Source: Deferribacter desulfuricans SSM1 | Lineage (GTDB): Bacteria; Chrysiogenota; Deferribacteres; Deferribacterales; Deferribacteraceae | Assembly (NCBI RefSeq): GCF_000010985.1 | Contig: NC_013939.1 | Location: forward strand, 1,207,501-1,271,500 | DNA: 64,000 nt | Reading direction: 5' to 3' | Program-made: the position numbers and the translations under genes | Part shown: positions 1-64,000 of the stretch, piece by piece | Position numbering within the stretch: the first letter of the stretch is position 1 | How the letters are laid out: the number at the start of each line of letters is the position of its first letter | Notes under the pieces: model-generated | Databases searched by the model: none | Seen by the model: only the letters and a program-made list of their open reading frames with translations | Told to the model about the DNA's origin: nothing

Positions 1-460
1 TATTGATATTAAAACGAAAAAAGATGAAGGTACAAGAATAATATTAAAAATACCTATGACAATAGGAGTATCAACAGCATTATTAATAGAAAATAATGGT
101 GAGCAGTATGCAATACCTATAGAAGATATTATAGAAACATTAAAAGTTACAGCAGAAGATATAAAGAATTTGCATTATGGATATGGAATTTATTATAGAA
201 ATCATGTTTTACCAATTTATTCTTTATCAGAAATATTAGGCGAAGAAAAAAAAGAATTTGATGGAGAAATTAGTATTATTGTGCTAAAAACTGATAGTGG
301 ACAGTTTGGTTTGGTTGTGGATAATTATAACAACATAATTGATATTGCTGTTAAGCCAACACCTAAGTATCTTTCAAACTTATCTTATATTGGAGGTATT
401 ACCATTTTAGGTAGTGGTAAAGCAGTAATATTATTAAATCCTAACAAATTATTTGTCTAA
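1..460 (+). CDS. cheA: CheA chemotaxis histidine kinase, C-terminal fragment
   Basis: This is the 3' end of a gene that begins outside the window; the frame is open from base 2. The first ~20 residues look like the last strands of a CheA HATPase domain (GTRIILKIPMT matches the 'GT.f.i.lPlT' junction). They are followed by a ~130-residue CheW-like P5 domain (NNGEQYAIPIEDI near its start, GKAVILLNPNKL at its end). In CheA this domain docks CheW and receptors. The ATG at 56 is an internal Met at the junction and not a start. The gene ends 50 bp from the convergent MCP-like gene. The kinase core and the P1 phosphoryl-acceptor His are not visible, so catalytic competence cannot be judged here. A separate cheW lies at 15 kb. 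Confidence 0.88.
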   Translation, partial: IDIKTKKDEGTRIILKIPMTIGVSTALLIENNGEQYAIPIEDIIETLKVTAEDIKNLHYGYGIYYRNHVLPIYSLSEILGEEKKEFDGEISIIVLKTDSGQFGLVVDNYNNIIDIAVKPTPKYLSNLSYIGGITILGSGKAVILLNPNKLFV

Positions 461-510
461 GTGTTGTATAAGAGTTGGATGAAAAAGTTGTTATAAAAAT
501 AGTGGGAAAG

Positions 511-1986
511 TTAGAAGAATTCAACTGAAGAGAGGTCTTCGTCATCAGCTTTTATAATAGTTAATTCAGTATTATTATATGCATCGATAAATTCTTGTGA
601 TTGTTTTATAGATTCAGGTAAGGTTTTGTCCATATTATCAAACTCTTCTTTAACTATATTAATCATATTTTCAATATTTTCTATGATTTTCGATTTAAAA
701 TTACTAATCAGTTCATAATAATCTTTATTAGTAAGTAGGTTTTTGATATTATTAACACTATTTGTTAATTCATTATTATTGTTTACTAAACTATCAAATT
801 TTTCTCCGAAATTTATCCCTTTAAAACTATTGTACTTTTCTTTACTTTCCGTAATAATTCCATTTAAATCATTTATCAAAATTTGCCATAGGTTAATTGT
901 ATCTGTTAATTTTTGAATAAGTTCTTGTAATTTATTGTAAGTTTTGTTCATAGAATCTATCAAACTGTTTAGCGATGTCTCTCCAATTCTAGCAACCTCT
1001 ATAGCTGAAATCACAATAAGTACATTGAATGATTTACTAAACTTTTTTAATTCAAATATGTTATTTTCTGTAATTGTTAATGTGTTTTGTATCGAAATGA
1101 TATTCTCATAAATTTCATCAATAATATTCGATATATAAGCTCCTTCCTTTTCTATCTCTTTAAATATTGACTCAGAGATGGATGTTTTGCTTATAACATT
1201 TTGTATATCAGTGTTTATATTATAAACATACAGTTTTATTTCATTACTAATTTCATCAAGTATATTTTCTAAATCGTTTTTTATATTTTCTAAAATACCT
1301 AATATTTCTTTAAGAAGTTTAAATTTTTTCCCTAAATAACTTTTATCTTGGTTATCTTCATCTTTTATGCTATTTAAAGCTTCTTCTATTTTTGCAATTT
1401 GTTGGATATAAATATCATGAAATTGAGAGTATTCAACTAGCTTTGAAATACTTGCACTAAAGCCAATTGAACTGCTATTATCTAAAGTTGATTTATTAAT
1501 ATGTTCAAAATTGTTTTTGATTCTTAATTTTTGTATGGTTTCTCGAAAGTTTTTATATATATTATTAAAATTATTACTAATCTCATTTAATAAAGATTTT
1601 GCTTTATCAGAGTGTTTTTTTATTTCTTTGCTTAAATATGCTATGGTTGCTCCCTTTTCACCTAAACTATAAGTTTTACAAATAGTATTATATGACAATA
1701 TTTCTAAGTCGTCAGTGATTGAAATAAAAGTCGATGTTGCATGTTCTATATCAGATTTTAATTGGTCTATATTGATGTCGCTGATTTTTTTATTAAACGT
1801 AGATTTTATGTTTTCTATCATTGAAACAGTATCAGATAAAAAAGTATTTATCTTTGAGTTAATAAAATTATCTGTATCTATAACCCTTTGAAAATGAACT
1901 TGATCAAGATTGATGAGATCAGTTATTATCTCAATAATTTCTTGAAAAAGTATATCTAAATTATTTTTTATGGCTTGAAAATCCAT
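511..1986 (-). CDS. Soluble MCP-like coiled-coil signalling protein
   Basis: A 491-residue protein with no membrane segment or signal peptide, predicted almost entirely helical and coiled-coil. Around residues 318-345 it carries SAIEVARIGE, which resembles the signalling tip of methyl-accepting chemotaxis proteins (canonical NAAIEAARAGE) in degenerate form. It ends in the acidic-aromatic tail DLSSVEFF, which might be a docking tail (inference). It probably acts as a cytoplasmic receptor or scaffold for a CheA-type kinase. Its start overlaps the end of the receiver gene by 26 bp, so the two are probably translationally coupled. No sensory domain such as PAS or GAF is recognisable. The MCP relation rests on one motif plus overall helical character. 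An unrelated coiled-coil protein is the alternative. Confidence 0.6.
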   Translation of the reverse strand: MDFQAIKNNLDILFQEIIEIITDLINLDQVHFQRVIDTDNFINSKINTFLSDTVSMIENIKSTFNKKISDINIDQLKSDIEHATSTFISITDDLEILSYNTICKTYSLGEKGATIAYLSKEIKKHSDKAKSLLNEISNNFNNIYKNFRETIQKLRIKNNFEHINKSTLDNSSSIGFSASISKLVEYSQFHDIYIQQIAKIEEALNSIKDEDNQDKSYLGKKFKLLKEILGILENIKNDLENILDEISNEIKLYVYNINTDIQNVISKTSISESIFKEIEKEGAYISNIIDEIYENIISIQNTLTITENNIFELKKFSKSFNVLIVISAIEVARIGETSLNSLIDSMNKTYNKLQELIQKLTDTINLWQILINDLNGIITESKEKYNSFKGINFGEKFDSLVNNNNELTNSVNNIKNLLTNKDYYELISNFKSKIIENIENMINIVKEEFDNMDKTLPESIKQSQEFIDAYNNTELTIIKADDEDLSSVEFF

Positions 1987-2353
1987 TTATAAAGCCTTTT
2001 ATCTTATTTTTTAGTAATTCTTTGTTTATTGGCTTATAAATAATCATATCAAAACCTTTATTCATTAAACTTCTTTCGTCAATAATATCGGCTGTAAATG
2101 CAATATATTTAATATTTTTTTTGTTATCAAGTCTTTCTTTAATTTTCTTTAATAGATTTTCCCCACGTTCTCCATGATCAAGGATAAGATCAATAAAGAT
2201 AATATCTGGAACATTATTTGTATCTATTAAATCGAACTCTTTTTCTATATCTGAAATCATATTAATTATTTTATAATTAATATTAAGTTCTTTACATACA
2301 TATTGAAATAATGTTGAATGGAGAACATTATCATCTATAAGCCAAACAAGCAT
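1961..2353 (-). CDS. Stand-alone response-regulator receiver (CheY-like)
   Basis: A 130-residue single REC domain. Visible landmarks are the acidic pair D7-D8 (WLIDDN), the phospho-acceptor D55 (IIFIDL), the switch Thr in YIAFTAD and the conserved Lys in IIYKPIN. There is no output domain, so it probably acts by protein contact like CheY. It overlaps the following MCP-like gene by 26 bp, making a two-gene minus-strand operon. GGAGG precedes the ATG, and an extended -10 element lies 28-36 bp upstream of it. It is divergent from the small HATPase gene, which suggests one local signalling module. The specific partner kinase is not identifiable from sequence. Confidence 0.85.
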   Translation of the reverse strand: MLVWLIDDNVLHSTLFQYVCKELNINYKIINMISDIEKEFDLIDTNNVPDIIFIDLILDHGERGENLLKKIKERLDNKKNIKYIAFTADIIDERSLMNKGFDMIIYKPINKELLKNKIKGFINGFSSHKK

Positions 2354-2380
2354 ACTTCCTCCAACTAATTTGTTATTGAA

Positions 2381-2389
2381 ATTATATCA
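2381..2389 (-). promoter_or_regulatory. Extended -10 promoter for receiver/MCP-like operon
   Basis: Read on the minus strand, TGATATAAT fits the extended -10 consensus TGnTATAAT and lies about 28 bp upstream of the receiver ATG. No good -35 hexamer is seen at 17 bp, which is usual for extended -10 promoters. The region is AT-rich, so chance occurrence is possible. Confidence 0.4.
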
Positions 2390-2474
2390 AAAAAATACTT
2401 GATAATTAATCACCTCAATTATATATAATGTTATATCGAAAATTTTCAAGACTTAAAAATTGTTAGGGGACTTT

Positions 2475-3113
2475 ATGATTGAAAATTATGAAGATTTAAT
2501 AAGAAAGATTTATCATGATTCTGTAAATCTATTAAATCCAATAAAAGAAATAATTAAGTTACAATATGGTAAAGATGATATAATGATGGAGCTTGTCCCG
2601 AGTATGGCATATGTTATAGATATTTTGACTAACTCAAGAGCTTTAGTTATTTTAGAATCTCAAAAATTTGAATTTAAAAAAGAGGAATTTTTACTTTATG
2701 AAGTTTTAACTGAAATTTTGCAAATTATAAAAGATAATTATATTTCTAAAAGTGATTTTATTAACTTAAAAAACTTTGAAGAGATGTACGAAGTATCTTT
2801 AAATACTAACAAATATTTATTTCACTTACTATTATATAACCTCATATTGAATGCTTACCGATTTGGTTATAATACAGCTGTTTATTATTACTGTGGTAAA
2901 ATTATAATAAAAAATAATATTAAGATAAAATTTGATTCTAATTCTATTTTTGAACTGCCAATCGCAACTGATAGATTTGGTATTACTGGATCTGGTTTTG
3001 GGTTAAAAATAGTAAAAAAAATCTTAAATGAGTTAGATATAAGCTTAGAAGATAATATATATGAGGATGAAGTAGAAGTTTCGATCAACATAAAAAATAT
3101 ATTAATTGGTTAA
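2475..3113 (+). CDS. Small histidine-kinase-like HATPase protein
   Basis: A 212-residue protein resembling a minimal sensor kinase. The N-terminal YHDSVNLLNPIKEI looks like a degenerate H-box (canonical HEIRNPLNAI). LLLYNLILNAYRFG is an N-box, and FGITGSGFGLKIVKKI is a G2-box. No clear DxGxG (G1) motif is seen, so ATPase activity is uncertain. A TTG at 2460 is in frame, but AGGGGA followed by TTT directly before the ATG at 2475 makes the ATG the better start. It is divergent from the receiver/MCP-like pair, with 121 bp between the two start codons, and is plausibly its partner. It could be a phosphotransfer or anti-kinase protein and not a true kinase. Confidence 0.65.
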   Translation: MIENYEDLIRKIYHDSVNLLNPIKEIIKLQYGKDDIMMELVPSMAYVIDILTNSRALVILESQKFEFKKEEFLLYEVLTEILQIIKDNYISKSDFINLKNFEEMYEVSLNTNKYLFHLLLYNLILNAYRFGYNTAVYYYCGKIIIKNNIKIKFDSNSIFELPIATDRFGITGSGFGLKIVKKILNELDISLEDNIYEDEVEVSINIKNILIG

Positions 3114-3206
3114 GGAATTATAAGAAGATTACACTATAGTATAGAATTTTGCTTAGTCGATTTTTCCTCGAAATTGAGGATGGCCAATGCAAAGCAACGA
3201 TGAGGC

Positions 3207-3427
3207 TGTTGCATAATGAAACATTTTTTTAAGATCACTATAGGCTTAAGATTGCTTCCCCCGCCATTAAAATTTACATTTTGGCAGTGACACATATAAT
3301 TTAATAAGCGCAAATATTTAATCTAAAAATTTTCCATAAATGGCGAGTCGCAATAACCCCCAAAATACCGTCATTGCGAGCGTCAGCGAAGCAATCTGAT
3401 ATGCTTAAGCAGTTATTATTTGCAACA
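3207..3427. repeat. Dispersed modular hairpin repeat, locus 1 (90-bp arm variant)
   Basis: This is the main content of the 403-bp gap between the HATPase gene and the hybrid kinase gene. Outer ends are TGTTGCATAAT (3207) and a matching ...TTTGCAACA (to 3427). The core is 3249-3397, from AGATTGCTT to AGCGAAGCAATCT. Where most copies have the short GGCAAC-TTTT-GTTGCC hairpin, this copy has a ~90-bp segment (3258-3347) bounded by CCCCCGCCATTAA and ATGGCGAG. A degenerate core fragment may precede it at about 3147-3200. Nothing else is recognised in the gap; 3428-3516 is plain AT-rich DNA. Confidence 0.8.
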
Positions 3428-3516
3428 TTATCAACTATAGTTGCTGAAACTTTTAGGGAATTTGAGTAATTATTACCTTGCGAATGTTTTAATGCTACAT
3501 ATGTATTTATAAAAAT

Positions 3517-5967
3517 CTAATTTTTATTTCTTAATTCTATCCATTTTTTAATACATTTTAAAAATTCTTCTATATTCAAAGGCTTAATTAAGATATCACT
3601 AAATCCTAATTTTTTAAAATTATCAATCTCATTTTTAAGAGATCTTGCTGTTAGAGCTATAACTGGTAAATCTGATAATTTCAACTCATTTTTAATCTTA
3701 TCAAAAGTTGTATAACCGTCCATTTGTGGCATTTGAATATCTAATAATACCAAATCATATTTATTTTCTTTAAGTTTTTCTAATGCTTCTATACCATTTT
3801 CAGCTTCATCAATATTAACGTTATAATTTTTTAAAATTTCTTTTACTAAGTATCTATTTGCAAAATTATCTTCAACTAATAAAATATTATATGTTTCTTT
3901 ATCTATTTTATTTATGGTATTTGTTTCTTCTGATGTTACTTCGGATTGAGGGGGTTTGTATTGAGTTAAAAACTTATTCAATAAATTTTTAAGATAATAT
4001 CTATTATCTTTCCCTTTGATGAAAAAGGCTTTTACTAAATCGCTATATGATTCAAAATCTTTTTTATCTAAATCAAGAGCTGTGATAATTATAATATTTG
4101 TAGAAATATTATTTTGTTTTAGATAATCAAGTATGTTAAAGCCACTCAGTTTAGGCATATCAAGGTCTAATAGAATAAGATCCGGTTTTTCTTTTTCTAT
4201 TAGCTTTTTTGTCTGTAAGCCATCTGTAGCTCTAATAATATTAACATCTTCTGAAATTTCATATACCAATTTTGTTATTTCATTGAGACTTAAAATATCA
4301 TCATCAGCAATTAATATTTTTGGTTTACCAGAAATGTCTTGAGGATTTTCTTTAATATTAAAAAATTCTGATTTGTCAAATTTAATATCTTTAGCAAGCT
4401 CATTCTTGTCCTTTTCATCTTTTTGATTTTCTAAACTTTGAGGTAACTCTTTTGGAATATAAACAGTAAAAATAGTGCCTTCCCCAACTTTACTTTTTAC
4501 AGCAATTTTTCCACCAAGTAGATTAACAAGCTTTTTAGTCAAAGGAAGTCCCAATCCCGTACCTTGAACATTAAATTTTCTGCCCATAGTTACAAAAGGT
4601 TCAAACAGATTTTGCATTAAATCCTCTGGGATGCCTATCCCAGTGTCTTTTACATGTATAATTATATACTTAGTATCTTCTTCTATAATAAGTTCAATCA
4701 ACCCATTTTCCTCAGTATATTTTACTGAATTTGATAGAAGATTTAATAATATTTGTGTTAATTTATATTTATCAGTATTTATCAAGTAATTTTTAGCTTT
4801 AAATATAACTTTAAAAGAAATATTTTTTTCGTTACACTGTGGTTTTATAATATTACTTACATAATCTATTGTCTCTGTTAAATCAATTTCCTCAATTTCT
4901 AAATCTATTTTACCTGATTCAATTTTAGATAAATCCAATATATCGTTTATTATATTTAATAACTGTTTCCCGCTTAAATTTATGATTTTTAATTTTTCTT
5001 TTAATTCATTATCTAATTGATTATTTTTTAAAATTAATTCAGTTAAACCAACTATGGAGTTTAATGGAGTCCTCAGTTCATGTGACATGTTAGCTATAAA
5101 TTCATTTTTATATTGTTGCAATTTGTTTAAACGTTTACTATATTCTTCTAGTTCTATTTTTTGAACTTTGAGTTCTTCAGTTTGAGCTTCCAGTTCTTCA
5201 CTTTGTGCTTGCAACTCTCTATTTTGAGCTTCTAATATTCTATTTTTTTCATCAAGCTCTTTAGTAAGTTTTCTTGAATCTTCAAAAAGTTTGATTTGCA
5301 TTATAGAAATTCCTAAGTGGGTGATAACATCTTCTAATAAATCAAGTATTTCTTGATCGATTTTATTTAATGTTAGACATTCCAAAACTCCTACAACTTC
5401 ATCTTGAAAAATAATTGGAAAATAGTAGCCATAAAAACTATTGAATGTTATCAATCCAGATGAATACGAACATCTATTTTTAAAATTATCTACATTTATT
5501 ATAAATAATTTATTATATTCAATACAATATCTACCTATAAAATTGTTATAATCAATTTCTATGTCTTTCCTGAAATCGTTAGAATTGCATAATGTATACT
5601 TTATTATTAATCTTTTAGTATTTTGATTATATAAATAGCCAGTGCCTGCAAAAATAATTTGGTTTTCAATTAATGTTTCAATAAAACCTTTGAAAATATC
5701 TTCATATGATGACGCATCATTTATTTTTTCTAAAAATTGAATGTTTATTTTGTTTAGTTTTTTAAATTTTAAAAGTTTTTCATTTGTTTTTTTATAATTA
5801 ATATGAAATTGAAATAAAAAATAAATAATAAAAAAAGATGTGATTATAATATTTATTGTGATTAACAAATGGAAATAATTTATTTTATATTTACTTACTA
5901 AAAACAATATTGTTAACAAAATAGATAAAAAAAATAATATTGTATAAGTTATTTTTTTACTTTTCAT
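3517..5967 (-). CDS. Hybrid sensor histidine kinase (2TM-GAF-HisKA-HATPase-REC-REC)
   Basis: About 816 residues. Residue numbers below count from the upstream GTG at 5979. Two membrane helices span ~10-29 and ~37-58 and are followed by a GAF-like domain (~80-230). A heptad coiled coil (~235-292, EELEAQTEEL) leads to the H-box MSHELRTPLNS (H300). The HATPase has N-box LLNLLSNSVKYT and G-boxes DTGIGIP and GTGLGLPL. Two receivers follow, with phospho-acceptors D605 and D747. The first receiver lacks the usual Lys-Pro pair. An ATG 12 bp below the GTG has GAGGTG just upstream and is preferred. It is the third gene after [cheD-HDOD] and cheR, so it probably feeds the same chemosensory circuit. The signal is unknown; the GAF domain may bind a small ligand. 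Confidence 0.88.
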   Translation of the reverse strand: MKSKKITYTILFFLSILLTILFLVSKYKINYFHLLITINIIITSFFIIYFLFQFHINYKKTNEKLLKFKKLNKINIQFLEKINDASSYEDIFKGFIETLIENQIIFAGTGYLYNQNTKRLIIKYTLCNSNDFRKDIEIDYNNFIGRYCIEYNKLFIINVDNFKNRCSYSSGLITFNSFYGYYFPIIFQDEVVGVLECLTLNKIDQEILDLLEDVITHLGISIMQIKLFEDSRKLTKELDEKNRILEAQNRELQAQSEELEAQTEELKVQKIELEEYSKRLNKLQQYKNEFIANMSHELRTPLNSIVGLTELILKNNQLDNELKEKLKIINLSGKQLLNIINDILDLSKIESGKIDLEIEEIDLTETIDYVSNIIKPQCNEKNISFKVIFKAKNYLINTDKYKLTQILLNLLSNSVKYTEENGLIELIIEEDTKYIIIHVKDTGIGIPEDLMQNLFEPFVTMGRKFNVQGTGLGLPLTKKLVNLLGGKIAVKSKVGEGTIFTVYIPKELPQSLENQKDEKDKNELAKDIKFDKSEFFNIKENPQDISGKPKILIADDDILSLNEITKLVYEISEDVNIIRATDGLQTKKLIEKEKPDLILLDLDMPKLSGFNILDYLKQNNISTNIIIITALDLDKKDFESYSDLVKAFFIKGKDNRYYLKNLLNKFLTQYKPPQSEVTSEETNTINKIDKETYNILLVEDNFANRYLVKEILKNYNVNIDEAENGIEALEKLKENKYDLVLLDIQMPQMDGYTTFDKIKNELKLSDLPVIALTARSLKNEIDNFKKLGFSDILIKPLNIEEFLKCIKKWIELRNKN

Positions 5968-5975
5968 TAAACACC

Positions 5976-6797
5976 TCACTTATTAAAAGCATAAATTCTT
6001 ATATGTTTACAAATCTGTTTAAATAACGGTTCTAAATCTAAATGCAAATGTTCATTTCTACCCAATATAAGGTAACCATCACTATCGAGTAAATCAATCA
6101 AATTTTTTAATATAACAAGCTGGTTATCTTTATTAAGATAAATTAAGACGTTTCTACAAAAAATAAAGTCAAATTTAAGCATCCCATTTAAGATTTGCTC
6201 ATTATTTAATATATTTAAATGCTTGAAACTTAAACAACCTTCAGGTAATAACTGACTGTTAAAATGAAAAAAATTATTATTTACAGTAAAGTATTTGTTT
6301 AAATAATAAAAAGGTAAATTTGAAATAGAATAATCATTATAAATTGCCTTTTTAGCATCATCTATAGCATTTTTATCTATATCGATAGCAGTGATATGAA
6401 AATTGAATTCTTTATTTTTTTCTTTCAACTCGTTTAATATCATGGCAATAGTGTAAACCTCTTCTCCTGAAGAACAACCTACACTTAGTACTTTAATATA
6501 ATTAGTGCCTGATTTGATCATGTTATTACAAATTGATTCAAAATAATAAAAATAAAGTGGATCTCTAAAAAATTCTGTAGTATTTATAAAAAAAAGTTCT
6601 AATAATTTATTTATTTCTTCTTTATTTTTTAAAAAATATTCATAGTATTCCTTAATTTTGTATATATTTAAAACAATCATTCTTTGATTTAATCTTCTTA
6701 AAATTGTATTTTTTTTGTATTGAGAAAAATCTATGTTTCTTTCATGTCTAATCTCTTCTAATATTTTAGAAACAAAATACATATCTAAATTACACAT
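5976..6797 (-). CDS. cheR: CheR chemoreceptor glutamate methyltransferase
   Basis: A 273-residue protein matching CheR in length and order. An N-terminal helical domain (NTILRRLNQRM, TEFFRDPLYF) precedes the SAM-binding fold with VLSVGCSSGEEVYTIAM and the late motif FIFCRNVLIYLN. CheR methylates Glu residues of MCP signalling helices using S-adenosylmethionine in the cytoplasm. It sits between the CheD-HDOD gene (8-bp overlap upstream) and the hybrid kinase gene. GAGGAG inside the upstream gene precedes its ATG. No cheB esterase is visible in the window. Possible substrates include the MCP-like protein at 0.5-2 kb, although that protein lacks a classical NWETF tail. Confidence 0.92.
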   Translation of the reverse strand: MCNLDMYFVSKILEEIRHERNIDFSQYKKNTILRRLNQRMIVLNIYKIKEYYEYFLKNKEEINKLLELFFINTTEFFRDPLYFYYFESICNNMIKSGTNYIKVLSVGCSSGEEVYTIAMILNELKEKNKEFNFHITAIDIDKNAIDDAKKAIYNDYSISNLPFYYLNKYFTVNNNFFHFNSQLLPEGCLSFKHLNILNNEQILNGMLKFDFIFCRNVLIYLNKDNQLVILKNLIDLLDSDGYLILGRNEHLHLDLEPLFKQICKHIRIYAFNK

Positions 6798-8115
6798 ATA
6801 CTAGCTCCTCAGCAATTAATAAAAAATATCCTATCTGATTAACAATTATCTCCATATCATCTAAATTAATATCTAACATATCTATTATATTTAAGGAGCT
6901 ATCTAAAGGTAAATTTGTAATATGTAAGTTTGTACCAAAGAGATAATTTGATATTAAAGCGTTAGATAACGCTACTACACTAACATATTTAATGTTTTCC
7001 GAACTCGCATATTGTGGAAAATGATGGTACTCAACTGCTTCACAAATATTATCGGGGAATTCTAATTTTTTAAGAAGTTTAGCACCTATAACTGCATGTG
7101 CAGTAGATTTTATTGATTCTTCTACAAAATTTATTAATTTTACTCTATTTGCTTCATTAAACTTTTCAACAGCATATTTATCCAATACAACTTTTCCTAT
7201 GTCATGAAAAAGAGCTGCAATATAAATATCATCAGATTTTATTCCAACAATTTCTGCTATATACTCTGATAGTAATGCAACAGATATAACATGCATCTTA
7301 TAAAATTTTGATTCTAATAAATAACCTTCCAAATCTTTAGTGACAAATTTATTTTGTAATTCAAGAGCAATAAAATTAAAAAAATTTTTTAAGCCAATAA
7401 AATTGATGGCTTGTTTAATGTTTGTAATTTTTGATTTTGGTGAAAAAAATGCAGAATTTGCATATTTTAATAAATTGAAAGATAATGAATCGTCACTTTT
7501 TATTAAACTTTCTAATTGGCTAATAGATACTTTATCATCATTTTTTAGTGAAAGAATTTTAACAATTTTGCTATTAACAACTGGTAAATAATCAAAGTAA
7601 TTTTCAATATCTTTTATAAAATTTAATTCATCTAACTCAATATTTACTGATGGGATTTGTTTAGATATTTTTGCCACTTCAAATGTATAATCTTTTGTAT
7701 TAAACGTTAAAGTTCTTGCGTGATTACCAAGACAATTTTCATATTTTATTTTTATATTATTTTTTTGTAAAAAATTTTTTACAGCTAAATAGTTCTTTTC
7801 TCCAATATTGAAGTAGTTACTTCCAGAAAGGTCTGCACCACCTGCTATTACAGCTTCTAAATCTAACTGTTCGTTTGAAAACTTTTGCATATTGGTAATC
7901 ATATACTCTAAACCAGTATCCGCAAATGCAGTAATATTATAACTGGTGCTATTATAACTATTAAACTGTGGTAAAAGTATATGAATTGCTCCTACTATAT
8001 GTTTTTCTCTGTCAAATAATATAACTCCCACGCAGGAACCTAAAACTATTTTTATCTCACATTCGGTATGTTTTATTATTTCACATTTTCCTATATCTAT
8101 ATATAGGGTTTTCAA
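6790..8115 (-). CDS. CheD-HDOD fusion protein
   Basis: A 441-residue two-domain protein. Residues 1-~160 are a CheD receptor deamidase. LGSCV gives C28 and IHILLP gives H45, the spacing expected for the catalytic Cys-His pair, and AVIAGGADL also fits CheD. CheD deamidates receptor Gln to Glu and can bind CheC. Residues ~170-435 are an HDOD domain (LKYANSAFFSPKSKI, AINFIGLKNF) that retains an HD pair in AALFHDIGK. HDOD domains are output or scaffold modules in signal proteins. The start is a TTG with AGGAG eight bases upstream. It heads a three-gene operon with cheR and the hybrid kinase. I know CheD mainly as a free-standing protein, so the fusion is notable. Whether the HD site is active is unknown. 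Confidence 0.85.
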   Translation of the reverse strand: MKTLYIDIGKCEIIKHTECEIKIVLGSCVGVILFDREKHIVGAIHILLPQFNSYNSTSYNITAFADTGLEYMITNMQKFSNEQLDLEAVIAGGADLSGSNYFNIGEKNYLAVKNFLQKNNIKIKYENCLGNHARTLTFNTKDYTFEVAKISKQIPSVNIELDELNFIKDIENYFDYLPVVNSKIVKILSLKNDDKVSISQLESLIKSDDSLSFNLLKYANSAFFSPKSKITNIKQAINFIGLKNFFNFIALELQNKFVTKDLEGYLLESKFYKMHVISVALLSEYIAEIVGIKSDDIYIAALFHDIGKVVLDKYAVEKFNEANRVKLINFVEESIKSTAHAVIGAKLLKKLEFPDNICEAVEYHHFPQYASSENIKYVSVVALSNALISNYLFGTNLHITNLPLDSSLNIIDMLDINLDDMEIIVNQIGYFLLIAEELVYV

Positions 8116-8294
8116 TGTAAACTCCTGTTTTACTTTAAAAATAAACTCAAATTCTATTTTGAGTCAAGAATTAATGCTATAATTACTGTAGTTTATAATA
8201 TTAAAAAAATTTCAAATTTTGTAAATATAATATATTTGATTTTTTATTTTAAATGTTATATTTAAAATATATAATATAAAAAATAGGGAGCTAC

Positions 8295-9989
8295 ATGAAG
8301 ACAGACAAAATTATTATTGATATAATTGATGATGATGAAATTATATTAAGAATGATGACAGGAATTTTGTCTAAATATTATAATGTCAGAACATTTAATT
8401 CTGCAAAAGAATACATAGAATTTTTAAATGATAACAGTATTGCATTGCCTAAGCTGATTATTTCAGATATCAGGATGCCTGATATCTCTGGTTTAGAGCT
8501 TTTAAAATATATCAAGAACATAAATAAGTTTAAAAATATTCCTGTTTTAATGTTGACAAGTGCTAAGGAAGATGAAGTTGAAGAAGAAGCTTTGGCTTTA
8601 GGTGCAAGTGATTTTATTTCCAAACCTTTTAAAGCTTCAATCCTTTTATCAAGAGTAAAAATCCATATTTATAATAAAATAGCCAGAGACTTACTCGAAG
8701 AAAAAGTTATAAATTTTGCTGAAAATTTAAGTCTGAAAAATAAAGAGCTATTCGATGCAATATATTCAGACACTCTTACAGGATTGTATAATATAAATTA
8801 TTTTAAAAGTTATTTAAATGATTTGATCCAAAAGAATGAGAATGGTATTTTGTTGTTAATAGATATATATCAGTTTACTCATTTCAATAAAACATATGGT
8901 ATTGCAACGGGAGATTTAATTTTAAAACATTTGGGAGCAATGCTTAAAGAGAAATTATCAAATGAATTAATCTTTAGAATAGGTTCTGATGAATTTGCTA
9001 TCTATTATAAGCATATTAGTAATGAAAAATTAACAAGTATTTTATCAGTTATAGACTTTATCTTTAAAAACATAAATACTGGAGATAAAGTATGGTCAAT
9101 ACCTTACAATATAGGTATAGTAACATCTACTGAATCAAAAAAAAATGCTGAAGAACTTTTAGAAATGGCTTCAATTGCACTAAAAAAAGCAAAATTAAAA
9201 GGTGCAAATAGCCACGTGTTTTATGAAGATAATATTGAAAAGGAATTCAGTAAAATTATTTTTGCAAGAGAATTGATTTCAAAAGCAATAAAAAACAAAC
9301 TGTTTATTTTTCAATATCAACCTTATTACGATCCATACAATTTATCAATAAAGGGATTTGAGGCTCTCGTTAGAATAAAAGATGGTGATGAAATTTATTC
9401 GCCTTACCTTTTTATTGAAGAGCTAGAAAGAAGTGAGTTCTTATCAGATTTTGAAGATATATTACTGACTGAAATAAAAAAAGTAACTGAAAAATGGAAT
9501 TTACCTGTTTCTTTTAATATCTCGCCAAGAAGTTTTAATTTAAACCTTCTGAAAAAATTAAAAGATGTAGGATTGACTAAGCTGGGGACAATAGAAGTTA
9601 CAGAAAGACTTTTGTTAGAAAATATTGATGAAGCAATAGAAGTAATGGATAACATAAAAAACTTTACAACGTTAAAAATAGCTATAGACGATTTTGGTAC
9701 AGATTATTCTTCATTAAAATACTTGAAAGATTTACCTATAGATATATTAAAAATAGATATTACTTTTGTAAGGAGTATGCTAGATAGTTTAAAAGATAGA
9801 GCAGTAGTTGAAGTACTTATCGAATTATGTAAAAAAATAGGGGTAACATCACTTGCAGAGGGAGTTGAAAATAATTCGCAAATGGATATGTTAAAAAACA
9901 TGGGGGTAGATTTGGTTCAAGGATTTCTCTTAGCAAAGCCTATGTTTGAATTTCAGGTTGATACTCTTTTGGAGAAAAACAACACATGA
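8295..9989 (+). CDS. Response regulator with GGDEF and EAL domains, probable c-di-GMP phosphodiesterase
   Basis: A 564-residue cytoplasmic protein: REC (1-125, phospho-acceptor D58, Lys in SKPFK), GGDEF (~145-305) and EAL (~325-560). The GGDEF signature reads GSDEF (230-234) and the metal-binding segment is also altered (IDIYQF), so cyclase activity is doubtful. The EAL domain keeps the expected catalytic set: FEALVRI (E356), FNISPRS, IEVTERLL, IDDFGTDYSS, LKID, AEGVEN and VQGFLLAKP. It is therefore predicted to cleave c-di-GMP under phosphorylation control. GGGAG precedes the ATG. It is divergent from the CheD-HDOD operon and followed 66 bp later by a hybrid kinase that could phosphorylate it. 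Confidence 0.88.
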   Translation: MKTDKIIIDIIDDDEIILRMMTGILSKYYNVRTFNSAKEYIEFLNDNSIALPKLIISDIRMPDISGLELLKYIKNINKFKNIPVLMLTSAKEDEVEEEALALGASDFISKPFKASILLSRVKIHIYNKIARDLLEEKVINFAENLSLKNKELFDAIYSDTLTGLYNINYFKSYLNDLIQKNENGILLLIDIYQFTHFNKTYGIATGDLILKHLGAMLKEKLSNELIFRIGSDEFAIYYKHISNEKLTSILSVIDFIFKNINTGDKVWSIPYNIGIVTSTESKKNAEELLEMASIALKKAKLKGANSHVFYEDNIEKEFSKIIFARELISKAIKNKLFIFQYQPYYDPYNLSIKGFEALVRIKDGDEIYSPYLFIEELERSEFLSDFEDILLTEIKKVTEKWNLPVSFNISPRSFNLNLLKKLKDVGLTKLGTIEVTERLLLENIDEAIEVMDNIKNFTTLKIAIDDFGTDYSSLKYLKDLPIDILKIDITFVRSMLDSLKDRAVVEVLIELCKKIGVTSLAEGVENNSQMDMLKNMGVDLVQGFLLAKPMFEFQVDTLLEKNNT

Positions 9990-10055
9990 CATCTATATTT
10001 GAACTCCACTATCATAACTTTAAACAATATTTTATCCAACTAATTAAATAGTATT

Positions 10056-13000
10056 ATGAATGACCAAAAAATAAAATTTAATGATATAATTTATCAAAAA
10101 TTATTTAAAAGTAGTATTATTTTACATATAATTCAGTTTTTAATGTTTTCTTTTTTATTAATTTTTTTAGTTAAATTATATCATTTCAAAGAGATTAGAA
10201 AATTAGATCTTAATGAACATCAAAAAGAAAAAATTGTTACAAATTTTGATAATTTACTTACTTTATATAAAAAAGACTTGGAATACCTCTCTGTAATATT
10301 TCTTAAAGAAGAAAAATTAAGTAAAGATGATTTTTTAGCTTATTACAAGAATATTCATGAGAAGTCTAATTTACCTTTTTCCTATGTGGCTTTTGTTAAA
10401 ACTCCAAATCTAGAAAAAATGGATAAAGTTCATCAACCATCATTAAATATTAAAGATTTAATAATCTTTGACAGTATATATGAAAATATGATCGGCACTA
10501 ATTTAAAGTTAAATAAAAAAATCAGTCAAAAATTATCTGAATTAGAATATGGTAAATGCTTAATTTTAAATGAAAGAAACTTTTATGAAAATGGTAAGAA
10601 TTTGTTGTTTTTTGTCCCCATATACAATTATATTTCTAATTCAAAAAGTAAAAACCTAAAAGGGTATGTGGTTGGTAACATTCCTTTAGAAAAGTTAAAA
10701 ATTGAATTAAACTCAATTATACCTAAAAACATCTATCTAAATATTTATGAAGGGACTGCAGGACCTTATAAAAATCTAATTTATTCAAATTATAAAGATA
10801 CAGAGAAAAGTAAAATACTTTTTGAATCAAAATCTACATTTCAGCTTTTTGGTGATAATTTCACATTTTTATTAAAAATACCTGATCATTTTTACAATAG
10901 ATTAAGTAGTGGATTATTTACTTATTTTATTATTGGGATATTAATTTTTATAGTGTTTATTTTGTTAACTGTTAAGAACGTTAGAAGTTTAAGAAAGCTG
11001 AGGAAATTTGTTAATGATAAAACAAAAGAATTGTTAGAGAAAGAAGAACGTTTATCGATGATTTTTGAAAGTGCACCAAATGCTATATTATTGGTCAATG
11101 AAAATGGAGAATTAATCTTAGCTAATAAAAGGGCTGAAGAAGTGTTTGGATATAAAGAAAATGAGTTAATTGGTAAAAAGTTAAGCTTATTTATACCCGA
11201 TAGATTTAGAAAACCTTACTTAAACTATTTGATTAATGAAATGAATGATAATGTAAATTATCCTATTAAAATAAATGATATACAACTAAAAAATAAGGAA
11301 GGTAAAATTTTATATGTAGATATTAGTATTGGTAAAATTCAAAACAAAGAAAATAAAGTCGAGTTAATTTTTATAATTAAAGACATTACAGATAGAAAAT
11401 TGTTAGAAAAAGAAAGGTTAAAAAGAATCGCTGCTGAAGAAGCAAATAAAGTTAAATCTAACCTTTTGGCAACTATAAGTCATGAAATTAGAACTCCACT
11501 TAATGCAGTAACAACATTTTTAGATATAATGGAGGAAAGAAAATATCTGAAAACTGAAGATAAGTATCTATTAGAAAAAACTAAGTATTCATCAAATATT
11601 TTGATTAATTTGATTAATGATGTACTTGATCTCTCTAAAATTGAATCAGGTAATTTTAAGTTAGTTAAAAATGAAATTTCACTAATAGATTTAATTATTA
11701 AAATTACTAGTATATTTGAAAATTCTTTATTAGAAAAAAAACTTAAAATGTATATAGATATTCCACCTGATGTACCAGATAAAATCAAAACTGATGATTT
11801 AAGGCTTAGTCAAATTTTAATTAATTTAATAGGAAATGCAATAAAATTTACTGATAATGGTTATATTTTATTATCAGTGAACTTAGAAAAAAGAAATGAT
11901 AAAGATATATTTTTAAAAATTACTGTTAAAGATACAGGAATTGGTATTGAAGAAAAAAATATAAAAAGTATTTTTTTACCATTTATTCAAGAAAATGTTG
12001 GAGATAATAAAAAGTATGGTGGTACAGGTCTTGGATTAGCAATTGTTAAACTAATAGTAGAAAAAATGGGCGGTACAATTAAGATAGAAAGTAAAAAAGG
12101 TAAAGGTTCTAAATTTATTTTTGATATTCCTGTAGAATGCATATTTGATGATAATATAAACAAACAAAATGTACTAAATAGAAATTTATTAATTATAAGT
12201 GATAATGAAATTGAATTAAAAGTAATGACTAATTTAGTAAAAAGATTTGTGAAACCAGAAAAGACAGTTTTAACATCTAACCCTGTAAACGCAATCGATA
12301 ATGTTATTAAATGGAAAATAGATAATAAGGATGATTGTTTGTTTATCATATGGTTATATCCTTCAAATGAAACTGACTTACAAGTGTTTATTAAGAGGAT
12401 TAAAGAAAAATGTATTTCTTTAGGTATTAATTGTTTTGAAGGAAGTTGTAAAAATAATATATTAGTTATATACGATAAAAATTGTGAATTTTTTAAAATT
12501 GCTGAAATTAAGTGCATATCAAAACATATAATAAGTCCTTCAATAATTTTAGATGAAGTAATAAACATTAACAGTTATTATTTACTTTTTAAGAAAAAAC
12601 CTCTAAATAATAATGTTGATATGGCTGGAGCAAAGATACTTTTGGTTGAAGATAACAAGATAAATCAACTGTTTTTGTCGACCTTATTAAAGCAAAAGGA
12701 TATTGTAGTCGATATTGCAAATAACGGACTTGAAGCTATAGAAAAAGTTAAAACAAACAATTATGACTTAATATTTATGGATATTCAAATGCCACAAATG
12801 GACGGTTATGAAACAACTAAAAAGATTAGAAAATTTAATAAATCTATTCCAATTATAGCTTTAACAGCTGCTGCACTTGTTCATGATAAAAACAAAGCGC
12901 TTGAAGCGGGTATGAATGATCATTTAAGTAAACCAGTAAATAAAGATGAATTATTTTTAGTATTATCAAAATTTATAGTATCTAAAGATGGTTTGGGTGT

Positions 13001-13355
13001 TAATGAAATGCAAAATAATGAAATCCAAAATATAAATAAAATATTGGACAAAGAAAAATTGATGAAATTAGTTGATGATGAATGTGTTAGGGATTCTCTT
13101 AAATTATTAAAAAAAGATTTAACAACAGGTAAATATAAGGACTTAATTAACAAAATAAAAAATGGAGATAATGATGCTGAATTTTTAGTTCATTCTTTAA
13201 AAGGGGTAGCAGGAATGTTGACGCTTAATAGGTTATTTAAAATTTTAGAAAAAATAAATGAAAATTTAAAAAATAGCAAACCTGTCAATAATTCCGATCT
13301 TAATGAGCTTGATCTTGCAATAAAAGAAGTTCTTGATATATCCAAAAATCTATAA
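10056..13355 (+). CDS. Hybrid sensor kinase (periplasmic sensor-PAS-HisKA-HATPase-pseudoREC-REC-HPt)
   Basis: A 1099-residue membrane sensor. TM1 is ~20-42, a periplasmic sensing region covers ~45-285 (no family recognised), and TM2 is ~286-307. A PAS domain (~330-445, FESAPNAILLVNENGE) precedes the H-box SHEIRTPLNA (H476). The HATPase has LINLIGNAIKFT, DTGIGIE and GGTGLGLAI. Residues ~715-835 fold like a receiver in layout but lack the phospho-Asp pattern. A true receiver follows (D909 in FMDIQMPQMDGY). An HPt domain ends the protein (H1046 in VHSLKGVAGM). This is a complete His-Asp-His phosphorelay in one chain. No RBS is obvious. The REC-GGDEF-EAL neighbour is a plausible target. Confidence 0.88.
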   Translation: MNDQKIKFNDIIYQKLFKSSIILHIIQFLMFSFLLIFLVKLYHFKEIRKLDLNEHQKEKIVTNFDNLLTLYKKDLEYLSVIFLKEEKLSKDDFLAYYKNIHEKSNLPFSYVAFVKTPNLEKMDKVHQPSLNIKDLIIFDSIYENMIGTNLKLNKKISQKLSELEYGKCLILNERNFYENGKNLLFFVPIYNYISNSKSKNLKGYVVGNIPLEKLKIELNSIIPKNIYLNIYEGTAGPYKNLIYSNYKDTEKSKILFESKSTFQLFGDNFTFLLKIPDHFYNRLSSGLFTYFIIGILIFIVFILLTVKNVRSLRKLRKFVNDKTKELLEKEERLSMIFESAPNAILLVNENGELILANKRAEEVFGYKENELIGKKLSLFIPDRFRKPYLNYLINEMNDNVNYPIKINDIQLKNKEGKILYVDISIGKIQNKENKVELIFIIKDITDRKLLEKERLKRIAAEEANKVKSNLLATISHEIRTPLNAVTTFLDIMEERKYLKTEDKYLLEKTKYSSNILINLINDVLDLSKIESGNFKLVKNEISLIDLIIKITSIFENSLLEKKLKMYIDIPPDVPDKIKTDDLRLSQILINLIGNAIKFTDNGYILLSVNLEKRNDKDIFLKITVKDTGIGIEEKNIKSIFLPFIQENVGDNKKYGGTGLGLAIVKLIVEKMGGTIKIESKKGKGSKFIFDIPVECIFDDNINKQNVLNRNLLIISDNEIELKVMTNLVKRFVKPEKTVLTSNPVNAIDNVIKWKIDNKDDCLFIIWLYPSNETDLQVFIKRIKEKCISLGINCFEGSCKNNILVIYDKNCEFFKIAEIKCISKHIISPSIILDEVININSYYLLFKKKPLNNNVDMAGAKILLVEDNKINQLFLSTLLKQKDIVVDIANNGLEAIEKVKTNNYDLIFMDIQMPQMDGYETTKKIRKFNKSIPIIALTAAALVHDKNKALEAGMNDHLSKPVNKDELFLVLSKFIVSKDGLGVNEMQNNEIQNINKILDKEKLMKLVDDECVRDSLKLLKKDLTTGKYKDLINKIKNGDNDAEFLVHSLKGVAGMLTLNRLFKILEKINENLKNSKPVNNSDLNELDLAIKEVLDISKNL

Positions 13356-13452
13356 AATGTTATTATTCCTGGGTGCTGGACTGTGATATTATTGTGATAA
13401 AATCTGTTATATTGCGATTAGATTCAATTATATAAAAAATTTAAAAATCGTA

Positions 13453-13537
13453 TGTTGCCTCGCAATGACCCTAAAATGCCGTCATTGCGAGCGTTAGCGA
13501 AGCAATCTGGAACTTGAACAGTTATTACTATACAACA
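13453..13537. repeat. Dispersed hairpin repeat, locus 2 (right half)
   Basis: Right half of the family. It starts at GTTGCCTCGCAATGACC, continues through GTCATTGCGAGCG and AGCGAAGCAATCT (to 13508), and ends in an outer arm ...TATACAACA. The left half is unrecognisable or lost. It lies between the ends of two convergent genes. Confidence 0.75.
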
Positions 13538-13553
13538 ACTCAAAAACTAGAAT

Positions 13554-14723
13554 TTAATGATAAACTTCTACTCTATTTCTACCCAAGTTCTTAGCAGTGT
13601 AAAGCGCTTTGTCTGCACATTCAACGAGCTTTTCATAATTATCATTATGCGGTATTGTAGTTGCTAAACCTATACTAACAGTTACAACATTTGAAACTTT
13701 TGATGAAATATGCTCAATTTTCAATTGTTCTATTTTCTTTCTGATTCTTTCGGCAATTTTAAAAGCTGTAACCTCATCAGCATAAGGTAAAATAACCATA
13801 AATTCTTCCCCTCCAAATCTCCCCACAATATCCTTCTCACTTCTAACAACTTCCATAATAGTCGAAGAAATCTTCTTTAAACACTCATCTCCAGCAATAT
13901 GCCCATAAGTGTCGTTATAGTTTTTGAAAAAATCCACATCAATCATTAATACAGAAATAATGTTCTGGTCTTTATGCAATTGCCATAGCTTTTCTAAATT
14001 TTCCAACAGGTATCGTTTATTTCCAATACCTGTTAAACCATCTAAATGTACCATTTCTGATAATTTAACATTACTTTTTTCAAGCTTTTCCTTTTCTTTT
14101 TCTAATTCTTTCAACAATAAAAAATATTTTCTACTATTTAATTCTTGAAAGTATCCAACGAAAACACCTAATAAATTGGTAGATATGAAAAAATAGTTGT
14201 TAGCAACTAAGTTCTTTAAAGGTATCTTTGTAAGTTTAATAGATACAAATTCGTATGCTAAAATTATAATTAATGATGAAAATAGGGCATATTTAAATCT
14301 CAGTCCTAGATAGGTATAAGCATAAAAGAAAACTAAAATTAGCCCAGAAAAGTAAATATTATCTTTATAACCATTAACTTGCAAAAACCGAATCATTTCT
14401 ACTATTCCCATCCCAGCAATGATTACAATTAGCAGGTTTATTTCTTGAAGAACTTTATAAGCAAATTTTGAATAAAGAAAAATAAACAGAATAAACAGTA
14501 TTGGAACTACATAAATAAACCTTATTTTTAATAGGTAACTATAAATATCAGGGTATAAATAATAATCTAAAAATCCAAATAGTATGTATAATATAATCCC
14601 ACTAAAGAGGGCAAACCTAACCTGCATTAACTGTCTGATATTAGAAAATATCAGATATTCAGATTCTAATTTTTGATCATAAAATTTTAATGTTATTTTA
14701 TTTGTTAAATGCCATATGTCCAT
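13554..14723 (-). CDS. Membrane-anchored diguanylate cyclase
   Basis: A 389-residue protein. The N-terminal ~190 residues contain about six membrane helices (MASE-like sensing region, family not assigned). A short coiled coil (KELEKEKEKLEKS) links to a GGDEF domain (~220-389). The signature GGEEF (304-308), the metal and substrate segment IDVDFFKNYNDTYGH and the start DGLTGIGNKRYL are all intact, so c-di-GMP synthesis from two GTP is predicted. The inhibitory RxxD site is not in register (SEKD where RxxD is expected), so product inhibition may be weak. The gene stands alone, with hairpin repeats on both sides. Its likely consumers in the window are MshE and the EAL protein. Confidence 0.9.
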   Translation of the reverse strand: MDIWHLTNKITLKFYDQKLESEYLIFSNIRQLMQVRFALFSGIILYILFGFLDYYLYPDIYSYLLKIRFIYVVPILFILFIFLYSKFAYKVLQEINLLIVIIAGMGIVEMIRFLQVNGYKDNIYFSGLILVFFYAYTYLGLRFKYALFSSLIIILAYEFVSIKLTKIPLKNLVANNYFFISTNLLGVFVGYFQELNSRKYFLLLKELEKEKEKLEKSNVKLSEMVHLDGLTGIGNKRYLLENLEKLWQLHKDQNIISVLMIDVDFFKNYNDTYGHIAGDECLKKISSTIMEVVRSEKDIVGRFGGEEFMVILPYADEVTAFKIAERIRKKIEQLKIEHISSKVSNVVTVSIGLATTIPHNDNYEKLVECADKALYTAKNLGRNRVEVYH

Positions 14724-14798
14724 AAACTAAAATAAGTTATATTATTTATAAATTCAATATCCAAAACTAAAGATTCGGCTAAATATATGAAATGAGAA

Positions 14799-14945
14799 TG
14801 TTACACAATAGGCTAACATGTTGATAATTATCATGATCGTAAGATTGCTTCGGCAACTTTTGTTGCCTTGCAATGACCCTAAAATGCTGTTATTGCGAGC
14901 ATCGGCGAAGCAATCTGTGGCTTAAGTAATAATTATTATACTACC
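14799..14945. repeat. Dispersed hairpin repeat, locus 3 (standard arm)
   Basis: This fills most of the ~325-bp gap between the diguanylate cyclase and cheW. The left end is TGTTACACAAT, the right end is degenerate (ATTATTATACTACC). The core is 14842-14916 with the GGCAAC-TTTT-GTTGCC arm and a slightly altered AGCATCGGCGAAGCAATCT side. The remainder, 14946-15048, is AT-rich upstream sequence of cheW in which I see no certain promoter. Confidence 0.78.
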
Positions 14946-15048
14946 CCCTTCAAATGAATAAAAATAATTTTTATATATTTAAATTCACTTGTAATATTAG
15001 CTTTTTGGTGTTACTTTAAAATATAAATAAGTTATGAGAGGTAAAGCT

Positions 15049-15498
15049 ATGGCTTTAAAGCAGTTTGTTGTTTTCTCATTATTAAATGAAAAATATGCTA
15101 TTGATATAATGAAAGTAGATGAAATTATTAGAATGATGGAAATAACAACTATCCCAAAAGCTGAATACTTCATAGAAGGGATTATTAACCTAAGAGGGAA
15201 AGTAATACCTGTTATAGATTTAAAGAAAAAATTTGGATTAGAACCTAAAGAATATGATAAATATACAAGAATTATGGTTGTAAATATTAGAGATAAAAAG
15301 ATTGGGTTTATTGTCGATGAAGTAGATGAAGTTATGAGGATTGATGAAGACGATATAGATTCTACTTCAACTTTTACTTCAAATATAAACGATAACTTTA
15401 TAATAGGCGTAGCAAAAACTGAAAAAGGTTTAATAGTAATAATTGATATAGAAAAAGTCGTCTCTGATGAAGAAACAGCAGGATTAGACATTTATTAG
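15049..15498 (+). CDS. cheW: CheW chemotaxis coupling protein
   Basis: A 149-residue single CheW domain. FVVFSLLNEKYAIDIMKVDEI opens the fold across residues 6-26, EGIINLRGKVIPVIDL is the classic CheW core motif, and VDEVDEVMRI follows. CheW bridges receptors and the CheA P5 domain. The preferred start is the ATG at 15049, with AGAGG about eight bases upstream; an in-frame ATG at 15034 has no good RBS. It is not adjacent to cheA, whose 3' end is at the left edge. It is a monocistronic unit between a repeat and recG. The clear charge-rich stretch DEVDEVMRIDEDD is ordinary for CheW. Confidence 0.93.
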   Translation: MALKQFVVFSLLNEKYAIDIMKVDEIIRMMEITTIPKAEYFIEGIINLRGKVIPVIDLKKKFGLEPKEYDKYTRIMVVNIRDKKIGFIVDEVDEVMRIDEDDIDSTSTFTSNINDNFIIGVAKTEKGLIVIIDIEKVVSDEETAGLDIY

Positions 15499-15579
15499 TT
15501 TAACCAATTAACAACCATAATGTTTTCTTGTATTCAGCTTTTGTACAGGATGCTGCTAAATCATTGGAGTTCTTGATTG

Positions 15580-17865
15580 ATGTTAAATAAAAATGAACTT
15601 GCTAAATTTCTATATACAGTTAATAAAAATCCCACAAATTATATAAAAAATTTCAAAAACTACTTAAATAAGTTACTAATACTTTTAGAAAACAATAATC
15701 TTTCAATCAGAAATAAAATAATAAATATTTTAAATTCAAAACAACCACCATCCTCAAATACTTTAATGGAAATTTTATATGAAATAAATTTATTTGTTTT
15801 TGGAAACAAATCTAAAATCAATGGCATGAAAATACCTATAAGCTTTATAGATGGTATTGGAGAAAAAACTGAGCAGATTTTAGAAAAATTTGGCATTAAA
15901 TCAATTGAAGATTTACTTTTTAATTTCCCTTATAGATATGAGTTTTATGGAAATTATAAAGATAATATATTAATAAAAGGGGTTCTAGCAAGCAAGAACA
16001 TCATACAAACAAAGTATGGGAAAAAAATCCTTTTAGCACAGTTTAAACACAACGATAATATTATATTGGGTGTTTGGTATTCCTTTACAAAAAATTATCC
16101 TCTTCCTCTTTTAATAGAAAATAAGGCATATTATCTGTTTGGTAAAAAGAGTAAATTTAACAACTTACCAGCAATTACTCATCCAATTTTTCTAAAAGAT
16201 TATGAAGTAAATAAAATTATCCCTATTTATTCTCTCCCTTCAAAAATAGCAAACAAGACTTACTATAAAATAGTTCAAAAAGCTTATTTCAACTTCAGGG
16301 ATTCATTTATTGAAACATTGCCACATTATCTTTTAATGAAATATGGTTATCCAGAAATTAAACAGGCATTAAAACAGATACATTTTCCAGAAGATATCCA
16401 AGCAGCTGAAAATTTGACTGAGAAAAAACATCCAGCATTTCAACGCTTCGTTTATGAAGAGCTTTTTTATTTACAAATTGGCTTATTAGCCAATAAACAA
16501 ATTTTAAAATCCACCCTTGGTATAAAATTTGAGGTAGATTTAGATAAACTCAAAGAATTAAAAGATTTTTTACCCTTTGAATTAACTAGTAGTCAGAAAA
16601 GGGTTTTAGCTGAGATATTTAACGACATGAAAAAAATAAATCAAATGAACAGGCTAATTCAGGGAGATGTAGGAAGTGGAAAAACTATTGTCGCGTTTAT
16701 TGCAGGTATAGTTGCAGTATTCAATAAATATCAAGTAGCAATAATTGCCCCTACAGAAGTTCTAGCTGAGCAACATTATAATAATTTTGTAAATCTTTTT
16801 GGAGATAAATATACAAAAGCTTTAATTACTGGTTCTACTCCAAAGAAAGAAAAAGAGATATTGAAAGAAAAAATTTCAAAAGGGGAAATAGATTTTATTT
16901 TTGGAACACATGCACTAATTCAAGAAGATGTAAATTTTAATGCCTTAGGGCTTGCAATAATTGATGAACAACATAGATTTGGTGTAGAACAAAGAAAGTT
17001 ATTAATTGATAAAGGGTATAATCCAGATATCCTTTTAATGAGTGCTACTCCAATCCCTAGAACACTTGCCCTAACTTTTTATGGAGACCTTGATATTTCA
17101 ATTATTGATGAAATGCCACCAGGGAGAAAAACAGTTATAACTAAGGCTTATTCAGAAACAAGGATTTATGAAGTATTCGATTTTGTAAAACAAGAATTAT
17201 CAAAAGGAAACAAAGCATACTTTATCTATCCACTTATTGAAGAAAGTGAAAAATTAGATTTAAAAGCTGCTACTGAAAGTTATGAAAAGATAAAAAAATA
17301 CTTTGGTGAAGAAGTGGTAACATTGTTACACGGAAAAATGAAATCTGAAGAAAAAAAACAAGTACTGCATGACTTTAAATATGGGAAAAAATCTATTTTA
17401 GTATCTACAACAGTAATCGAAGTTGGTATAGATGTTACTGAAGCCACTGTAATAGTTATTGAAAATGCAGAAAGGTTTGGCTTATCTCAACTACATCAGC
17501 TTAGGGGTAGGGTAGGAAGAAATGATAAACAATCATACTGTATTTTAGTTTACTCAAAAAAGATATCTGAAGATGGTAAAAAAAGAATTAATGCTATGGT
17601 AAAATATAATAGTGGTTTTAAAATATCTGAAATAGATTTAGAGTTAAGAGGTCCAGGCGATTTTTTTGGGACAAAGCAGTCTGGTCTTCCAGATTTAAAA
17701 TTTTCAAACATTATAAGAGATGTTGCAATATTAAAAAAAGCGAGAAAAGATGCTGAAACAATTTTAAAAGAAGATCCAAATTTAACCAGTCCAAAAAATA
17801 GAATTGTTAGAGAAACATTAACACAAAAGTGGAAAAAAGAGTTTGATTATATCAATATTGGTTAA
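15580..17865 (+). CDS. recG: ATP-dependent DNA helicase RecG
   Basis: A 761-residue RecG, longer than the common ~690 because of an N-terminal extension of ~85 residues before the wedge/OB region (ISFIDGIGEKTEQILEKFGI). Helicase motifs are present in order: Walker A GDVGSGKT, TEVLAEQHY, DEQHRFGVEQR (motif II, DEQH type), MSATPIPRTLAL (III), STTVIEVGIDV (V) and QLRGRVGR (VI). RecG unwinds stalled replication forks and branched recombination intermediates. The ATG at 15580 is preferred, with GGAG ten bases upstream; a TTG lies directly before it. It is followed by the SWIM gene with 86 bp between. Similar N-terminal extensions occur in other RecG proteins. Confidence 0.95.
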   Translation: MLNKNELAKFLYTVNKNPTNYIKNFKNYLNKLLILLENNNLSIRNKIINILNSKQPPSSNTLMEILYEINLFVFGNKSKINGMKIPISFIDGIGEKTEQILEKFGIKSIEDLLFNFPYRYEFYGNYKDNILIKGVLASKNIIQTKYGKKILLAQFKHNDNIILGVWYSFTKNYPLPLLIENKAYYLFGKKSKFNNLPAITHPIFLKDYEVNKIIPIYSLPSKIANKTYYKIVQKAYFNFRDSFIETLPHYLLMKYGYPEIKQALKQIHFPEDIQAAENLTEKKHPAFQRFVYEELFYLQIGLLANKQILKSTLGIKFEVDLDKLKELKDFLPFELTSSQKRVLAEIFNDMKKINQMNRLIQGDVGSGKTIVAFIAGIVAVFNKYQVAIIAPTEVLAEQHYNNFVNLFGDKYTKALITGSTPKKEKEILKEKISKGEIDFIFGTHALIQEDVNFNALGLAIIDEQHRFGVEQRKLLIDKGYNPDILLMSATPIPRTLALTFYGDLDISIIDEMPPGRKTVITKAYSETRIYEVFDFVKQELSKGNKAYFIYPLIEESEKLDLKAATESYEKIKKYFGEEVVTLLHGKMKSEEKKQVLHDFKYGKKSILVSTTVIEVGIDVTEATVIVIENAERFGLSQLHQLRGRVGRNDKQSYCILVYSKKISEDGKKRINAMVKYNSGFKISEIDLELRGPGDFFGTKQSGLPDLKFSNIIRDVAILKKARKDAETILKEDPNLTSPKNRIVRETLTQKWKKEFDYINIG

Positions 17866-17951
17866 TAATTTTAAAAATCTTCCTTGATGAACAATAAATT
17901 TTCAAATATACTTAATTATAGATGTTGATAAACAAAAATAGGAGGCTTCCA

Positions 17952-18494
17952 ATGAAGTTATTAAAACTAACTGAGGATCAGTTAAGAAATATCTGCTCTC
18001 CAATTAACTTACAAAGAGCAGAAAATTATGTTGGGAAATTTTTTGATTGTAAAATCCAAGATAACACTATTTATGGTAAGATTAAAGGTAACCACGGTAT
18101 TTATAATGTTTCGTTAAAAATAGATTCAGACCCTTTAGAATATTCCTGTGAATGTAAAACATCAAAAGAGATGTTTTGTAAACATGCTGCAGCTTTGGGG
18201 CTAACTTATATCTATACCCCATGGGTTTTTGAGACAGATGAAAAATTAGAAAGAGATCAAATTAAAACATTGGATGAGCTATCCTTTTATTTAAAAACAA
18301 CAAAATTAAAACATTTAATAGATGAATTAAGGACAAAAGGTGTAGGAATTGCTAAATTAGCTGAAATCACAGGTATTTCTCTTCAGCAGATTGCTGCTAT
18401 TCTTAAAGATGACGAAAATGATAAATATCATGTCCTCACCGATCCTTTAAAGCTTGCATGTCTATACATTATTGAAAAGGATTTTGAAGTTTAA
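17952..18494 (+). CDS. SWIM zinc-finger protein, function unknown
   Basis: A 180-residue protein with a SWIM zinc motif (CECKTSKEMFCKHAAAL, CxC...CxH) in its first half. The C-terminal half is helical (TLDELSFYLKTTKLKHLIDEL, then a helix-turn-helix-like stretch GIAKLAEITGISLQQIAAIL). SWIM domains bind DNA or protein partners. AGGAGG eight bases before the ATG at 17952 fixes the start against an upstream TTG. It lies between recG and carB and ends just before a hairpin terminator. A role in DNA transactions with recG is possible, but nothing in the sequence proves it. Confidence 0.75.
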   Translation: MKLLKLTEDQLRNICSPINLQRAENYVGKFFDCKIQDNTIYGKIKGNHGIYNVSLKIDSDPLEYSCECKTSKEMFCKHAAALGLTYIYTPWVFETDEKLERDQIKTLDELSFYLKTTKLKHLIDELRTKGVGIAKLAEITGISLQQIAAILKDDENDKYHVLTDPLKLACLYIIEKDFEV

Positions 18495-18517
18495 ACATAT
18501 TAATTAAATATAAAATT

Positions 18518-18548
18518 GTAGGGCTAAATTATGCCCTACCACCTTTTT
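18518..18548 (+). terminator. Rho-independent terminator after SWIM gene
   Basis: The stem GTAGGGC / GCCCTAC (18518-18524 with 18533-18539, 8-nt loop) is followed by CACC and then a run of five T. It separates the recG/SWIM unit from carB. Confidence 0.75.
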
Positions 18549-18609
18549 CTATTGAAAAAAATCACCAAAAAGTTTATACATTGACAATTTGTTTGTTGGG
18601 AGGAAAATT

Positions 18610-21600
18610 GTGCCAAAAAGAGAAGATCTAAACACCATCATGATTATAGGTTCAGGTCCAATAGTCATTGGTCAAGCTTGCGAATTTGATTATTCTGGAA
18701 GTCAAGCTGTTAAGGCTTTAAAAGAAGAAGGTTATCGAGTAGTATTAGTTAACTCTAACCCAGCCACAATCATGACTGATCCTGAATTTGCTGATGCCAC
18801 ATATATAGAACCGTTAACTGTAGAAATAGTAGAAAAAATTATAAAGAAAGAACAACCAGATGCCATTCTCCCAACCGTTGGTGGACAAACAGCTTTAAAT
18901 TTAGCTATCGATTTACACAAAGCTAGAGTTTTAGAAAAGTATAACGTGGAGCTAATTGGCGCAAAAATAGATGCAATTCAAAAAGCTGAAGATAGAGAAT
19001 TATTTAAAAAAGCTATGGCAAAAATCGGTTTAGATATGCCAAAAAGCGCGTATGTAAACTCTTATGATGAAGCAATGAAAGTAATTAAAGATATAGGTTT
19101 TCCTGCAATTATAAGACCTTCTTTTACTCTTGGCGGGACAGGTGGTAACGTTGCCTACAACATGGAGGAATATAGAGAATACGTAATATGGGGATTAGAA
19201 GCCTCTCCAGTAAATGAAATTCTTGTAGAAGAATCGATAATCGGTTGGAAAGAAATAGAACTAGAAGTGATGAGGGATTTAAAAGATAACGTTGTAATTA
19301 TTTGTGGAATAGAGAATTTTGATCCTATGGGTGTTCATACTGGTGATAGTATTACTGTTGCTCCAATTCAAACTTTAACTGATAAAGAATACCAATATTT
19401 AAGGGATGCAGCTATAAAAGTTATTAGAGAAATTGGTGTTGATACTGGCGGTTCAAATGTTCAGTTTGCCGTTGATCCAAAAACTGGAAGACAAGTTATC
19501 ATAGAAATGAATCCAAGAGTATCAAGGAGTTCTGCTTTAGCCTCAAAAGCTACAGGATTTCCAATTGCGAAAATAGCAGCAAAATTAGCTGTAGGTTATA
19601 CACTTGATGAAATCCCTAATGATATTACAAAAAAGACCCCTGCGTGCTTTGAACCCACTATAGATTACTGTGTTGTTAAATATCCACGATTTACTTTTGA
19701 AAAATTTCCTGGAGCTGACGATACGTTGACCACTCAAATGAAATCTGTTGGCGAAGTAATGGCAATAGGAAGAACATTTAAAGAAGCTTTTCAAAAAGCA
19801 ATAAACTCTCTTGAAATAGGTAAAACAGGTTTTGATGAAATTTTTAGTGAAGAAGAGTTACAAAAGGATAGTGTTAAAGATGAAATTATTAGATTTCTCA
19901 AAAGACCTACTGATAAACGTGTATTTTATATAGCTGAAAGCTTAAGAGCAGGTTTCACTATTGATGAAATATACAATTTATCAAAAATTGATAAGTGGTT
20001 TTTAGAAAATATAAAAGAAATAATAGATTTTGAAAAAAAGATAAAAGAAACAAAAAAATTAGATGAAAACACGCTAATAGAAGCAAAAAAGTTAGGTTTT
20101 TCTGATAAAAGATTGGCAAAACTACTTAATTTAAAAGAAGAAGATATTAGAGAAAAAAGAAATACTTACAATTTAAAACCTGTCTACAAAAGGGTAGATA
20201 CTTGTGCCGCTGAATTTGAATCAAATACTCCATATATGTACTCCACATTTGAAGAAGAATGTGAATCATACCCAACAAACAATAAAAAAGTTGTAATATT
20301 AGGTGGTGGACCAAATAGAATAGGGCAGGGGATAGAATTTGATTACTGTTGCGTTCACGCATCATATGCACTTAGGGAAGTAGGTTATGAAACTATTATG
20401 GTAAACTGTAACCCAGAAACTGTGAGTACAGATTATGACACATCAGATAGACTCTATTTTGAACCTTTAACATTTGAACATGTAATGAATATTATCGAAA
20501 AAGAAAACCCTTATGGTGTTATAGTCCAATTTGGTGGTCAAACTCCATTGAAATTAGCAGTACCTTTAGAAAAAGCAGGAGTCAATATATTAGGTACTTC
20601 TCCTGATAGTATTGATATTGCTGAAGATAGAGAAAGATTTCAAAAACTTTTAAAAGATATAAACTTGAAACAACCAGATAATGGAATAGCCAAAAACTTT
20701 GAAGAAGCTCTAAATATTGCAGAAAATATTGGTTATCCTGTCGTAGTAAGGCCTTCCTATGTTTTGGGTGGCAGGGCTATGGAAATTGTTTATGACCAGG
20801 ATTCATTAAAAAACTATATGAAATATGCAGTGGAAGCAAGTGAAGAACATCCCGTATTAATTGATAAATTTTTAGAAAATGCCATTGAGGTAGATGTTGA
20901 TGCTATAAGTGATGGTGAATCCACAATAGTAGCAGGGATTATGCAGCATATAGAAGAAGCTGGAATACATTCAGGTGATTCTGCTTGCTCAATTCCACCT
21001 AGATCATTAAGTGATGAGATTATAGAAGAAATCAAAAGGGCTACTATAAGCCTTGCAGAAAAATTAAATGTTAAAGGTTTAATGAATGTTCAATATGCCA
21101 TAAAGGATAATCAACTTTACGTATTAGAAGTAAATCCTAGGGCATCAAGGACTGTTCCCTACGTCAGTAAATCGATTGGTAAATCATTAGCAAAGTTAGC
21201 GTCCAAAGTGATGGTTGGCTACAAGCTAAAAGATTTAGGTTTTACAAAAGAAGTAAACATTCCATATTTTACAGTAAAAGAATCTGTTTTCCCTTTTACA
21301 AAGTTTCCAGGGACAGATCCAATTTTAGGTCCAGAGATGAAATCTACTGGAGAAGTAATGGGGATAGATAAAACTTTTGGAAGGGCATATTATAAAGCAC
21401 AAATTGCCGCAAACAATTCTTTACCAACAACTGGTACAGTTTTCATAAGTGTCAAGGATAGAGTAAAAAAAGATATCTTACCTGTTGCAAAAAAGCTTGA
21501 AAAACTTGGTTTTAAAATTGTAGCTACAACAGGTACATATAAGTTTCTGAGAGAAAATGGTATAAATGCTGAACATGTATTAAAAGTACAAGAAGGTAGA

Positions 21601-21837
21601 CCTAATATTGTTGACCTCATAAAAAGTGACAAGATTGATTTCGTTATAAATGTGCCAGAAGGTAAAAAATCAAGACTTGACTCGAATTCAATCAGAAGAG
21701 TTATTTTAAATTACAATATACCATATGTAACAACAGTAGAAGCAGCAATAGCAAGCGTAAATGGAGTAGAAGCATATCTAAATGAAGGCCTATCTGTGAA
21801 ATCACTTCAAGAATACTATAAAGAAATTGTTTATTAA
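18610..21837 (+). CDS. carB: Carbamoyl-phosphate synthase large subunit
   Basis: A full-length CarB of 1075 residues with two homologous ATP-grasp halves. The protein begins with the family's usual PKREDL...[19 protein letters not shown] (across residues 2-25), and the second half repeats it ([20 protein letters not shown]). [11 protein letters not shown] and [11 protein letters not shown] are the ATP-grasp loops. The C-terminal ~140 residues are the MGS allosteric domain. It makes carbamoyl phosphate for pyrimidine and arginine synthesis, using ammonia delivered by CarA. The GTG at 18610 is preferred because GGGAGG stands six bases upstream and the homologous start is Met-Pro-Lys-Arg-Glu; a TTG at 18589 also lies in frame. 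carA is not in the window. pyrK follows after 8 bp. Confidence 0.97.
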
Positions 21838-21845
21838 GGTGTTAT

Positions 21846-22613
21846 ATGACAGGAAAAATAGTTTTTAATAAAAAACTTAGCGATAAATACTACTATATGA
21901 AAATAGAATCTCCAGAATTTGTAAAAAATGCAAAACCAGGGCAGTTTTTTATGTTGAAAACTCAAAGTTTTGATTATTTAGTTGACCCCTTATTGCGAAG
22001 ACCATTTGGTGTCTGCGATATAGAAGAAGATTGTTTTACAATTTTATATACCTTAGTTGGAAAAGGTACGTATCTCTTATCGAACTTACAAACTAGCACA
22101 GAAATCTCTTTTTCAAATCCACTTGGAAATGGATTTAGTATTGTTAAAAATAAAAATGTAGCACTAGTTGGTGGTGGAGTAGGTATAGCACCGTTACTTT
22201 ATTTATCAAAAGCACTTAAAGATAATAACAATAGTATTACTTTATATTATGGTGGTAAATCTATAGGAGATATACATTTATTGGAATATTTTGAAAACAC
22301 ATGTGATTACATAAAGATTTCCACAGAAGATGGCAGCCTTGGTGAAAAAGCTCTTATAACAGACATAATAACTAATTTTGATTATGATATAGTTTATACT
22401 TGTGGACCAAAACCTATGATGAAAAATGTAGTATCTGTTTTTCAAGATAAAGTTGAAAACATAGAAGTATCTCTTGATGAAAGAATGGCATGTGGGCTTG
22501 GAGCATGCTTAGGATGCATTATTTATGTTAAAGAAGGGGACAATATAGTCCAAAAAAGATGTTGTGTAGAAGGGCCAGTTTTTGATGGTAATAAAGTAGT
22601 TTGGGAGCTGTAA
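21846..22613 (+). CDS. pyrK: Dihydroorotate dehydrogenase electron-transfer subunit
   Basis: A 255-residue PyrK: an FAD-binding N-terminal barrel (DPLLRRPFGVCDIE), an NAD-binding fold (VALVGGGVGIAPLLYL), and a C-terminal [2Fe-2S] site with Cys spacing C-x4-C-x2-C (MACGLGACLGC) plus a later Cys in KRCCVEGPVF. It passes electrons from dihydroorotate oxidation in PyrD to NAD+. It lies directly between carB and pyrD; the pyrD ATG begins on the base after its stop codon. The presence of PyrK fixes the neighbour as the class 1B enzyme. Confidence 0.95.
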   Translation: MTGKIVFNKKLSDKYYYMKIESPEFVKNAKPGQFFMLKTQSFDYLVDPLLRRPFGVCDIEEDCFTILYTLVGKGTYLLSNLQTSTEISFSNPLGNGFSIVKNKNVALVGGGVGIAPLLYLSKALKDNNNSITLYYGGKSIGDIHLLEYFENTCDYIKISTEDGSLGEKALITDIITNFDYDIVYTCGPKPMMKNVVSVFQDKVENIEVSLDERMACGLGACLGCIIYVKEGDNIVQKRCCVEGPVFDGNKVVWEL

Positions 22614-23534
22614 ATGGCTAAAAATAGATTAGAAGTTGAAATTTGTGGTATTAAATTTAAAAATCCCATAATCACAGCAAGTGGAACTTTTGGATATGGA
22701 ATTGAATACTCAAGATTTATAGATATTTCTAAACTTGGTGGAATAAGCGTAAAAGGTCTCTCATTAAATGAAGTATCAGGTAATATGATGCCTAGAATAA
22801 TAGAGACACCTGCAGGAATGCTCAATGCAATAGGTTTACAAAATATAGGAGTAAATAGATTTATTGAAGAAAAACTCCCAATTTTAAAAAAATATGATAC
22901 AAGAATTATCGTAAATTTTTGGGGCAAAACTATAGAAGAGTATGTTGAAGTAGCTAAGATTCTTGATTCAGTTGATATAGATATGCTAGAAATTAATATA
23001 TCTTGTCCTAATATCAAAGAAGGTGGCATAGCTTTTGGTACAGATCATAAAATGACGGAAAAAGTTGTTTCTTCAGTTAAAAAGAACATAAAAAATAAAC
23101 CATTAATAGTAAAATTATCACCAAATGTCACAGATATAAAGCTTTTTGCAAAAATATGTGAAGATTCAGGAGCAGATGCAATTAGCGCAATAAATACACT
23201 TCTTGGCATGTCAATAGATATTGAAACAAAAAAACCACATCTTTCAAATATTACAGGAGGACTAAGCGGTCCAGCGATAAAGCCAGTTGCAGTAAGAATG
23301 GTTTATGAAACATATAAAACGGTAAAAATACCTATCATAGGGATAGGTGGCATTATAAATTATAAAGATGTCATAGAATTTTTTATTGCTGGATCAACAG
23401 CAGTACAAATAGGTACAGCAAATTTTGTAGATCCAGAAATACCAATAAAAATCATTAATGATTTAAAAACCTATTTAGAAAACAAAAATATTGATAAAAT
23501 TTCGTCATTAACGGGCTCAATAAAAATAAATTAA
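22614..23534 (+). CDS. pyrD: Dihydroorotate dehydrogenase class 1B, catalytic subunit
   Basis: A 306-residue FMN-dependent barrel enzyme that oxidises dihydroorotate to orotate. NPIITASGTFGYG near the N-terminus, the catalytic-loop Cys in INISCPNIKEGG, LIVKLSPNVTDI and the FMN-phosphate segment PIIGIGGI are all class 1 features. The Cys base and the adjacent pyrK assign it to class 1B. It is the last gene of carB-pyrK-pyrD and is followed by a 464-bp gap carrying two hairpin repeats and no obvious terminator of its own. It is cytosolic, with electrons leaving to NAD+ through PyrK. Confidence 0.96.
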   Translation: MAKNRLEVEICGIKFKNPIITASGTFGYGIEYSRFIDISKLGGISVKGLSLNEVSGNMMPRIIETPAGMLNAIGLQNIGVNRFIEEKLPILKKYDTRIIVNFWGKTIEEYVEVAKILDSVDIDMLEINISCPNIKEGGIAFGTDHKMTEKVVSSVKKNIKNKPLIVKLSPNVTDIKLFAKICEDSGADAISAINTLLGMSIDIETKKPHLSNITGGLSGPAIKPVAVRMVYETYKTVKIPIIGIGGIINYKDVIEFFIAGSTAVQIGTANFVDPEIPIKIINDLKTYLENKNIDKISSLTGSIKIN

Positions 23535-23563
23535 GATAAATACCATCCTTTATCATCATGTTT

Positions 23564-23636
23564 AGACTGCTTATCTGACGCTCGCAAAGACAGCAAAACA
23601 GTCATCGAGAGTAAGTGCAAGCTGACGAAGCAATCT
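23564..23636. repeat. Dispersed hairpin repeat, locus 4a (variant arm)
   Basis: Core only, from AGACTGCTT to GACGAAGCAATCT. One arm has TGACGCTCGC and the other has AGTAAGTGCAAGCTGACG, related to the arms of loci 5b and 6. It lies 31 bp before a standard copy. Confidence 0.65.
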
Positions 23637-23667
23637 CTCCTAAGTCTTGAGTTAGGTGACAGGAGGC

Positions 23668-23814
23668 TGTTGCACAATGGAACAATTTTCTGATATCATT
23701 ATAGTTTTGAGATTGCTTCGGCAACTTTTGATGCCTCGCAATGACCCAAAATTGCTGTCATTGCGAGCGTTAGCGAAGCAATCTGAGGTGCTTAAGTATT
23801 ATTATTGTGCAACA
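23668..23814. repeat. Dispersed hairpin repeat, locus 4b (best complete copy)
   Basis: A 147-bp element with perfect 11-bp inverted ends TGTTGCACAAT and ATTGTGCAACA. The inner core, 23710-23784, is itself an inverted repeat: AGATTGCTTCGG...CTCGCAATGACC against GTCATTGCGAGCG...AGCGAAGCAATCT, with a GGCAAC-TTTT-GATGCC arm. An open frame inside it reads RQLLMPRND...SLRALAKQSE and is judged to be repeat-derived and not a gene. Locus 4a and this copy are the recognisable content of the 464-bp gap 23535-23998; the last ~180 bp are AT-rich upstream DNA of the next gene. Confidence 0.88.
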
Positions 23815-23998
23815 TCCTCGACAGAATTATTCACAAATAAAAACAGCTATTTTGCGATATAATAAAAAAATTCAGAAACTCTTCTCAATATTCAAAACGT
23901 CCGATAAGATATATTATGTTAAGTTAAATTTTTATTGATATGTTTTTTATTATGGATTATTATGCAGCTGGTTTTTAGATTTTTATTTGAGGTAACCT

Positions 23999-24388
23999 AT
24001 GAAATATAAAAGCTTTTATTTAATAGATAAAATAATAGATTCACTGAAAAAGCAATTCCCTAAAAAATGTTCTTGTGGAAAAGAATTTAAGGATTTTAAA
24101 GAATTTATTGAAAACACTTCTTTACCTGCTCCTCAAAATCTCCAAATTTTTGATTGTGATGACGTTCATGAGGTTTTATCACTAAGAAATTGTAATAATT
24201 GCAACTCAACGATTGCTATCAGATGTGCCTTAGACGATATTGATAAAAAAGTTTTATTAGATTTAATTAAAGAAGATATCAAAATTAATAATATAGAAGA
24301 AGACGAATTTTTGCAGATATTAAGAAACGAAGTATTATCCTGTGCAAAAAAGAAATTAAATATAAATAATGAAAATTCACAAAAATAG
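23999..24388 (+). CDS. Hypothetical protein with Cys pairs (zinc-ribbon-like)
   Basis: A 129-residue protein I cannot assign. It has a lysine-rich amphipathic start, then CSCGKEF and a later NCNNC, two Cys pairs ~50 residues apart that could form one zinc site, and a helical C-terminus. GAGGT stands before the ATG. Its last 20 bp overlap the HAD phosphatase gene, so the two are probably co-expressed with the deaminase and purB that follow. Purine salvage or regulation is a guess from context only. Confidence 0.6.
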   Translation: MKYKSFYLIDKIIDSLKKQFPKKCSCGKEFKDFKEFIENTSLPAPQNLQIFDCDDVHEVLSLRNCNNCNSTIAIRCALDDIDKKVLLDLIKEDIKINNIEEDEFLQILRNEVLSCAKKKLNINNENSQK

Positions 24389-25028
24389 TTTCATATTCTT
24401 AGATTTAGATGGAACAATTATTGATACTTTGGAAGATATACACAATTCTTTAATGCTGACTCTTGAAAAATACGGTTTTCAAAAATTTTCTATCGATACA
24501 ACAAAAAGTTATGTAGGAGATGGAATTAAAAAGCTCATAGAAAGATCTGTTGGTAAAGAAAACTATAGGTTAGAAATAGAAAAATATTTTCGTAATATTT
24601 ACAATCAAAAAATTATTGAAACATCTAATATGTATAAAGATATGGATTATGTATTGTCTACTTTAAGAAATATTACAGATTATTTATTCATAATTTCAAA
24701 TAAATCATTTGATTTCACTGATAAAATAGTTAAACATTTTGGACTTGATAAATACTTTCTTAAATGGTTTGGTGGGGATAGCTTTAGTGAAAAAAAGCCT
24801 TCCCCTATTCCAGTCTTAGAAATATTTAAAATATATAATAAAACTCCAGATAAAAATTCATTTATTATAGGCGATAATTATACAGATATAGAATCAGGTT
24901 ATTATGCAGGTATATCAACCATTTTTTGCAATTATGGTTATGGAAAAATAAAAGAAGTAAAACCTGACTATGAAGTAAATAATCCATTAGAAATTCTCGA
25001 TGTATTGGAGGTAACAAACTGTGAGTAA
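24369..25028 (+). CDS. HAD-family phosphatase (phosphoglycolate phosphatase-like)
   Basis: A 219-residue HAD hydrolase with all four motifs: DLDGTIID (nucleophile Asp and acid Asp), IISNKS (Ser/Thr of motif II), a Lys in KKPSPIPVL and GDNYTDIESG (motif IV). The helical insert between motif I and II marks subclass I (Gph/PpaX type). The substrate is not fixed by sequence. It overlaps the upstream zinc-ribbon-like gene by 20 bp and the downstream deaminase by 8 bp, giving translational coupling. The context of a nucleoside-type deaminase and purB could mean a nucleotide-linked phosphatase, but phosphoglycolate is the family default. Confidence 0.82.
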   Translation: MKIHKNSFIFLDLDGTIIDTLEDIHNSLMLTLEKYGFQKFSIDTTKSYVGDGIKKLIERSVGKENYRLEIEKYFRNIYNQKIIETSNMYKDMDYVLSTLRNITDYLFIISNKSFDFTDKIVKHFGLDKYFLKWFGGDSFSEKKPSPIPVLEIFKIYNKTPDKNSFIIGDNYTDIESGYYAGISTIFCNYGYGKIKEVKPDYEVNNPLEILDVLEVTNCE

Positions 25029-26313
25029 AATAGCAATTTTTGGAAATTACATATATTATGACAATAAAATAGTAAGAGATAGTTATCTTTTAATTGAAAA
25101 TGAATATATAGCTGGTATTGAAAAAAATATAAATAAAAATGATTATGACGAAGTAATCATAAAAAAAGATTCAGCAATTTTTCCAGGGTTTATTAACACT
25201 CATACTCATTTACCAATGGTTTATTTTAGAGGTCTTGCGGATGATTTACCACTTATGGATTGGCTACAAAAGCACATATGGCCTGCTGAAAATAAGTGGC
25301 TAAGCGATGAGTTTGTTTATGATGCCACTCTGCTTGCAGCGTGCGAACTAATAAGGTGTGGTACTATTTGTGCAAATGATATGTATTTTTATTCAAAATC
25401 AATAGCAGATGCTCTTATCAAAGCTGGTGTTAAAGGGGTAATAGGTGCAGGAGTCTTAGATTTTCCAACAAAATTTGCCAAAAATTTAAATGAATACCTA
25501 AATAATGCAGAGAAACTAATTGATAGGTATAATGATAATCCACTAATAAGGGTTGCTATCTGTCCTCATGCTCCTTATACTGTCTCTCCTGAAAGCTATA
25601 AAGAATGTATTAAGTTTGCTGAAAAACATAATTTATTGATTCATACTCACTTAGCAGAAACAGAGTGGGAAATTAATGAAATAAAAAACAAATATGGTAA
25701 ATCCCCTATTCAACTTATGAATGAAGTGGGAATGTTTGACACTAAAGCCATTTTTGCTCACATGGTTCACCTAAATCAAAATGAAATAGAATTAATAGGC
25801 AAAAAATCTGTAAACATATCGCATTGCCTTGAAAGTAACTTCAAACTTGCAAGTGGTTTTGCACCTATAAAAGATATGCTAGAAAATGGTGTAAATGTAA
25901 CAATTGGAACTGATGGTGCAGCAAGTAATAACGACCTTGATATTTTGGCTGAAACCTCTACTGTGGCAAAATTTCACAAAGCTTTTAGTAAAGATGCAAC
26001 CGCTTTAAATGCAGAAACAGTTTTAAAAATGCTCACAAGAAATGCTGCTAAAGCTCTTTATTTGGATAAAATGGGTATCATTAAAAAAGGTTATTACGCA
26101 GATTTTATAGTTATTGATCTAAACAAACCTCATTTACAACCAATTTATAATCCAATATCTCATTTAATTTATTCTACAAAGTCTTCTGATATTACTGATG
26201 TCTTTATAAATGGTAAGCATATCTTAAAAGATGGTATCATAACCACTATTGATGAAGAAGAAATTTTAGAAAAAGCTAAATACTGGTCAAACAAAATAAA
26301 AAACGAAAACTAA
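25021..26313 (+). CDS. mtaD: 5'-methylthioadenosine/S-adenosylhomocysteine deaminase-type amidohydrolase
   Basis: A 430-residue metal-dependent amidohydrolase. Zinc ligands are visible as HTHLP (HxH) after strand 1, [10 protein letters not shown], a later His in FAHMVHL and the Asp in [30 protein letters not shown] is the family's usual signature. Enzymes of this group deaminate MTA, SAH and sometimes adenosine to inosyl products. The start is GTG, overlapping the HAD gene by 8 bp. It is followed by purB after 13 bp, so deaminated purines and AMP synthesis are grouped. In an organism with mqnB it might also act in the aminofutalosine branch; that is inference. Confidence 0.85.
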
Positions 26314-26326
26314 TGGAGGGCTATTA

Positions 26327-27760
26327 ATGGTTTATAATGAATATAAAAATCCACTGACAGAAAGATATTGTTGTAAAGAAATGAATTATATTTTTTCACC
26401 AGAAAAAAAGTTTACCACTTGGAGAAAATTGTGGGTTGCATTAGCTGAGGCAGAAAAAGAGCTCGGTTTGCCAATTACAGATGAACAAATTGAAGAAATG
26501 AAACAAAATATCAACAATATAGATTTTGAATATGCTAAAGAAATGGAAAAAAAATTTAGACATGATGTAATGGCTCATGTTCACACTTTTGGAAAAGTTG
26601 CTCCAAAGGCCATGCCGATAATACATCTTGGCGCCACATCAGCATACGTGGGCGATAATGCAGATCTTATCATAATGAAAGAAGCCTTACTGCATATAAG
26701 AAAAAAAATGGTTAACCTGCTAAATAATCTCAAAAACTTTGCTTTGAAATATAAAGACTTACCTACTCTAGGATTTACACATTTTCAGCCTGCACAACTT
26801 ACCACTGTTGGTAAAAGAGCTGCTTTATGGCTTCAAGATTTCGTTATGGACTTTGAAGAATTAGAATATGTATTGGATAATCTCAGATTTAGAGGCGTTA
26901 AAGGTACAACTGGCACTCAGGCTTCTTTTATGAAGCTTTTTAACAATGACAGTGAAAAAGTAAAAAAGTTGGATTTGCTGGTAAGCAAAAAAATGGGGTT
27001 TGATAAAGTCTTAAAAATTACAGGGCAAACGTATACTAGAAAACAGGATACAAAAGTACTTACTGTATTGGCAAAAATAGCTGAAAGTGCTCACAAAATG
27101 GCTACAGACATCAGATTATTACAAAATCTTAAAGAGGTTGAAGAGCCTTTTGAAAAAACACAGATTGGCTCAAGTGCTATGGCTTACAAAAGAAACCCTA
27201 TGAGAAGTGAAAGGGTATGTTCTTTATCAAGATATGTTATCTCTTTAGTTTTTAACCCTTTTATGACACAAGCTACACAATGGTTTGAGAGGACTCTTGA
27301 TGACTCTGCAAACCGTAGAATCTCAATTCCAGAATCTTTTATGGGGGTTGATTCTATTTTAAATCTTTTAATTAATATTACAGATGGGATGGTTGTATAT
27401 GAGAAAATGATTGAGAAGCATATAAATGATGAGCTACCTTTTATGGCTACAGAAAATATAATTATGGAAGCTGTTAAAAAAGGTGGTAATAGACAGGAAA
27501 TGCACGAAATAATAAGGGTTCATTCGATGGAAGCTGGTAAAAGGGTCAAAATGGAAGGTAAACAAAATGATTTATTAGAAAGGCTTGCAAATGATGATAG
27601 AGTCCCTCTATCTATGGAAGAAATTAAATCTTTGCTCAATCCAAGAGATTTTGTAGGTAGAGCACCAGAACAGGTAGAAGAATTTATAAAAGAGGAAGTT
27701 CAGCCAATTATAGAAAAATACTCAAACGATTTAGGAGTAGATGTAGAAATAAAAGTTTAA
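26327..27760 (+). CDS. purB: Adenylosuccinate lyase
   Basis: A 477-residue fumarase-superfamily lyase. The signature [16 protein letters not shown] holds the mobile Ser loop, and [18 protein letters not shown] and TGTQASF are conserved substrate segments. It cleaves adenylosuccinate to AMP and SAICAR to AICAR. The N-terminus ([20 protein letters not shown]) and total length resemble the animal-type ADSL group more than the ~430-455-residue Bacillus and E. coli forms. GGAGG precedes the ATG. It is the last gene of the 24-27.8 kb unit and ends at a bidirectional terminator. Confidence 0.95.
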
Positions 27761-27763
27761 AAA

Positions 27764-27791
27764 GGCAGGGTCTCCCCCTGCCCTATTTTTT
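27764..27791. terminator. Bidirectional terminator between purB and mcmA
   Basis: The stem GGCAGGG / CCCTGCC (27764-27770 with 27776-27782) has a 5-nt loop. T runs follow on both strands, CTATTTTTT on plus and CTTTTTAA on minus. It serves the convergent ends of purB and the methylmalonyl-CoA mutase gene. Confidence 0.88.
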
Positions 27792-29430
27792 ACAGCACAA
27801 TATTTTCTTTATATTCTCCAAAGACATTTTTTAAAGATTTTACAATTTCACCAAGAGTAGCATAGTTTTTAGCACAATTGATAATATGTGGCATAAGATT
27901 TTCGTTTGTTTTTGCAACTTCTTCTAATTTCTTCAAAGAATTCTGCACAGCTATATTATCCCGTTTTTCTCTAAGCTCCTTCAATTTTCTTTTTTGATTT
28001 TCTTCAACTTTAGGGTCTATCTTTAGAATATCCTTTGGTGGTTCTTCTTCAATCTGATATTTATTTACACCAACTACAATCTGCTCCCCTTTTTCAATTG
28101 CCAATTGACATTCATAGGCACTATTTTGTATCTCCTTTTGGACATAACCCATCTCTATAGCTTTTACCATACCACCGAGTTCATCTATTTTATTAATATA
28201 TTCTTCAGCTTTTCTCTCTATTTCATTAGTCCAATTTTCTATTAAATAGGAACCAGCCAACGGATCTATTGTATCAGCTACACCACTTTCATGAGCAATA
28301 ATCTGCTGTGTCCTCAGTGCAATCCTTACAGATTTTTCTGTAGGCAAAGCCAGTGCTTCGTCAAATGAATTTGTATGTAGAGATTGAGTGCCTCCCAGCA
28401 CAGCAGCAAGAGCTTGTATTGCAACCCTTACAATATTGTTTTCTGGCTGTTGAGCTGTCAATGTGCTACCAGCTGTCTGAGTATGAAAACGCAACATGCA
28501 GGATCTTGGATTTCTAGCTCCAAAGCGTTCTTTCATTATTTTAGCCCACAATCTTCTTGCTGCCCTAAACTTTGCTATTTCTTCAAGAAAATTGTTATGT
28601 CCATTAAAGAAAAATGATAATCTTCCTGCAAACTCGTCAACATCAAGCCCTGCTTCAATTGCTGATTTTACATACTCAATGCCATCAGCAAGGGTAAATG
28701 CAACTTCTTGAACCGCAGTGGAACCAGCTTCTCTAATGTGATAACCACTTATACTTATTGTATTCCATTTTGGCACATGATCTTTACAAAAAGCAAAAAT
28801 ATCTGTGATAATCCTCATCGATTCCTTTGGAGGGAATATATATGTCCCTCTTGCTATATATTCTTTTAAAATATCATTTTGTATTGTACCGCTAAGTTTA
28901 TCTGATGATACACCCTGTTTCTCTGCTACAGCAATATAAAAAGCAAGTAAAATTGAAGCTGTCGCATTAATTGTCATTGAGGTGGAAACCTTATCAAGAG
29001 GGATGCCATCAAAAAGTATCTCCATATCAGCTAAAGAATCAATAGCAACCCCAACTCTTCCAACCTCCCCTTCTGCCATTGGGTCATCAGAATCATAACC
29101 GATTTGAGTAGGGAGATCAAAAGCAACGGAAAGCCCCATTGTTCCTTGTTGTAGTAAATAATGATATCTTTTATTAGATTCCTCAGCTGTAGCAAAACCT
29201 GCATACTGCCTCATAGTCCAAAATCGGCTTCTATACATCGTTGGCTGAACGCCTCTTGTAAATGGGTATAAACCAGGATAACCCAATTGCTCATCATAAT
29301 TTAAATCTTTAATATCATCAGGAGTATAAAAAGGCTTTATCTTGATACCACTCGTTGTTTGAAATTCCTTTTTTCTCTCAGGAAACCTCTCGATAGATTT
29401 TTTATACAACTCTTCCCACTTTTTATACAT
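27790..29430 (-). CDS. mcmA1: Methylmalonyl-CoA mutase large (catalytic) subunit
   Basis: A 546-residue TIM-barrel mutase domain. [22 protein letters not shown], across residues ~59-80, is the classic start of the substrate tunnel, followed by [29 protein letters not shown] and [15 protein letters not shown] also fit. The C-terminal B12-binding domain (DxHxxG) is absent, as in two-chain mutases, so a separate ~140-residue cobalamin subunit must be encoded elsewhere. It interconverts methylmalonyl-CoA and succinyl-CoA, next to the carboxylase that makes methylmalonyl-CoA. AGGAGG precedes the ATG. A hairpin terminator lies between it and the biotin carrier gene, so its expression is probably attenuated. 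Confidence 0.93.
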
Positions 29431-29442
29431 AGCTCCTCCTGC

Positions 29443-29470
29443 AAAAAAGAAAAGCCGCTTTAAGCGGCTT
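29443..29470 (-). terminator. Intra-operon terminator before mcmA1
   Basis: The stem AAGCCGC / GCGGCTT with a 5-nt centre is followed on the minus strand by TTTTCTTTTTT, directly before the AGGAGG of mcmA1. It could terminate or attenuate transcription from the carboxylase genes. Confidence 0.75.
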
Positions 29471-29478
29471 TTTAACCT

Positions 29479-30012
29479 TTATTCTACGATAAACAGCTTA
29501 TCTCCAATTGTCACTGTACTCTCATTTGGATCTTCACTTGCTTCTACAAATATTTCAGTAATAACACCCTTTTTTGGTGATTTAATTTCATTTTCCATTT
29601 TCATAGCAACTAATATCATTACGGTTTCACCCTCTTCCACTTCATCACCAACATCCTTTAAACGCTTCCATATATATCCAGGCATCTGAGCTTCCACAAC
29701 CTGACGACCTTCTACCGATGCAGAAGTTCTCATCTTCATAAAACGCTTCATTTCATCTAAAACTTCTACTTTATAATTATCACCGTCTACAATAACCTCG
29801 AAATTATTCCCTTTTTCACTTATTTCAACAGCATATGATCTGCCATCTATAATTATAGAGTAAATTGCTTCATTTATCTGAGCAAAATCCACATTATACT
29901 TATTACCGTCAACTTCTACTTCATAGATAAACGGTTCTTTCTCTTCGAGATCAACTTTGATCTCCTCTTCTCTACCGTCTACAGTTACATAATAATCTCT
30001 TTTAACTGGCAT
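29479..30012 (-). CDS. Biotin carboxyl carrier subunit of acyl-CoA carboxylase
   Basis: A 177-residue protein. The C-terminal ~70 residues are a biotinyl domain with the biotinylation site AMKMEN (Lys between two Met) and the turn GEKV-like VGDEVEEGE. The N-terminal ~100 residues have several short beta units built around 'VDG' (VDGREEE, VDGNKY, IDGRSY, VDGDNY), as in propionyl-CoA carboxylase carrier subunits. The carrier swings carboxybiotin between the biotin carboxylase and the carboxyltransferase. It is encoded directly after the biotin carboxylase gene (9 bp), with AGGAGG before the ATG. Confidence 0.92.
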   Translation of the reverse strand: MPVKRDYYVTVDGREEEIKVDLEEKEPFIYEVEVDGNKYNVDFAQINEAIYSIIIDGRSYAVEISEKGNNFEVIVDGDNYKVEVLDEMKRFMKMRTSASVEGRQVVEAQMPGYIWKRLKDVGDEVEEGETVMILVAMKMENEIKSPKKGVITEIFVEASEDPNESTVTIGDKLFIVE

Positions 30013-30021
30013 GATAACCTC

Positions 30022-31542
30022 CTAAGCTAACCTGTTGCAAATATTGTAGAGCTTTCCAGATCTTTTCCAGTTTGATTCACCCACATCTGGTCTTGTAACG
30101 GCTCTTTCAGCTGCAATTTTTTCTGATAACAACTGTTTAATAGCAGCAGCAATAACTGGAACAGTAACATCTTCATTCTCTTTTCTCTTTAAATCTTCAA
30201 AGTCAAATTTATTATCAATAAAGCCTGTATCATAATTACCTGACAAAAATGTCTCATTTTTCAATACTCTCAAATGAAATGGGATTGAAGTTTTAATACC
30301 AGCAATTTTGTACTCACTCAAAGCTCGCCTCATATTTCTAATAGCATACTCCCTATCTTTCCCTACTGTACAAAGCTTAGCAATCATTGGGTCATAGTAT
30401 AAAGGCACTTCATACCCCTGATATGCACCACTATCAACTCTCACATTTGGGCCACCTGGCTCTTCATAAACTGTGATAAGTCCAGGTGAAGGAGCAAAAT
30501 TATTTGATGGATCTTCTGCATAAATCCTACATTCTATAGCATGCCCTCTTCTGATAATTTCATCCTGTTTATAAAGAAGTTCTTTCCCTTCAGCTACTCG
30601 AATCATCTGATTTACAAGGTCTACTCCAGTAATAAGCTCAGTAACTGGATGCTCCACCTGCAACCTTGTGTTCATTTCAAGGAAATAAAAATTTTGGTCA
30701 GCACCAACAATAAATTCTAATGTACCAGCGCTATAATATCCTAGCTTTTTAACAGCTTTCACAGCAACTTCATACATTTTAGCTCTGGTTTCGTCATTTA
30801 TAAATGGTGATGGAGCTTCTTCAATAACCTTTTGATGTCTTCTTTGTATAGAGCACTCTCTTTCAAAAAAATGAAGAGCATTACCGTGCATATCACCCAT
30901 CACCTGAATTTCTACGTGATGAGGTTGAACAATAAACTTTTCTATATAAACTTCACTACTACCAAAAGCATTTAAAGCTTCTGATTGAGCAGTTCTAAAC
31001 GCAGATTCAAGGTCTTCGGGCTTTTCCACAAGCCTCATCCCTTTACCACCACCACCGTGAACAGCTTTGAGCATTATAGGATAACCAATTTCATCTGCTA
31101 CTTTTTTAGCTTCTTCCAAATCTTCTACAGGATCTTTAGTACCTGGTACAACAGGTACACCAGCCTCTTGCATAGCTTTTCTAGCACCTGTTTTACTACC
31201 CATGAGTTCAATATGCTCAGGCGATGGCCCAATAAAAATAATACCTTCATCTGCACATGCTCTTGCAAAATCAGCGTTTTCTGCATAAAACCCGTATCCT
31301 GGATGAATAGCAGCACCAGTTTTTTTAGCTATATCGATTATTCTATCCATTTTTAAATATGTTGTATCAGCAGGGCTATCTGTGATACAATAAGCTTCAT
31401 CAGCATATCTCACATGAGGCGCTTTTCTATCAGCATGAGTATATATTGCTACAGTACCAATCCCCATTTTTCTACAGGTTCTAAAAACCCTTATTGCTAT
31501 TTCACCTCTATTTGCAACTAATACTTTTTTTATCTCAGGCAT
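30022..31542 (-). CDS. Biotin carboxylase subunit of acyl-CoA (propionyl-CoA) carboxylase
   Basis: A 506-residue ATP-grasp biotin carboxylase. KVLVANRGEIAIRVFRTCRK starts the protein, KAVHGGGGKGMR is the glycine-rich ATP loop, ERECSIQRRHQKVIEEAPSP is the carboxylase signature, and FLEMNTRLQVEHPVTE holds catalytic and metal residues. It carboxylates biotin with bicarbonate and ATP. It is ~55 residues longer than the E. coli AccC and has no fused carrier; the carrier is the next gene. The acyl specificity comes from the neighbouring carboxyltransferase, and MCM in the same operon points to propionyl-CoA. Confidence 0.93.
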   Translation of the reverse strand: MPEIKKVLVANRGEIAIRVFRTCRKMGIGTVAIYTHADRKAPHVRYADEAYCITDSPADTTYLKMDRIIDIAKKTGAAIHPGYGFYAENADFARACADEGIIFIGPSPEHIELMGSKTGARKAMQEAGVPVVPGTKDPVEDLEEAKKVADEIGYPIMLKAVHGGGGKGMRLVEKPEDLESAFRTAQSEALNAFGSSEVYIEKFIVQPHHVEIQVMGDMHGNALHFFERECSIQRRHQKVIEEAPSPFINDETRAKMYEVAVKAVKKLGYYSAGTLEFIVGADQNFYFLEMNTRLQVEHPVTELITGVDLVNQMIRVAEGKELLYKQDEIIRRGHAIECRIYAEDPSNNFAPSPGLITVYEEPGGPNVRVDSGAYQGYEVPLYYDPMIAKLCTVGKDREYAIRNMRRALSEYKIAGIKTSIPFHLRVLKNETFLSGNYDTGFIDNKFDFEDLKRKENEDVTVPVIAAAIKQLLSEKIAAERAVTRPDVGESNWKRSGKLYNICNRLA

Positions 31543-31559
31543 AGTTTTCCTCCATAATT

Positions 31560-33104
31560 TTAAAGTGGTATATTGCCGTGTTTTTTAGGTGGATTGGACT
31601 GTCTCTTATTTGCAAGCAATTCAAATGCCTGAATCAGTTTTGGTCTAGTCACTTCAGGAACAATAACCTCATCTATAAATCCTAATTCAGCAGCTCTGTA
31701 TGGATTTGCAAAAGTTTTTCTATATTCTTCAACAAGTCTCTTCTTCATAGCATCTGGATCATCTGCTTTTGCAACTTCTTTAGCAAAAAGTATCTGCACA
31801 GCACCATCTGGCCCCATAACAGCAATCTCAGCAGTTGGATATGCAAAGTTTATATCTCCTCTTACATGTTTTGAACTTAAAACATCGTAAGCTCCACCAT
31901 AAGCCTTTCTTGTTATGACAGTCACTTTTGGCACAGTAGCCTCACAATAAGCATAAAGAAGTTTTGCACCATGCTTGATAATACCGCCATACTCTTGAGC
32001 AGTACCAGGCATAAAACCAGGAACATCAACAAAAGTTAATAAAGGAATATTAAATGCATCACAGAACCTTACAAACCTAGCACCTTTAATTGATGAATCT
32101 ATATCAAGAGCACCAGCTAAAACTGCTGGTTGATTTGCTACAATTCCAACAGTTTTACCATTTAATCTAGCAAAACCTACAATAAGATTTTTAGCATAAT
32201 GTTCATGAATTTCAAAGAAATTGCCATCATCCACAACAAGCTTAATTATATCATGCATATCATAAGGCTTATTAGGATCTGTTGGAACCACATCATTTAA
32301 AGACTTTTCTATTCTGTTTGGATCATCTTTACATGGTACTACTGGTGGATCTTCCATGTTGTTTGATGGTATATAGCTCAACAATTCTCTAATTCTAAGC
32401 AAACATTCCTCATCATTTTCAGCAGCAAAATGAGCAACACCACTCTTAGTATTGTGAGTCATAGCTCCACCGAGCTCTTCTTTTGTAACTACTTCATTGG
32501 TAACAGTTTTTACAACTTCTGGACCAGTAATGAACATATAACTGGTTTCTTTAACCATAAAAATGAAATCAGTCAAAGCAGGTGAATAAACCGCACCACC
32601 AGCACATGGCCCCATAATTGCACTAATCTGAGGGATAACCCCAGATGCAAGTGTATTTCTTAAAAATATATCAGCATAACCAGCCAAAGATAGAACACCT
32701 TCCTGAATTCTCGCACCACCAGAGTCGTTCAATCCGATAACAGGTGCGCCAACCTCCATTGCAAGATCCATAATCTTGCAAATCTTTTTAGCGAACATTT
32801 CAGAAAGTGAACCACCAAATACAGTAAAATCCTGAGAAAAAACAAATACTGTTCTACCGTTTATTTTACCATAACCAGTTACAACCCCATCACCAAGAAT
32901 TTTATTCTTTTCCATACCAAAATAATTACATCTGTGTACAACAAACTTATCAAGCTCAACAAATGTACCCTTATCAAGCAGTTTATCAATTCTTTCCCTC
33001 GCAGTTAGTTTCCCTTTTTCGTGCTGTTTTTCAATTCTCGCTGGGCCACCGCCCAATTCTGCCTGGCGATTTAATTCCTGAAGCTCTTTGATTTTATCTT
33101 CCAT
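31560..33104 (-). CDS. pccB: Propionyl-CoA carboxylase carboxyltransferase (beta) subunit
   Basis: A 514-residue crotonase-fold carboxyltransferase. [20 protein letters not shown] and [16 protein letters not shown] form the first oxyanion region. [23 protein letters not shown] and [16 protein letters not shown] (residues ~375-430) form the second. It moves the carboxyl group from carboxybiotin to an acyl-CoA, most likely propionyl-CoA given the co-encoded mutase. It is the first gene of a four-gene minus-strand operon: pccB, biotin carboxylase, carrier, mcmA1. GGGGGAG precedes the ATG. Acetyl-CoA as substrate cannot be fully excluded. Confidence 0.93.
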
Positions 33105-33131
33105 AAAACTCCCCCTGAGTTTATTTTATCA

Positions 33132-33162
33132 ATAATAAAACACAATTTTTATTTTTAGTCAA
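33132..33162 (-). promoter_or_regulatory. Possible promoter of the pcc operon
   Basis: Minus strand: TTGACT (33157-33162) and TATTAT (33132-33137) are separated by 19 bp, about 28 bp upstream of pccB. The hexamers are good but the spacing is long, so support is weak. Confidence 0.3.
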
Positions 33163-33270
33163 CATAAAAATGTGTTGATAATTTAAGTTAAAAAATCATT
33201 ATGATTAAAAGAAAAAGATAATTAGTATTATTCAAATATTTTTTATATAACCAGCAGATAACAACAAGAA

Positions 33271-33930
33271 TTAATTTATTATAAATAAACTGTATAGTGT
33301 ATTTTTCAAATTCTTTAAGGCTTTACCTGGATCCCATTTTTGTTTTTCTCTTTTTCCACAAAAGTTTGAAATTCCCCTTATCTGATAGGATGTTACACTA
33401 AATTTTTCGCAAACCAGACCAAAGGATGCACCTTCCATCGACTCAATTGAAGCACCAGTTTTTTCATGATAAAGTTTACTTAAGTTATCATCACCAGAAA
33501 TTAATGAAATAGTATTTGCATCCACAACTTTTAAATGCTCATTAATTAAAAAAGTTGTTTTATTTTCTAAACAAACAGGGAATTCTATCTCATTACTCAT
33601 CTTTATAGATTTTCCGAGAAAAAGTGCTTCATCAACAAAAAAATCATTTCTAACAGTAACCACATCTCCAATATTAAGCCCAGACTCTCTATATGCCCCA
33701 GCAATTCCAGCTAAAATCAGGTTTTCAAAAAAAATATTTTGGCTTAATAGATATGTCATAGCTATCGCAATATTAACTTTACCAATACCTGTAACTACCA
33801 CCAACAAATCATTATTCATTGCATAGCTAAAAATATTTTTATAATTAATAAGCTCATAGTCAAAAAGCTTTTCATACTCTTTTATTGTAGGAATGACGAT
33901 AATATTTTTAATTATCATATTGTTAAACAT
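33271..33930 (-). CDS. mqnB: Futalosine hydrolase (menaquinone biosynthesis)
   Basis: A 219-residue nucleoside-phosphorylase-fold protein. VVVTGIGKVNIAIAM and AGIAGAY line the base/ribose site. IESMEGASFGLVCEKF with QIRGISNFCG and KQKWDPGKAL matches the MqnB pattern: Glu-Met-Glu for the ribose, and the SN...W...AL ending. MqnB hydrolyses futalosine to dehypoxanthine futalosine in the chorismate-to-menaquinone route. It starts 2 bp after the end of glpK with GGAG upstream, so the two are one operon. A related MTA/SAH nucleosidase is the main alternative. No other mqn gene is in the window. Confidence 0.82.
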   Translation of the reverse strand: MFNNMIIKNIIVIPTIKEYEKLFDYELINYKNIFSYAMNNDLLVVVTGIGKVNIAIAMTYLLSQNIFFENLILAGIAGAYRESGLNIGDVVTVRNDFFVDEALFLGKSIKMSNEIEFPVCLENKTTFLINEHLKVVDANTISLISGDDNLSKLYHEKTGASIESMEGASFGLVCEKFSVTSYQIRGISNFCGKREKQKWDPGKALKNLKNTLYSLFIIN

Positions 33931-33932
33931 AA

Positions 33933-35423
33933 CTACTCCAAAGTGTTGATAAAGCTACCCCAACCTAAAGACCTTTTTACTGCTTCCTTCCACACTTTAT
34001 AACTTTTTTGATAATAATGATAATCTTTATCTGGATTAAAAATATATTCAATTTCTCTAATTTTCAAAATATCACTTTTATCCCAAACTCCGGCGACAAT
34101 GCCTGCCAAAGCTGCAGCACCAAATGCTGTGGATTCTTTAACTGTTGTTTTTTCCACAGATAACCCCAGCATATCAGCCTGAATTTGCAATAATAATCTG
34201 TTTTCTGATGCTCCACCATCTACAGAAAGTGTTTTAAACTCTATTTTTGTATCTTTTCTTAATTCCTCAAATATATCTTTTACCTGAAATGCAATTGCTT
34301 CAAGAGCTGCCCTTGCTATATGCTCTTTCGTTGTTCCTCTAGTAATTCCAATGATTACTCCCCTAGCAGAATGATCCCAGTAAGGAGCTCCAATACCACT
34401 GAAAGCAGGAACAATATAAACTCCATTTGAATTTTCTACATTAGCAGCAATATGCTCAATATCAGGACTTTTTTCAATAAGGTTTAAATTATCTCTTAGC
34501 CACTGTACAAGCGAACCACCAATAAAAACACTACCTTCTAAAGCATATTCAACATCATCTTCTATTTGCCATGCTACAGTAGATATCAGATTGTTACTTT
34601 TGAAAATATTATTTTTCGTAGATGTCATTAAAAACAAACCAGTTCCATAGGTATTTTTGATAAGACCTTCTCTCCATCCTCCATGAGCAAATAGTGCCGA
34701 TTGCTGATCGCCTATTACTGCAGTAATTGGTATCTCTTTTCCAAAATATTTCTTATCAATTACGCCAAAATTGGCACCAGATGGCTTAACCTCAGGTAAA
34801 ATATAATCTGGAATCTCAAATAATTTTAATAAATCTCTATCATAGTCTAATGTATTTATATTAAAAAACATAGTCCTAGAAGCATTTGTAATATCTGTTA
34901 AGTGCAATTTGTCTGACGTAAGATTATAAAGTAACCAACTATCAACTGTACCTAATAAAACATTTCCTTTTGAAATCAAGTTTCTAACCTTTTCTATATT
35001 TTCATTTAACCAAATCACCTTTGTAGCACTAAAATATGGATCTAAAAAAAGCCCTGTTTTATCTTTTATCATATTTTTGTTATCTGATAATCTTTCACAA
35101 ATTTCAGCTGATCTTCTGCATTGCCAAACGATCGCGTTGTAAAGAGGTTCTCCAGTTTCTTTATCCCATAATATTGTCGTTTCCCTTTGATTTGTTATCC
35201 CCAACGCTAATACATTTTCAACACCTACTTTTTCAATAACATCTTTTAAAACTTTTAAGGCACTGTTTAATATATCATAGGGATTTTGCTCCACCCATCC
35301 ACTTTTTGGAAATATTTGAGGAAACTCTGTATAAGAATAAGCTGCAATATTACCTTGCAAGTCAAAAGCTATAGCTTTATTGCCAGTAGTCCCAGAATCT
35401 AAAGCTACAATATACTTACTCAT
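33933..35423 (-). CDS. glpK: Glycerol kinase
   Basis: A 496-residue FGGY-family kinase of standard GlpK length. YIVALDSGTTGNKAIAFD is the phosphate-1 loop, and GITNQRETTILWDKETG, AIVWQCRRSAEIC and AVIGDQQSALFAHG (catalytic Asp in GDQQ) follow. VDGGASENRLLLQIQADMLG is the C-terminal FGGY signature. It phosphorylates glycerol to glycerol-3-phosphate in the cytosol. The Gly-Asn after GTT replaces the more common Ser-Ser/Arg, a small change. No glpF or glpD is nearby; the operon partner is mqnB. AGAGGTGG precedes the ATG and a good promoter lies upstream. Confidence 0.95.
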   Translation of the reverse strand: MSKYIVALDSGTTGNKAIAFDLQGNIAAYSYTEFPQIFPKSGWVEQNPYDILNSALKVLKDVIEKVGVENVLALGITNQRETTILWDKETGEPLYNAIVWQCRRSAEICERLSDNKNMIKDKTGLFLDPYFSATKVIWLNENIEKVRNLISKGNVLLGTVDSWLLYNLTSDKLHLTDITNASRTMFFNINTLDYDRDLLKLFEIPDYILPEVKPSGANFGVIDKKYFGKEIPITAVIGDQQSALFAHGGWREGLIKNTYGTGLFLMTSTKNNIFKSNNLISTVAWQIEDDVEYALEGSVFIGGSLVQWLRDNLNLIEKSPDIEHIAANVENSNGVYIVPAFSGIGAPYWDHSARGVIIGITRGTTKEHIARAALEAIAFQVKDIFEELRKDTKIEFKTLSVDGGASENRLLLQIQADMLGLSVEKTTVKESTAFGAAALAGIVAGVWDKSDILKIREIEYIFNPDKDYHYYQKSYKVWKEAVKRSLGWGSFINTLE

Positions 35424-35445
35424 TATCCACCTCTACTTTTTATTA

Positions 35446-35474
35446 ATGATACCCGAATTCAAATTCAACTTCAA
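35446..35474 (-). promoter_or_regulatory. Sigma-70-type promoter of glpK-mqnB
   Basis: Minus strand: TTGAAG (35469-35474), 17-bp spacer, TATCAT (35446-35451). Each hexamer matches five of six consensus positions. It lies 23 bp upstream of the glpK ATG. Confidence 0.6.
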
Positions 35475-35520
35475 ATAAAAAAATGTTGCCAAAATTAAAA
35501 ATTGAATCTAAAAAGCTCAT

Positions 35521-36045
35521 ATGGAAAGCTTAAGATTATATTTACCACATTCAACAAAATGTTTTGTATGCGGCAGCCAGAATGAAGTTGGACTAAAACA
35601 TATCTTTTATGTGGAAAATGACAAAGTCTGTTCAGATATTTCTATCCCTGATGGCTATAACGGTTTTAAAAATATTGTGCATGGTGGGATAGCTACAGCA
35701 CTCCTTGATGAAACTATGGGTTGGTGTGCCTATGTATTTAGTAGCGCAAAAAATCTTTGTTTTACAAGAACATTGCAAGTAAAATTTAAAAAATCACTTC
35801 AAATTATGAATAAATATAAAGTAATCACTGAATTAATTGATGAAAAAAGAGGGTTATATAAAGTTAAAGGTCAAATTGTTGATAATAATAACGTTAAATA
35901 TTTAGAAGCTGAGGGTCTTTTTGTAGAGATACCAGATGATAAAATGAAAGAAACCATAAAATACCTACTTTTTGATGATAATAAAAAATATTTCCCGAAG
36001 ATAGTTAGTCGAATTAAAGAATTGCAGGAAGTAAATTCACAATAA
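35521..36045 (+). CDS. Hotdog-fold acyl-CoA thioesterase (PaaI-like)
   Basis: A 174-residue single hotdog domain. NIVHGGIATALLDETMGWCA is the typical HGG...D/E motif with the catalytic acidic residue, and FTRTLQVKFKKSLQI is the following strand pair. CFVCGSQNEVGLK at the N-terminus is common in a PaaI-like subgroup. It probably hydrolyses an acyl-CoA or aryl-CoA in the cytoplasm. No RBS is clear. It is divergent from glpK, and its 3' end overlaps the convergent membrane-protein gene by 32 bp. The substrate is unknown. Confidence 0.82.
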   Translation: MESLRLYLPHSTKCFVCGSQNEVGLKHIFYVENDKVCSDISIPDGYNGFKNIVHGGIATALLDETMGWCAYVFSSAKNLCFTRTLQVKFKKSLQIMNKYKVITELIDEKRGLYKVKGQIVDNNNVKYLEAEGLFVEIPDDKMKETIKYLLFDDNKKYFPKIVSRIKELQEVNSQ

Positions 36046-36544
36046 AAAAAGCAAGTAATACATTGATTGTAGAATAAACGTAATTTGCACGATTTATTTT
36101 ACTATAGGCAAAAACAGCCAGCGCCAAATACCACCCAATATGCAATGAATAAAAAGTAGATATAAAATTAGTGGGCAAAACTAAACTTATTAAAGCAAAA
36201 ATATCAATGCACTCATATGCCATAAAAACCCTTAAAAAAGCTAAAAACCCAAATTTCTTATTAGGAGATAAAAGAAACAAAAAAACTATGAAAAATAGAG
36301 TTAGCAAAATAGTTTCTATAATATGACCAAAAGAGTATGCAATTTTACCATCTAATCCTTTTACAGGTAGTGAAGTCATAAATAGAAAAACCGTAATCAA
36401 ATTGAAGGTATGTCTGTTATTTAACAACAAAAATAACAAACCTTTTTCACTAAAAAAGGAAGCACTAAATGCTAATTTTATTGTTTTTAAAAGTGATGGA
36501 TACTCAGTATTAATTTTTTTTCTTTTCATCAGTAATGAAGACAT
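36014..36544 (-). CDS. Integral membrane protein of unknown function
   Basis: A 176-residue protein with about five hydrophobic helices (LITVFLFMTSL, IIETILLTLFFIVFLFLL, FLRVFMAYECIDIFALISLVL, WYLALAVFAYS and VLLAFFIVNLL) after a basic N-terminal segment. I do not recognise the family; the layout is Yip1-like but that is weak. It is the last gene of the rtcB operon and overlaps the activator gene by 16 bp. An in-frame ATG at 36529 forms a TGATG stop-start with the activator stop and is an equally good start. Its 3' end overlaps the convergent thioesterase gene. Confidence 0.6.
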   Translation of the reverse strand: MSSLLMKRKKINTEYPSLLKTIKLAFSASFFSEKGLLFLLLNNRHTFNLITVFLFMTSLPVKGLDGKIAYSFGHIIETILLTLFFIVFLFLLSPNKKFGFLAFLRVFMAYECIDIFALISLVLPTNFISTFYSLHIGWYLALAVFAYSKINRANYVYSTINVLLAFFIVNLLPAIL

Positions 36545-37275
36545 CCTATTGCACCATTATATTGTGCATTTTTCACAACTAATATTTTATCATCTAGCAA
36601 TCTTTCAAGAAAATACATCACCCCTTTAAGATTTGCAACACCACCAGAAGCAAAATATTTTTCATTTTTAAATCTTTTTATCATAGGGAATATTCTTTTA
36701 GCAATTGATTCGTTTATCCCTGCTGCAATCTCAGAGATTTTATACCCTTCTGCAATTTTACCAACTATTTCTGACTCGCTAAAAATAGCACAGGTACTAT
36801 TTAATTTTACAGGATTTTTTATCTCATTTGCTAATTCATCAAGAGTTATTCCAAGTATATTAGCACTGTTTTCTAAAAACCTCCCTGTACTTGCTGCACA
36901 TTTATCATTCATAACAAAATCTTCTATATAACCATTTTTTACATAAATAACCTTGGAATCTTGCCCACCGATATCGATTAGAGTGAAGTTTTCATGGTTC
37001 ATCTGTATGAGAGCACCTTTAAAGTGAGCTTTGATTTCAGAAACGATATTTGCGTTTTTGAAAGCAAGGACATTTCTTCCATATCCAGTTGCAGTTATAT
37101 CAACATCATCTATATTTAAAAATGCTTCCGTATCCACAAAAATATTTCCATCTTTTTTAAAGACATATTTTTTGTAAAATTCTATTGTATCAATTTTATC
37201 AAGATAAAGATTATTGGCTTCATCACTATAAGCTATTTTTACAAATCGGCTTCCTAAATCAATACCTACTTTCAT
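36529..37275 (-). CDS. ATPase activator of 2-hydroxyacyl-CoA dehydratase/benzoyl-CoA reductase family
   Basis: A 248-residue ASKHA-fold ATPase of the HgdC/BadF type. VGIDLGSRFVKI is the phosphate loop, and LIDIGGQDSKVIYVKNG follows. The two Cys that bridge a homodimer [4Fe-4S] cluster are present, C126 in NDKCAASTGRFLE and C162 in NSTCAIFSESE. These proteins hydrolyse ATP to push a low-potential electron into a partner [4Fe-4S] protein. The partner is evidently the upstream gene, which overlaps by 4 bp (ATGA). The substrate of the system is unknown. This is the only such pair in the window. Confidence 0.88.
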   Translation of the reverse strand: MKVGIDLGSRFVKIAYSDEANNLYLDKIDTIEFYKKYVFKKDGNIFVDTEAFLNIDDVDITATGYGRNVLAFKNANIVSEIKAHFKGALIQMNHENFTLIDIGGQDSKVIYVKNGYIEDFVMNDKCAASTGRFLENSANILGITLDELANEIKNPVKLNSTCAIFSESEIVGKIAEGYKISEIAAGINESIAKRIFPMIKRFKNEKYFASGGVANLKGVMYFLERLLDDKILVVKNAQYNGAIGCLHY

Positions 37276-38261
37276 CCCTTTTTACTCAAAAGCATCTCAA
37301 TAAAAGACTCTAATCTAATCTTTGTCCTTGCATCGATACCTTCCGGATCATTACCCTCGATAGTAATAACGGGTACATCCAACTCTTCTTTAATAATCAT
37401 ATCTTGAATCTGCCTATAACAGAAAGATTGAACATAATGAATTATACCATCAATTTCTCTATTTTTTATTTCTCTTTTTATATCTTCCAGCCGAAATTTT
37501 ATATCATAAGGGTAAGTGTATTTTACAAATCTCTCAATATAATCATCTTCGATATAAGGGATAGAAAACTGCCGCTGAACCTCATTAAACACTATTTGAC
37601 AATCTCTTTTCTCAATAAATTGATATATATCTGTAAAAATAGTTGGCACCCCTATAAATCCCAGCCTTATTTTTTTATTTACTGGTTTTCTGTTTGAAAC
37701 TTCATCTAAAAACTTATCAAGCTCTTTTTCATAACGGATATAATCAGAGTTAAAATCTGTAGAAGTTACTAACCATAAATGATTTTCAAAACCGGAAACA
37801 TAGCCATTAACCGTATATTCATCAAGCTTAATCAACTTTTCTCTTATTTTGTCAATCCTATCTATAATGGTTTTTACTTTATTCCACCCTACATTCATTT
37901 CTTTCATCAAATTTTCTATCTGATGTTTTAAAAAATTTACTTTATCTTTTTCACCATAAGGGTACGCAAAAGGGATAACTTTCTTTGCTTTAGCTCTAAA
38001 AATTTCTATTAATGCATGAGTATTGGAGCAATCCCCTTCAATAACTCCTATTACTGTATCGATCCCGTTTTCAAAAACAGCCGTATAAATCCCTTTTATC
38101 CAGCTACATGTGTTTCTTGGGAGACCATCCTCTTCAGCCTTTTCTATATATTTATAAGGTGATTTACTTGTTATAAAAATATTGTTTAAGTCAACGGGCA
38201 CTTTTTCAGCAGCAAAAATTATTTCTACTGGAATTGTTGTTGTAAAACCGACTTTATTCAC
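37272..38261 (-). CDS. 2-hydroxyacyl-CoA dehydratase-like protein (HgdB/BcrC family, single subunit)
   Basis: A 329-residue protein of the iron-sulfur dehydratase family. Three Cys in conserved settings can hold a cluster: C52 (RNTCSWIKG), C78 (EGDCSNTHAL) and C281 (QSFCYRQIQD). C221 is extra. TTTIPVEIIFAAEKVPVDLNN near the start matches the family opening. Classical enzymes are heterodimers of two such subunits; here there is only one gene plus the activator, so a homodimer is likely. The family includes dehydratases, benzoyl-CoA reductases and double-cubane-cluster proteins, and sequence alone does not choose among them. It overlaps both neighbours by 4 bp and sits in an operon headed by rtcB. 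No CoA-transferase or acyl-CoA dehydrogenase gene accompanies it. Confidence 0.82.
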   Translation of the reverse strand: MNKVGFTTTIPVEIIFAAEKVPVDLNNIFITSKSPYKYIEKAEEDGLPRNTCSWIKGIYTAVFENGIDTVIGVIEGDCSNTHALIEIFRAKAKKVIPFAYPYGEKDKVNFLKHQIENLMKEMNVGWNKVKTIIDRIDKIREKLIKLDEYTVNGYVSGFENHLWLVTSTDFNSDYIRYEKELDKFLDEVSNRKPVNKKIRLGFIGVPTIFTDIYQFIEKRDCQIVFNEVQRQFSIPYIEDDYIERFVKYTYPYDIKFRLEDIKREIKNREIDGIIHYVQSFCYRQIQDMIIKEELDVPVITIEGNDPEGIDARTKIRLESFIEMLLSKKG

Positions 38262-38557
38262 GATAAAGAAAACTCAATGTATCTTTTTATCTCTTTGTGT
38301 AAACCTTTTCTATTTTGAAAAAGGATATTGTTGTTTTCAAAAAATGCATCCATTTCATGAAAATCAACTACTGCAACTTCTGTCCCATCATCGAGAGAAA
38401 TTTTATAAACTTTAGTAAAATCATTATATTTAACTATATTCCCGTGCATTTTCTTTCTTCTCTTTAAAAATAAAACATCTATTTCAGAATTTTCTAAAAT
38501 ATCAAACTTTACTTCTTCAAATCTCATATCATCAAAAACTGCCATCCACTTTTCCAT
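38258..38557 (-). CDS. Hypothetical protein in rtcB operon
   Basis: A 99-residue acidic soluble protein I cannot assign. It has an aromatic-rich start (MEKWMAVFDD), a beta-hairpin-like KVYKISLDDGTEVAVVDFHEMD and a basic C-terminal helix. It is too short for archease, the known RtcB cofactor (usually ~140 residues), and lacks archease's recognisable motifs. It starts 3 bp after the rtcB stop and overlaps the dehydratase-like gene by 4 bp, so it is almost certainly co-translated with them. It could be an adaptor for either enzyme. No RBS-independent evidence beyond context exists. Confidence 0.6.
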   Translation of the reverse strand: MEKWMAVFDDMRFEEVKFDILENSEIDVLFLKRRKKMHGNIVKYNDFTKVYKISLDDGTEVAVVDFHEMDAFFENNNILFQNRKGLHKEIKRYIEFSLS

Positions 38558-38560
38558 TTT

Positions 38561-40000
38561 TTACCCCTTGATTACACACAATGGTTTTAATTTAGCCACT
38601 TTTTTAGCAATGTCTAAATAATCTACAATTTCTACTACTTTTGAAACATCTTTATAAGCATCAGGCATCTCTTCTTTCAATGTTTTTTTACCTCTACTAA
38701 TTACAATAATGCCTTCCTGCTTCAACTCTGTGGCTATATTTCTATTTTGAGCCATTTTTATAGCTTTATGCCTGCTCAAGACTCTACCAGCACCATGACA
38801 AGCAGAATTAAAACTTCTAACTGGTGCTTTATCACCACCTACTAAAATATATGAGTATCTACCCATATCTCCAGGTATAATTACAGGTTGACCTGTATTT
38901 TTATAATGTGTAGGCAATAATTCAGAGCCTCTCGGTAAAGATCTTGTAGCCCCTTTTCTATGAACTGCTAAAAGCTTTTCCTCTCCATCAATTTCAAATT
39001 TTTCAAATTTTACTATATTGTGGGCAACATCATATAAAAGTGATGGATTTAAATTTTTAACCTTTACTTTAAGTATATCAGCTAACGTATTTATAGCTAA
39101 TGATTGTAAAATCTGTCTGTTAGCCCATGCAAAATTTGCAGCACAACTTAAAGCAGCAAGATACTCCTGCCCCTCAGGAGACAAAACAGGAGCGCAAGCA
39201 AGTTGTTTATCAGGTACATCTATTTGATACTTTTTCAATGCTTTTTCAAAAACATCAAGAAAGTCACTACAAATCTGATGTCCAAGCCCTCTTGAGCCAG
39301 AATGGATTAAAAGGGTTAACTGACCTTTAAACAAGCCCCACTCTTTTGCAATATCTTCTAAAAATATCTCTTCTACATAACCTAACTCTAAAAAATGATT
39401 CCCACTTCCAAGTGTCCCTAATTGGTCATAACCTCTTTCATAGGCTTTATTAGAAACAATATCAGGATTTGCTTCGTCTAACTTGCCAGAAGACTCAGTG
39501 TTTAATAAATCATTCTCATTACCATACCCTTCTTCAACGGCCCAGTAAGAACCTTTTTTCAGTACATTTTTCAACTCTTTCTTTTTAAGTTTTATATTGC
39601 CACCCTCACCTACTCCGCAAGGGATATTGTTATATAAATGTTTTGCAACATCTTTTAAATCCGTTTTAATTTCATCTTTTCCCAAATCAAACTTGATAAG
39701 TCTAACACCACAATTGATATCAAAACCAACACCACCAGGCGTAATTACACCCTCTTTAACATCTGTAGCTACAACACCGCCAATGGGTAACCCATAACCA
39801 TAATGAATATCAGGCATTGCTATAGAAGCTTTTTTAATACCAGGTAACGTGGCAGCATTGACTACTTGATTAGCTGAACCCTCATTTAAGATATCTTCTA
39901 GCATACTTTGATCAGCATAAATGATACCGGGAACTTTCATCCCAATCTTTCCATCTTTTTCAATTTCAAAGATATATCTATCCAGCTGTTTTATTTTCAT
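38561..40000 (-). CDS. rtcB: RNA-splicing ligase RtcB
   Basis: A 479-residue RtcB of normal length. MPDIHYGYGLPIGGV, GGVGFDINCGVRLI (metal-binding Cys), LGSGNHFLELGYV, IHSGSRGLGHQI, YDVAHNIVKFE, HRKGATRSLPRG and CHGAGRVLSRHKA (His-guanylate site region) are the family motifs in order. It joins RNA 2',3'-cyclic phosphate or 3'-phosphate ends to 5'-OH ends using GTP and Mn2+. It heads a five-gene minus-strand operon with genes unrelated to RNA. Archease is not seen. The start ATG has no clear RBS, but the N-terminus matches the family. Confidence 0.95.
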   Translation of the reverse strand: MKIKQLDRYIFEIEKDGKIGMKVPGIIYADQSMLEDILNEGSANQVVNAATLPGIKKASIAMPDIHYGYGLPIGGVVATDVKEGVITPGGVGFDINCGVRLIKFDLGKDEIKTDLKDVAKHLYNNIPCGVGEGGNIKLKKKELKNVLKKGSYWAVEEGYGNENDLLNTESSGKLDEANPDIVSNKAYERGYDQLGTLGSGNHFLELGYVEEIFLEDIAKEWGLFKGQLTLLIHSGSRGLGHQICSDFLDVFEKALKKYQIDVPDKQLACAPVLSPEGQEYLAALSCAANFAWANRQILQSLAINTLADILKVKVKNLNPSLLYDVAHNIVKFEKFEIDGEEKLLAVHRKGATRSLPRGSELLPTHYKNTGQPVIIPGDMGRYSYILVGGDKAPVRSFNSACHGAGRVLSRHKAIKMAQNRNIATELKQEGIIVISRGKKTLKEEMPDAYKDVSKVVEIVDYLDIAKKVAKLKPLCVIKG

Positions 40001-40053
40001 ACAAGCTAATTTAGATATTTTTTTTAATATTGCAATCTAATTTAAAATTAGGT

Positions 40054-40292
40054 TGTTATATAATAGACTAAAGTACTAATAATTAAATAAATCATGAGAT
40101 TGCTTTGGTAACTTTTGTTGCTTAGTAAAAACGAAAAATTTGTCATTGCGAACGAAGTGAAGCAATCTCCTACTTCAATGTTTTATATGAGATCGCTTCG
40201 TCAGCTTGCGCTTCCTCGCGATGACGGTTTTGTCGTCATTGCGAGCGTTAGCGAAGCAATCTGTAATAATGAACAACTATTACTTTACAAAA
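40054..40292. repeat. Dispersed hairpin repeat, locus 5 (two tandem cores)
   Basis: This fills most of the 340-bp gap between rtcB and the ABC permease gene. Outer ends are TGTTATATAAT and a degenerate TTTACAAAA. Core 5a is 40097-40168 (arms GGTAAC-TTTT-GTTGC and AACGAAGTG). Core 5b is 40190-40262 (arm TCAGCTTGCGCTTCCTCG and the common AGCGTTAGC side). An open frame across them is repeat-derived. The final ~50 bp before 40341 contain TATAAT ten bases from the permease ATG. Confidence 0.8.
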
Positions 40293-40340
40293 CCTCAAAA
40301 TAAGCTTGATTTATCTTATTAGTAGTATAATATTTTCCTG

Positions 40341-41117
40341 ATGACAGTCAAAAAATTATTGCAAGTTTTTGCTTTTTTATTTTTATTATCAATTTTTATT
40401 TTTGCTGTTTTCAAAGGTGCCACAAGCTCAGGGTACAACTGGCAGTGGTTTAGAGTAAAAAAACTTTTTTTCGAAGTTAATGAAGGAAAACTTATATTTG
40501 GGCCATTAATCAAGGGCTTGTTCGTTACATTTAAAATATCTTTTTTCTCTTTTATAATTACCAATATCTTCGGTTTTGTTTTTGGTATTTTTAGAACATT
40601 AAATTCTTTCTCAGCGCGATTATTAGGCTATTTATATGTTGAAATCTTTAGAAACACACCACTTTTAATTCAAATACTTTTCTTTTACTTTGTAATTGCT
40701 CCTGTATTTAATATTTCAGCTTTCTGGTCTGCTATAATAGCAGTTAGTATGTTTGAAGGCGCCTACGCCTGTGAAATAATAAGAGCAGGTATAGAGAATG
40801 TCGATACAGGTCAGTGGGAAGCATCTTATAGTTTAGGACTAAACACTTTTAAGACTTTCATCTATATTATACTTCCACAAGCAATAAAAACAGTTATTTA
40901 CCCACTCACAAATATTTTTGTTTCTTTGATAAAGGATTCAGCCTTAGTGAGTGTCATTGCGATATATGATTTAACGATGGAAGCCCAAAAAGCTATTTCT
41001 GAAACATTCATGACTTTTGAAATTTGGATAATAGTTGCCTTTACATATCTGTTTATAAATATTATTATAACATTTACAATTAAAGTGTTACATAAAAAAT
41101 CGTTGAGAGGTGCTTAA
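40341..41117 (+). CDS. Amino-acid ABC transporter permease
   Basis: A 258-residue inner-membrane permease of the HisM/GlnP family. After one N-terminal helix and a periplasmic segment with YNWQWFRV come the transport helices and the EAA loop (ISETF/VDTGQWEASYSLGLN...ILPQAIKTVIYPL), which contacts the ATPase. VEIFRNTPLLIQILFFYFV is the classic first-helix motif. It aligns from its N-terminus with the second permease at 42.2 kb, so the two form a heterodimer. No RBS is visible; TATAAT lies only ten bases upstream, so the mRNA might be leaderless or the site is chance. The binding-protein gene begins on the base after its stop. Confidence 0.88.
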   Translation: MTVKKLLQVFAFLFLLSIFIFAVFKGATSSGYNWQWFRVKKLFFEVNEGKLIFGPLIKGLFVTFKISFFSFIITNIFGFVFGIFRTLNSFSARLLGYLYVEIFRNTPLLIQILFFYFVIAPVFNISAFWSAIIAVSMFEGAYACEIIRAGIENVDTGQWEASYSLGLNTFKTFIYIILPQAIKTVIYPLTNIFVSLIKDSALVSVIAIYDLTMEAQKAISETFMTFEIWIIVAFTYLFINIIITFTIKVLHKKSLRGA

Positions 41118-41918
41118 ATGAAATTTTTAAAAAAGTTGTTATTCTTAATGATAATTTTTGCTTTTGTTGCACAAACTTCTTTTGCGACAGAAAGCACATT
41201 GGATAAGGTCTTGAAAAAAGGTGTATTAAAAGTTGGGATGTCAACTTTTGTTCCATGGGCAATGTATGATAAAAATGGAAACTTAATCGGTTTTGAAATC
41301 GATGTGGCTAAAAGATTAGCAAAAGATATGGGAGTCAAAATAGAATTTGTGCCCACTAAATGGTCTGGAATTATCCCTGCACTTTTAACTGGAAAATTTG
41401 ATATCATCATTGGTGGTATGAGTATAACACCTCAAAGAGCATTGAAGGTCAATTTCTCTATCCCTTATGATTATTCAGGAATGTCAATTGTGGCCAATAA
41501 ATTTAAAGCCAAAGGATGGAATAAATTATCAGACTTTAATAAAAAGAATGTGATAATAGCAGTAAGAATCGGTACAACTGCTGAAGTAGCTTCAAAGAGG
41601 TTTTTTCCAAATGCAAAAATAAAACTATTTGATGATGAATCTCAAGCGATACAAGAATTACTTTTAGGAAGGGCTCACGCAGTTGTAGCTTCCGCTCCAA
41701 TGCCAGCTTTTCAAGCAATAGAACATCCTGATAGACTTTATCTACCGATTAAAGATACTTTTACCAAAGAGCCTATTGGTTTTGCAGTTAGAAAAGGGGA
41801 TTATGACTTTTTAAACTTTTTAAACAGCTGGATAAGATATGTAAAAGCTGAAGGGTTTTTAAAAGAGAGGAAACAATACTGGTTTTATACAAGAGATTGG
41901 GAAAAATTGATAAAATAA
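41118..41918 (+). CDS. Amino-acid ABC transporter periplasmic binding protein
   Basis: A 266-residue type-2 solute-binding protein. A signal peptide (KKLLFLMIIFAFVAQTSFA, cleavage near residue 23) precedes a mature protein beginning at STLDKVLKKGVLKVGM. GFEIDVAKRLAKDMGV and FDIIIGGMSITPQRA are typical of polar-amino-acid receptors, including the Arg that usually binds the ligand carboxylate. It delivers the ligand to the two permeases. GAGAGG precedes the ATG. The next gene of the set is separated by a hairpin repeat. The ligand cannot be told from sequence. Confidence 0.92.
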   Translation: MKFLKKLLFLMIIFAFVAQTSFATESTLDKVLKKGVLKVGMSTFVPWAMYDKNGNLIGFEIDVAKRLAKDMGVKIEFVPTKWSGIIPALLTGKFDIIIGGMSITPQRALKVNFSIPYDYSGMSIVANKFKAKGWNKLSDFNKKNVIIAVRIGTTAEVASKRFFPNAKIKLFDDESQAIQELLLGRAHAVVASAPMPAFQAIEHPDRLYLPIKDTFTKEPIGFAVRKGDYDFLNFLNSWIRYVKAEGFLKERKQYWFYTRDWEKLIK

Positions 41919-41929
41919 TTTATTAGAGG

Positions 41930-42155
41930 TGTTGCATATTAATAATTGTTCAAATTGTTTAGATTGCTTCGCTAACGCTCGCAATGACAGCAATACAGTC
42001 ATCTCGAGGAAACGCAAACTGACGAAGCGATCTCAAATAAAACTTTTGAAACAGGAGATTGCTTCACTTTGTTCGCAAGGGCGGAAATTTTAGTCTTTGC
42101 GAGGCAACGAATGTTACCGAAGCAATATCAAAATTATATTGACTTAAATGCAACA
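41930..42155. repeat. Dispersed hairpin repeat, locus 6 (two cores, within transporter operon)
   Basis: A 226-bp element that fills most of the 319-bp gap between binding-protein and second-permease genes. Ends are AGAGGTGTTGCAT and ATGCAACAGCCTCT. Core 6a is 41961-42033 (GCTAACGCTCGC on the left, GAGGAAACGCAAACTGACG on the right). Core 6b is 42056-42128 (CACTTTGTTCGC and GCAACGAATGTTACC arms). The remaining 82 bp before the permease ATG show no RBS. Confidence 0.82.
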
Positions 42156-42237
42156 GCCTCTACTAATAAATAATGGTGAGAAAGCAATATTAACAAATTG
42201 GACTCTTTAATGTAAAACAAGTTGTATTAGTTTGATT

Positions 42238-43107
42238 ATGAAAAAAAAGATAACCTTTACAAAACTCGATTTAATTATATTGGGTATTTTGTTTATATTT
42301 ATTTATTACTTTTTTTATAAAGTTAATAATAACCTACATTATAACTGGCAATGGGAAAAAATCCTTCAATATTTTTTCAAAGAAAAAGATGGGAAAATAG
42401 TCCCAAATGTAATTATGATCGGAGTCATAAACACATTAAAAATAAGTATCTACTCAATCATATTGTCAACTATCATAGGTTTTATATTCGGTATTATGAA
42501 GGCTTCAAAAAACACTTTTTTTAGATTAATTTCAATAAGCTATGTGGAAAGTATTCGAAACATTCCATCAATTGTAGTGATATTTGTTGTTTACTTTTTT
42601 CTTGGAGATATATTTTTAAAAATATTTCATATCGAAATGGCTCTAAATTTTCTTTACACAAAATATCCTGATTTTCTAAAACTAATTTTAATTGATAAAG
42701 GTAAAGCCCAGGTTTTTGTGATAGGGATATTGGCATTATCTTTATACGAAAGTGCATATATCTCAGAGATAGTTAAAGGTGCAATTTTGGCAATTAAGAA
42801 AGAACAAATTGATTCTGCAAAAAGCCTTGGAATGAACAAATGGCAAAGATTAAAATACATAATCCTGCCACAAGCAATGCCACTTATAATACCACCTTTA
42901 ACAGGACAAATGGTATCAACAATCAAAGATTCCGCTATACTTTCTGTGATTTCTATTCCAGAATTAACATTTCAAGGGATGGAATTAATGGCCTCAACGT
43001 ATCTAATATTTGAAATATGGATAATTATTACAGTTATATATCTTTTAATAAATACAATATTATCTCATTTTTCTTCGTTTCTTGAAAAAAGAATGACTAC
43101 AAAATAA
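42238..43107 (+). CDS. Amino-acid ABC transporter permease (second)
   Basis: A 289-residue HisM/GlnP-type permease paralogous to the 40.3-kb gene. It shares NWQW after the first helix, VESIRNIPSIVVIFVVYFF in the first transport helix, and the EAA loop (QIDSAKSLGMNKWQR...ILPQAMPLIIPPL). It is ~30 residues longer because of a loop around FHIEMALNFLYTKYPDF. The ATG at 42238 is preferred over a TTG two codons earlier; neither has a good RBS. It is cut off from the binding-protein gene by a 226-bp repeat. No ATP-binding subunit is encoded in the window, so an ATPase elsewhere must serve it. Confidence 0.88.
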   Translation: MKKKITFTKLDLIILGILFIFIYYFFYKVNNNLHYNWQWEKILQYFFKEKDGKIVPNVIMIGVINTLKISIYSIILSTIIGFIFGIMKASKNTFFRLISISYVESIRNIPSIVVIFVVYFFLGDIFLKIFHIEMALNFLYTKYPDFLKLILIDKGKAQVFVIGILALSLYESAYISEIVKGAILAIKKEQIDSAKSLGMNKWQRLKYIILPQAMPLIIPPLTGQMVSTIKDSAILSVISIPELTFQGMELMASTYLIFEIWIIITVIYLLINTILSHFSSFLEKRMTTK

Positions 43108-43110
43108 ATT

Positions 43111-44634
43111 TTACATTACTGTATTTTTTAAATGATGAGCATAAATCGCATTTGCACAAATAGTAAGGAATTTCACCATATCACTATCGCTTCTTGAAGT
43201 TATTACAATGGGTGATTTTGCACCAACAACAATATTTGCCACATCTGCTCCCATCGTCATTGCCCAAGATTTATAAAGGAAATTACCAGCTTCAATATGT
43301 GGAACAACAAGTATATCAGCATTTCCAGCCACAGGATTGTCTTTTAAACCTTTTTTCTTGGCTGCTTCCTCATAAAGAGCTAAATCATAAGATAGTGGAC
43401 CATAAACATAAACATTATCATGCCATCTAAGTTTTGACAGTTTTTGCTCCAAAATCGTAGAAGGGATTTTTTCTGTTGGAATTTCGTTGGCATCTAAAAG
43501 AGCCACTCGCACCTCATTCATCCCCAGTGCAAATGCCACATCAATCGCATTATTAACGATATCCTTTGCAAGCTCTAAATCTCCCCCTGGGAACAGCTCT
43601 GGATTTATGGCTGGATCTGTAAGTAATATAAACTTTTCCCTATCAAACAATTCAAATATACTGACAAGACTTATTCTTCTACCTGTAGGGATACCGTGTT
43701 CTTTATTCAAGATCTCTTTCAACATAATAGCTGTGTTAATATTACCTTTCATTAAATAATCAGCTTTTTTCTCTTTTATTAATTCAACAGCTTTCTTTGC
43801 ACATGTTTGATAGTAATCGCTTACCTCATTATCTATATGGACAAAATCATAATGGTTTGAAAAAGATAACAAATTGCTGTATTTATCCAAAAGGTTTGTA
43901 TTATCACCCACTAAAAAAGCTCTATTTATTAAGCCTTCTATAATCGCTTTATTCAATGCTTCTATTGACGAATCATCGGGATTTATAAGTACAATGTTCT
44001 GCTTGCCAATCGCTTTTGCAGCACTAATTAAATCTTTCATCTTTTTACCTTTAGTTTTATAAAGCATTGTATCACCATAATAAATGGTAGCAAAAATTCT
44101 TGATTTGTCTGTAAGTGATTCAATTTTGTGTTTTAAAGATGAATCAAAATATATCGTATCCCCAACATCCAAAATATATTCTTTTTCATCAATTGTAAGC
44201 TTTACTTTACCTTCTATCAGATAAATAAACTCTTCTCCATTGTGCACACTTTCATCGATATCGATAGCTTTAGTTTTATAAATATCAACAAGAAAAGGCT
44301 CTACTTCTTTATTTGAAAATTTGGGAGCAAGATTTTCATAAACTAGATATTCTTTCCTTTTGATAACAACTCTTTCCTGAGGTGTTGTTTTTACCACTTT
44401 TTTCTCATAATCATCCGTACCATACAAAAGCTGAGAGACCGTGACATTTAAAAATGATGAAATTTTTAAAAGTTGTGAAACAGAAGGTTGAACTTCCCCA
44501 TTTAATATTAAATTAAACTCTTCCTCATCTATTTTCAGTAAATCTAAAATCTCTTCTTTATCCAACCCCTTTTTAGCGAGCAACTTTTTAATATTATCAC
44601 CTGTATTTATAAACTTATTTGTAAATCTTTGCAT
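43111..44634 (-). CDS. HTH-cupin-phosphotransbutyrylase fusion
   Basis: A 507-residue three-domain protein. Residues ~12-72 are an XRE-type helix-turn-helix (NIKKLLAKKGLDKEEILDLL...PSVSQLLKISSFLNVTVSQL). Residues ~95-187 are a cupin barrel (HNGEEFIYLIEGKVKLTI, with H131, E135 and H169 as possible metal ligands). Residues ~199-507 are a complete phosphate butyryl/acetyl-transferase (IVLINPDDSSIEALNKA, YLMKGNINTAIMLKEILN, DPAINPELFPGG, VAGNADILVVPHIEAGN). The enzyme part makes butyryl-phosphate from butyryl-CoA. The N-terminal part is built like a free-standing HTH-cupin regulator. It overlaps the buk gene by 20 bp; GGGGAAG precedes its ATG. The frame is continuous, so this is not two adjacent genes. 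Confidence 0.88.
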   Translation of the reverse strand: MQRFTNKFINTGDNIKKLLAKKGLDKEEILDLLKIDEEEFNLILNGEVQPSVSQLLKISSFLNVTVSQLLYGTDDYEKKVVKTTPQERVVIKRKEYLVYENLAPKFSNKEVEPFLVDIYKTKAIDIDESVHNGEEFIYLIEGKVKLTIDEKEYILDVGDTIYFDSSLKHKIESLTDKSRIFATIYYGDTMLYKTKGKKMKDLISAAKAIGKQNIVLINPDDSSIEALNKAIIEGLINRAFLVGDNTNLLDKYSNLLSFSNHYDFVHIDNEVSDYYQTCAKKAVELIKEKKADYLMKGNINTAIMLKEILNKEHGIPTGRRISLVSIFELFDREKFILLTDPAINPELFPGGDLELAKDIVNNAIDVAFALGMNEVRVALLDANEIPTEKIPSTILEQKLSKLRWHDNVYVYGPLSYDLALYEEAAKKKGLKDNPVAGNADILVVPHIEAGNFLYKSWAMTMGADVANIVVGAKSPIVITSRSDSDMVKFLTICANAIYAHHLKNTVM

Positions 44635-45676
44635 TTTCTTCCCCTTTCAAAACTCTTAATGCTCCATTTACAAGAGCCTCTATCTCATATTCTCCTGGTA
44701 TAACAAAAACTTTATCTATAAATTTTAAATAGTCTTTTACTTTACTCATAAAAAATTCACTTTTTGCAAGACCACCAGTAAAAACAACAGCATCAACATC
44801 ACCTTTTGCAACAGAAAAGAGTGAACCTATCTCTTTAACAATATTGTATATAAAAGCATCAACAACCTTTTTTACATAATCATCATTATGATATTTACTT
44901 TCCACTTCCTTCATATTTTTGGTTTTTAAATGGGAATAAATACCAGCCTCTTTTGATATTATTCTTTTAAGTTGATTTAAATCTAAAGAATTTTGCTGGA
45001 GATACTCAATCAAACCATCTAAAGGTAATCCACCTGCTCTTTCCACAGCAAACGGACCATCACCATCAAGCCCATTATTAACATCTACAACTTTCCCATA
45101 TTTATGTAAGCCAATTGTAATTCCACCACCAAGATGGGCAACAATAAGTACGCAATCATGATATTTCTTCTTTAATTCATTTTCAGCAACTCTTCTTGCC
45201 ACCTCCTTATGATTCAGAGCGTGAAATTTACTCTTTCTTTCTATATCTTTTAAACCTGTAATTTTGGCAATTTCCCACATTTCATCAATCACAGGAGGAT
45301 CAACAATGTATGCGTTACAACCGTATATATCTGCAAATCGTTTTGCAAGAGTTCCTCCAAGATTTGCAGGATGCTCCCCATTTAAGCCATTTCTTAAATC
45401 TGCTAACATCTTATCATTTACTAAATAAACTCCACCTTCAATTGGCTTCAACAATCCGCCCCTTGCAACCACTGCATCAAACTGCAAATCTCCAAATCCA
45501 TTTTCGTTCAAAAACTGTTTAATATTATTAAACCTTATCTCTTCTTGATCTATTACATTTTTTATTTTTAAGAATTCATCACTTAGATGCTCCACACTAT
45601 TTTTGATTAATTTTTTATTATGAGATACACCAACTTTAGTGCTGGTAGATCCAGGATCAATAGCTAATATATACAT
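44615..45676 (-). CDS. buk: Butyrate kinase
   Basis: A 353-residue acetate/butyrate kinase-family ASKHA protein. ILAIDPGSTSTKVGV is the phosphate loop, AVVARGGLLKPIEGGVY and HEPANLGG-like EHPANLGGTLAKRFAD are butyrate-kinase features, and IVAHLGGGITIGLHKYGK and VFTGGLAKSEFF complete the ATP site. It converts butyryl-phosphate (or a branched acyl-phosphate) and ADP to acid and ATP. It is the first gene of a two-gene operon with the HTH-cupin-Ptb fusion, which makes its substrate. AGAGG precedes the ATG. Branched-chain acids from amino acid catabolism are an alternative physiological substrate. Confidence 0.94.
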   Translation of the reverse strand: MYILAIDPGSTSTKVGVSHNKKLIKNSVEHLSDEFLKIKNVIDQEEIRFNNIKQFLNENGFGDLQFDAVVARGGLLKPIEGGVYLVNDKMLADLRNGLNGEHPANLGGTLAKRFADIYGCNAYIVDPPVIDEMWEIAKITGLKDIERKSKFHALNHKEVARRVAENELKKKYHDCVLIVAHLGGGITIGLHKYGKVVDVNNGLDGDGPFAVERAGGLPLDGLIEYLQQNSLDLNQLKRIISKEAGIYSHLKTKNMKEVESKYHNDDYVKKVVDAFIYNIVKEIGSLFSVAKGDVDAVVFTGGLAKSEFFMSKVKDYLKFIDKVFVIPGEYEIEALVNGALRVLKGEENAKIYK

Positions 45677-45764
45677 AATCTACCTCTAATAGTTTTTAAT
45701 AATACTTAACATAAAATATATAATTTGACAACTAAATCGTTGCCGTTTCAATATGATAATTACC

Positions 45765-45793
45765 TTGAAATAGAGTTTACAATAAATTATAAT
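45765..45793 (+). promoter_or_regulatory. Sigma-70-type promoter of Uma2-like gene
   Basis: TTGAAA (45765-45770), a 17-bp spacer and TATAAT (45788-45793), followed by a ~70-bp leader to the ATG at 45865. Confidence 0.65.
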
Positions 45794-45864
45794 AAACTTA
45801 GTTAGATGAATAACGAATTAATAAATTTTAAGGCTTTTAAGGTTAAAATTTCAAGGAGTCAAAA

Positions 45865-46449
45865 ATGAGTCCACTGGCAAAGAAAATTGATAAAAAATAC
45901 ACTTATCAAGATTATCTCACATGGCCTGATGAAGAAAGATGGGAAATTATCGACGGCAATGCTTACAATATGAGCCCTGCTCCATCTACTAAACATCAAA
46001 AAATTAGTAGAAACTTAATTGTCGAAATTGGAAAACAAAAAAACAACCTTAAAAATTGTGAGCTTTTTGAAGCTCCAACTGATGTTGTTTTAGATGATTT
46101 TAATGTAGTACAACCAGACATTTTTATTGTTTGTGATAAAAATAAGATAACAGATAAAAATATTCAAGGTGCTCCTGACTTAGTCATTGAAATAGTTTTA
46201 AAATCTACTGCTTACAAAGATACAAAAATCAAAAAAGATTTATACGAAGCTTTTGGTGTTAAAGAGTATATTCTTGTATTTCCTGAACTTGAGATTGTAG
46301 AAAGATATGTTTTATCTGATGGAAAATATGGAACTCCAGAAAGATTTAACTGGGATGAAGCATTAAAACTAAAAATATTTGATATTGAAATACCCTTATG
46401 GGAAGTATTTGAAAAAGAAATAAAGGAAGAAGAACAAGAAAATAAATAA
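45865..46449 (+). CDS. Uma2-family (DUF820) PD-(D/E)XK nuclease-like protein
   Basis: A 194-residue protein with the Uma2 layout. YTYQDYLTWPDEERWEIIDG at the start, PAPSTKHQKISRNL in the first helix region, then QPDIFIV and DLVIEIVLKST supply the acidic and E-x-V catalytic-core residues, although the usual Lys appears as VLKST. Uma2 proteins resemble restriction endonucleases and are often present in many copies, but their function is uncertain. A good promoter and AAGGAG precede the ATG. It stands alone between buk and the pilus operon and ends in a highly charged tail (KEEEQEN-like). Confidence 0.85.
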   Translation: MSPLAKKIDKKYTYQDYLTWPDEERWEIIDGNAYNMSPAPSTKHQKISRNLIVEIGKQKNNLKNCELFEAPTDVVLDDFNVVQPDIFIVCDKNKITDKNIQGAPDLVIEIVLKSTAYKDTKIKKDLYEAFGVKEYILVFPELEIVERYVLSDGKYGTPERFNWDEALKLKIFDIEIPLWEVFEKEIKEEEQENK

Positions 46450-46519
46450 GTTGCTAACAGTATAGTAAAGCTGGAAAATACGTTTTAAAAATTCTTTACT
46501 ATTTGAATATTATTTATTG

Positions 46520-46622
46520 AGATTGCTTAGTCGTTTCACTCCTCGCAATGACCGCAATTTATGGTCATTGTCAGCGTTAGCGAAGCAATCTAAGAAGCTA
46601 TAAAAGTTACTACTGTTCTACG
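46520..46622. repeat. Dispersed hairpin repeat, locus 7 (AGTCGTTTCAC arm)
   Basis: Core 46520-46591: AGATTGCTT then the arm AGTCGTTTCACTCCTCG, against TCAGCGTTAGCGAAGCAATCT. The right outer arm decays near 46622. It lies just upstream of the pilus operon promoter. Confidence 0.72.
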
Positions 46623-46668
46623 CCATTAAGAATTTTTTAACTTTTTGTTATATTTGCTTTCAAAGATA

Positions 46669-46697
46669 TTGACAGTTAAAAATATTTAAATTAAAAT
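46669..46697 (+). promoter_or_regulatory. Sigma-70-type promoter of MSHA-like pilus operon
   Basis: TTGACA (perfect, 46669-46674), a 17-bp spacer and TAAAAT (46692-46697). AGGAGG follows at 46715-46720, ten bases before the ATG of the major pilin gene. This is the clearest promoter in the window. Confidence 0.78.
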
Positions 46698-46730
46698 TAA
46701 GTTAAGTTTAACATAGGAGGTACAAATTTC

Positions 46731-47186
46731 ATGGACAAAAAAGGTTTTACATTAATTGAGTTGGTAATCGTAATAGTTATTTTGGGTATCTTAGCAGCTG
46801 TTGCTGTACCAAAGTTTGCAAACTTAAGTAAAGACGCTAAAATATCCGTAGTTAAAGGATTGGGTGGTGCTGTAAACGCAGCAAAAGATATTGTAAGAGC
46901 TAAATGGTTGATTTTAGATAATCAAAGTGCTGATAATGTAACAGTTGATGGAAAAACAATAAAAGTAAATAGCAAAGGTTATCCTACTGCTGATGCAGAT
47001 GGTATAGCAAAAGCAGTAGATTATGATAAAGATAAATTTGATAATAAATCAGATAGTAATGCTTTTATCTTTTATTATAAAGGCACAACTGCATCTGCTT
47101 ATAACAATGTTGAATGTGGTGTAGTCTATAAAGAAAACGATGACAATTCAACAGAAGTTAAAATTTATACAGACGGTTGTGAATAA
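46731..47186 (+). CDS. mshA: MshA-like major type IV pilin
   Basis: A 151-residue class III prepilin. The leader is only MDKKG, with cleavage after Gly and before Phe (KKG/FTLIELVIVIV). Glu5 and the ~25-residue hydrophobic helix follow. PKFANLSKDAKI and two Cys near the C-terminus (VECGVVY and YTDGC), presumably a disulfide, resemble MshA pilins. It would form the pilus shaft after processing by a PilD peptidase, which is not in the window. It has the strongest promoter and RBS in the region, fitting high expression. A minor pilin is less likely because of its position and RBS. Confidence 0.85.
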   Translation: MDKKGFTLIELVIVIVILGILAAVAVPKFANLSKDAKISVVKGLGGAVNAAKDIVRAKWLILDNQSADNVTVDGKTIKVNSKGYPTADADGIAKAVDYDKDKFDNKSDSNAFIFYYKGTTASAYNNVECGVVYKENDDNSTEVKIYTDGCE

Positions 47187-47198
47187 TATCTTTTATAT

Positions 47199-48416
47199 AT
47201 GAAGTTTAAATACCTTGGTGAAAAGGGTGTTGAAAAGGTTTCAGGGATTATAGAGGCGGCAGATGAAAATGTCGCCTTTTTGCTTTTGATTGACCAAGGT
47301 ATAGAAGTCTTAGATTTAAAACAATCAAGTTTATTTGACGAAATCTTCTATAGTTTAAAAAATCTAAAAAGCAGATTCTCAAAAGTAAAATTAGAAGAGC
47401 TCATAGTTTTTACCAGGCAATTTGCCACACTATTTGAAGCAGGTATCCCTGTAATCAAAATTCTTGAAAGATTATCTACTCAGAGCTTTACCGAAAAACT
47501 CACTCAAAGTATTCACCAGATAAAAAATGATGTGGATGCTGGTCTTCCACTTTCAAACGCATTTAATAGACAAAAACATATATTTTCACCCCTTTATGTA
47601 AATATGATAAAGGTTGGTGAAGAAGGTGGTGTGCTTGATATCACCTTGCAAAGACTAGCAGCCATATTAGAGTCAGAGCTTGAAACGAAAAACAGGATAA
47701 AAACAGCCACAAGATATCCCAAAATTGTCATTGGAGCTATTATAATTGCTTTTAGTATATTAGTTACCTTTGTCATACCCAAGTTTGCTAGTATGTTTGC
47801 AAAATTTAATACCGAGCTACCACTACCCACAAAAATTCTTATATGGATAAATAGTTTTGTTCAAAACTTTTGGTATGTAATAATTTTGATAATTTTAGGT
47901 GCTATTATCAGTTTTAATAAATTTAAACAAACTGAAAAAGGGAAAAATTATATCGATGAAAATATTTTCAAAATCCCAATTATTGGCCAATTGATCCAAA
48001 AAATATATTTATCTAGGATATCAAGAGTTTTGGCATTACTTTATAGAAGTGGGATAAATATTACAGCAAGTTTTGATATAGTATCAGAAATAACAGGAAA
48101 CAACATTTTAAAAAGAGAATTATTATACATAAAAGAGCAGATAAGCAGAGGATCAAATATCGCATCAGCTTTTAGGAGATCAAAATATTTTCCGCCAGTG
48201 GTTTCAGATATGGTGGAATCTGGTGAAGAAACAGGTAGGCTTGATGAAATGCTCATAAAGTTATCAGATTATTATGATGAAGAGGTTGATTACTCTATCA
48301 AGACACTTTCTCAAGCTCTTGAGCCAATTTTACTTGTATTTATTGCTGGTATGGTATTACTGCTTGCACTTGGCGTATTCTTGCCAATGTGGGATATGAT
48401 TAAAGCTGTAAGATAG
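47199..48416 (+). CDS. mshG: MshG/PilC-like inner-membrane platform protein
   Basis: A 405-residue GspF-family protein with two homologous halves and three membrane helices (near 170-195, 215-240 and 375-400). KLEELIVFTRQFATLFEAGIP and ISRVLALLYRSGINIT are the repeated starts; FSPLYVNMIKVGEEGG and FPPVVSDMVESGEETG are the paired signature loops. It sits in the inner membrane and connects the MshE ATPase to pilin subunits. It follows the pilin gene after 12 bp and ends overlapping the next gene by one base. The order pilin-platform is also seen in Vibrio-type msh loci, though in reverse. Confidence 0.92.
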   Translation: MKFKYLGEKGVEKVSGIIEAADENVAFLLLIDQGIEVLDLKQSSLFDEIFYSLKNLKSRFSKVKLEELIVFTRQFATLFEAGIPVIKILERLSTQSFTEKLTQSIHQIKNDVDAGLPLSNAFNRQKHIFSPLYVNMIKVGEEGGVLDITLQRLAAILESELETKNRIKTATRYPKIVIGAIIIAFSILVTFVIPKFASMFAKFNTELPLPTKILIWINSFVQNFWYVIILIILGAIISFNKFKQTEKGKNYIDENIFKIPIIGQLIQKIYLSRISRVLALLYRSGINITASFDIVSEITGNNILKRELLYIKEQISRGSNIASAFRRSKYFPPVVSDMVESGEETGRLDEMLIKLSDYYDEEVDYSIKTLSQALEPILLVFIAGMVLLLALGVFLPMWDMIKAVR

Positions 48417-48787
48417 TGCCCATGTTTAAGAAAAAAAATGATAAAAAAGGCTTTTCACCAATTGAAGTTGTCATTGTTTTATTAGTCGTAGCTGTAATGA
48501 TTGCTGTTATTTACAAAAGATATGAAATATACAGAGAAAAGATGTTTCAAACTGCTATTACTTATGACATTAAAAATATTAACTTAATTTTGACACTTTA
48601 CAAAGTAAAAAATGGGAAATACCCTGAAAAATTGGATGAAATTTATAAAAGTGGTTATTTACTTAATGAAGATAATAAATCTATTTTAAGTGTGATTAAA
48701 TTTGAAAATGGTCATTTTATTGTAAATGGAAATGTGCTAAAATATGATAAAAACAAAGGGAAAGTTTATATTGAAAAAAACGAATAA
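48416..48787 (+). CDS. Minor pseudopilin-like protein (mshF/mshB position)
   Basis: A 123-residue protein with a prepilin N-terminus: KKG/FSPIEVVIVLLVVAV keeps the Gly cleavage site and Glu5 but has Pro at position 3. The rest is short and polar with a helix (KNINLILTLYKVKNGKYPEKL) like GspG-type pilins. It lacks a Cys pair. It is probably a minor pilus subunit. The frame may start at the GTG at 48416, overlapping the mshG stop, or the ATG at 48422; neither has a good RBS. By position it corresponds to mshF or mshB of Vibrio-type clusters, but the sequence is too short to assign. Confidence 0.75.
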   Translation: MPMFKKKNDKKGFSPIEVVIVLLVVAVMIAVIYKRYEIYREKMFQTAITYDIKNINLILTLYKVKNGKYPEKLDEIYKSGYLLNEDNKSILSVIKFENGHFIVNGNVLKYDKNKGKVYIEKNE

Positions 48788-48791
48788 AGAT

Positions 48792-48940
48792 GCTGTTCAA
48801 CAACCATACATGTTGAGAATTAACATAATAATGAGATTTCTTCGGCAACTTTTGTTGCCTCGCCATGCCTCGAAAATACAGTCATTGCGAGCGTTAGCGA
48901 AGCAATCTGGACAATTGAGCAATTTTTATTCTTCAAAAAC
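48792..48940. repeat. Dispersed hairpin repeat, locus 8 (5' end of pseudopilin gene)
   Basis: The left end is TGTTCAACA, the core is 48834-48908 (CGGCAAC-TTTT-GTTGCC arm, then GTCATTGCGAGCG and AGCGAAGCAATCT), and the right arm runs to about 48940 (TTTTTATTCTTCAAAAAC). The copy lies inside the pilus operon and its sequence is continuous with the reading frame of the next minor pilin. Confidence 0.82.
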
Positions 48941-49391
48941 TTCAAATAATTCAGGTTTTACACTTATTGAGTTAATTATCATCATAATTCTTGTAGGTAT
49001 TCTAGCAATTGTTATCTCTCCAAAAATTGAGATAGGCTCTTTTAGTGAAGATACTGATATTATGCAGCTATATTCTGATATCAGATATGTTCAGCACAAA
49101 TCGATGGTGGATGGTGGTGGATGGTCGATAAAACTCGATGGTACAAATAAAAAATATACCATTTATGATAACAATGGAAATGTTGCAAATATCCCATCGG
49201 TTGATAATCCTGTAAAATTAAAAAATAAATTTTCATCAAATATAAATCAGTTATATTTTGACTATCTTGGAAGACCAGATAGCGATACTGATTCAACAAA
49301 TAATAATTTATTAAATACAGAAACAACTATAACATTGGGTAATAGAAAAATTTTAATAGTCCCCTACTCTGGAGGTATAATTGTCCACTAA
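48831..49391 (+). CDS. mshC: MshC-like minor pseudopilin with repeat-derived leader
   Basis: From the prepilin site NNSG/FTLIELIIIIILVGILA onward this is a normal minor pilin of ~148 mature residues (IMQLYSDIRYVQHKSMV, GWSIKLDGTNKKYTIYD), placed like mshC. Upstream of the site the frame runs through a dispersed hairpin repeat, giving a basic leader with SLRALAKQSGQ. In-frame starts are an ATG at 48744 (inside the previous gene), an ATG at 48831 (chosen) and a TTG at 48915. The TTG would give a 14-residue leader, still mostly from the repeat's right arm. None has a convincing RBS. Its end overlaps the mshD-like gene by 11 bp. Confidence 0.78.
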   Translation: MRFLRQLLLPRHASKIQSLRALAKQSGQLSNFYSSKTSNNSGFTLIELIIIIILVGILAIVISPKIEIGSFSEDTDIMQLYSDIRYVQHKSMVDGGGWSIKLDGTNKKYTIYDNNGNVANIPSVDNPVKLKNKFSSNINQLYFDYLGRPDSDTDSTNNNLLNTETTITLGNRKILIVPYSGGIIVH

Positions 49392-49896
49392 AAACAAAGG
49401 ATTCACACTTATTGAAATTATAATTTTTATTGTTGTGTTTACTGTTGGTGTTATGGGTATAATGATTTTATTTTACAATACACTTGGTAAAACAAGCGAC
49501 CCAATTATCAGACACAAAGCTATTGTTGCTGCTCAAACAGTTTTAGAAGAAATCATATCAAAAAAGTTTGATGAAGATACTCTAAATGGTGGTGGAACTA
49601 TAAATTTAGATAAAATAAATATTGGTAATGAAAATAATGAAAATAGTATGAATAAATATGATGATGTGGATGATTATGTAGATAGTTGTGATACAGAAAA
49701 AGAGTATCAACCTTCTGATTTTGGGCTAAATGGTAATTATAAAATATTTGTAAATGTCCATTTTGTCAAAATAGAAAATGGTAAAATTGTTTCAAACAGT
49801 TGTACAGCAACAAATTACAAACTAATTCAGGTGAGTGTGGAATCAGACTTATTAAAAGAAAGGTACACTTTAGAGTATGTCAAAGGTAATTTTTAG
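49381..49896 (+). CDS. mshD: MshD-like minor pseudopilin
   Basis: A 171-residue prepilin. The leader STKNKG precedes /FTLIEIIIFIVVFTVGVMGI with Glu5. SDPIIRHKAIVAAQTVLEEII after the hydrophobic helix is characteristic of MshD/PilV-type minor pilins. The C-terminal part has Cys in DSCDTEKEY and SNSCTATNYK. The start is a TTG with GGAGG five bases upstream, inside the previous gene. It overlaps the next gene by 20 bp. It is likely part of the tip or priming complex of the pilus. Confidence 0.85.
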   Translation: MSTKNKGFTLIEIIIFIVVFTVGVMGIMILFYNTLGKTSDPIIRHKAIVAAQTVLEEIISKKFDEDTLNGGGTINLDKINIGNENNENSMNKYDDVDDYVDSCDTEKEYQPSDFGLNGNYKIFVNVHFVKIENGKIVSNSCTATNYKLIQVSVESDLLKERYTLEYVKGNF

Positions 49897-50623
49897 AAAC
49901 AAAAAAGGGTTTACACTAGTTGAGCTTATAATTGTAATTGTGTTGCTTGGAATTGTATCCTTTTTAGGTGTTAATCTACTTTTGCCCATTATGACAGGTT
50001 ACACAGATACTAAAGTAAAAGATTTATTATACAATGAAGCAAAATTTATCACAGAAAGAATGGCTAAAGAGCTTAAATATGCTATACCAAACACCGTTGC
50101 AGATTTTAATAATAGTTGCCAGCCAAAAAACTCAAACAACATAAAGTTTGCATCATTTAAAGATGTGTATTTTTATACAAAAAATGAAAAGGACAATATC
50201 AGCTTAACAGAAAATGTATCAATTAATAACTATGACATTTTAAGCATATATGTTACAAAATGTAACCAATTTTATAATGAGCAAAGAGTTTACTCAGTCA
50301 CAGATAACGACTCCGGCAACTATTTAATTTTAGATAAAAATCTGAAAAAAGACTCCCCTTATAAAAGGGTTTTTCTTTTTGACAAAGTTATTGCTTATAA
50401 ATTGCTAAATAATCAACTTTATTGGTGTAATGGAAATATTGATACGGATTTTAACAGTGAGGGCAATTGCTATATTTTTGGTAATTTTTTAGATAGTGTA
50501 GAATTTACTTATGATGCTGGAAATAGATGGAGAAATGCTGCTGTAAAAATCAGTTTAACTCTTAAAAAAAATGATGTGAGTATAAATTATGAAAAAGTTG
50601 TCCATATTAGAAATACTCCATGA
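49877..50623 (+). CDS. mshO: MshO-like minor pseudopilin
   Basis: A 248-residue prepilin: RNKKG/FTLVELIIVIVLLGIVSFLG with Glu5, then the MshO/PilW-like region MTGYTDTKVKDLLYNEAKFITERMAKELKYAIPNTV (residues ~37-72). It is larger than the other minor pilins, with four Cys in the globular part (NNSCQPK, VTKCNQFY, LYWCNG, EGNCYIF), possibly two disulfides. It belongs to the GspJ-like set that primes pilus assembly. The gene overlaps its neighbours on both sides (20 and 35 bp). Confidence 0.85.
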   Translation: MSKVIFRNKKGFTLVELIIVIVLLGIVSFLGVNLLLPIMTGYTDTKVKDLLYNEAKFITERMAKELKYAIPNTVADFNNSCQPKNSNNIKFASFKDVYFYTKNEKDNISLTENVSINNYDILSIYVTKCNQFYNEQRVYSVTDNDSGNYLILDKNLKKDSPYKRVFLFDKVIAYKLLNNQLYWCNGNIDTDFNSEGNCYIFGNFLDSVEFTYDAGNRWRNAAVKISLTLKKNDVSINYEKVVHIRNTP

Positions 50624-50969
50624 TAAAAAAGGTTCATCTTTAATATTTGCTGTTTTTCTCCTTGTGATATTTGGGTTTATCGGAGTTACACTTATAACAA
50701 TTTTATCAAACGAATCCATATCAAGTAGCGAAGAGTTACTTTCCACAAAAGCTTTTTATTTAGCTGAATCCAGTTGCGAAATTACTATTGCTGACAATCT
50801 GACTGGAACCAATGAACTGATTTATGATGAAAACAATAAAACCTCTTTAACTTACAACAACTTTACTATTGAAATTATTAGAGAAATAAAAGATAATGTA
50901 ACAGTTTATGAATGTATGGCTTATAATGATTTGGTAAAAAGAAAAATTAAGGTAAAAATACAAAACTAA
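50589..50969 (+). CDS. mshP: MshP-like (PilX-type) membrane protein
   Basis: A 126-residue protein. Its N-terminal KKGSSLIFAVFLLVIFGFIG resembles MshP/PilX proteins, which look like pilins but lack the canonical Phe1/Glu5 site. SNESISSSEELLSTKAFYLAESSCEI is the typical following segment (AxxAESg type). The remainder is a short beta-rich part. It probably joins the minor-pilin tip complex. It overlaps mshO by 35 bp and shares its last base region with the start of the ATPase-like MshM gene. Confidence 0.8.
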   Translation: MKKLSILEILHDKKGSSLIFAVFLLVIFGFIGVTLITILSNESISSSEELLSTKAFYLAESSCEITIADNLTGTNELIYDENNKTSLTYNNFTIEIIREIKDNVTVYECMAYNDLVKRKIKVKIQN

Positions 50970-52324
50970 TGAGTGTTTACACAGAATTTTTTAATTTTAA
51001 AGAAGAGCCATTTAAATTAACCCCAGACCCAGACTTTTTTTACTGCTCTACCAGTCATGAAGAAGCGATTCAACTTATAGAATATTCTATAAAAACCAGA
51101 AAAGGTTTTATGGCTTTAATTGGGGAAGTGGGAACTGGGAAAACAACACTTACAAGAGTGTTATTAAACTCATTAACTGACGTAGAAACATGCCTTGTGC
51201 TAAACCCTTTTTTATCCCCTGATGAAATGTTAAAATATATATGCAGCGACTTTGGAATTGTAGTTTCAAATGATTTAGACAAAGGTAAAATTTATGACGA
51301 GCTAGCAAAATACTTTTTAAAATTATACGAAGAAGGTAAAAACGCATTATTGATAATTGATGAAGCTCAAAACCTCCCTTTTGAAACTATTGAGCTAATA
51401 AGACAACTATCCAACATTGAAAAAGAGGATGCAAAGCTATTGCAAATTCTGTTTGTCGGTCAGCCTGAATTTTTGGAGCTTTTAAACAAATATGAACTTA
51501 GACAGGTTAGACAAAGAATTTCAGTAATAATCCAACTAAAAACTTTAACAGAGGAAGATGTTGAAAATTATATCAATTATAGAATCCAAAAAGCATCCAA
51601 ATATAACAAAACAATTTTTACTAAAGAAGCCATCAAAGCAGTTTATAAATATACTAAAGGTAATCCAAGAGATATTAATAAGCTCTGCGAATACGCTTTA
51701 ATAGCTGCCTTTAATGATGAATCAAAAAAAATAGAAAAAAAGCATATCGAAAAAGCAATTTTAGAAATTAATCCAATTTTGGTCTCTTCTGAGATAACAC
51801 CAGCTACTACAAGAAAAAATAGTTTAATAAAAAAAGTTATAATACTTTTTATTTTAATAGTTATAACTGGATTATTAATATATTATTTTTCTTTTTTGAT
51901 AAAATGTCCCGTTAAAAAAGTAAGTAATATAGAAAATAAAACTTATTCAAACATAAATCTAAATCAACAACCAGCTAAAACAGTTACTATCCAAAAAGAA
52001 AAAGTTAAAAAAGAAATAATATCAGAGAATAACACAATTAAAACAAAAACAATACAACCAGTTAGTCAAGATAATATTTCATCAAAAAAATTAATAAAAG
52101 AAGAAAAAAATAGAACTAAATCAAAGTGTATTAAATTTCTTGTTAATCAAAAGGTAAGAATAAATCCAGATTTAAACTCAAAATATTTAACGATTATTAA
52201 AAAAAACAAAGTATTGAAAATTGAAAAAGTTGTAAATGACTGGGCAATGATTAATATTGACAATAAAATAGGATGGGTGTTATTATACGATAAATACAAC
52301 AATGTTATTAACTGTGAGGATTAA
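50969..52324 (+). CDS. mshM: MshM-like ExeA-family AAA ATPase with C-terminal SH3-like domain
   Basis: A 451-residue membrane ATPase. The opening YTEFFNFKEEPFKLTPDPDFFY is the ExeA/MshM signature, across residues 4-25. Walker A is GEVGTGKTT, Walker B is LLIIDEAQNLP, and QILFVGQPEF is the sensor region. One membrane helix (~290-312) is followed by a Lys/Asn-rich linker and a ~60-residue SH3-like domain (VRINPDLNSKYLTIIKKNKVL...DNKIGWVLL) that would lie in the periplasm. Vibrio-type MshM ends after the ATPase, so the SH3 tail, probably a cell-wall binder, is extra. ExeA proteins help secretins cross peptidoglycan. Confidence 0.87.
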   Translation: MSVYTEFFNFKEEPFKLTPDPDFFYCSTSHEEAIQLIEYSIKTRKGFMALIGEVGTGKTTLTRVLLNSLTDVETCLVLNPFLSPDEMLKYICSDFGIVVSNDLDKGKIYDELAKYFLKLYEEGKNALLIIDEAQNLPFETIELIRQLSNIEKEDAKLLQILFVGQPEFLELLNKYELRQVRQRISVIIQLKTLTEEDVENYINYRIQKASKYNKTIFTKEAIKAVYKYTKGNPRDINKLCEYALIAAFNDESKKIEKKHIEKAILEINPILVSSEITPATTRKNSLIKKVIILFILIVITGLLIYYFSFLIKCPVKKVSNIENKTYSNINLNQQPAKTVTIQKEKVKKEIISENNTIKTKTIQPVSQDNISSKKLIKEEKNRTKSKCIKFLVNQKVRINPDLNSKYLTIIKKNKVLKIEKVVNDWAMINIDNKIGWVLLYDKYNNVINCED

Positions 52325-53046
52325 TGAGTTTAATTGCAAACGCATTAAAAAAGAATAAAAACAAAAAACAAACAGTTATTTATAAAAACAAAAAAGTAGT
52401 TCAATTTAATCTTCAATTTATTTTCCTGATAATTTTCATTATATTTGTAATTATCGTTTTATTAGATTATAAGCTAATAAATAATTTTTATTCCAAGGTT
52501 AAAGCCAAAACATTTACACCTATATCAGAGCTAAAGAAAAATAAATTTGATGCAATAAGCAAACTTAATAAAAACTTGCAATCTTTATATGATGACGAAA
52601 TTTATATAAATCTCGCATCAAATGAAAAAGATAAAGCTTTAAAAGTTATCAATGATTTAAAAGATTATAGTCTAATTGGGATATATTATTTTAAAGAGAA
52701 TAATATACCTCAAGCAAAAAAATACCTATCTAAATGTGTTGAATCTACTGAAAGTCCAAAACATAAAGTATTGTGCAGCTATTATCTAGCATTGTTAGAG
52801 TATAAATTAAGAAATTATTCTAAATCTTTAGATTTAATAAAAAGTTTAGATAAAAATAAATACAAAAATTTAGAATGTGAAATTAATATTTTGTATGCCA
52901 CTAATTATGAAAAGCTTGGCAAATATAATTTTGCAAAAATATATTATGATAAATCTAAAAATTCATGTAATATACCACCTGTAAACCATAAAATTAGTAT
53001 CAAACAGTTTTTATTAAAGCTAAAAGGTATTAATAATGAAAGTTAG
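52324..53046 (+). CDS. mshN: MshN-like membrane protein with TPR-type repeats
   Basis: A 240-residue protein. The start SLIANALKK is like MshN (S-IN-AL), followed by a membrane helix (~30-50) and a periplasmic helical part. Two or three TPR-like pairs are visible (YSLIGIYYFKENNIPQAKKYL, CSYYLALLEYKLRNYSKSLDLI, NILYATNYEKLGKYNFAKIYY). MshN-type proteins are thought to aid pilus assembly at the envelope. The gene starts on the last base of mshM's stop and overlaps mshI by 11 bp. Confidence 0.78.
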   Translation: MSLIANALKKNKNKKQTVIYKNKKVVQFNLQFIFLIIFIIFVIIVLLDYKLINNFYSKVKAKTFTPISELKKNKFDAISKLNKNLQSLYDDEIYINLASNEKDKALKVINDLKDYSLIGIYYFKENNIPQAKKYLSKCVESTESPKHKVLCSYYLALLEYKLRNYSKSLDLIKSLDKNKYKNLECEINILYATNYEKLGKYNFAKIYYDKSKNSCNIPPVNHKISIKQFLLKLKGINNES

Positions 53047-53989
53047 TAGTTTATCTGTAGTTTGCTTTGACGATAACAACTATGAGTTTATAAATGGTTC
53101 TTTAAAAAATGATATTCTTTACCCATCTTTTGCGATTAAAAATGAATATAACAGCCTTGATGAATTAATAAGTGAGTTAAATGCAAATATAATTGAATCA
53201 AAATCAAAATATATAACATTTGTTTATGGCGGCTCTGATCTTTTGGATAGAGTTGAATTTTTAAATAGAAACATTATGAACCATTCTGCAGAGATTTTGA
53301 AAAGATTTAAAAGCTCCTTTGATATAGAATTAAAAGATTATCTCATCGATTATTCTTTATATGAAAGTGAAAATGAATATGTTGCTTATATTTGTGGTAT
53401 TCCTAAGCACTTTGAAGAACTTTTCCATAAAATAAAAAATGCAAAATTTATATCATGTTTTAGTGATATTTACGCTACAAGTCTCTTCTTCACAAATGAA
53501 AATGAAATTAGTTTAAAATTAAATGTCAGAAACAACAATACAGTTTTATGTATCACAGAGAGCAATAATATTTTATTTACTAGAGGTTTAAATATAGGAT
53601 TAAAAAGTATTGCTCAAAAAATAGCAACTGATGGAGGCGTGAGTATAAACTCTGTTTTTGATTATTTGGCTGATGTAGGCGTTGATGACTATGAAACAGA
53701 AGAAAAACAAGCTATTTCAACCACAATTAGAGACAATATAGATAGAGTCAGTTTAGAAATACAAAGAACACTTGATTATTACAACAGATATATCTCTAAA
53801 GGGAAAGTTGAATCAATCAACATTATAGGTAAGTTTAACAGTATCAAATCTATTGAAAAATATTATAATAAACTTTTTAATTTAAAAATAAATAAAACGA
53901 TTCCTGAAAATTTTATCGCTGAAAGTAATCATGAATTTGATGATTTTGATTATTTAATAGAAATTTTGGGAGCATTTAAAGAAATATGA
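53036..53989 (+). CDS. mshI: MshI/PilM-like actin-fold assembly protein
   Basis: A 317-residue cytoplasmic protein resembling PilM in length and position. Actin-fold features are weak but visible (NNTVLCITESNNILFTRGLNIG; LEIQRTLDYYNRYISKGKVESINIIGKF near residues 240-270, like PilM's 'EI.RsldyY'). PilM-type proteins sit under the inner membrane and bind the N-terminus of PilN, which is encoded next (4-bp overlap). It is one of the alignment-complex genes mshI, pilN-like, pilO-like and pilP-like that lie in order here. Confidence 0.8.
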   Translation: MKVSSLSVVCFDDNNYEFINGSLKNDILYPSFAIKNEYNSLDELISELNANIIESKSKYITFVYGGSDLLDRVEFLNRNIMNHSAEILKRFKSSFDIELKDYLIDYSLYESENEYVAYICGIPKHFEELFHKIKNAKFISCFSDIYATSLFFTNENEISLKLNVRNNNTVLCITESNNILFTRGLNIGLKSIAQKIATDGGVSINSVFDYLADVGVDDYETEEKQAISTTIRDNIDRVSLEIQRTLDYYNRYISKGKVESINIIGKFNSIKSIEKYYNKLFNLKINKTIPENFIAESNHEFDDFDYLIEILGAFKEI

Positions 53990-54567
53990 GATATAAAAAA
54001 GTAAAAAAATTAAATCTAATACCTGAAAATCTACGTTATGATCTTATAAAAGACCAGCTTATAAAATCATCTATTTTTATTATTATATTAGCATTTTTGC
54101 TTATTATTTTCGATTATAGCCTATTAGCTTTTAAAAATAAGCAGTTAGAAGATATACTAAAAAAACATACTGTATATAAAAATAATCTTGAAAGAGAGAT
54201 AGCAAGCCTAGATAAATATGAAAAAAACTATAAAAATCTAAAAAATGAGCTACAAAATTTATTAAAAGAGAAAAATAAGCTCTTTAGATTTTATACTATT
54301 AATTACTCACCTTTAATTTCTACAATTTTTTACCTCACAACAAAACCGTCAGACATCTATTTCAAAAATATTTCTTACAGTAAAAACACAATTACATTAG
54401 AAGGTTATGCAAACAAAACAAACTCATTTTATAAATACTATAAGTCATTAGAAACAAACAAATATCTGAATAAACTTGAGTTTTATTTTATTAAAAGGGA
54501 TGAAAATAATAATTTATATACTTTTAAAATAACTATGAAGGTAAAAGAAATAGATGAAATCAATTAA
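53986..54567 (+). CDS. PilN-like alignment protein (second mshI-type gene)
   Basis: A 193-residue bitopic membrane protein. The cytoplasmic start KKLNLIPENLRYDL matches PilN's conserved 'iNLLP...R', a membrane helix spans ~28-48, a coiled coil (LEREIASLDKYEKNYKNLK) follows, and a ferredoxin-like alpha-beta end closes the protein. It would bind the MshI/PilM-like protein and pair with the PilO-like protein in the periplasm. It overlaps both neighbours (4 and 14 bp). Confidence 0.8.
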   Translation: MRYKKVKKLNLIPENLRYDLIKDQLIKSSIFIIILAFLLIIFDYSLLAFKNKQLEDILKKHTVYKNNLEREIASLDKYEKNYKNLKNELQNLLKEKNKLFRFYTINYSPLISTIFYLTTKPSDIYFKNISYSKNTITLEGYANKTNSFYKYYKSLETNKYLNKLEFYFIKRDENNNLYTFKITMKVKEIDEIN

Positions 54568-55099
54568 AAGATCTCATGTGATAATTTTATTAATATTGAT
54601 ATTGGTCTTTATCTTTTTAATTTATCTGAAATATATCCGAATTATTCAAATTATAAAGCTGCACTCTTTAAAGATGCAAATAAGTCAAATAGAAGGTAAA
54701 ATTGACACCTATATAATCGAATTTTACAGAAAACTAAACACTACCAGTAAAATTTATTCAATAAAAAAGGAGATTTTAAAAAACAAGTTGGAAATGGCAA
54801 ATTTATTAGAAAATATAAAAGATAAAACTTATGTCTCATCCGTAATAAAAAATATCATTTTCAATAGTGGCGTTAAAATAGATGAATTTAACTTTTCTGG
54901 TTTTGATGTTAAAGGGCTAAGATATAATAATCATTACTCAGTAAAAGTTACAGGGCAAATTTACAATATCTTGAAATTACTGGAAAACATAGAGTATGAA
55001 AATGAATGGTTGTCATTGGATTCTTATAGCATAAGTTTTAATGAAAATGGGCTTATAAATATGAGTTTTAATCTTACAGCATATGGAAGGGTAAAGTGA
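54554..55099 (+). CDS. mshJ: MshJ/PilO-like alignment protein
   Basis: A 181-residue bitopic protein with an N-terminal membrane helix (~8-28), a coiled coil (LKMQISQIEGKIDTYI) and a C-terminal alpha-beta domain (YNNHYSVKVTGQIYNILKLL is the typical PilO 'y....v.G.y..l..fl' pattern). It fits the periplasmic partner of the PilN-like protein. Its stop overlaps the GTG start of the next gene by 4 bp. Sequence conservation in this family is low, so position and topology are the main evidence. Confidence 0.78.
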   Translation: MKSIKRSHVIILLILILVFIFLIYLKYIRIIQIIKLHSLKMQISQIEGKIDTYIIEFYRKLNTTSKIYSIKKEILKNKLEMANLLENIKDKTYVSSVIKNIIFNSGVKIDEFNFSGFDVKGLRYNNHYSVKVTGQIYNILKLLENIEYENEWLSLDSYSISFNENGLINMSFNLTAYGRVK

Positions 55100-55443
55100 A
55101 AAAGTTAATAGTTGTTTATTCCTTATTAATTGCAGTAAATGCTTTTAGTTGGGACATTGCCAATATACCTAAGAATAACTTATCATTTATAAAAAGATAT
55201 ACTTTTATCAAACCAAAACCGTTAGTTAAAGAAAAATCAAACCAAAATGAAACAAAAACTAAAGCTTTTAATTTAACTGGAATCATTAAACTCGATGATG
55301 AATTTTATGCTATAATAAATAACGAAAGTTACAAAACAGGTGATATAATTGATGGTTATAAAGTAACAAAAATAGATATGAAAGAAGTAATCTTAACAAA
55401 AAATAAAAAAAATAGGGTAGTGCTCTATGTGGACAAAAATTAA
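55096..55443 (+). CDS. mshK: MshK/PilP-like periplasmic linker protein
   Basis: A 115-residue protein with a signal-like N-terminal helix (KKLIVVYSLLIAVNAFS). After a flexible linker comes a short beta domain (FNLTGIIKLDDEFYAIINNES...GDIIDGYKVTKIDMKEVIL) of the GspC/PilP homology-region type. Such domains connect the inner-membrane alignment complex to the secretin. The start is GTG, overlapping the previous stop (GTGA). It overlaps the secretin gene by 17 bp. It has no lipobox Cys. Confidence 0.75.
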   Translation: MKKLIVVYSLLIAVNAFSWDIANIPKNNLSFIKRYTFIKPKPLVKEKSNQNETKTKAFNLTGIIKLDDEFYAIINNESYKTGDIIDGYKVTKIDMKEVILTKNKKNRVVLYVDKN

Positions 55444-56647
55444 ACAAATATTACTGATCTTATCAATATCATCGTTACTTTTTGCAGCAGATTTAAGTAA
55501 AAGTATTTCTGTAAATTTTAAAGATGCTGATATTAAAGATGTAATGATAACATTATCAAAGCTGTCTAAAATCAATATTGTTTTACCAAAAAATATTAAC
55601 GGGAAATTGACTCTCTATTTAGAAAATGTAGCACTTAAAGATGTAATAGATAATATAGCAAAACAGTTTAATTTAAGCTATGACATAAAAAACAATATTA
55701 TATATTTTTATAATTCTGGGACTAAAAATGATACAGCACCTGTAGTAGATTATTTTTACGCTCCAAAAAACATCAAGTTAGCCGATTTAGTAAAAATTTT
55801 AGAAAACTTCAAAAGTGATAAAGGGAAAATTGTAGTTGATGACTACAGTGGGACATTAATTATCACAGACACAAAAGAAAATATCGAAAAAATGAAGTAT
55901 TACATTTCGAAAATTGATGTCCCTATAAAACAGGTTATGATAGAAGCAAAAATTGTTGAGGTTTCAAAAACTGGGAGCAGAGAACTTGGCCTTCAATGGT
56001 CAGCAAATACAAATATAAACTCAACAAATAAATATTTTCCAAACACCATATCTATTGGGGGAGATACATCAGGATACATGGTAAACCTACCTATAACTAA
56101 TCCAGGAGGCACCTTATCCTTATTACTCGGGAACTATTCAGGCTCTTTTATCTTAGATGCAAAACTTCAAGCATTGGAGCAACAGGGGTTAGCTAAAATT
56201 GTTTCACAACCTAAAATTGTAACAATGAACAATAAAGAAGCTAAAATAGAAAGTGGCTTTGAGTTTCATTATAAAGTAATAGATGATGATGACACCGATG
56301 TAGAATCAGATGAAGCAAAATTATCTTTGACAGTTACCCCACAGGTAACCCCAGATAATAATATACTTTTAAAAATAGTTGTTGATAAAAGTGAGCTTGA
56401 TTTCTCAAAAACTGTAGATGGATATCCTTTAAAATTTACAAGAAAAGCTGAAACTTATGTAAAACTCAAAGATGGAGAAACCACTGTAATTGGTGGATTA
56501 GTGCAAGAAAAACAATCAAATAGTACTTCAGCAGTGCCAGGTTTGAGTAAAATACCTTTGATTGGCTGGTTATTCAAAAGTAAAACAAACAGTCATGATT
56601 TAAACGACCTTGTGATTTTTATTACACCAAAAATCATAAAGGAATAA
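55427..56647 (+). CDS. mshL: MshL-like outer-membrane secretin
   Basis: A 406-residue secretin with a signal peptide (LLILSISSLLFA, cleavage near residue 21). The N-terminal STN-type domain reads SVNFKDADIKDVMITLSKLSKINIVLP, across ~27-53, then an N1-type domain follows (VDYFYAPKNIKLADLVKILENF). The C-terminal secretin core starts at VMIEAKIVEVSKTGSRELGLQW and includes the gate region and IESGFEF...LSLTVTPQVTPD, closing with GLSKIPLIGWLFKSK. It forms the outer-membrane channel for the pilus. No lipobox Cys is seen. It is smaller than many secretins because it has few N domains. Confidence 0.92.
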   Translation: MWTKIKQILLILSISSLLFAADLSKSISVNFKDADIKDVMITLSKLSKINIVLPKNINGKLTLYLENVALKDVIDNIAKQFNLSYDIKNNIIYFYNSGTKNDTAPVVDYFYAPKNIKLADLVKILENFKSDKGKIVVDDYSGTLIITDTKENIEKMKYYISKIDVPIKQVMIEAKIVEVSKTGSRELGLQWSANTNINSTNKYFPNTISIGGDTSGYMVNLPITNPGGTLSLLLGNYSGSFILDAKLQALEQQGLAKIVSQPKIVTMNNKEAKIESGFEFHYKVIDDDDTDVESDEAKLSLTVTPQVTPDNNILLKIVVDKSELDFSKTVDGYPLKFTRKAETYVKLKDGETTVIGGLVQEKQSNSTSAVPGLSKIPLIGWLFKSKTNSHDLNDLVIFITPKIIKE

Positions 56648-56651
56648 AAAT

Positions 56652-58337
56652 ATGAAATTGAAAAACATCAGAATTGGTGATTTACTTGTTTCAAAAGGGT
56701 ATCTAACAGAAGCTCAACTTAAAGTTGCCCTTGAAGAGCAGAAAAAAACAGGGAAAAAAATAGGCGAAGTCTTAATAGACCTGGGATATATTACAGAAGA
56801 TTTTCTCCTCGATATTTTATCAGAACAGCTTGGAATAGAACGTGTTACGTTAGATGAACTAGATTTAAACCCAAGCTTTAAAAATATAATACCAGAAAAT
56901 GTTGCAAGAAAATACAAAGTTATCCCTGTAAAAGTAGAAGGGAGCACTCTTTATATTGCAATGAGCGACCCAAACAATATCATTGCCATTGATGAAATAA
57001 CAAGGCTCACAAAAAAAGATGTAATACCAATGCTTATTTCAAATGATGAATTTTTGGCTGCATTTAATAAAATATACGGTGGTGAAGACCATCTTTACAA
57101 CATTGCAAAAACGGTTGAAAAAGAGATCTCTGTGCTGTCAGCAGAAGATGACAGTGTTTATGAATCGTTAGCAGAAAGTTCATCAGCAATAGATCTTGTA
57201 AACAGTATTATAGCCAAGGCAATAAATGAAAAAGCATCAGATATACATATAGAGCCAGATGAAGATATATTGAGAGTAAGATTCAGAATAGATGGTATTT
57301 TACACGAAATTTTAACGTTAAACAAAATCTTAGCTCCAGCAATAATTTCAAGAATTAAGATTATGTCAAATATGAACATTGCAGAAAAAAGAGTTCCTCA
57401 AGATGGCAGATTTAAAATTAAGATAAACTTTCAAGAAATAGATTTTAGGGTATCCACTTTACCAACAAACTTTGGTGAAAAAGCAGTATTAAGAGTACTC
57501 GATAGGAGCAAAGCATTGTTAGAACTTCACCATATTGGTATGGATAATCATTCATTAGAAATCTATGATTCAATAATCTCAAAACCTTATGGAATCATAT
57601 TGATTTCAGGGCCAACTGGTAGTGGTAAAACTACAACTTTGTATGCCACATTAAATAAACTTAATAGTTTAGAGAAGAATATTGTTACCATAGAAGATCC
57701 TATTGAATATAATTTTAAAATTATTAATCAAGTTCAGGTGGATGAAACAGCTGGTGTCACATTCGCTTCAGCTTTGAGATCCATTTTAAGACAAGACCCA
57801 GATATTATTATGGTCGGGGAAATAAGGGATAAAGAAACTGCCCAAATTTCTATTCAAGCCTCTCTAACAGGTCATTTGGTTCTTGCAACTATACACACGA
57901 ACGATGCTGTAAGTAGTGTTGTAAGACTCGTAGATATGGGTATAGAACCATATTTAGTATCTTCCTCTTTAATAGGGGTAGTAGCTCAACGACTTGTTAG
58001 AAAAGTATGTTTAAACTGTGCTGTAGAATACACTCCTGATGAATCAATATTAAAACGGCTTGATATTAAATATCAAAATGCAAAGTTTGTTAGAGGCGAA
58101 GGCTGTCCTGATTGTCACTACACAGGTTACAAAGGGCGAATAGGTATTTATGAAGTTTTAAAAATCGATACAGAAATGAGAGAAATGATAAGTAAAAATG
58201 CTACAACGGAAACCATTAGAAAGTATGCTTTAAGCAAAGGATTTCAAACTCTTTATGACTCTGGTATGAAACTAGCTTCTGTTGGAATAACTACTCTTGA
58301 AGAAGTCTTGAGAGTAACGACTATAGAAAACGACTAA
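56652..58337 (+). CDS. mshE: MshE-like pilus extension ATPase with c-di-GMP-binding MshEN domain
   Basis: A 561-residue GspE/PilB-family ATPase. The N-terminal domain has two tandem 24-residue MshEN motifs: R7-I-G...Q30 (RIGDLLVSKGYLTEAQ start) and K36-I-G...Q59 (KIGEVLIDLGYITEDF start). In known MshE proteins these bind c-di-GMP. The ATPase has Walker A GPTGSGKTT (from G320), the Asp box EDPIEYNF, Walker B DIIMVGEIRDKETA and the His box TGHLVLATIHTNDA. A zinc site follows, with CLNC and CPDC pairs. It powers pilus extension at the MshG platform. It is the last gene of the operon, followed by a hairpin repeat. Confidence 0.94.
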   Translation: MKLKNIRIGDLLVSKGYLTEAQLKVALEEQKKTGKKIGEVLIDLGYITEDFLLDILSEQLGIERVTLDELDLNPSFKNIIPENVARKYKVIPVKVEGSTLYIAMSDPNNIIAIDEITRLTKKDVIPMLISNDEFLAAFNKIYGGEDHLYNIAKTVEKEISVLSAEDDSVYESLAESSSAIDLVNSIIAKAINEKASDIHIEPDEDILRVRFRIDGILHEILTLNKILAPAIISRIKIMSNMNIAEKRVPQDGRFKIKINFQEIDFRVSTLPTNFGEKAVLRVLDRSKALLELHHIGMDNHSLEIYDSIISKPYGIILISGPTGSGKTTTLYATLNKLNSLEKNIVTIEDPIEYNFKIINQVQVDETAGVTFASALRSILRQDPDIIMVGEIRDKETAQISIQASLTGHLVLATIHTNDAVSSVVRLVDMGIEPYLVSSSLIGVVAQRLVRKVCLNCAVEYTPDESILKRLDIKYQNAKFVRGEGCPDCHYTGYKGRIGIYEVLKIDTEMREMISKNATTETIRKYALSKGFQTLYDSGMKLASVGITTLEEVLRVTTIEND

Positions 58338-58357
58338 ATCTATAAATTAGTTGAAGG

Positions 58358-58543
58358 TGTTGCACAATAATAATTGCTTAAACACCTCAGATTGCTTCGC
58401 TAATGCTCGCAATGTCGGCAATTTTGGGGTCATTGCGACCTCGCCATTCAGTAGTAAATTTTAAGTTTAAAACTTTTTGTGTGTATAGTATTTGCATGTA
58501 TAATTTTAAATATTTGAAGCTTAATGGCGGGGGAAGCAATCTC
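58358..58543. repeat. Dispersed hairpin repeat, locus 9 (90-bp arm variant, reversed)
   Basis: The left end TGTTGCACAAT (58358) is followed by core 58389-58542, from AGATTGCTTCGCTAATGCTC to GGAAGCAATCT. The arm 58440-58533 begins CTCGCCATT and ends TTAATGGCGGGGG, the reverse of the arm in locus 1, with an unrelated interior. The right outer end is lost next to the bioY stop. It separates the convergent mshE and bioY genes. Confidence 0.8.
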
Positions 58544-58549
58544 AAATAA

Positions 58550-59071
58550 TCAAAATCTATCTTTTATTTTATTTGCAATTATTGAAGCTACTATCAACTT
58601 TACAATATCAAAAAGTAAAGGTGTTAAAAAACCGATATATAATATTTTTCTGAAAGCTATGGCTTTATGCTGTATATAATTCAAATTAAAATACAAATAT
58701 GTCACACCCAAACCATAAATTACAACCAAACCTAACAAACCACCTAAAAGATAGAAAAATATCTTCTTATATTTTGCAAAATATCCAATAGGGATTGAAG
58801 CCAACACAAAACCAACAAGATAGCCAAAAGTAGGCTGTAAAACATATCCTATTCCACCACCATGAGCAAAAATAGGCAATCCTATCAAACCAAGTATCAA
58901 ATAAACTAATCCTCCCATAAAAGCTGGTTTTATACCAAATATCATTGGCATTAATAAAACTACAAAAGGTTGCAATGTGAGGGGCACAGGCTCTAACGGT
59001 ATTCTGATAAAAGTACTAACAGCCAAAAAAGCAGCAACTAGCGCAGAATAAACAATTTTATTTTGATTCAT
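58550..59071 (-). CDS. bioY: Biotin transporter BioY
   Basis: A 173-residue integral membrane protein with about six helices. IPLEPVPLTLQPFVVLL and YLILGLIGLPIFAHGGGIGY followed by LQPTFGYLVGF are the conserved BioY signatures that line the biotin site. BioY is the substrate-binding S-component of ECF-type biotin uptake and in some bacteria works alone. The ATG at 59071 is preferred: GGAGG lies six bases upstream, whereas the ATG at 59077 abuts it. It is the last gene of the fds-patatin-bioY run, overlapping the patatin gene. No BioMN genes are in the window. Biotin is needed by the carboxylase operon at 29.5-33 kb. Confidence 0.94.
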   Translation of the reverse strand: MNQNKIVYSALVAAFLAVSTFIRIPLEPVPLTLQPFVVLLMPMIFGIKPAFMGGLVYLILGLIGLPIFAHGGGIGYVLQPTFGYLVGFVLASIPIGYFAKYKKIFFYLLGGLLGLVVIYGLGVTYLYFNLNYIQHKAIAFRKILYIGFLTPLLFDIVKLIVASIIANKIKDRF

Positions 59072-59963
59072 AAACATCCTCCATACTAATCAATTGGTTA
59101 ACAAGTCTATAGCCTTCTTCATATCCAATAGAAATAATCTCTTTAGCTTTAGTAAAGTCTGTCAATTTATAACCATCTAAATCAGGTTTCACTTTAATAC
59201 AATCCACATCATCCATCACATATTCAGCAGTAGCTTCCTGCATTATAGCAATACTTTGAACCAATATTTCAAAGATATTTGGATATTTGACCTTTCCATT
59301 ATCAATATTAATTCTTAATATCTCTTTAAGCAATTTATTAATGGAATTAACAAATATATTATTATCTTTTACAAAATTTTCACCATTTGAGTAATATTTA
59401 TTTATAAAATCATCCTTTTCCGCAAAGGGCCCAACATGTACTGCAATTTTAACATCGCAATCTTCAGGCAGTCTATTTACAGGAACAGGATTTTTTAGCC
59501 CACCATCTACCAAAAACATTCCATCCAAATATGCTGGAATAAATACTCCTGGAAAAGAGATACTTGCCCTAATAGCTTTTATTAAAGAACCGGAGTTAAA
59601 AATTATCTCTTTACCTGTGAAAAGATCTGTTGCCACACAACAAAATTTCAAATCAAGGTTTTCAATTTTGACATCACCAATAAATTCATAGATAAATCTA
59701 TCTATCTTTTTACCATCAACTAACCCTGATTTAGTAATTTTTAAATCAAAAAATTCCGTAAAAATTTTCCAGTCTAACTCATAAATGAGTTTTTCCATTT
59801 GAAAAACATCATAACCAGCAGCATAAAGCCCACCTATAAAAGCCCCCATACTCGAACCACTTATGGCATAAACTGGGATTTCAGCTTCTTGAAACGCTTT
59901 CAAAACCCCGATATGAGCAAGCCCTCTCGCTGCTCCACTACCAAGTGCCAAACCAATTTTCAT
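59058..59963 (-). CDS. Patatin-like phospholipase (RssA-type)
   Basis: A 301-residue patatin-domain protein. GLALGSGAARGLAHIGVL holds the oxyanion glycines, GSSMG carries the nucleophile Ser (about residue 38), and VDGGLKNPVPVN holds the catalytic Asp (DGG). All three features are intact, so esterase or phospholipase activity is likely. There is no signal peptide, so it is cytoplasmic or membrane-associated. It starts 4 bp after the formate dehydrogenase gene and overlaps bioY. The substrate is unknown, and no link to formate metabolism is evident. Confidence 0.9.
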   Translation of the reverse strand: MKIGLALGSGAARGLAHIGVLKAFQEAEIPVYAISGSSMGAFIGGLYAAGYDVFQMEKLIYELDWKIFTEFFDLKITKSGLVDGKKIDRFIYEFIGDVKIENLDLKFCCVATDLFTGKEIIFNSGSLIKAIRASISFPGVFIPAYLDGMFLVDGGLKNPVPVNRLPEDCDVKIAVHVGPFAEKDDFINKYYSNGENFVKDNNIFVNSINKLLKEILRINIDNGKVKYPNIFEILVQSIAIMQEATAEYVMDDVDCIKVKPDLDGYKLTDFTKAKEIISIGYEEGYRLVNQLISMEDVYESK

Positions 59964-59967
59964 ATTT

Positions 59968-62694
59968 TCACCCTACTCTCTCAATCTTTACAGCACACAC
60001 TTTATATTCAGGTATTTTTGCTACACTATCCAAAGCTTTTATTGTCAATTTATTAACATTTCCATCAGGAAAATGAAAATTACCAAAAATTTCACCACTT
60101 TTCAGCCTTTCAGTTACAAAGGCTCTACCAATTATTTTCCCTCTTCTTGATATGACTTTTATCAGCTCACCATCCTTAATACCAAAACTTTTAGCATCAT
60201 TGGTATTCAGCATCACAATCGGTTCTGAGCAGACTTTTAGCAACTCTTTTACTCTTCTTGTCAACTCACCACCATGCCAGTGATAAAGCTCTCTACCTGT
60301 ATTTAAAACAAATGGAAATTCTTCATTAGGTCTTTCCTTAGGCGGTTTATTTAAAACTATATGAAGTTTCCCCTTCCCTCTCGAAAACTTTTTTTGGTGT
60401 AAAATCGATGTCTCATTTCCAGTTTCCTTATAAACTGGCCAATATAAATCTTCACCATTTAGTAATCTTTCATATTTTGCATAGCCATAAATAGGGGTTG
60501 TTGCATTTATTTCATCAAGTACATCTTTTGCACTTTCATAATCCCATTTTGCATAAACTCCCATAGGTTTTAAACTAAGCATTTTAATCAAACGGTTTGC
60601 GAGCTCAGACAAAATAAATAAATCAGGTTTAGAATTATAAAGTGGCTTGATAACAGGTTTTATGAGATTAATTTTTCTCTCAGTATTTGTAAAAGTACCC
60701 TCTTTTTCAGCAAACGATGAAGCCGGCAAAATAACATCTGCAAACTTTGATGTTTCTGTAGGGAATATATCCTGCACCACCAAAAAATCAGCATTTTTTA
60801 AACTTTCAACAACCCTATTAACATCTGGCTCAGTCATAACAGGATTTTCACCCATGATGTAAAGGGCTCTAATCGATTTATCGTTTAAACTATCCACCAT
60901 CTCAGTAACAGTTTTTCCAACAACTCTACTCAGCTTAAAATCACCATCCATTTTCCAGAAATTTTCAAATTTCTTCACAATCTCTTCATCCATTACCCTT
61001 TGATACCCATTAAAAACATCAGGCAAACAACCCATATCACAGGCACCCTGAACATTATTTTGCCCTCTCAAAGGATTAAGACCACCACCAGAAACCCCAA
61101 TATTGCCAGTAAGCAGTTGTAAATTTGATAAAGCAAAGACATTATCAACGCCATGGTTATGTTGTGTAATCCCCATCGCCCAGATTAAAGCAGTAGGCTT
61201 TTCAAGTGCAACTTTTTTGGCTACTTTATATAAGATTTCATAATCAATACCAGTAACTTTGACACATTCATCTAAATTAATACTTAATATATACTTTTTA
61301 AATTCTTCATAATTTTCGCATCTTTCATTAATATAATCTTTATCTTCCCAACCATTTTCAATGATAATTTTACACAATGCATTCATTAAAGCCACATCAG
61401 ACCCAGGTTTTATTGGTAAATAAATATCTGAAAAATCTACAATATCAATATATCGAGGATCTGCTACAATAAGATTAATTTTTCTATTCATTACGGCTCT
61501 TCTAATTTTTACACCAAAAACAGGGTGTTGCTCTGTAACATTGGAACCAATAATAAAAACAGTGGAGGCATTTTCCACAATATCATCCATTGTGTTGGTC
61601 ATAGCACCTGAGCCAACGCTCTGGATAAGACCAACAACAGTAGAAGAGTGACAAAGTCTTGCACAGTGATCCACATTATTCGTCCCAATTATTTGCCTGG
61701 CCAGTTTTTGCAAAAGATAGTTCTCTTCATTTGTGCATTTTGCTGATGAGAAAAAACCTATACTATCTCCACCAAAAGTCCTTTTTATTTCAACCAATTT
61801 TTTTGAAACAATATCAAGTGCTGTGTCCCAATCAACTTCGATAAATTCACTTTTTAAATCTTTCTTTCCATCATCAAGCAAATATTTTCTAACAAGTGGA
61901 GATTTCAAACGATCCTCACTAAAAATATATGAATGCCCGTATCTCCCTTTTACACATAAAGAATTGTATTTATCATCTGTTTGTTTTGGTGTCACCAAAA
62001 CATTTTCACCATCAACAGAAAGGTTGATTTTGCAGCCAACTCCACAATATGAACAAACAGTTTCAACAGATTTTTTGTTATATTCATCAAGCAAAATGTT
62101 ATTTTTTATAGCCCCTGTTGGGCAAAAATCTACACAAGTCCCACAAAATTCACATAGAGCTTCTTCAAAAGATTCATCAGCTCCAATGGTTAATTTTTGA
62201 TTTTTACCCTTGTAAGCAAAGTTCCAGACAAATCTACATTGCAATTCTTTGCATGCAGAAACACACCTTCCGCACTGCACACATAAATTATTATCAAAGC
62301 TAAAAAAAGGGTTGCTAACTATTCTATTTTCACTGAAACATCTGCTGGAAATTGATTTATAACCAAAATACTTAAATAACTTACTAAGTTCAGAAATATC
62401 ATTTACTCTTTCAACATAAATATTATCAACAAGTAAATCAAAATTTATTTTTCTGAAACTTCTAAGTTCTTCATCATTTGTAATGATGTCCATCCCATCT
62501 TCTATTTTGGTTTCACAGGCAGTTACAATTTTGTCATTAACTTTCACAATACAAAGCTTACATCTACCAATCGGTTTTAATCTTTTATCATAGCAAAGCT
62601 TTGGGATATATATCCCCACACTCTCGCATGCGTCTATTATCGTCATTTTCTCTTTAAAACTATAATCAGCACCATTAATTGTTATCTTAATCAT
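59968..62694 (-). CDS. fdhA: NAD-type formate dehydrogenase alpha subunit (molybdopterin, FdsA/FdhA-like)
   Basis: A 908-residue iron-sulfur molybdoenzyme. Domains in order: a [2Fe-2S] ferredoxin domain (CESVGIYIPKLCYDKR, GRCKLC), a His/Cys and 2x[4Fe-4S] region (CVQCGRCVSACKELQC; CEFCGTCVDFCPTGA), a [4Fe-4S] site of the Mo domain (CSYCGVGCKINL), then the molybdopterin domains ending in the C-terminal cap (RELYHWHGGELTRR). The Mo ligand is Cys in DHCARLCHSST, not selenocysteine, as no in-frame TGA is needed. It oxidises formate to CO2, passing electrons to the NuoF-like partner encoded upstream (4-bp overlap). Some relatives run in reverse as CO2 reductases. Confidence 0.9.
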   Translation of the reverse strand: MIKITINGADYSFKEKMTIIDACESVGIYIPKLCYDKRLKPIGRCKLCIVKVNDKIVTACETKIEDGMDIITNDEELRSFRKINFDLLVDNIYVERVNDISELSKLFKYFGYKSISSRCFSENRIVSNPFFSFDNNLCVQCGRCVSACKELQCRFVWNFAYKGKNQKLTIGADESFEEALCEFCGTCVDFCPTGAIKNNILLDEYNKKSVETVCSYCGVGCKINLSVDGENVLVTPKQTDDKYNSLCVKGRYGHSYIFSEDRLKSPLVRKYLLDDGKKDLKSEFIEVDWDTALDIVSKKLVEIKRTFGGDSIGFFSSAKCTNEENYLLQKLARQIIGTNNVDHCARLCHSSTVVGLIQSVGSGAMTNTMDDIVENASTVFIIGSNVTEQHPVFGVKIRRAVMNRKINLIVADPRYIDIVDFSDIYLPIKPGSDVALMNALCKIIIENGWEDKDYINERCENYEEFKKYILSINLDECVKVTGIDYEILYKVAKKVALEKPTALIWAMGITQHNHGVDNVFALSNLQLLTGNIGVSGGGLNPLRGQNNVQGACDMGCLPDVFNGYQRVMDEEIVKKFENFWKMDGDFKLSRVVGKTVTEMVDSLNDKSIRALYIMGENPVMTEPDVNRVVESLKNADFLVVQDIFPTETSKFADVILPASSFAEKEGTFTNTERKINLIKPVIKPLYNSKPDLFILSELANRLIKMLSLKPMGVYAKWDYESAKDVLDEINATTPIYGYAKYERLLNGEDLYWPVYKETGNETSILHQKKFSRGKGKLHIVLNKPPKERPNEEFPFVLNTGRELYHWHGGELTRRVKELLKVCSEPIVMLNTNDAKSFGIKDGELIKVISRRGKIIGRAFVTERLKSGEIFGNFHFPDGNVNKLTIKALDSVAKIPEYKVCAVKIERVG

Positions 62695-64000
62695 TTTGCA
62701 CTCTCAAAAAAGGAATAAACACCATTTTTAATAGCTTTGCCAAGGCCACAGCGCGTACTTACTGACATTGATTCTACAATAGATTTTATATCTTCCACTT
62801 TATCGTTTAAGTTATTGATGGATAAAATTTCTTCTAATTTTTGATAACCTTTATAACAAGGGATACACTGTCCACAGGATTCATCAGCAAAAAATGAGAC
62901 AAAATATTTCAAAATGGATAATTTATCTCTTGATTCATCTGCTATAAAAATAGAACCCACAAAACTTTTTTCAAAATCTCTTAACTTTTTACTGAAATTA
63001 TTTTTATCTACAAAAAAACCTGAAGCCCCACCTAATATCGCAAAACCAGGATTTCCAATAGTTCTATCACAAATATTTTTGACAATCTCATTTATAGCAA
63101 CATCTAAATCTATTTCAACAACCCCTTTTTCCTTCACATCTCCGCAAACAGATATAAGCCTTTTATTCAAGTTTACTATTTTTTTTTCACATACTTCAAA
63201 AACATAGGAAAGGGTTTCAATGTTATTTACTAACGTTGGTTTACCAAAAATACCAGATTCAAAGGGATATGGCGGCTTATTTCTCGGATTCCCCCTTTTC
63301 CCCTCAAAAGATTCTATAAGCCCTGTCTCCTCACCACAAACATAAGCTCCTGCCCCTGATACAATCTCCACATTTAAACTATTAAAAAAATCTATTTCTA
63401 ACAAAAAATAACTGGTTATTTCACTTAAAATCTTTTTCTGTTTTATATATTCACCTCTAATATAAAAAATTATATCAGTAGCACCAACTATATAGGCACT
63501 TAAAATTGCTCCAGCTACAGCCACAAAAGGGTTTATTTCTAACAAAGCTCTATCTTTAAAGACAAAAGGCTCGGATTCGTCAATATTGCATACAAGATAT
63601 TTTTTGCTACTATTTATATTTTTTATTGCTTCAAACTTTTTATACGTTGGAAAATTTGCACCACCTCTCCCTCTTAAATCAGATTTTTTTACTCTTTCAA
63701 GCAAATCATCCCTATCAGCTGATAACAATTTTGTAAGAGTTGTTATATATTCATCCTTATCTCTTACATTTAAAATGAAACAATCATCGATATTCTTATT
63801 TAATACCTTAGCGCTCTCAGATTCTTTAAAAATACCTTGAACAAAACATGCCTGTTTCCCTTCTTTTATAACCGCTGGAGAGTTATCGCATAAGCCTAAA
63901 CAGTGAGTTTTAATTGCATTATCAAATAGTTCATCATTTTTGCAACATGGAGCATTGCAGGAAAGTAAATTTTTGCCATTCACATTTAATAGTGAATAAA
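62691..64000 (-). CDS. NuoF-like diaphorase subunit of formate dehydrogenase (FdsB-like), partial
   Basis: At least 430 residues. A short thioredoxin-like [2Fe-2S] segment (CNAPCC and HCLGLCDNSP) comes first. The NuoF core follows: SDLRGRGGANFPTYKKF (FMN/NAD loop), CNIDESEPFVFKDR, GAGAYVCGEETGLIESFEGKR and the N3-type [4Fe-4S] site CGQCIPCYKG with a later Cys (RCGLG). It carries electrons between the formate dehydrogenase and NAD+. The GTG at 63983 could be a start but has no RBS, and the frame stays open to the window edge. The gene probably continues beyond, possibly with more of the thioredoxin-like domain. A separate NuoE/FdsG-type gene may lie outside. Confidence 0.85.
   Translation of the reverse strand, partial: YSLLNVNGKNLLSCNAPCCKNDELFDNAIKTHCLGLCDNSPAVIKEGKQACFVQGIFKESESAKVLNKNIDDCFILNVRDKDEYITTLTKLLSADRDDLLERVKKSDLRGRGGANFPTYKKFEAIKNINSSKKYLVCNIDESEPFVFKDRALLEINPFVAVAGAILSAYIVGATDIIFYIRGEYIKQKKILSEITSYFLLEIDFFNSLNVEIVSGAGAYVCGEETGLIESFEGKRGNPRNKPPYPFESGIFGKPTLVNNIETLSYVFEVCEKKIVNLNKRLISVCGDVKEKGVVEIDLDVAINEIVKNICDRTIGNPGFAILGGASGFFVDKNNFSKKLRDFEKSFVGSIFIADESRDKLSILKYFVSFFADESCGQCIPCYKGYQKLEEILSINNLNDKVEDIKSIVESMSVSTRCGLGKAIKNGVYSFFESAK

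Follow-up and report, generated by a model that had tools for sequence, protein, structure and literature searches.

A fused HTH-cupin-phosphotransacylase encoded next to butyrate kinase: an enzyme that may carry a former transcription regulator

Introduction

Why would a protein with the layout of a transcription regulator be joined in a single chain to a complete metabolic enzyme, and does the regulator half still read DNA? This question is raised by a gene of Deferribacter desulfuricans SSM1, found at positions 43111-44634 (minus strand) of the window, the 64,000-nucleotide stretch of DNA analysed here. The encoded protein incorporates a helix-turn-helix (HTH) domain, a cupin barrel and a phosphotransbutyrylase (Ptb) domain, and its gene directly follows buk, which encodes butyrate kinase (Buk). 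The trigger enzyme PutA, which carries an enzyme and a DNA-binding-type domain in one chain and binds DNA, offers one model, and a preliminary description of the locus had suggested that the fusion might regulate transcription in a similar way. The same description knew of no characterised protein with this joining, and in the literature that we searched there was likewise no account of an HTH + cupin + PTA_PTB architecture.

We propose a different reading, which we regard as the probable one overall, namely that the fusion is an active phosphotransacylase with an ex-regulator module that senses a ligand or oligomerises on behalf of the Ptb-Buk pair. If true, nature would here have provided a clean example of a metabolic enzyme that took over a transcription regulator, which then lost its DNA reading; free relatives in the same genomes that kept their DNA-reading features would serve as an internal control.

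A single gene with three domains

The open reading frame begins with ATG, encodes 507 amino acids and contains no internal stops. From the N- to the C-terminus the protein comprises an XRE-type HTH domain (residues 12-72; 44419-44601, minus strand, as are all features below), a cupin barrel (residues 98-185; 44080-44343) and a full-length Ptb domain (residues 197-502; 43129-44046). Pfam places HTH_26 at residues 14-71, Cupin_2 at 125-178 and PTA_PTB at 278-486, and the NCBIfam phosphate butyryltransferase models stretch the enzyme domain to 197-502. A Shine-Dalgarno-like GGGGAAG (44638-44644) lies 3 nt 5' of the start codon, within the end of buk. The AlphaFold2 model has a mean pLDDT of 80.3 and a pTM of 0.67.

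The continuous frame recorded in the preliminary description is therefore borne out by both the reading frame and the domain matches. That description also named an assembly frameshift joining two genes as something that would speak against it. Because the uninterrupted three-domain architecture recurs in 24 genomes, with a conserved linker and M199 present in 24/24, a frameshift or chance joining is refuted by the orthologues and has next to no probability left, and the HTH-cupin-Ptb fusion is real and not an assembly artefact. Two of the fused genes (L011 and L012) had seemed to have stops inside; these fall upstream of the true Met, outside the gene.

Distribution and origin

We read 24 distinct genes for the three-domain fusion in 24 bacterial genomes belonging to three lineages. 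Full-length matches to the query protein were found in 9 of the 51 genomes of its phylum (the Deferribacterota sample), and scanning a single genome from each species brought in one MAG each of the Desulfurellales and the Desulfobacterales as well as two Desulfoluna. With a 13-row profile, 7 of 25 genomes were matched in the phylum to which the Desulfurellales MAG belongs, eight fusions were found among 242 genomes of the Desulfoluna order, and a wider sample of the phylum of that order gave 1/395. The clostridial sample yielded no fusion in 348 genomes, a weak negative since that sample had no positive control. No solo Ptb was detected in the Deferribacterota sample at E<=1e-20. The window genome (2,542,933 bases, of which 2,234,389 are in the first of its 2 contigs) contains no other Ptb; of its two other PTA_PTB genes, one encodes a Pta and adjoins an acetate-kinase-like gene, and the other encodes an ME-PTA-like hybrid (L002).

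In a tree of 60 HTH-cupins all 24 fused proteins fall on one side of a branch with support of 100/100. In the Ptb tree they group, again at 100/100, with two solo Ptb proteins (L096 and L097), and 44% of bootstrap trees hold the fused proteins on one side. We suggest that an HTH-cupin transcription regulator was captured once, by gene fusion, and gave rise to the N-terminal half. The two solo enzymes belong to the same Ptb group and adjoin buk without the N-terminal half, so that the module is dispensable there. We considered L096 and L097 as relics of a fusion; the gap at these loci showed no trace of an HTH-cupin, and on the Ptb tree the two may either have lost the module or never have had it.

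The phosphotransacylase half and its pairing with buk

The enzyme domain scores 103 bits against PTA_PTB (PF01515; cut-off 24) and 219 bits against the NCBIfam Ptb model. Its AlphaFold2 model superimposes on the phosphotransbutyrylase of Clostridium acetobutylicum (7vg9) with a Z of 34.8, an rmsd of 2.0 and 35% identity over 287 residues. Twelve residues (K296, G297, N300, D340, N344, G412, P413, D417, N451, S480, R481 and D483) are the same in 24/24 fused proteins, and in an alignment with Pta and solo Ptb proteins S480/R481 coincide with the conserved SR of Pta. The motifs MKGxxNT/S, TDP.IN, GPLSYDLA, VAGxADI, GN.LYK and TSRSD are retained, and the mean entropy of the domain, 0.93 bits, is the lowest among the regions of the fusion. 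With its active-site residues invariant and its fold that of 7vg9, the full-length Ptb domain noted previously looks catalytically complete, and from its sequence it is very probably an active phosphotransacylase.

Its substrate is another matter. The fusion reaches 216.8 bits against the TIGR02706 equivalog, about half the cut-off of 410.5, and we therefore do not claim butyrate specificity; the substrate may differ, and we predict a short or branched acyl-CoA. The fusion resembles the C. acetobutylicum enzyme of the ptb-buk pair in fold, motifs and pairing with buk, but that enzyme has no N-terminal module, and in the fusion the gene order is buk and then ptb. Another N-terminal domain joined to a Ptb-like domain is found in the enoyl-CoA hydratase/phosphate acetyltransferase family (PRK08190/NF006045), which matches residues 195-503; there, however, the N-terminal partner is a hydratase, and the score of 196 bits falls short of the cut-off of 282.

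The adjoining buk (44615-45676) encodes 353 amino acids directly upstream and scores 417.2 bits against TIGR02707, above the cut-off of 289.1. Its end overlaps the start of the fusion by 20 bp (44615-44634), as first described, and translational coupling of the two genes is likely. buk is the nearest conserved upstream gene on the same strand in 23/24 fusion loci, with an overlap or a gap of <=12 nt in 19/23 and a distance of 117-568 nt in four Desulfobacterales loci. The exception, L098, has no buk nearby, and its genome has buk and a solo Ptb elsewhere; this genome (G491), with the fusion at L098 and the separate pair at L097, offers a natural within-genome comparison.

Does the HTH domain read DNA?

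The HTH fold itself is kept. HTH_26 gives 24.7 bits (cut-off 22), and the AlphaFold2 model has the expected five helices (residues 11-22, 26-33, 37-44, 52-61 and 66-71). HTH_3 (PF01381), however, gives 18.9 bits against a cut-off of 23, compared with 57.5 bits for the free HTH-cupin of locus L105.

The recognition helix region (residues 35-45, IDEEEFNLILN; 44500-44532) is the fastest-evolving part of the fused protein, with a mean pairwise identity among the 24 of 21%, compared with 56% for the cupin. Within families its identity is 31-42%, whereas canonical free HTH-cupins of similar cupin divergence retain 92-100%, and in matched genomes the helix is invariant at 11/11 positions in the free HTH-cupins and at 1-4/11 in the fused proteins. 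Arg19 and Glu44, the hallmark helix 1-helix 3 salt-bridge pair of XRE proteins known from 434 repressor, are each present in 33/36 free proteins but in 0/24 and 3/24 fused proteins, respectively, where the replacements are mostly hydrophobic. In two close pairs (L059/L061 and L018/L019) pN is 0.18-0.21 in helices 2-3 and 0.02-0.03 in helices 4-5 and Ptb, so that nonsynonymous change in helices 2-3 is about 10 times that in helices 4-5. The mean net charge of the HTH is -1.8 in the fused and +2.3 in the free proteins, a comparison between related sequences. Thus, in the fused proteins the recognition helix is hypervariable and acidic and helices 4-5 are conserved. Five measures agree, and in our judgement specific DNA reading has probably been lost or strongly relaxed.

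The loss of DNA-contacting residues, which the preliminary description had named, together with a lack of binding in vitro, as speaking against it, is largely what the sequences show. Residual or altered binding is possible nevertheless: the linker after the HTH remains basic and the HTH core is kept, which leaves room for weak or non-specific DNA binding, and a fast-evolving recognition helix could also track changing operators. The nearest free group (L021-L030) has an intermediate recognition helix identity of 58%, and because these proteins have themselves partly drifted, the drift may predate the fusion. One of them, L021, is an HTH-cupin (281-919) whose gene immediately precedes that of a nucleotide-cyclase-like protein of the DisA_N type (DACND-DACNH-DAC; 978-2420).

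Of the HTH-cupins in which such earlier drift may have started, two of those scanned (L068 and L072) are found beside genes of the acyl-CoA synthetase type. In the Desulfobacterales, the free HTH-cupins L072, L076 and L077 have a one-residue insertion and an altered recognition helix and adjoin an AMP-binding acyl-CoA synthetase; this is possibly a second example of drift in an HTH-cupin that is linked to an enzyme forming acyl-CoA.

Who regulates the operon?

All neighbours other than buk vary between families of fusion loci, so the only constant regulatory target would be the fusion's own operon. In L105 and L108 the gene run consists of a free HTH-cupin, subunits of a 2-oxoacid:ferredoxin oxidoreductase (PF01558, a flavin/FeS subunit, PF01855 and PF02775), buk and the fusion; in L106 the fetched DNA ends within the free HTH-cupin, and L107 has just the later oxidoreductase genes before buk-fusion. 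The conversion of the 2-oxo acids of amino acids to acyl-CoA and then to acid and ATP is a textbook route, and the L105/L108 gene run matches it. Since the operon is already headed by a separate, canonical HTH-cupin in several relatives, the post of regulator there is already filled. Six POR-gamma genes are present in the window genome, all away from the fusion locus, and downstream of the fusion there is a gene for a polar amino-acid transporter. Phosphoglycerate-mutase-like, LUD-domain and DUF815 ATPase genes precede buk-fusion in some of the Desulfurellales group (L016, L103 and L104).

In Desulfoluna butyratoxydans the region upstream of buk contains an exact 16-bp palindrome, TTTACGTTAACGTAAA (L115), whose only other occurrence in the 6.4-Mb genome is upstream of an acyl-CoA-synthetase-like gene (L117) that adjoins a gene for a MerR-family regulator. 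These sites look like a small regulon of a MerR-family protein, and their occurrence at a MerR-adjacent promoter suggests that some other regulator, and not the fusion, acts in Desulfoluna, which is one lineage only. In Desulfoluna spongiiphila (L116) the palindrome is also found upstream of an acyl-CoA-synthetase-like gene. Between the buk upstream DNA of the window and that of its sister genome no palindrome with 7-bp arms is common, and we rejected a shared operator for the fusion on these grounds; the short AT-rich palindromes at other loci are inconsistent between families.

These observations bear on three ways in which the fusion might still act on transcription. It could be a bifunctional flux sensor, in which the fused HTH-cupin controls buk-ptb transcription, Ptb carries the flux and the cupin binds the acyl phosphate or acid product, with fast-evolving operators or pairing with a free HTH-cupin as the route that may lead to transcription; we think this rather unlikely. 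The trigger enzyme of the preliminary description, in which the HTH would bind at the promoter of buk, with acyl-CoA/acyl-phosphate or a ligand of the cupin switching that binding, in principle as in PutA, is unlikely: the retained HTH fold with HTH_26 above its cut-off suits it, and autoregulation would account for the constant linkage to buk, but the hypervariable, acidic recognition helix, the loss of the Arg-Glu pair and the low HTH_3 score all argue against it, these features being kept in free HTH-cupins, as do the lack of a palindrome common to window and sister genome and the different regulator indicated in Desulfoluna. PutA binds DNA, whereas in the fusion the DNA-reading helix is not conserved. 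Finally, the fused protein might not bind DNA itself, dimerising instead through helices 4-5 with a free HTH-cupin and relaying flux information to it. The conservation of helices 4-5 while the DNA surface drifts would fit, as would the free HTH-cupin at the operon head in L105, L106 and L108, but the window genome has no other HTH-cupin at E<=1e-20 and most fusion loci have no free HTH-cupin as a neighbour, which makes such a partnership quite improbable.

The cupin half

The cupin scores 47.6 bits against Cupin_2 (PF07883; cut-off 27.2). The possible metal ligands pointed out in the preliminary description, H131, E135 and H169, hold up: none of them varies in the fused proteins (24/24) or in the free HTH-cupins (36/36). 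By sequence profile the N-terminal half matches the HTH-cupin (XRE-cupin) regulator 1y9q with an E of 3e-17, and by fold it matches over residues 6-188 with a Z of 15.4-16.4; it also gives 40 bits with PuuR (NF007408). It shares the two-domain layout of such regulators but differs in its drifted recognition helix, the missing Arg-Glu pair and the enzyme attached at the C-terminus. By score the fusion belongs to the PTA_PTB superfamily and to Cupin_2, and by fold only to the XRE regulators, without their functional hallmarks.

The next relatives by profile and fold are the HTH-cupin enzymes HppE, Psf4 and MPnS. HppE and Psf4, of the hydroxypropylphosphonate epoxidase class, combine an HTH-like domain with a cupin and a 2-His-1-Glu triad, and are precedents for an HTH-cupin protein that acts as an enzyme and not as a regulator. 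The fusion could then be bifunctional, its cupin being an HppE-like mononuclear metal enzyme: these phosphonate enzymes are the top Foldseek matches of the N-terminal model, H131/E135/H169 map on H138/E142/H180 of HppE, and Y99 corresponds to its Y105. However, K23, R97 and N135, presumably the substrate-binding residues of HppE, have no conserved counterparts in the fusion, and we rejected an HppE-type phosphonate site for this reason. Moreover, the full-length fit is better for 1y9q (Z 16.4 over 170 residues, against 13.7 over 110), the triad is just as conserved in free HTH-cupins, and HppE and Psf4 carry no second fused enzyme. The nearness to HppE may be partly due to the scarcity of full-length HTH-cupin structures, and we consider a second catalytic activity in the cupin very improbable. 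With the triad invariant and the other HppE ligands, apart from Y105, not kept, the cupin has probably retained the ability to bind a metal and some ligand.

A proposed role for the captured module

We suggest that the Ptb-type fusion and butyrate kinase, made from one transcript, would make acyl phosphate from a short or branched acyl-CoA and phosphate, and from this the acid and ATP, although the pair could also run in reverse and activate an acid. After the fusion event the HTH would have lost sequence-specific DNA reading, its recognition helix drifting as conservation was maintained in the cupin and in the C-terminal helices of the HTH. The N-terminal half may now act on the enzyme, with the cupin binding a metal and a small ligand and the cupin and HTH core holding subunits together and/or tuning Ptb activity. 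By elimination, we put the chance that the N-terminal half is a ligand-sensing or oligomerising module at about even. Allosteric control, the identity of the ligand and the direction of flux are putative elements of this scheme.

The hybrid malic enzyme MaeB (ME-PTA) provides a parallel, as its phosphotransacylase-like domain senses acetyl-CoA for the other enzyme (PMC7902834). Both proteins join a phosphotransacylase-fold domain to another protein, an arrangement that couples function to the level of acyl-CoA in MaeB and may do so in the fusion. The sensor in MaeB, however, is the PTA domain, from which critical catalytic residues are missing, whereas in the fusion the catalytic motif of Ptb is intact and sensing would fall to the N-terminal half. 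By analogy, the fusion may work like MaeB in reverse. If the proposed role is correct, the fusion would show how a one-component regulator can turn into an allosteric domain, and would constitute an undescribed control point in the ATP-yielding acyl-CoA/Ptb/Buk pathway of anaerobic bacteria.

Other genes of the window

Elsewhere in the window (36529-40000, minus strand), an RtcB RNA ligase gene (PF01139) is tightly clustered with a 99-amino-acid open reading frame that has no Pfam match. The same cluster also encodes a lone protein resembling the D component of 2-hydroxyacyl-CoA dehydratase (PF06050) and an ATPase of the BadF/BcrA type (PF01869); it is odd to find an RNA ligase gene together with genes of the dehydratase type.
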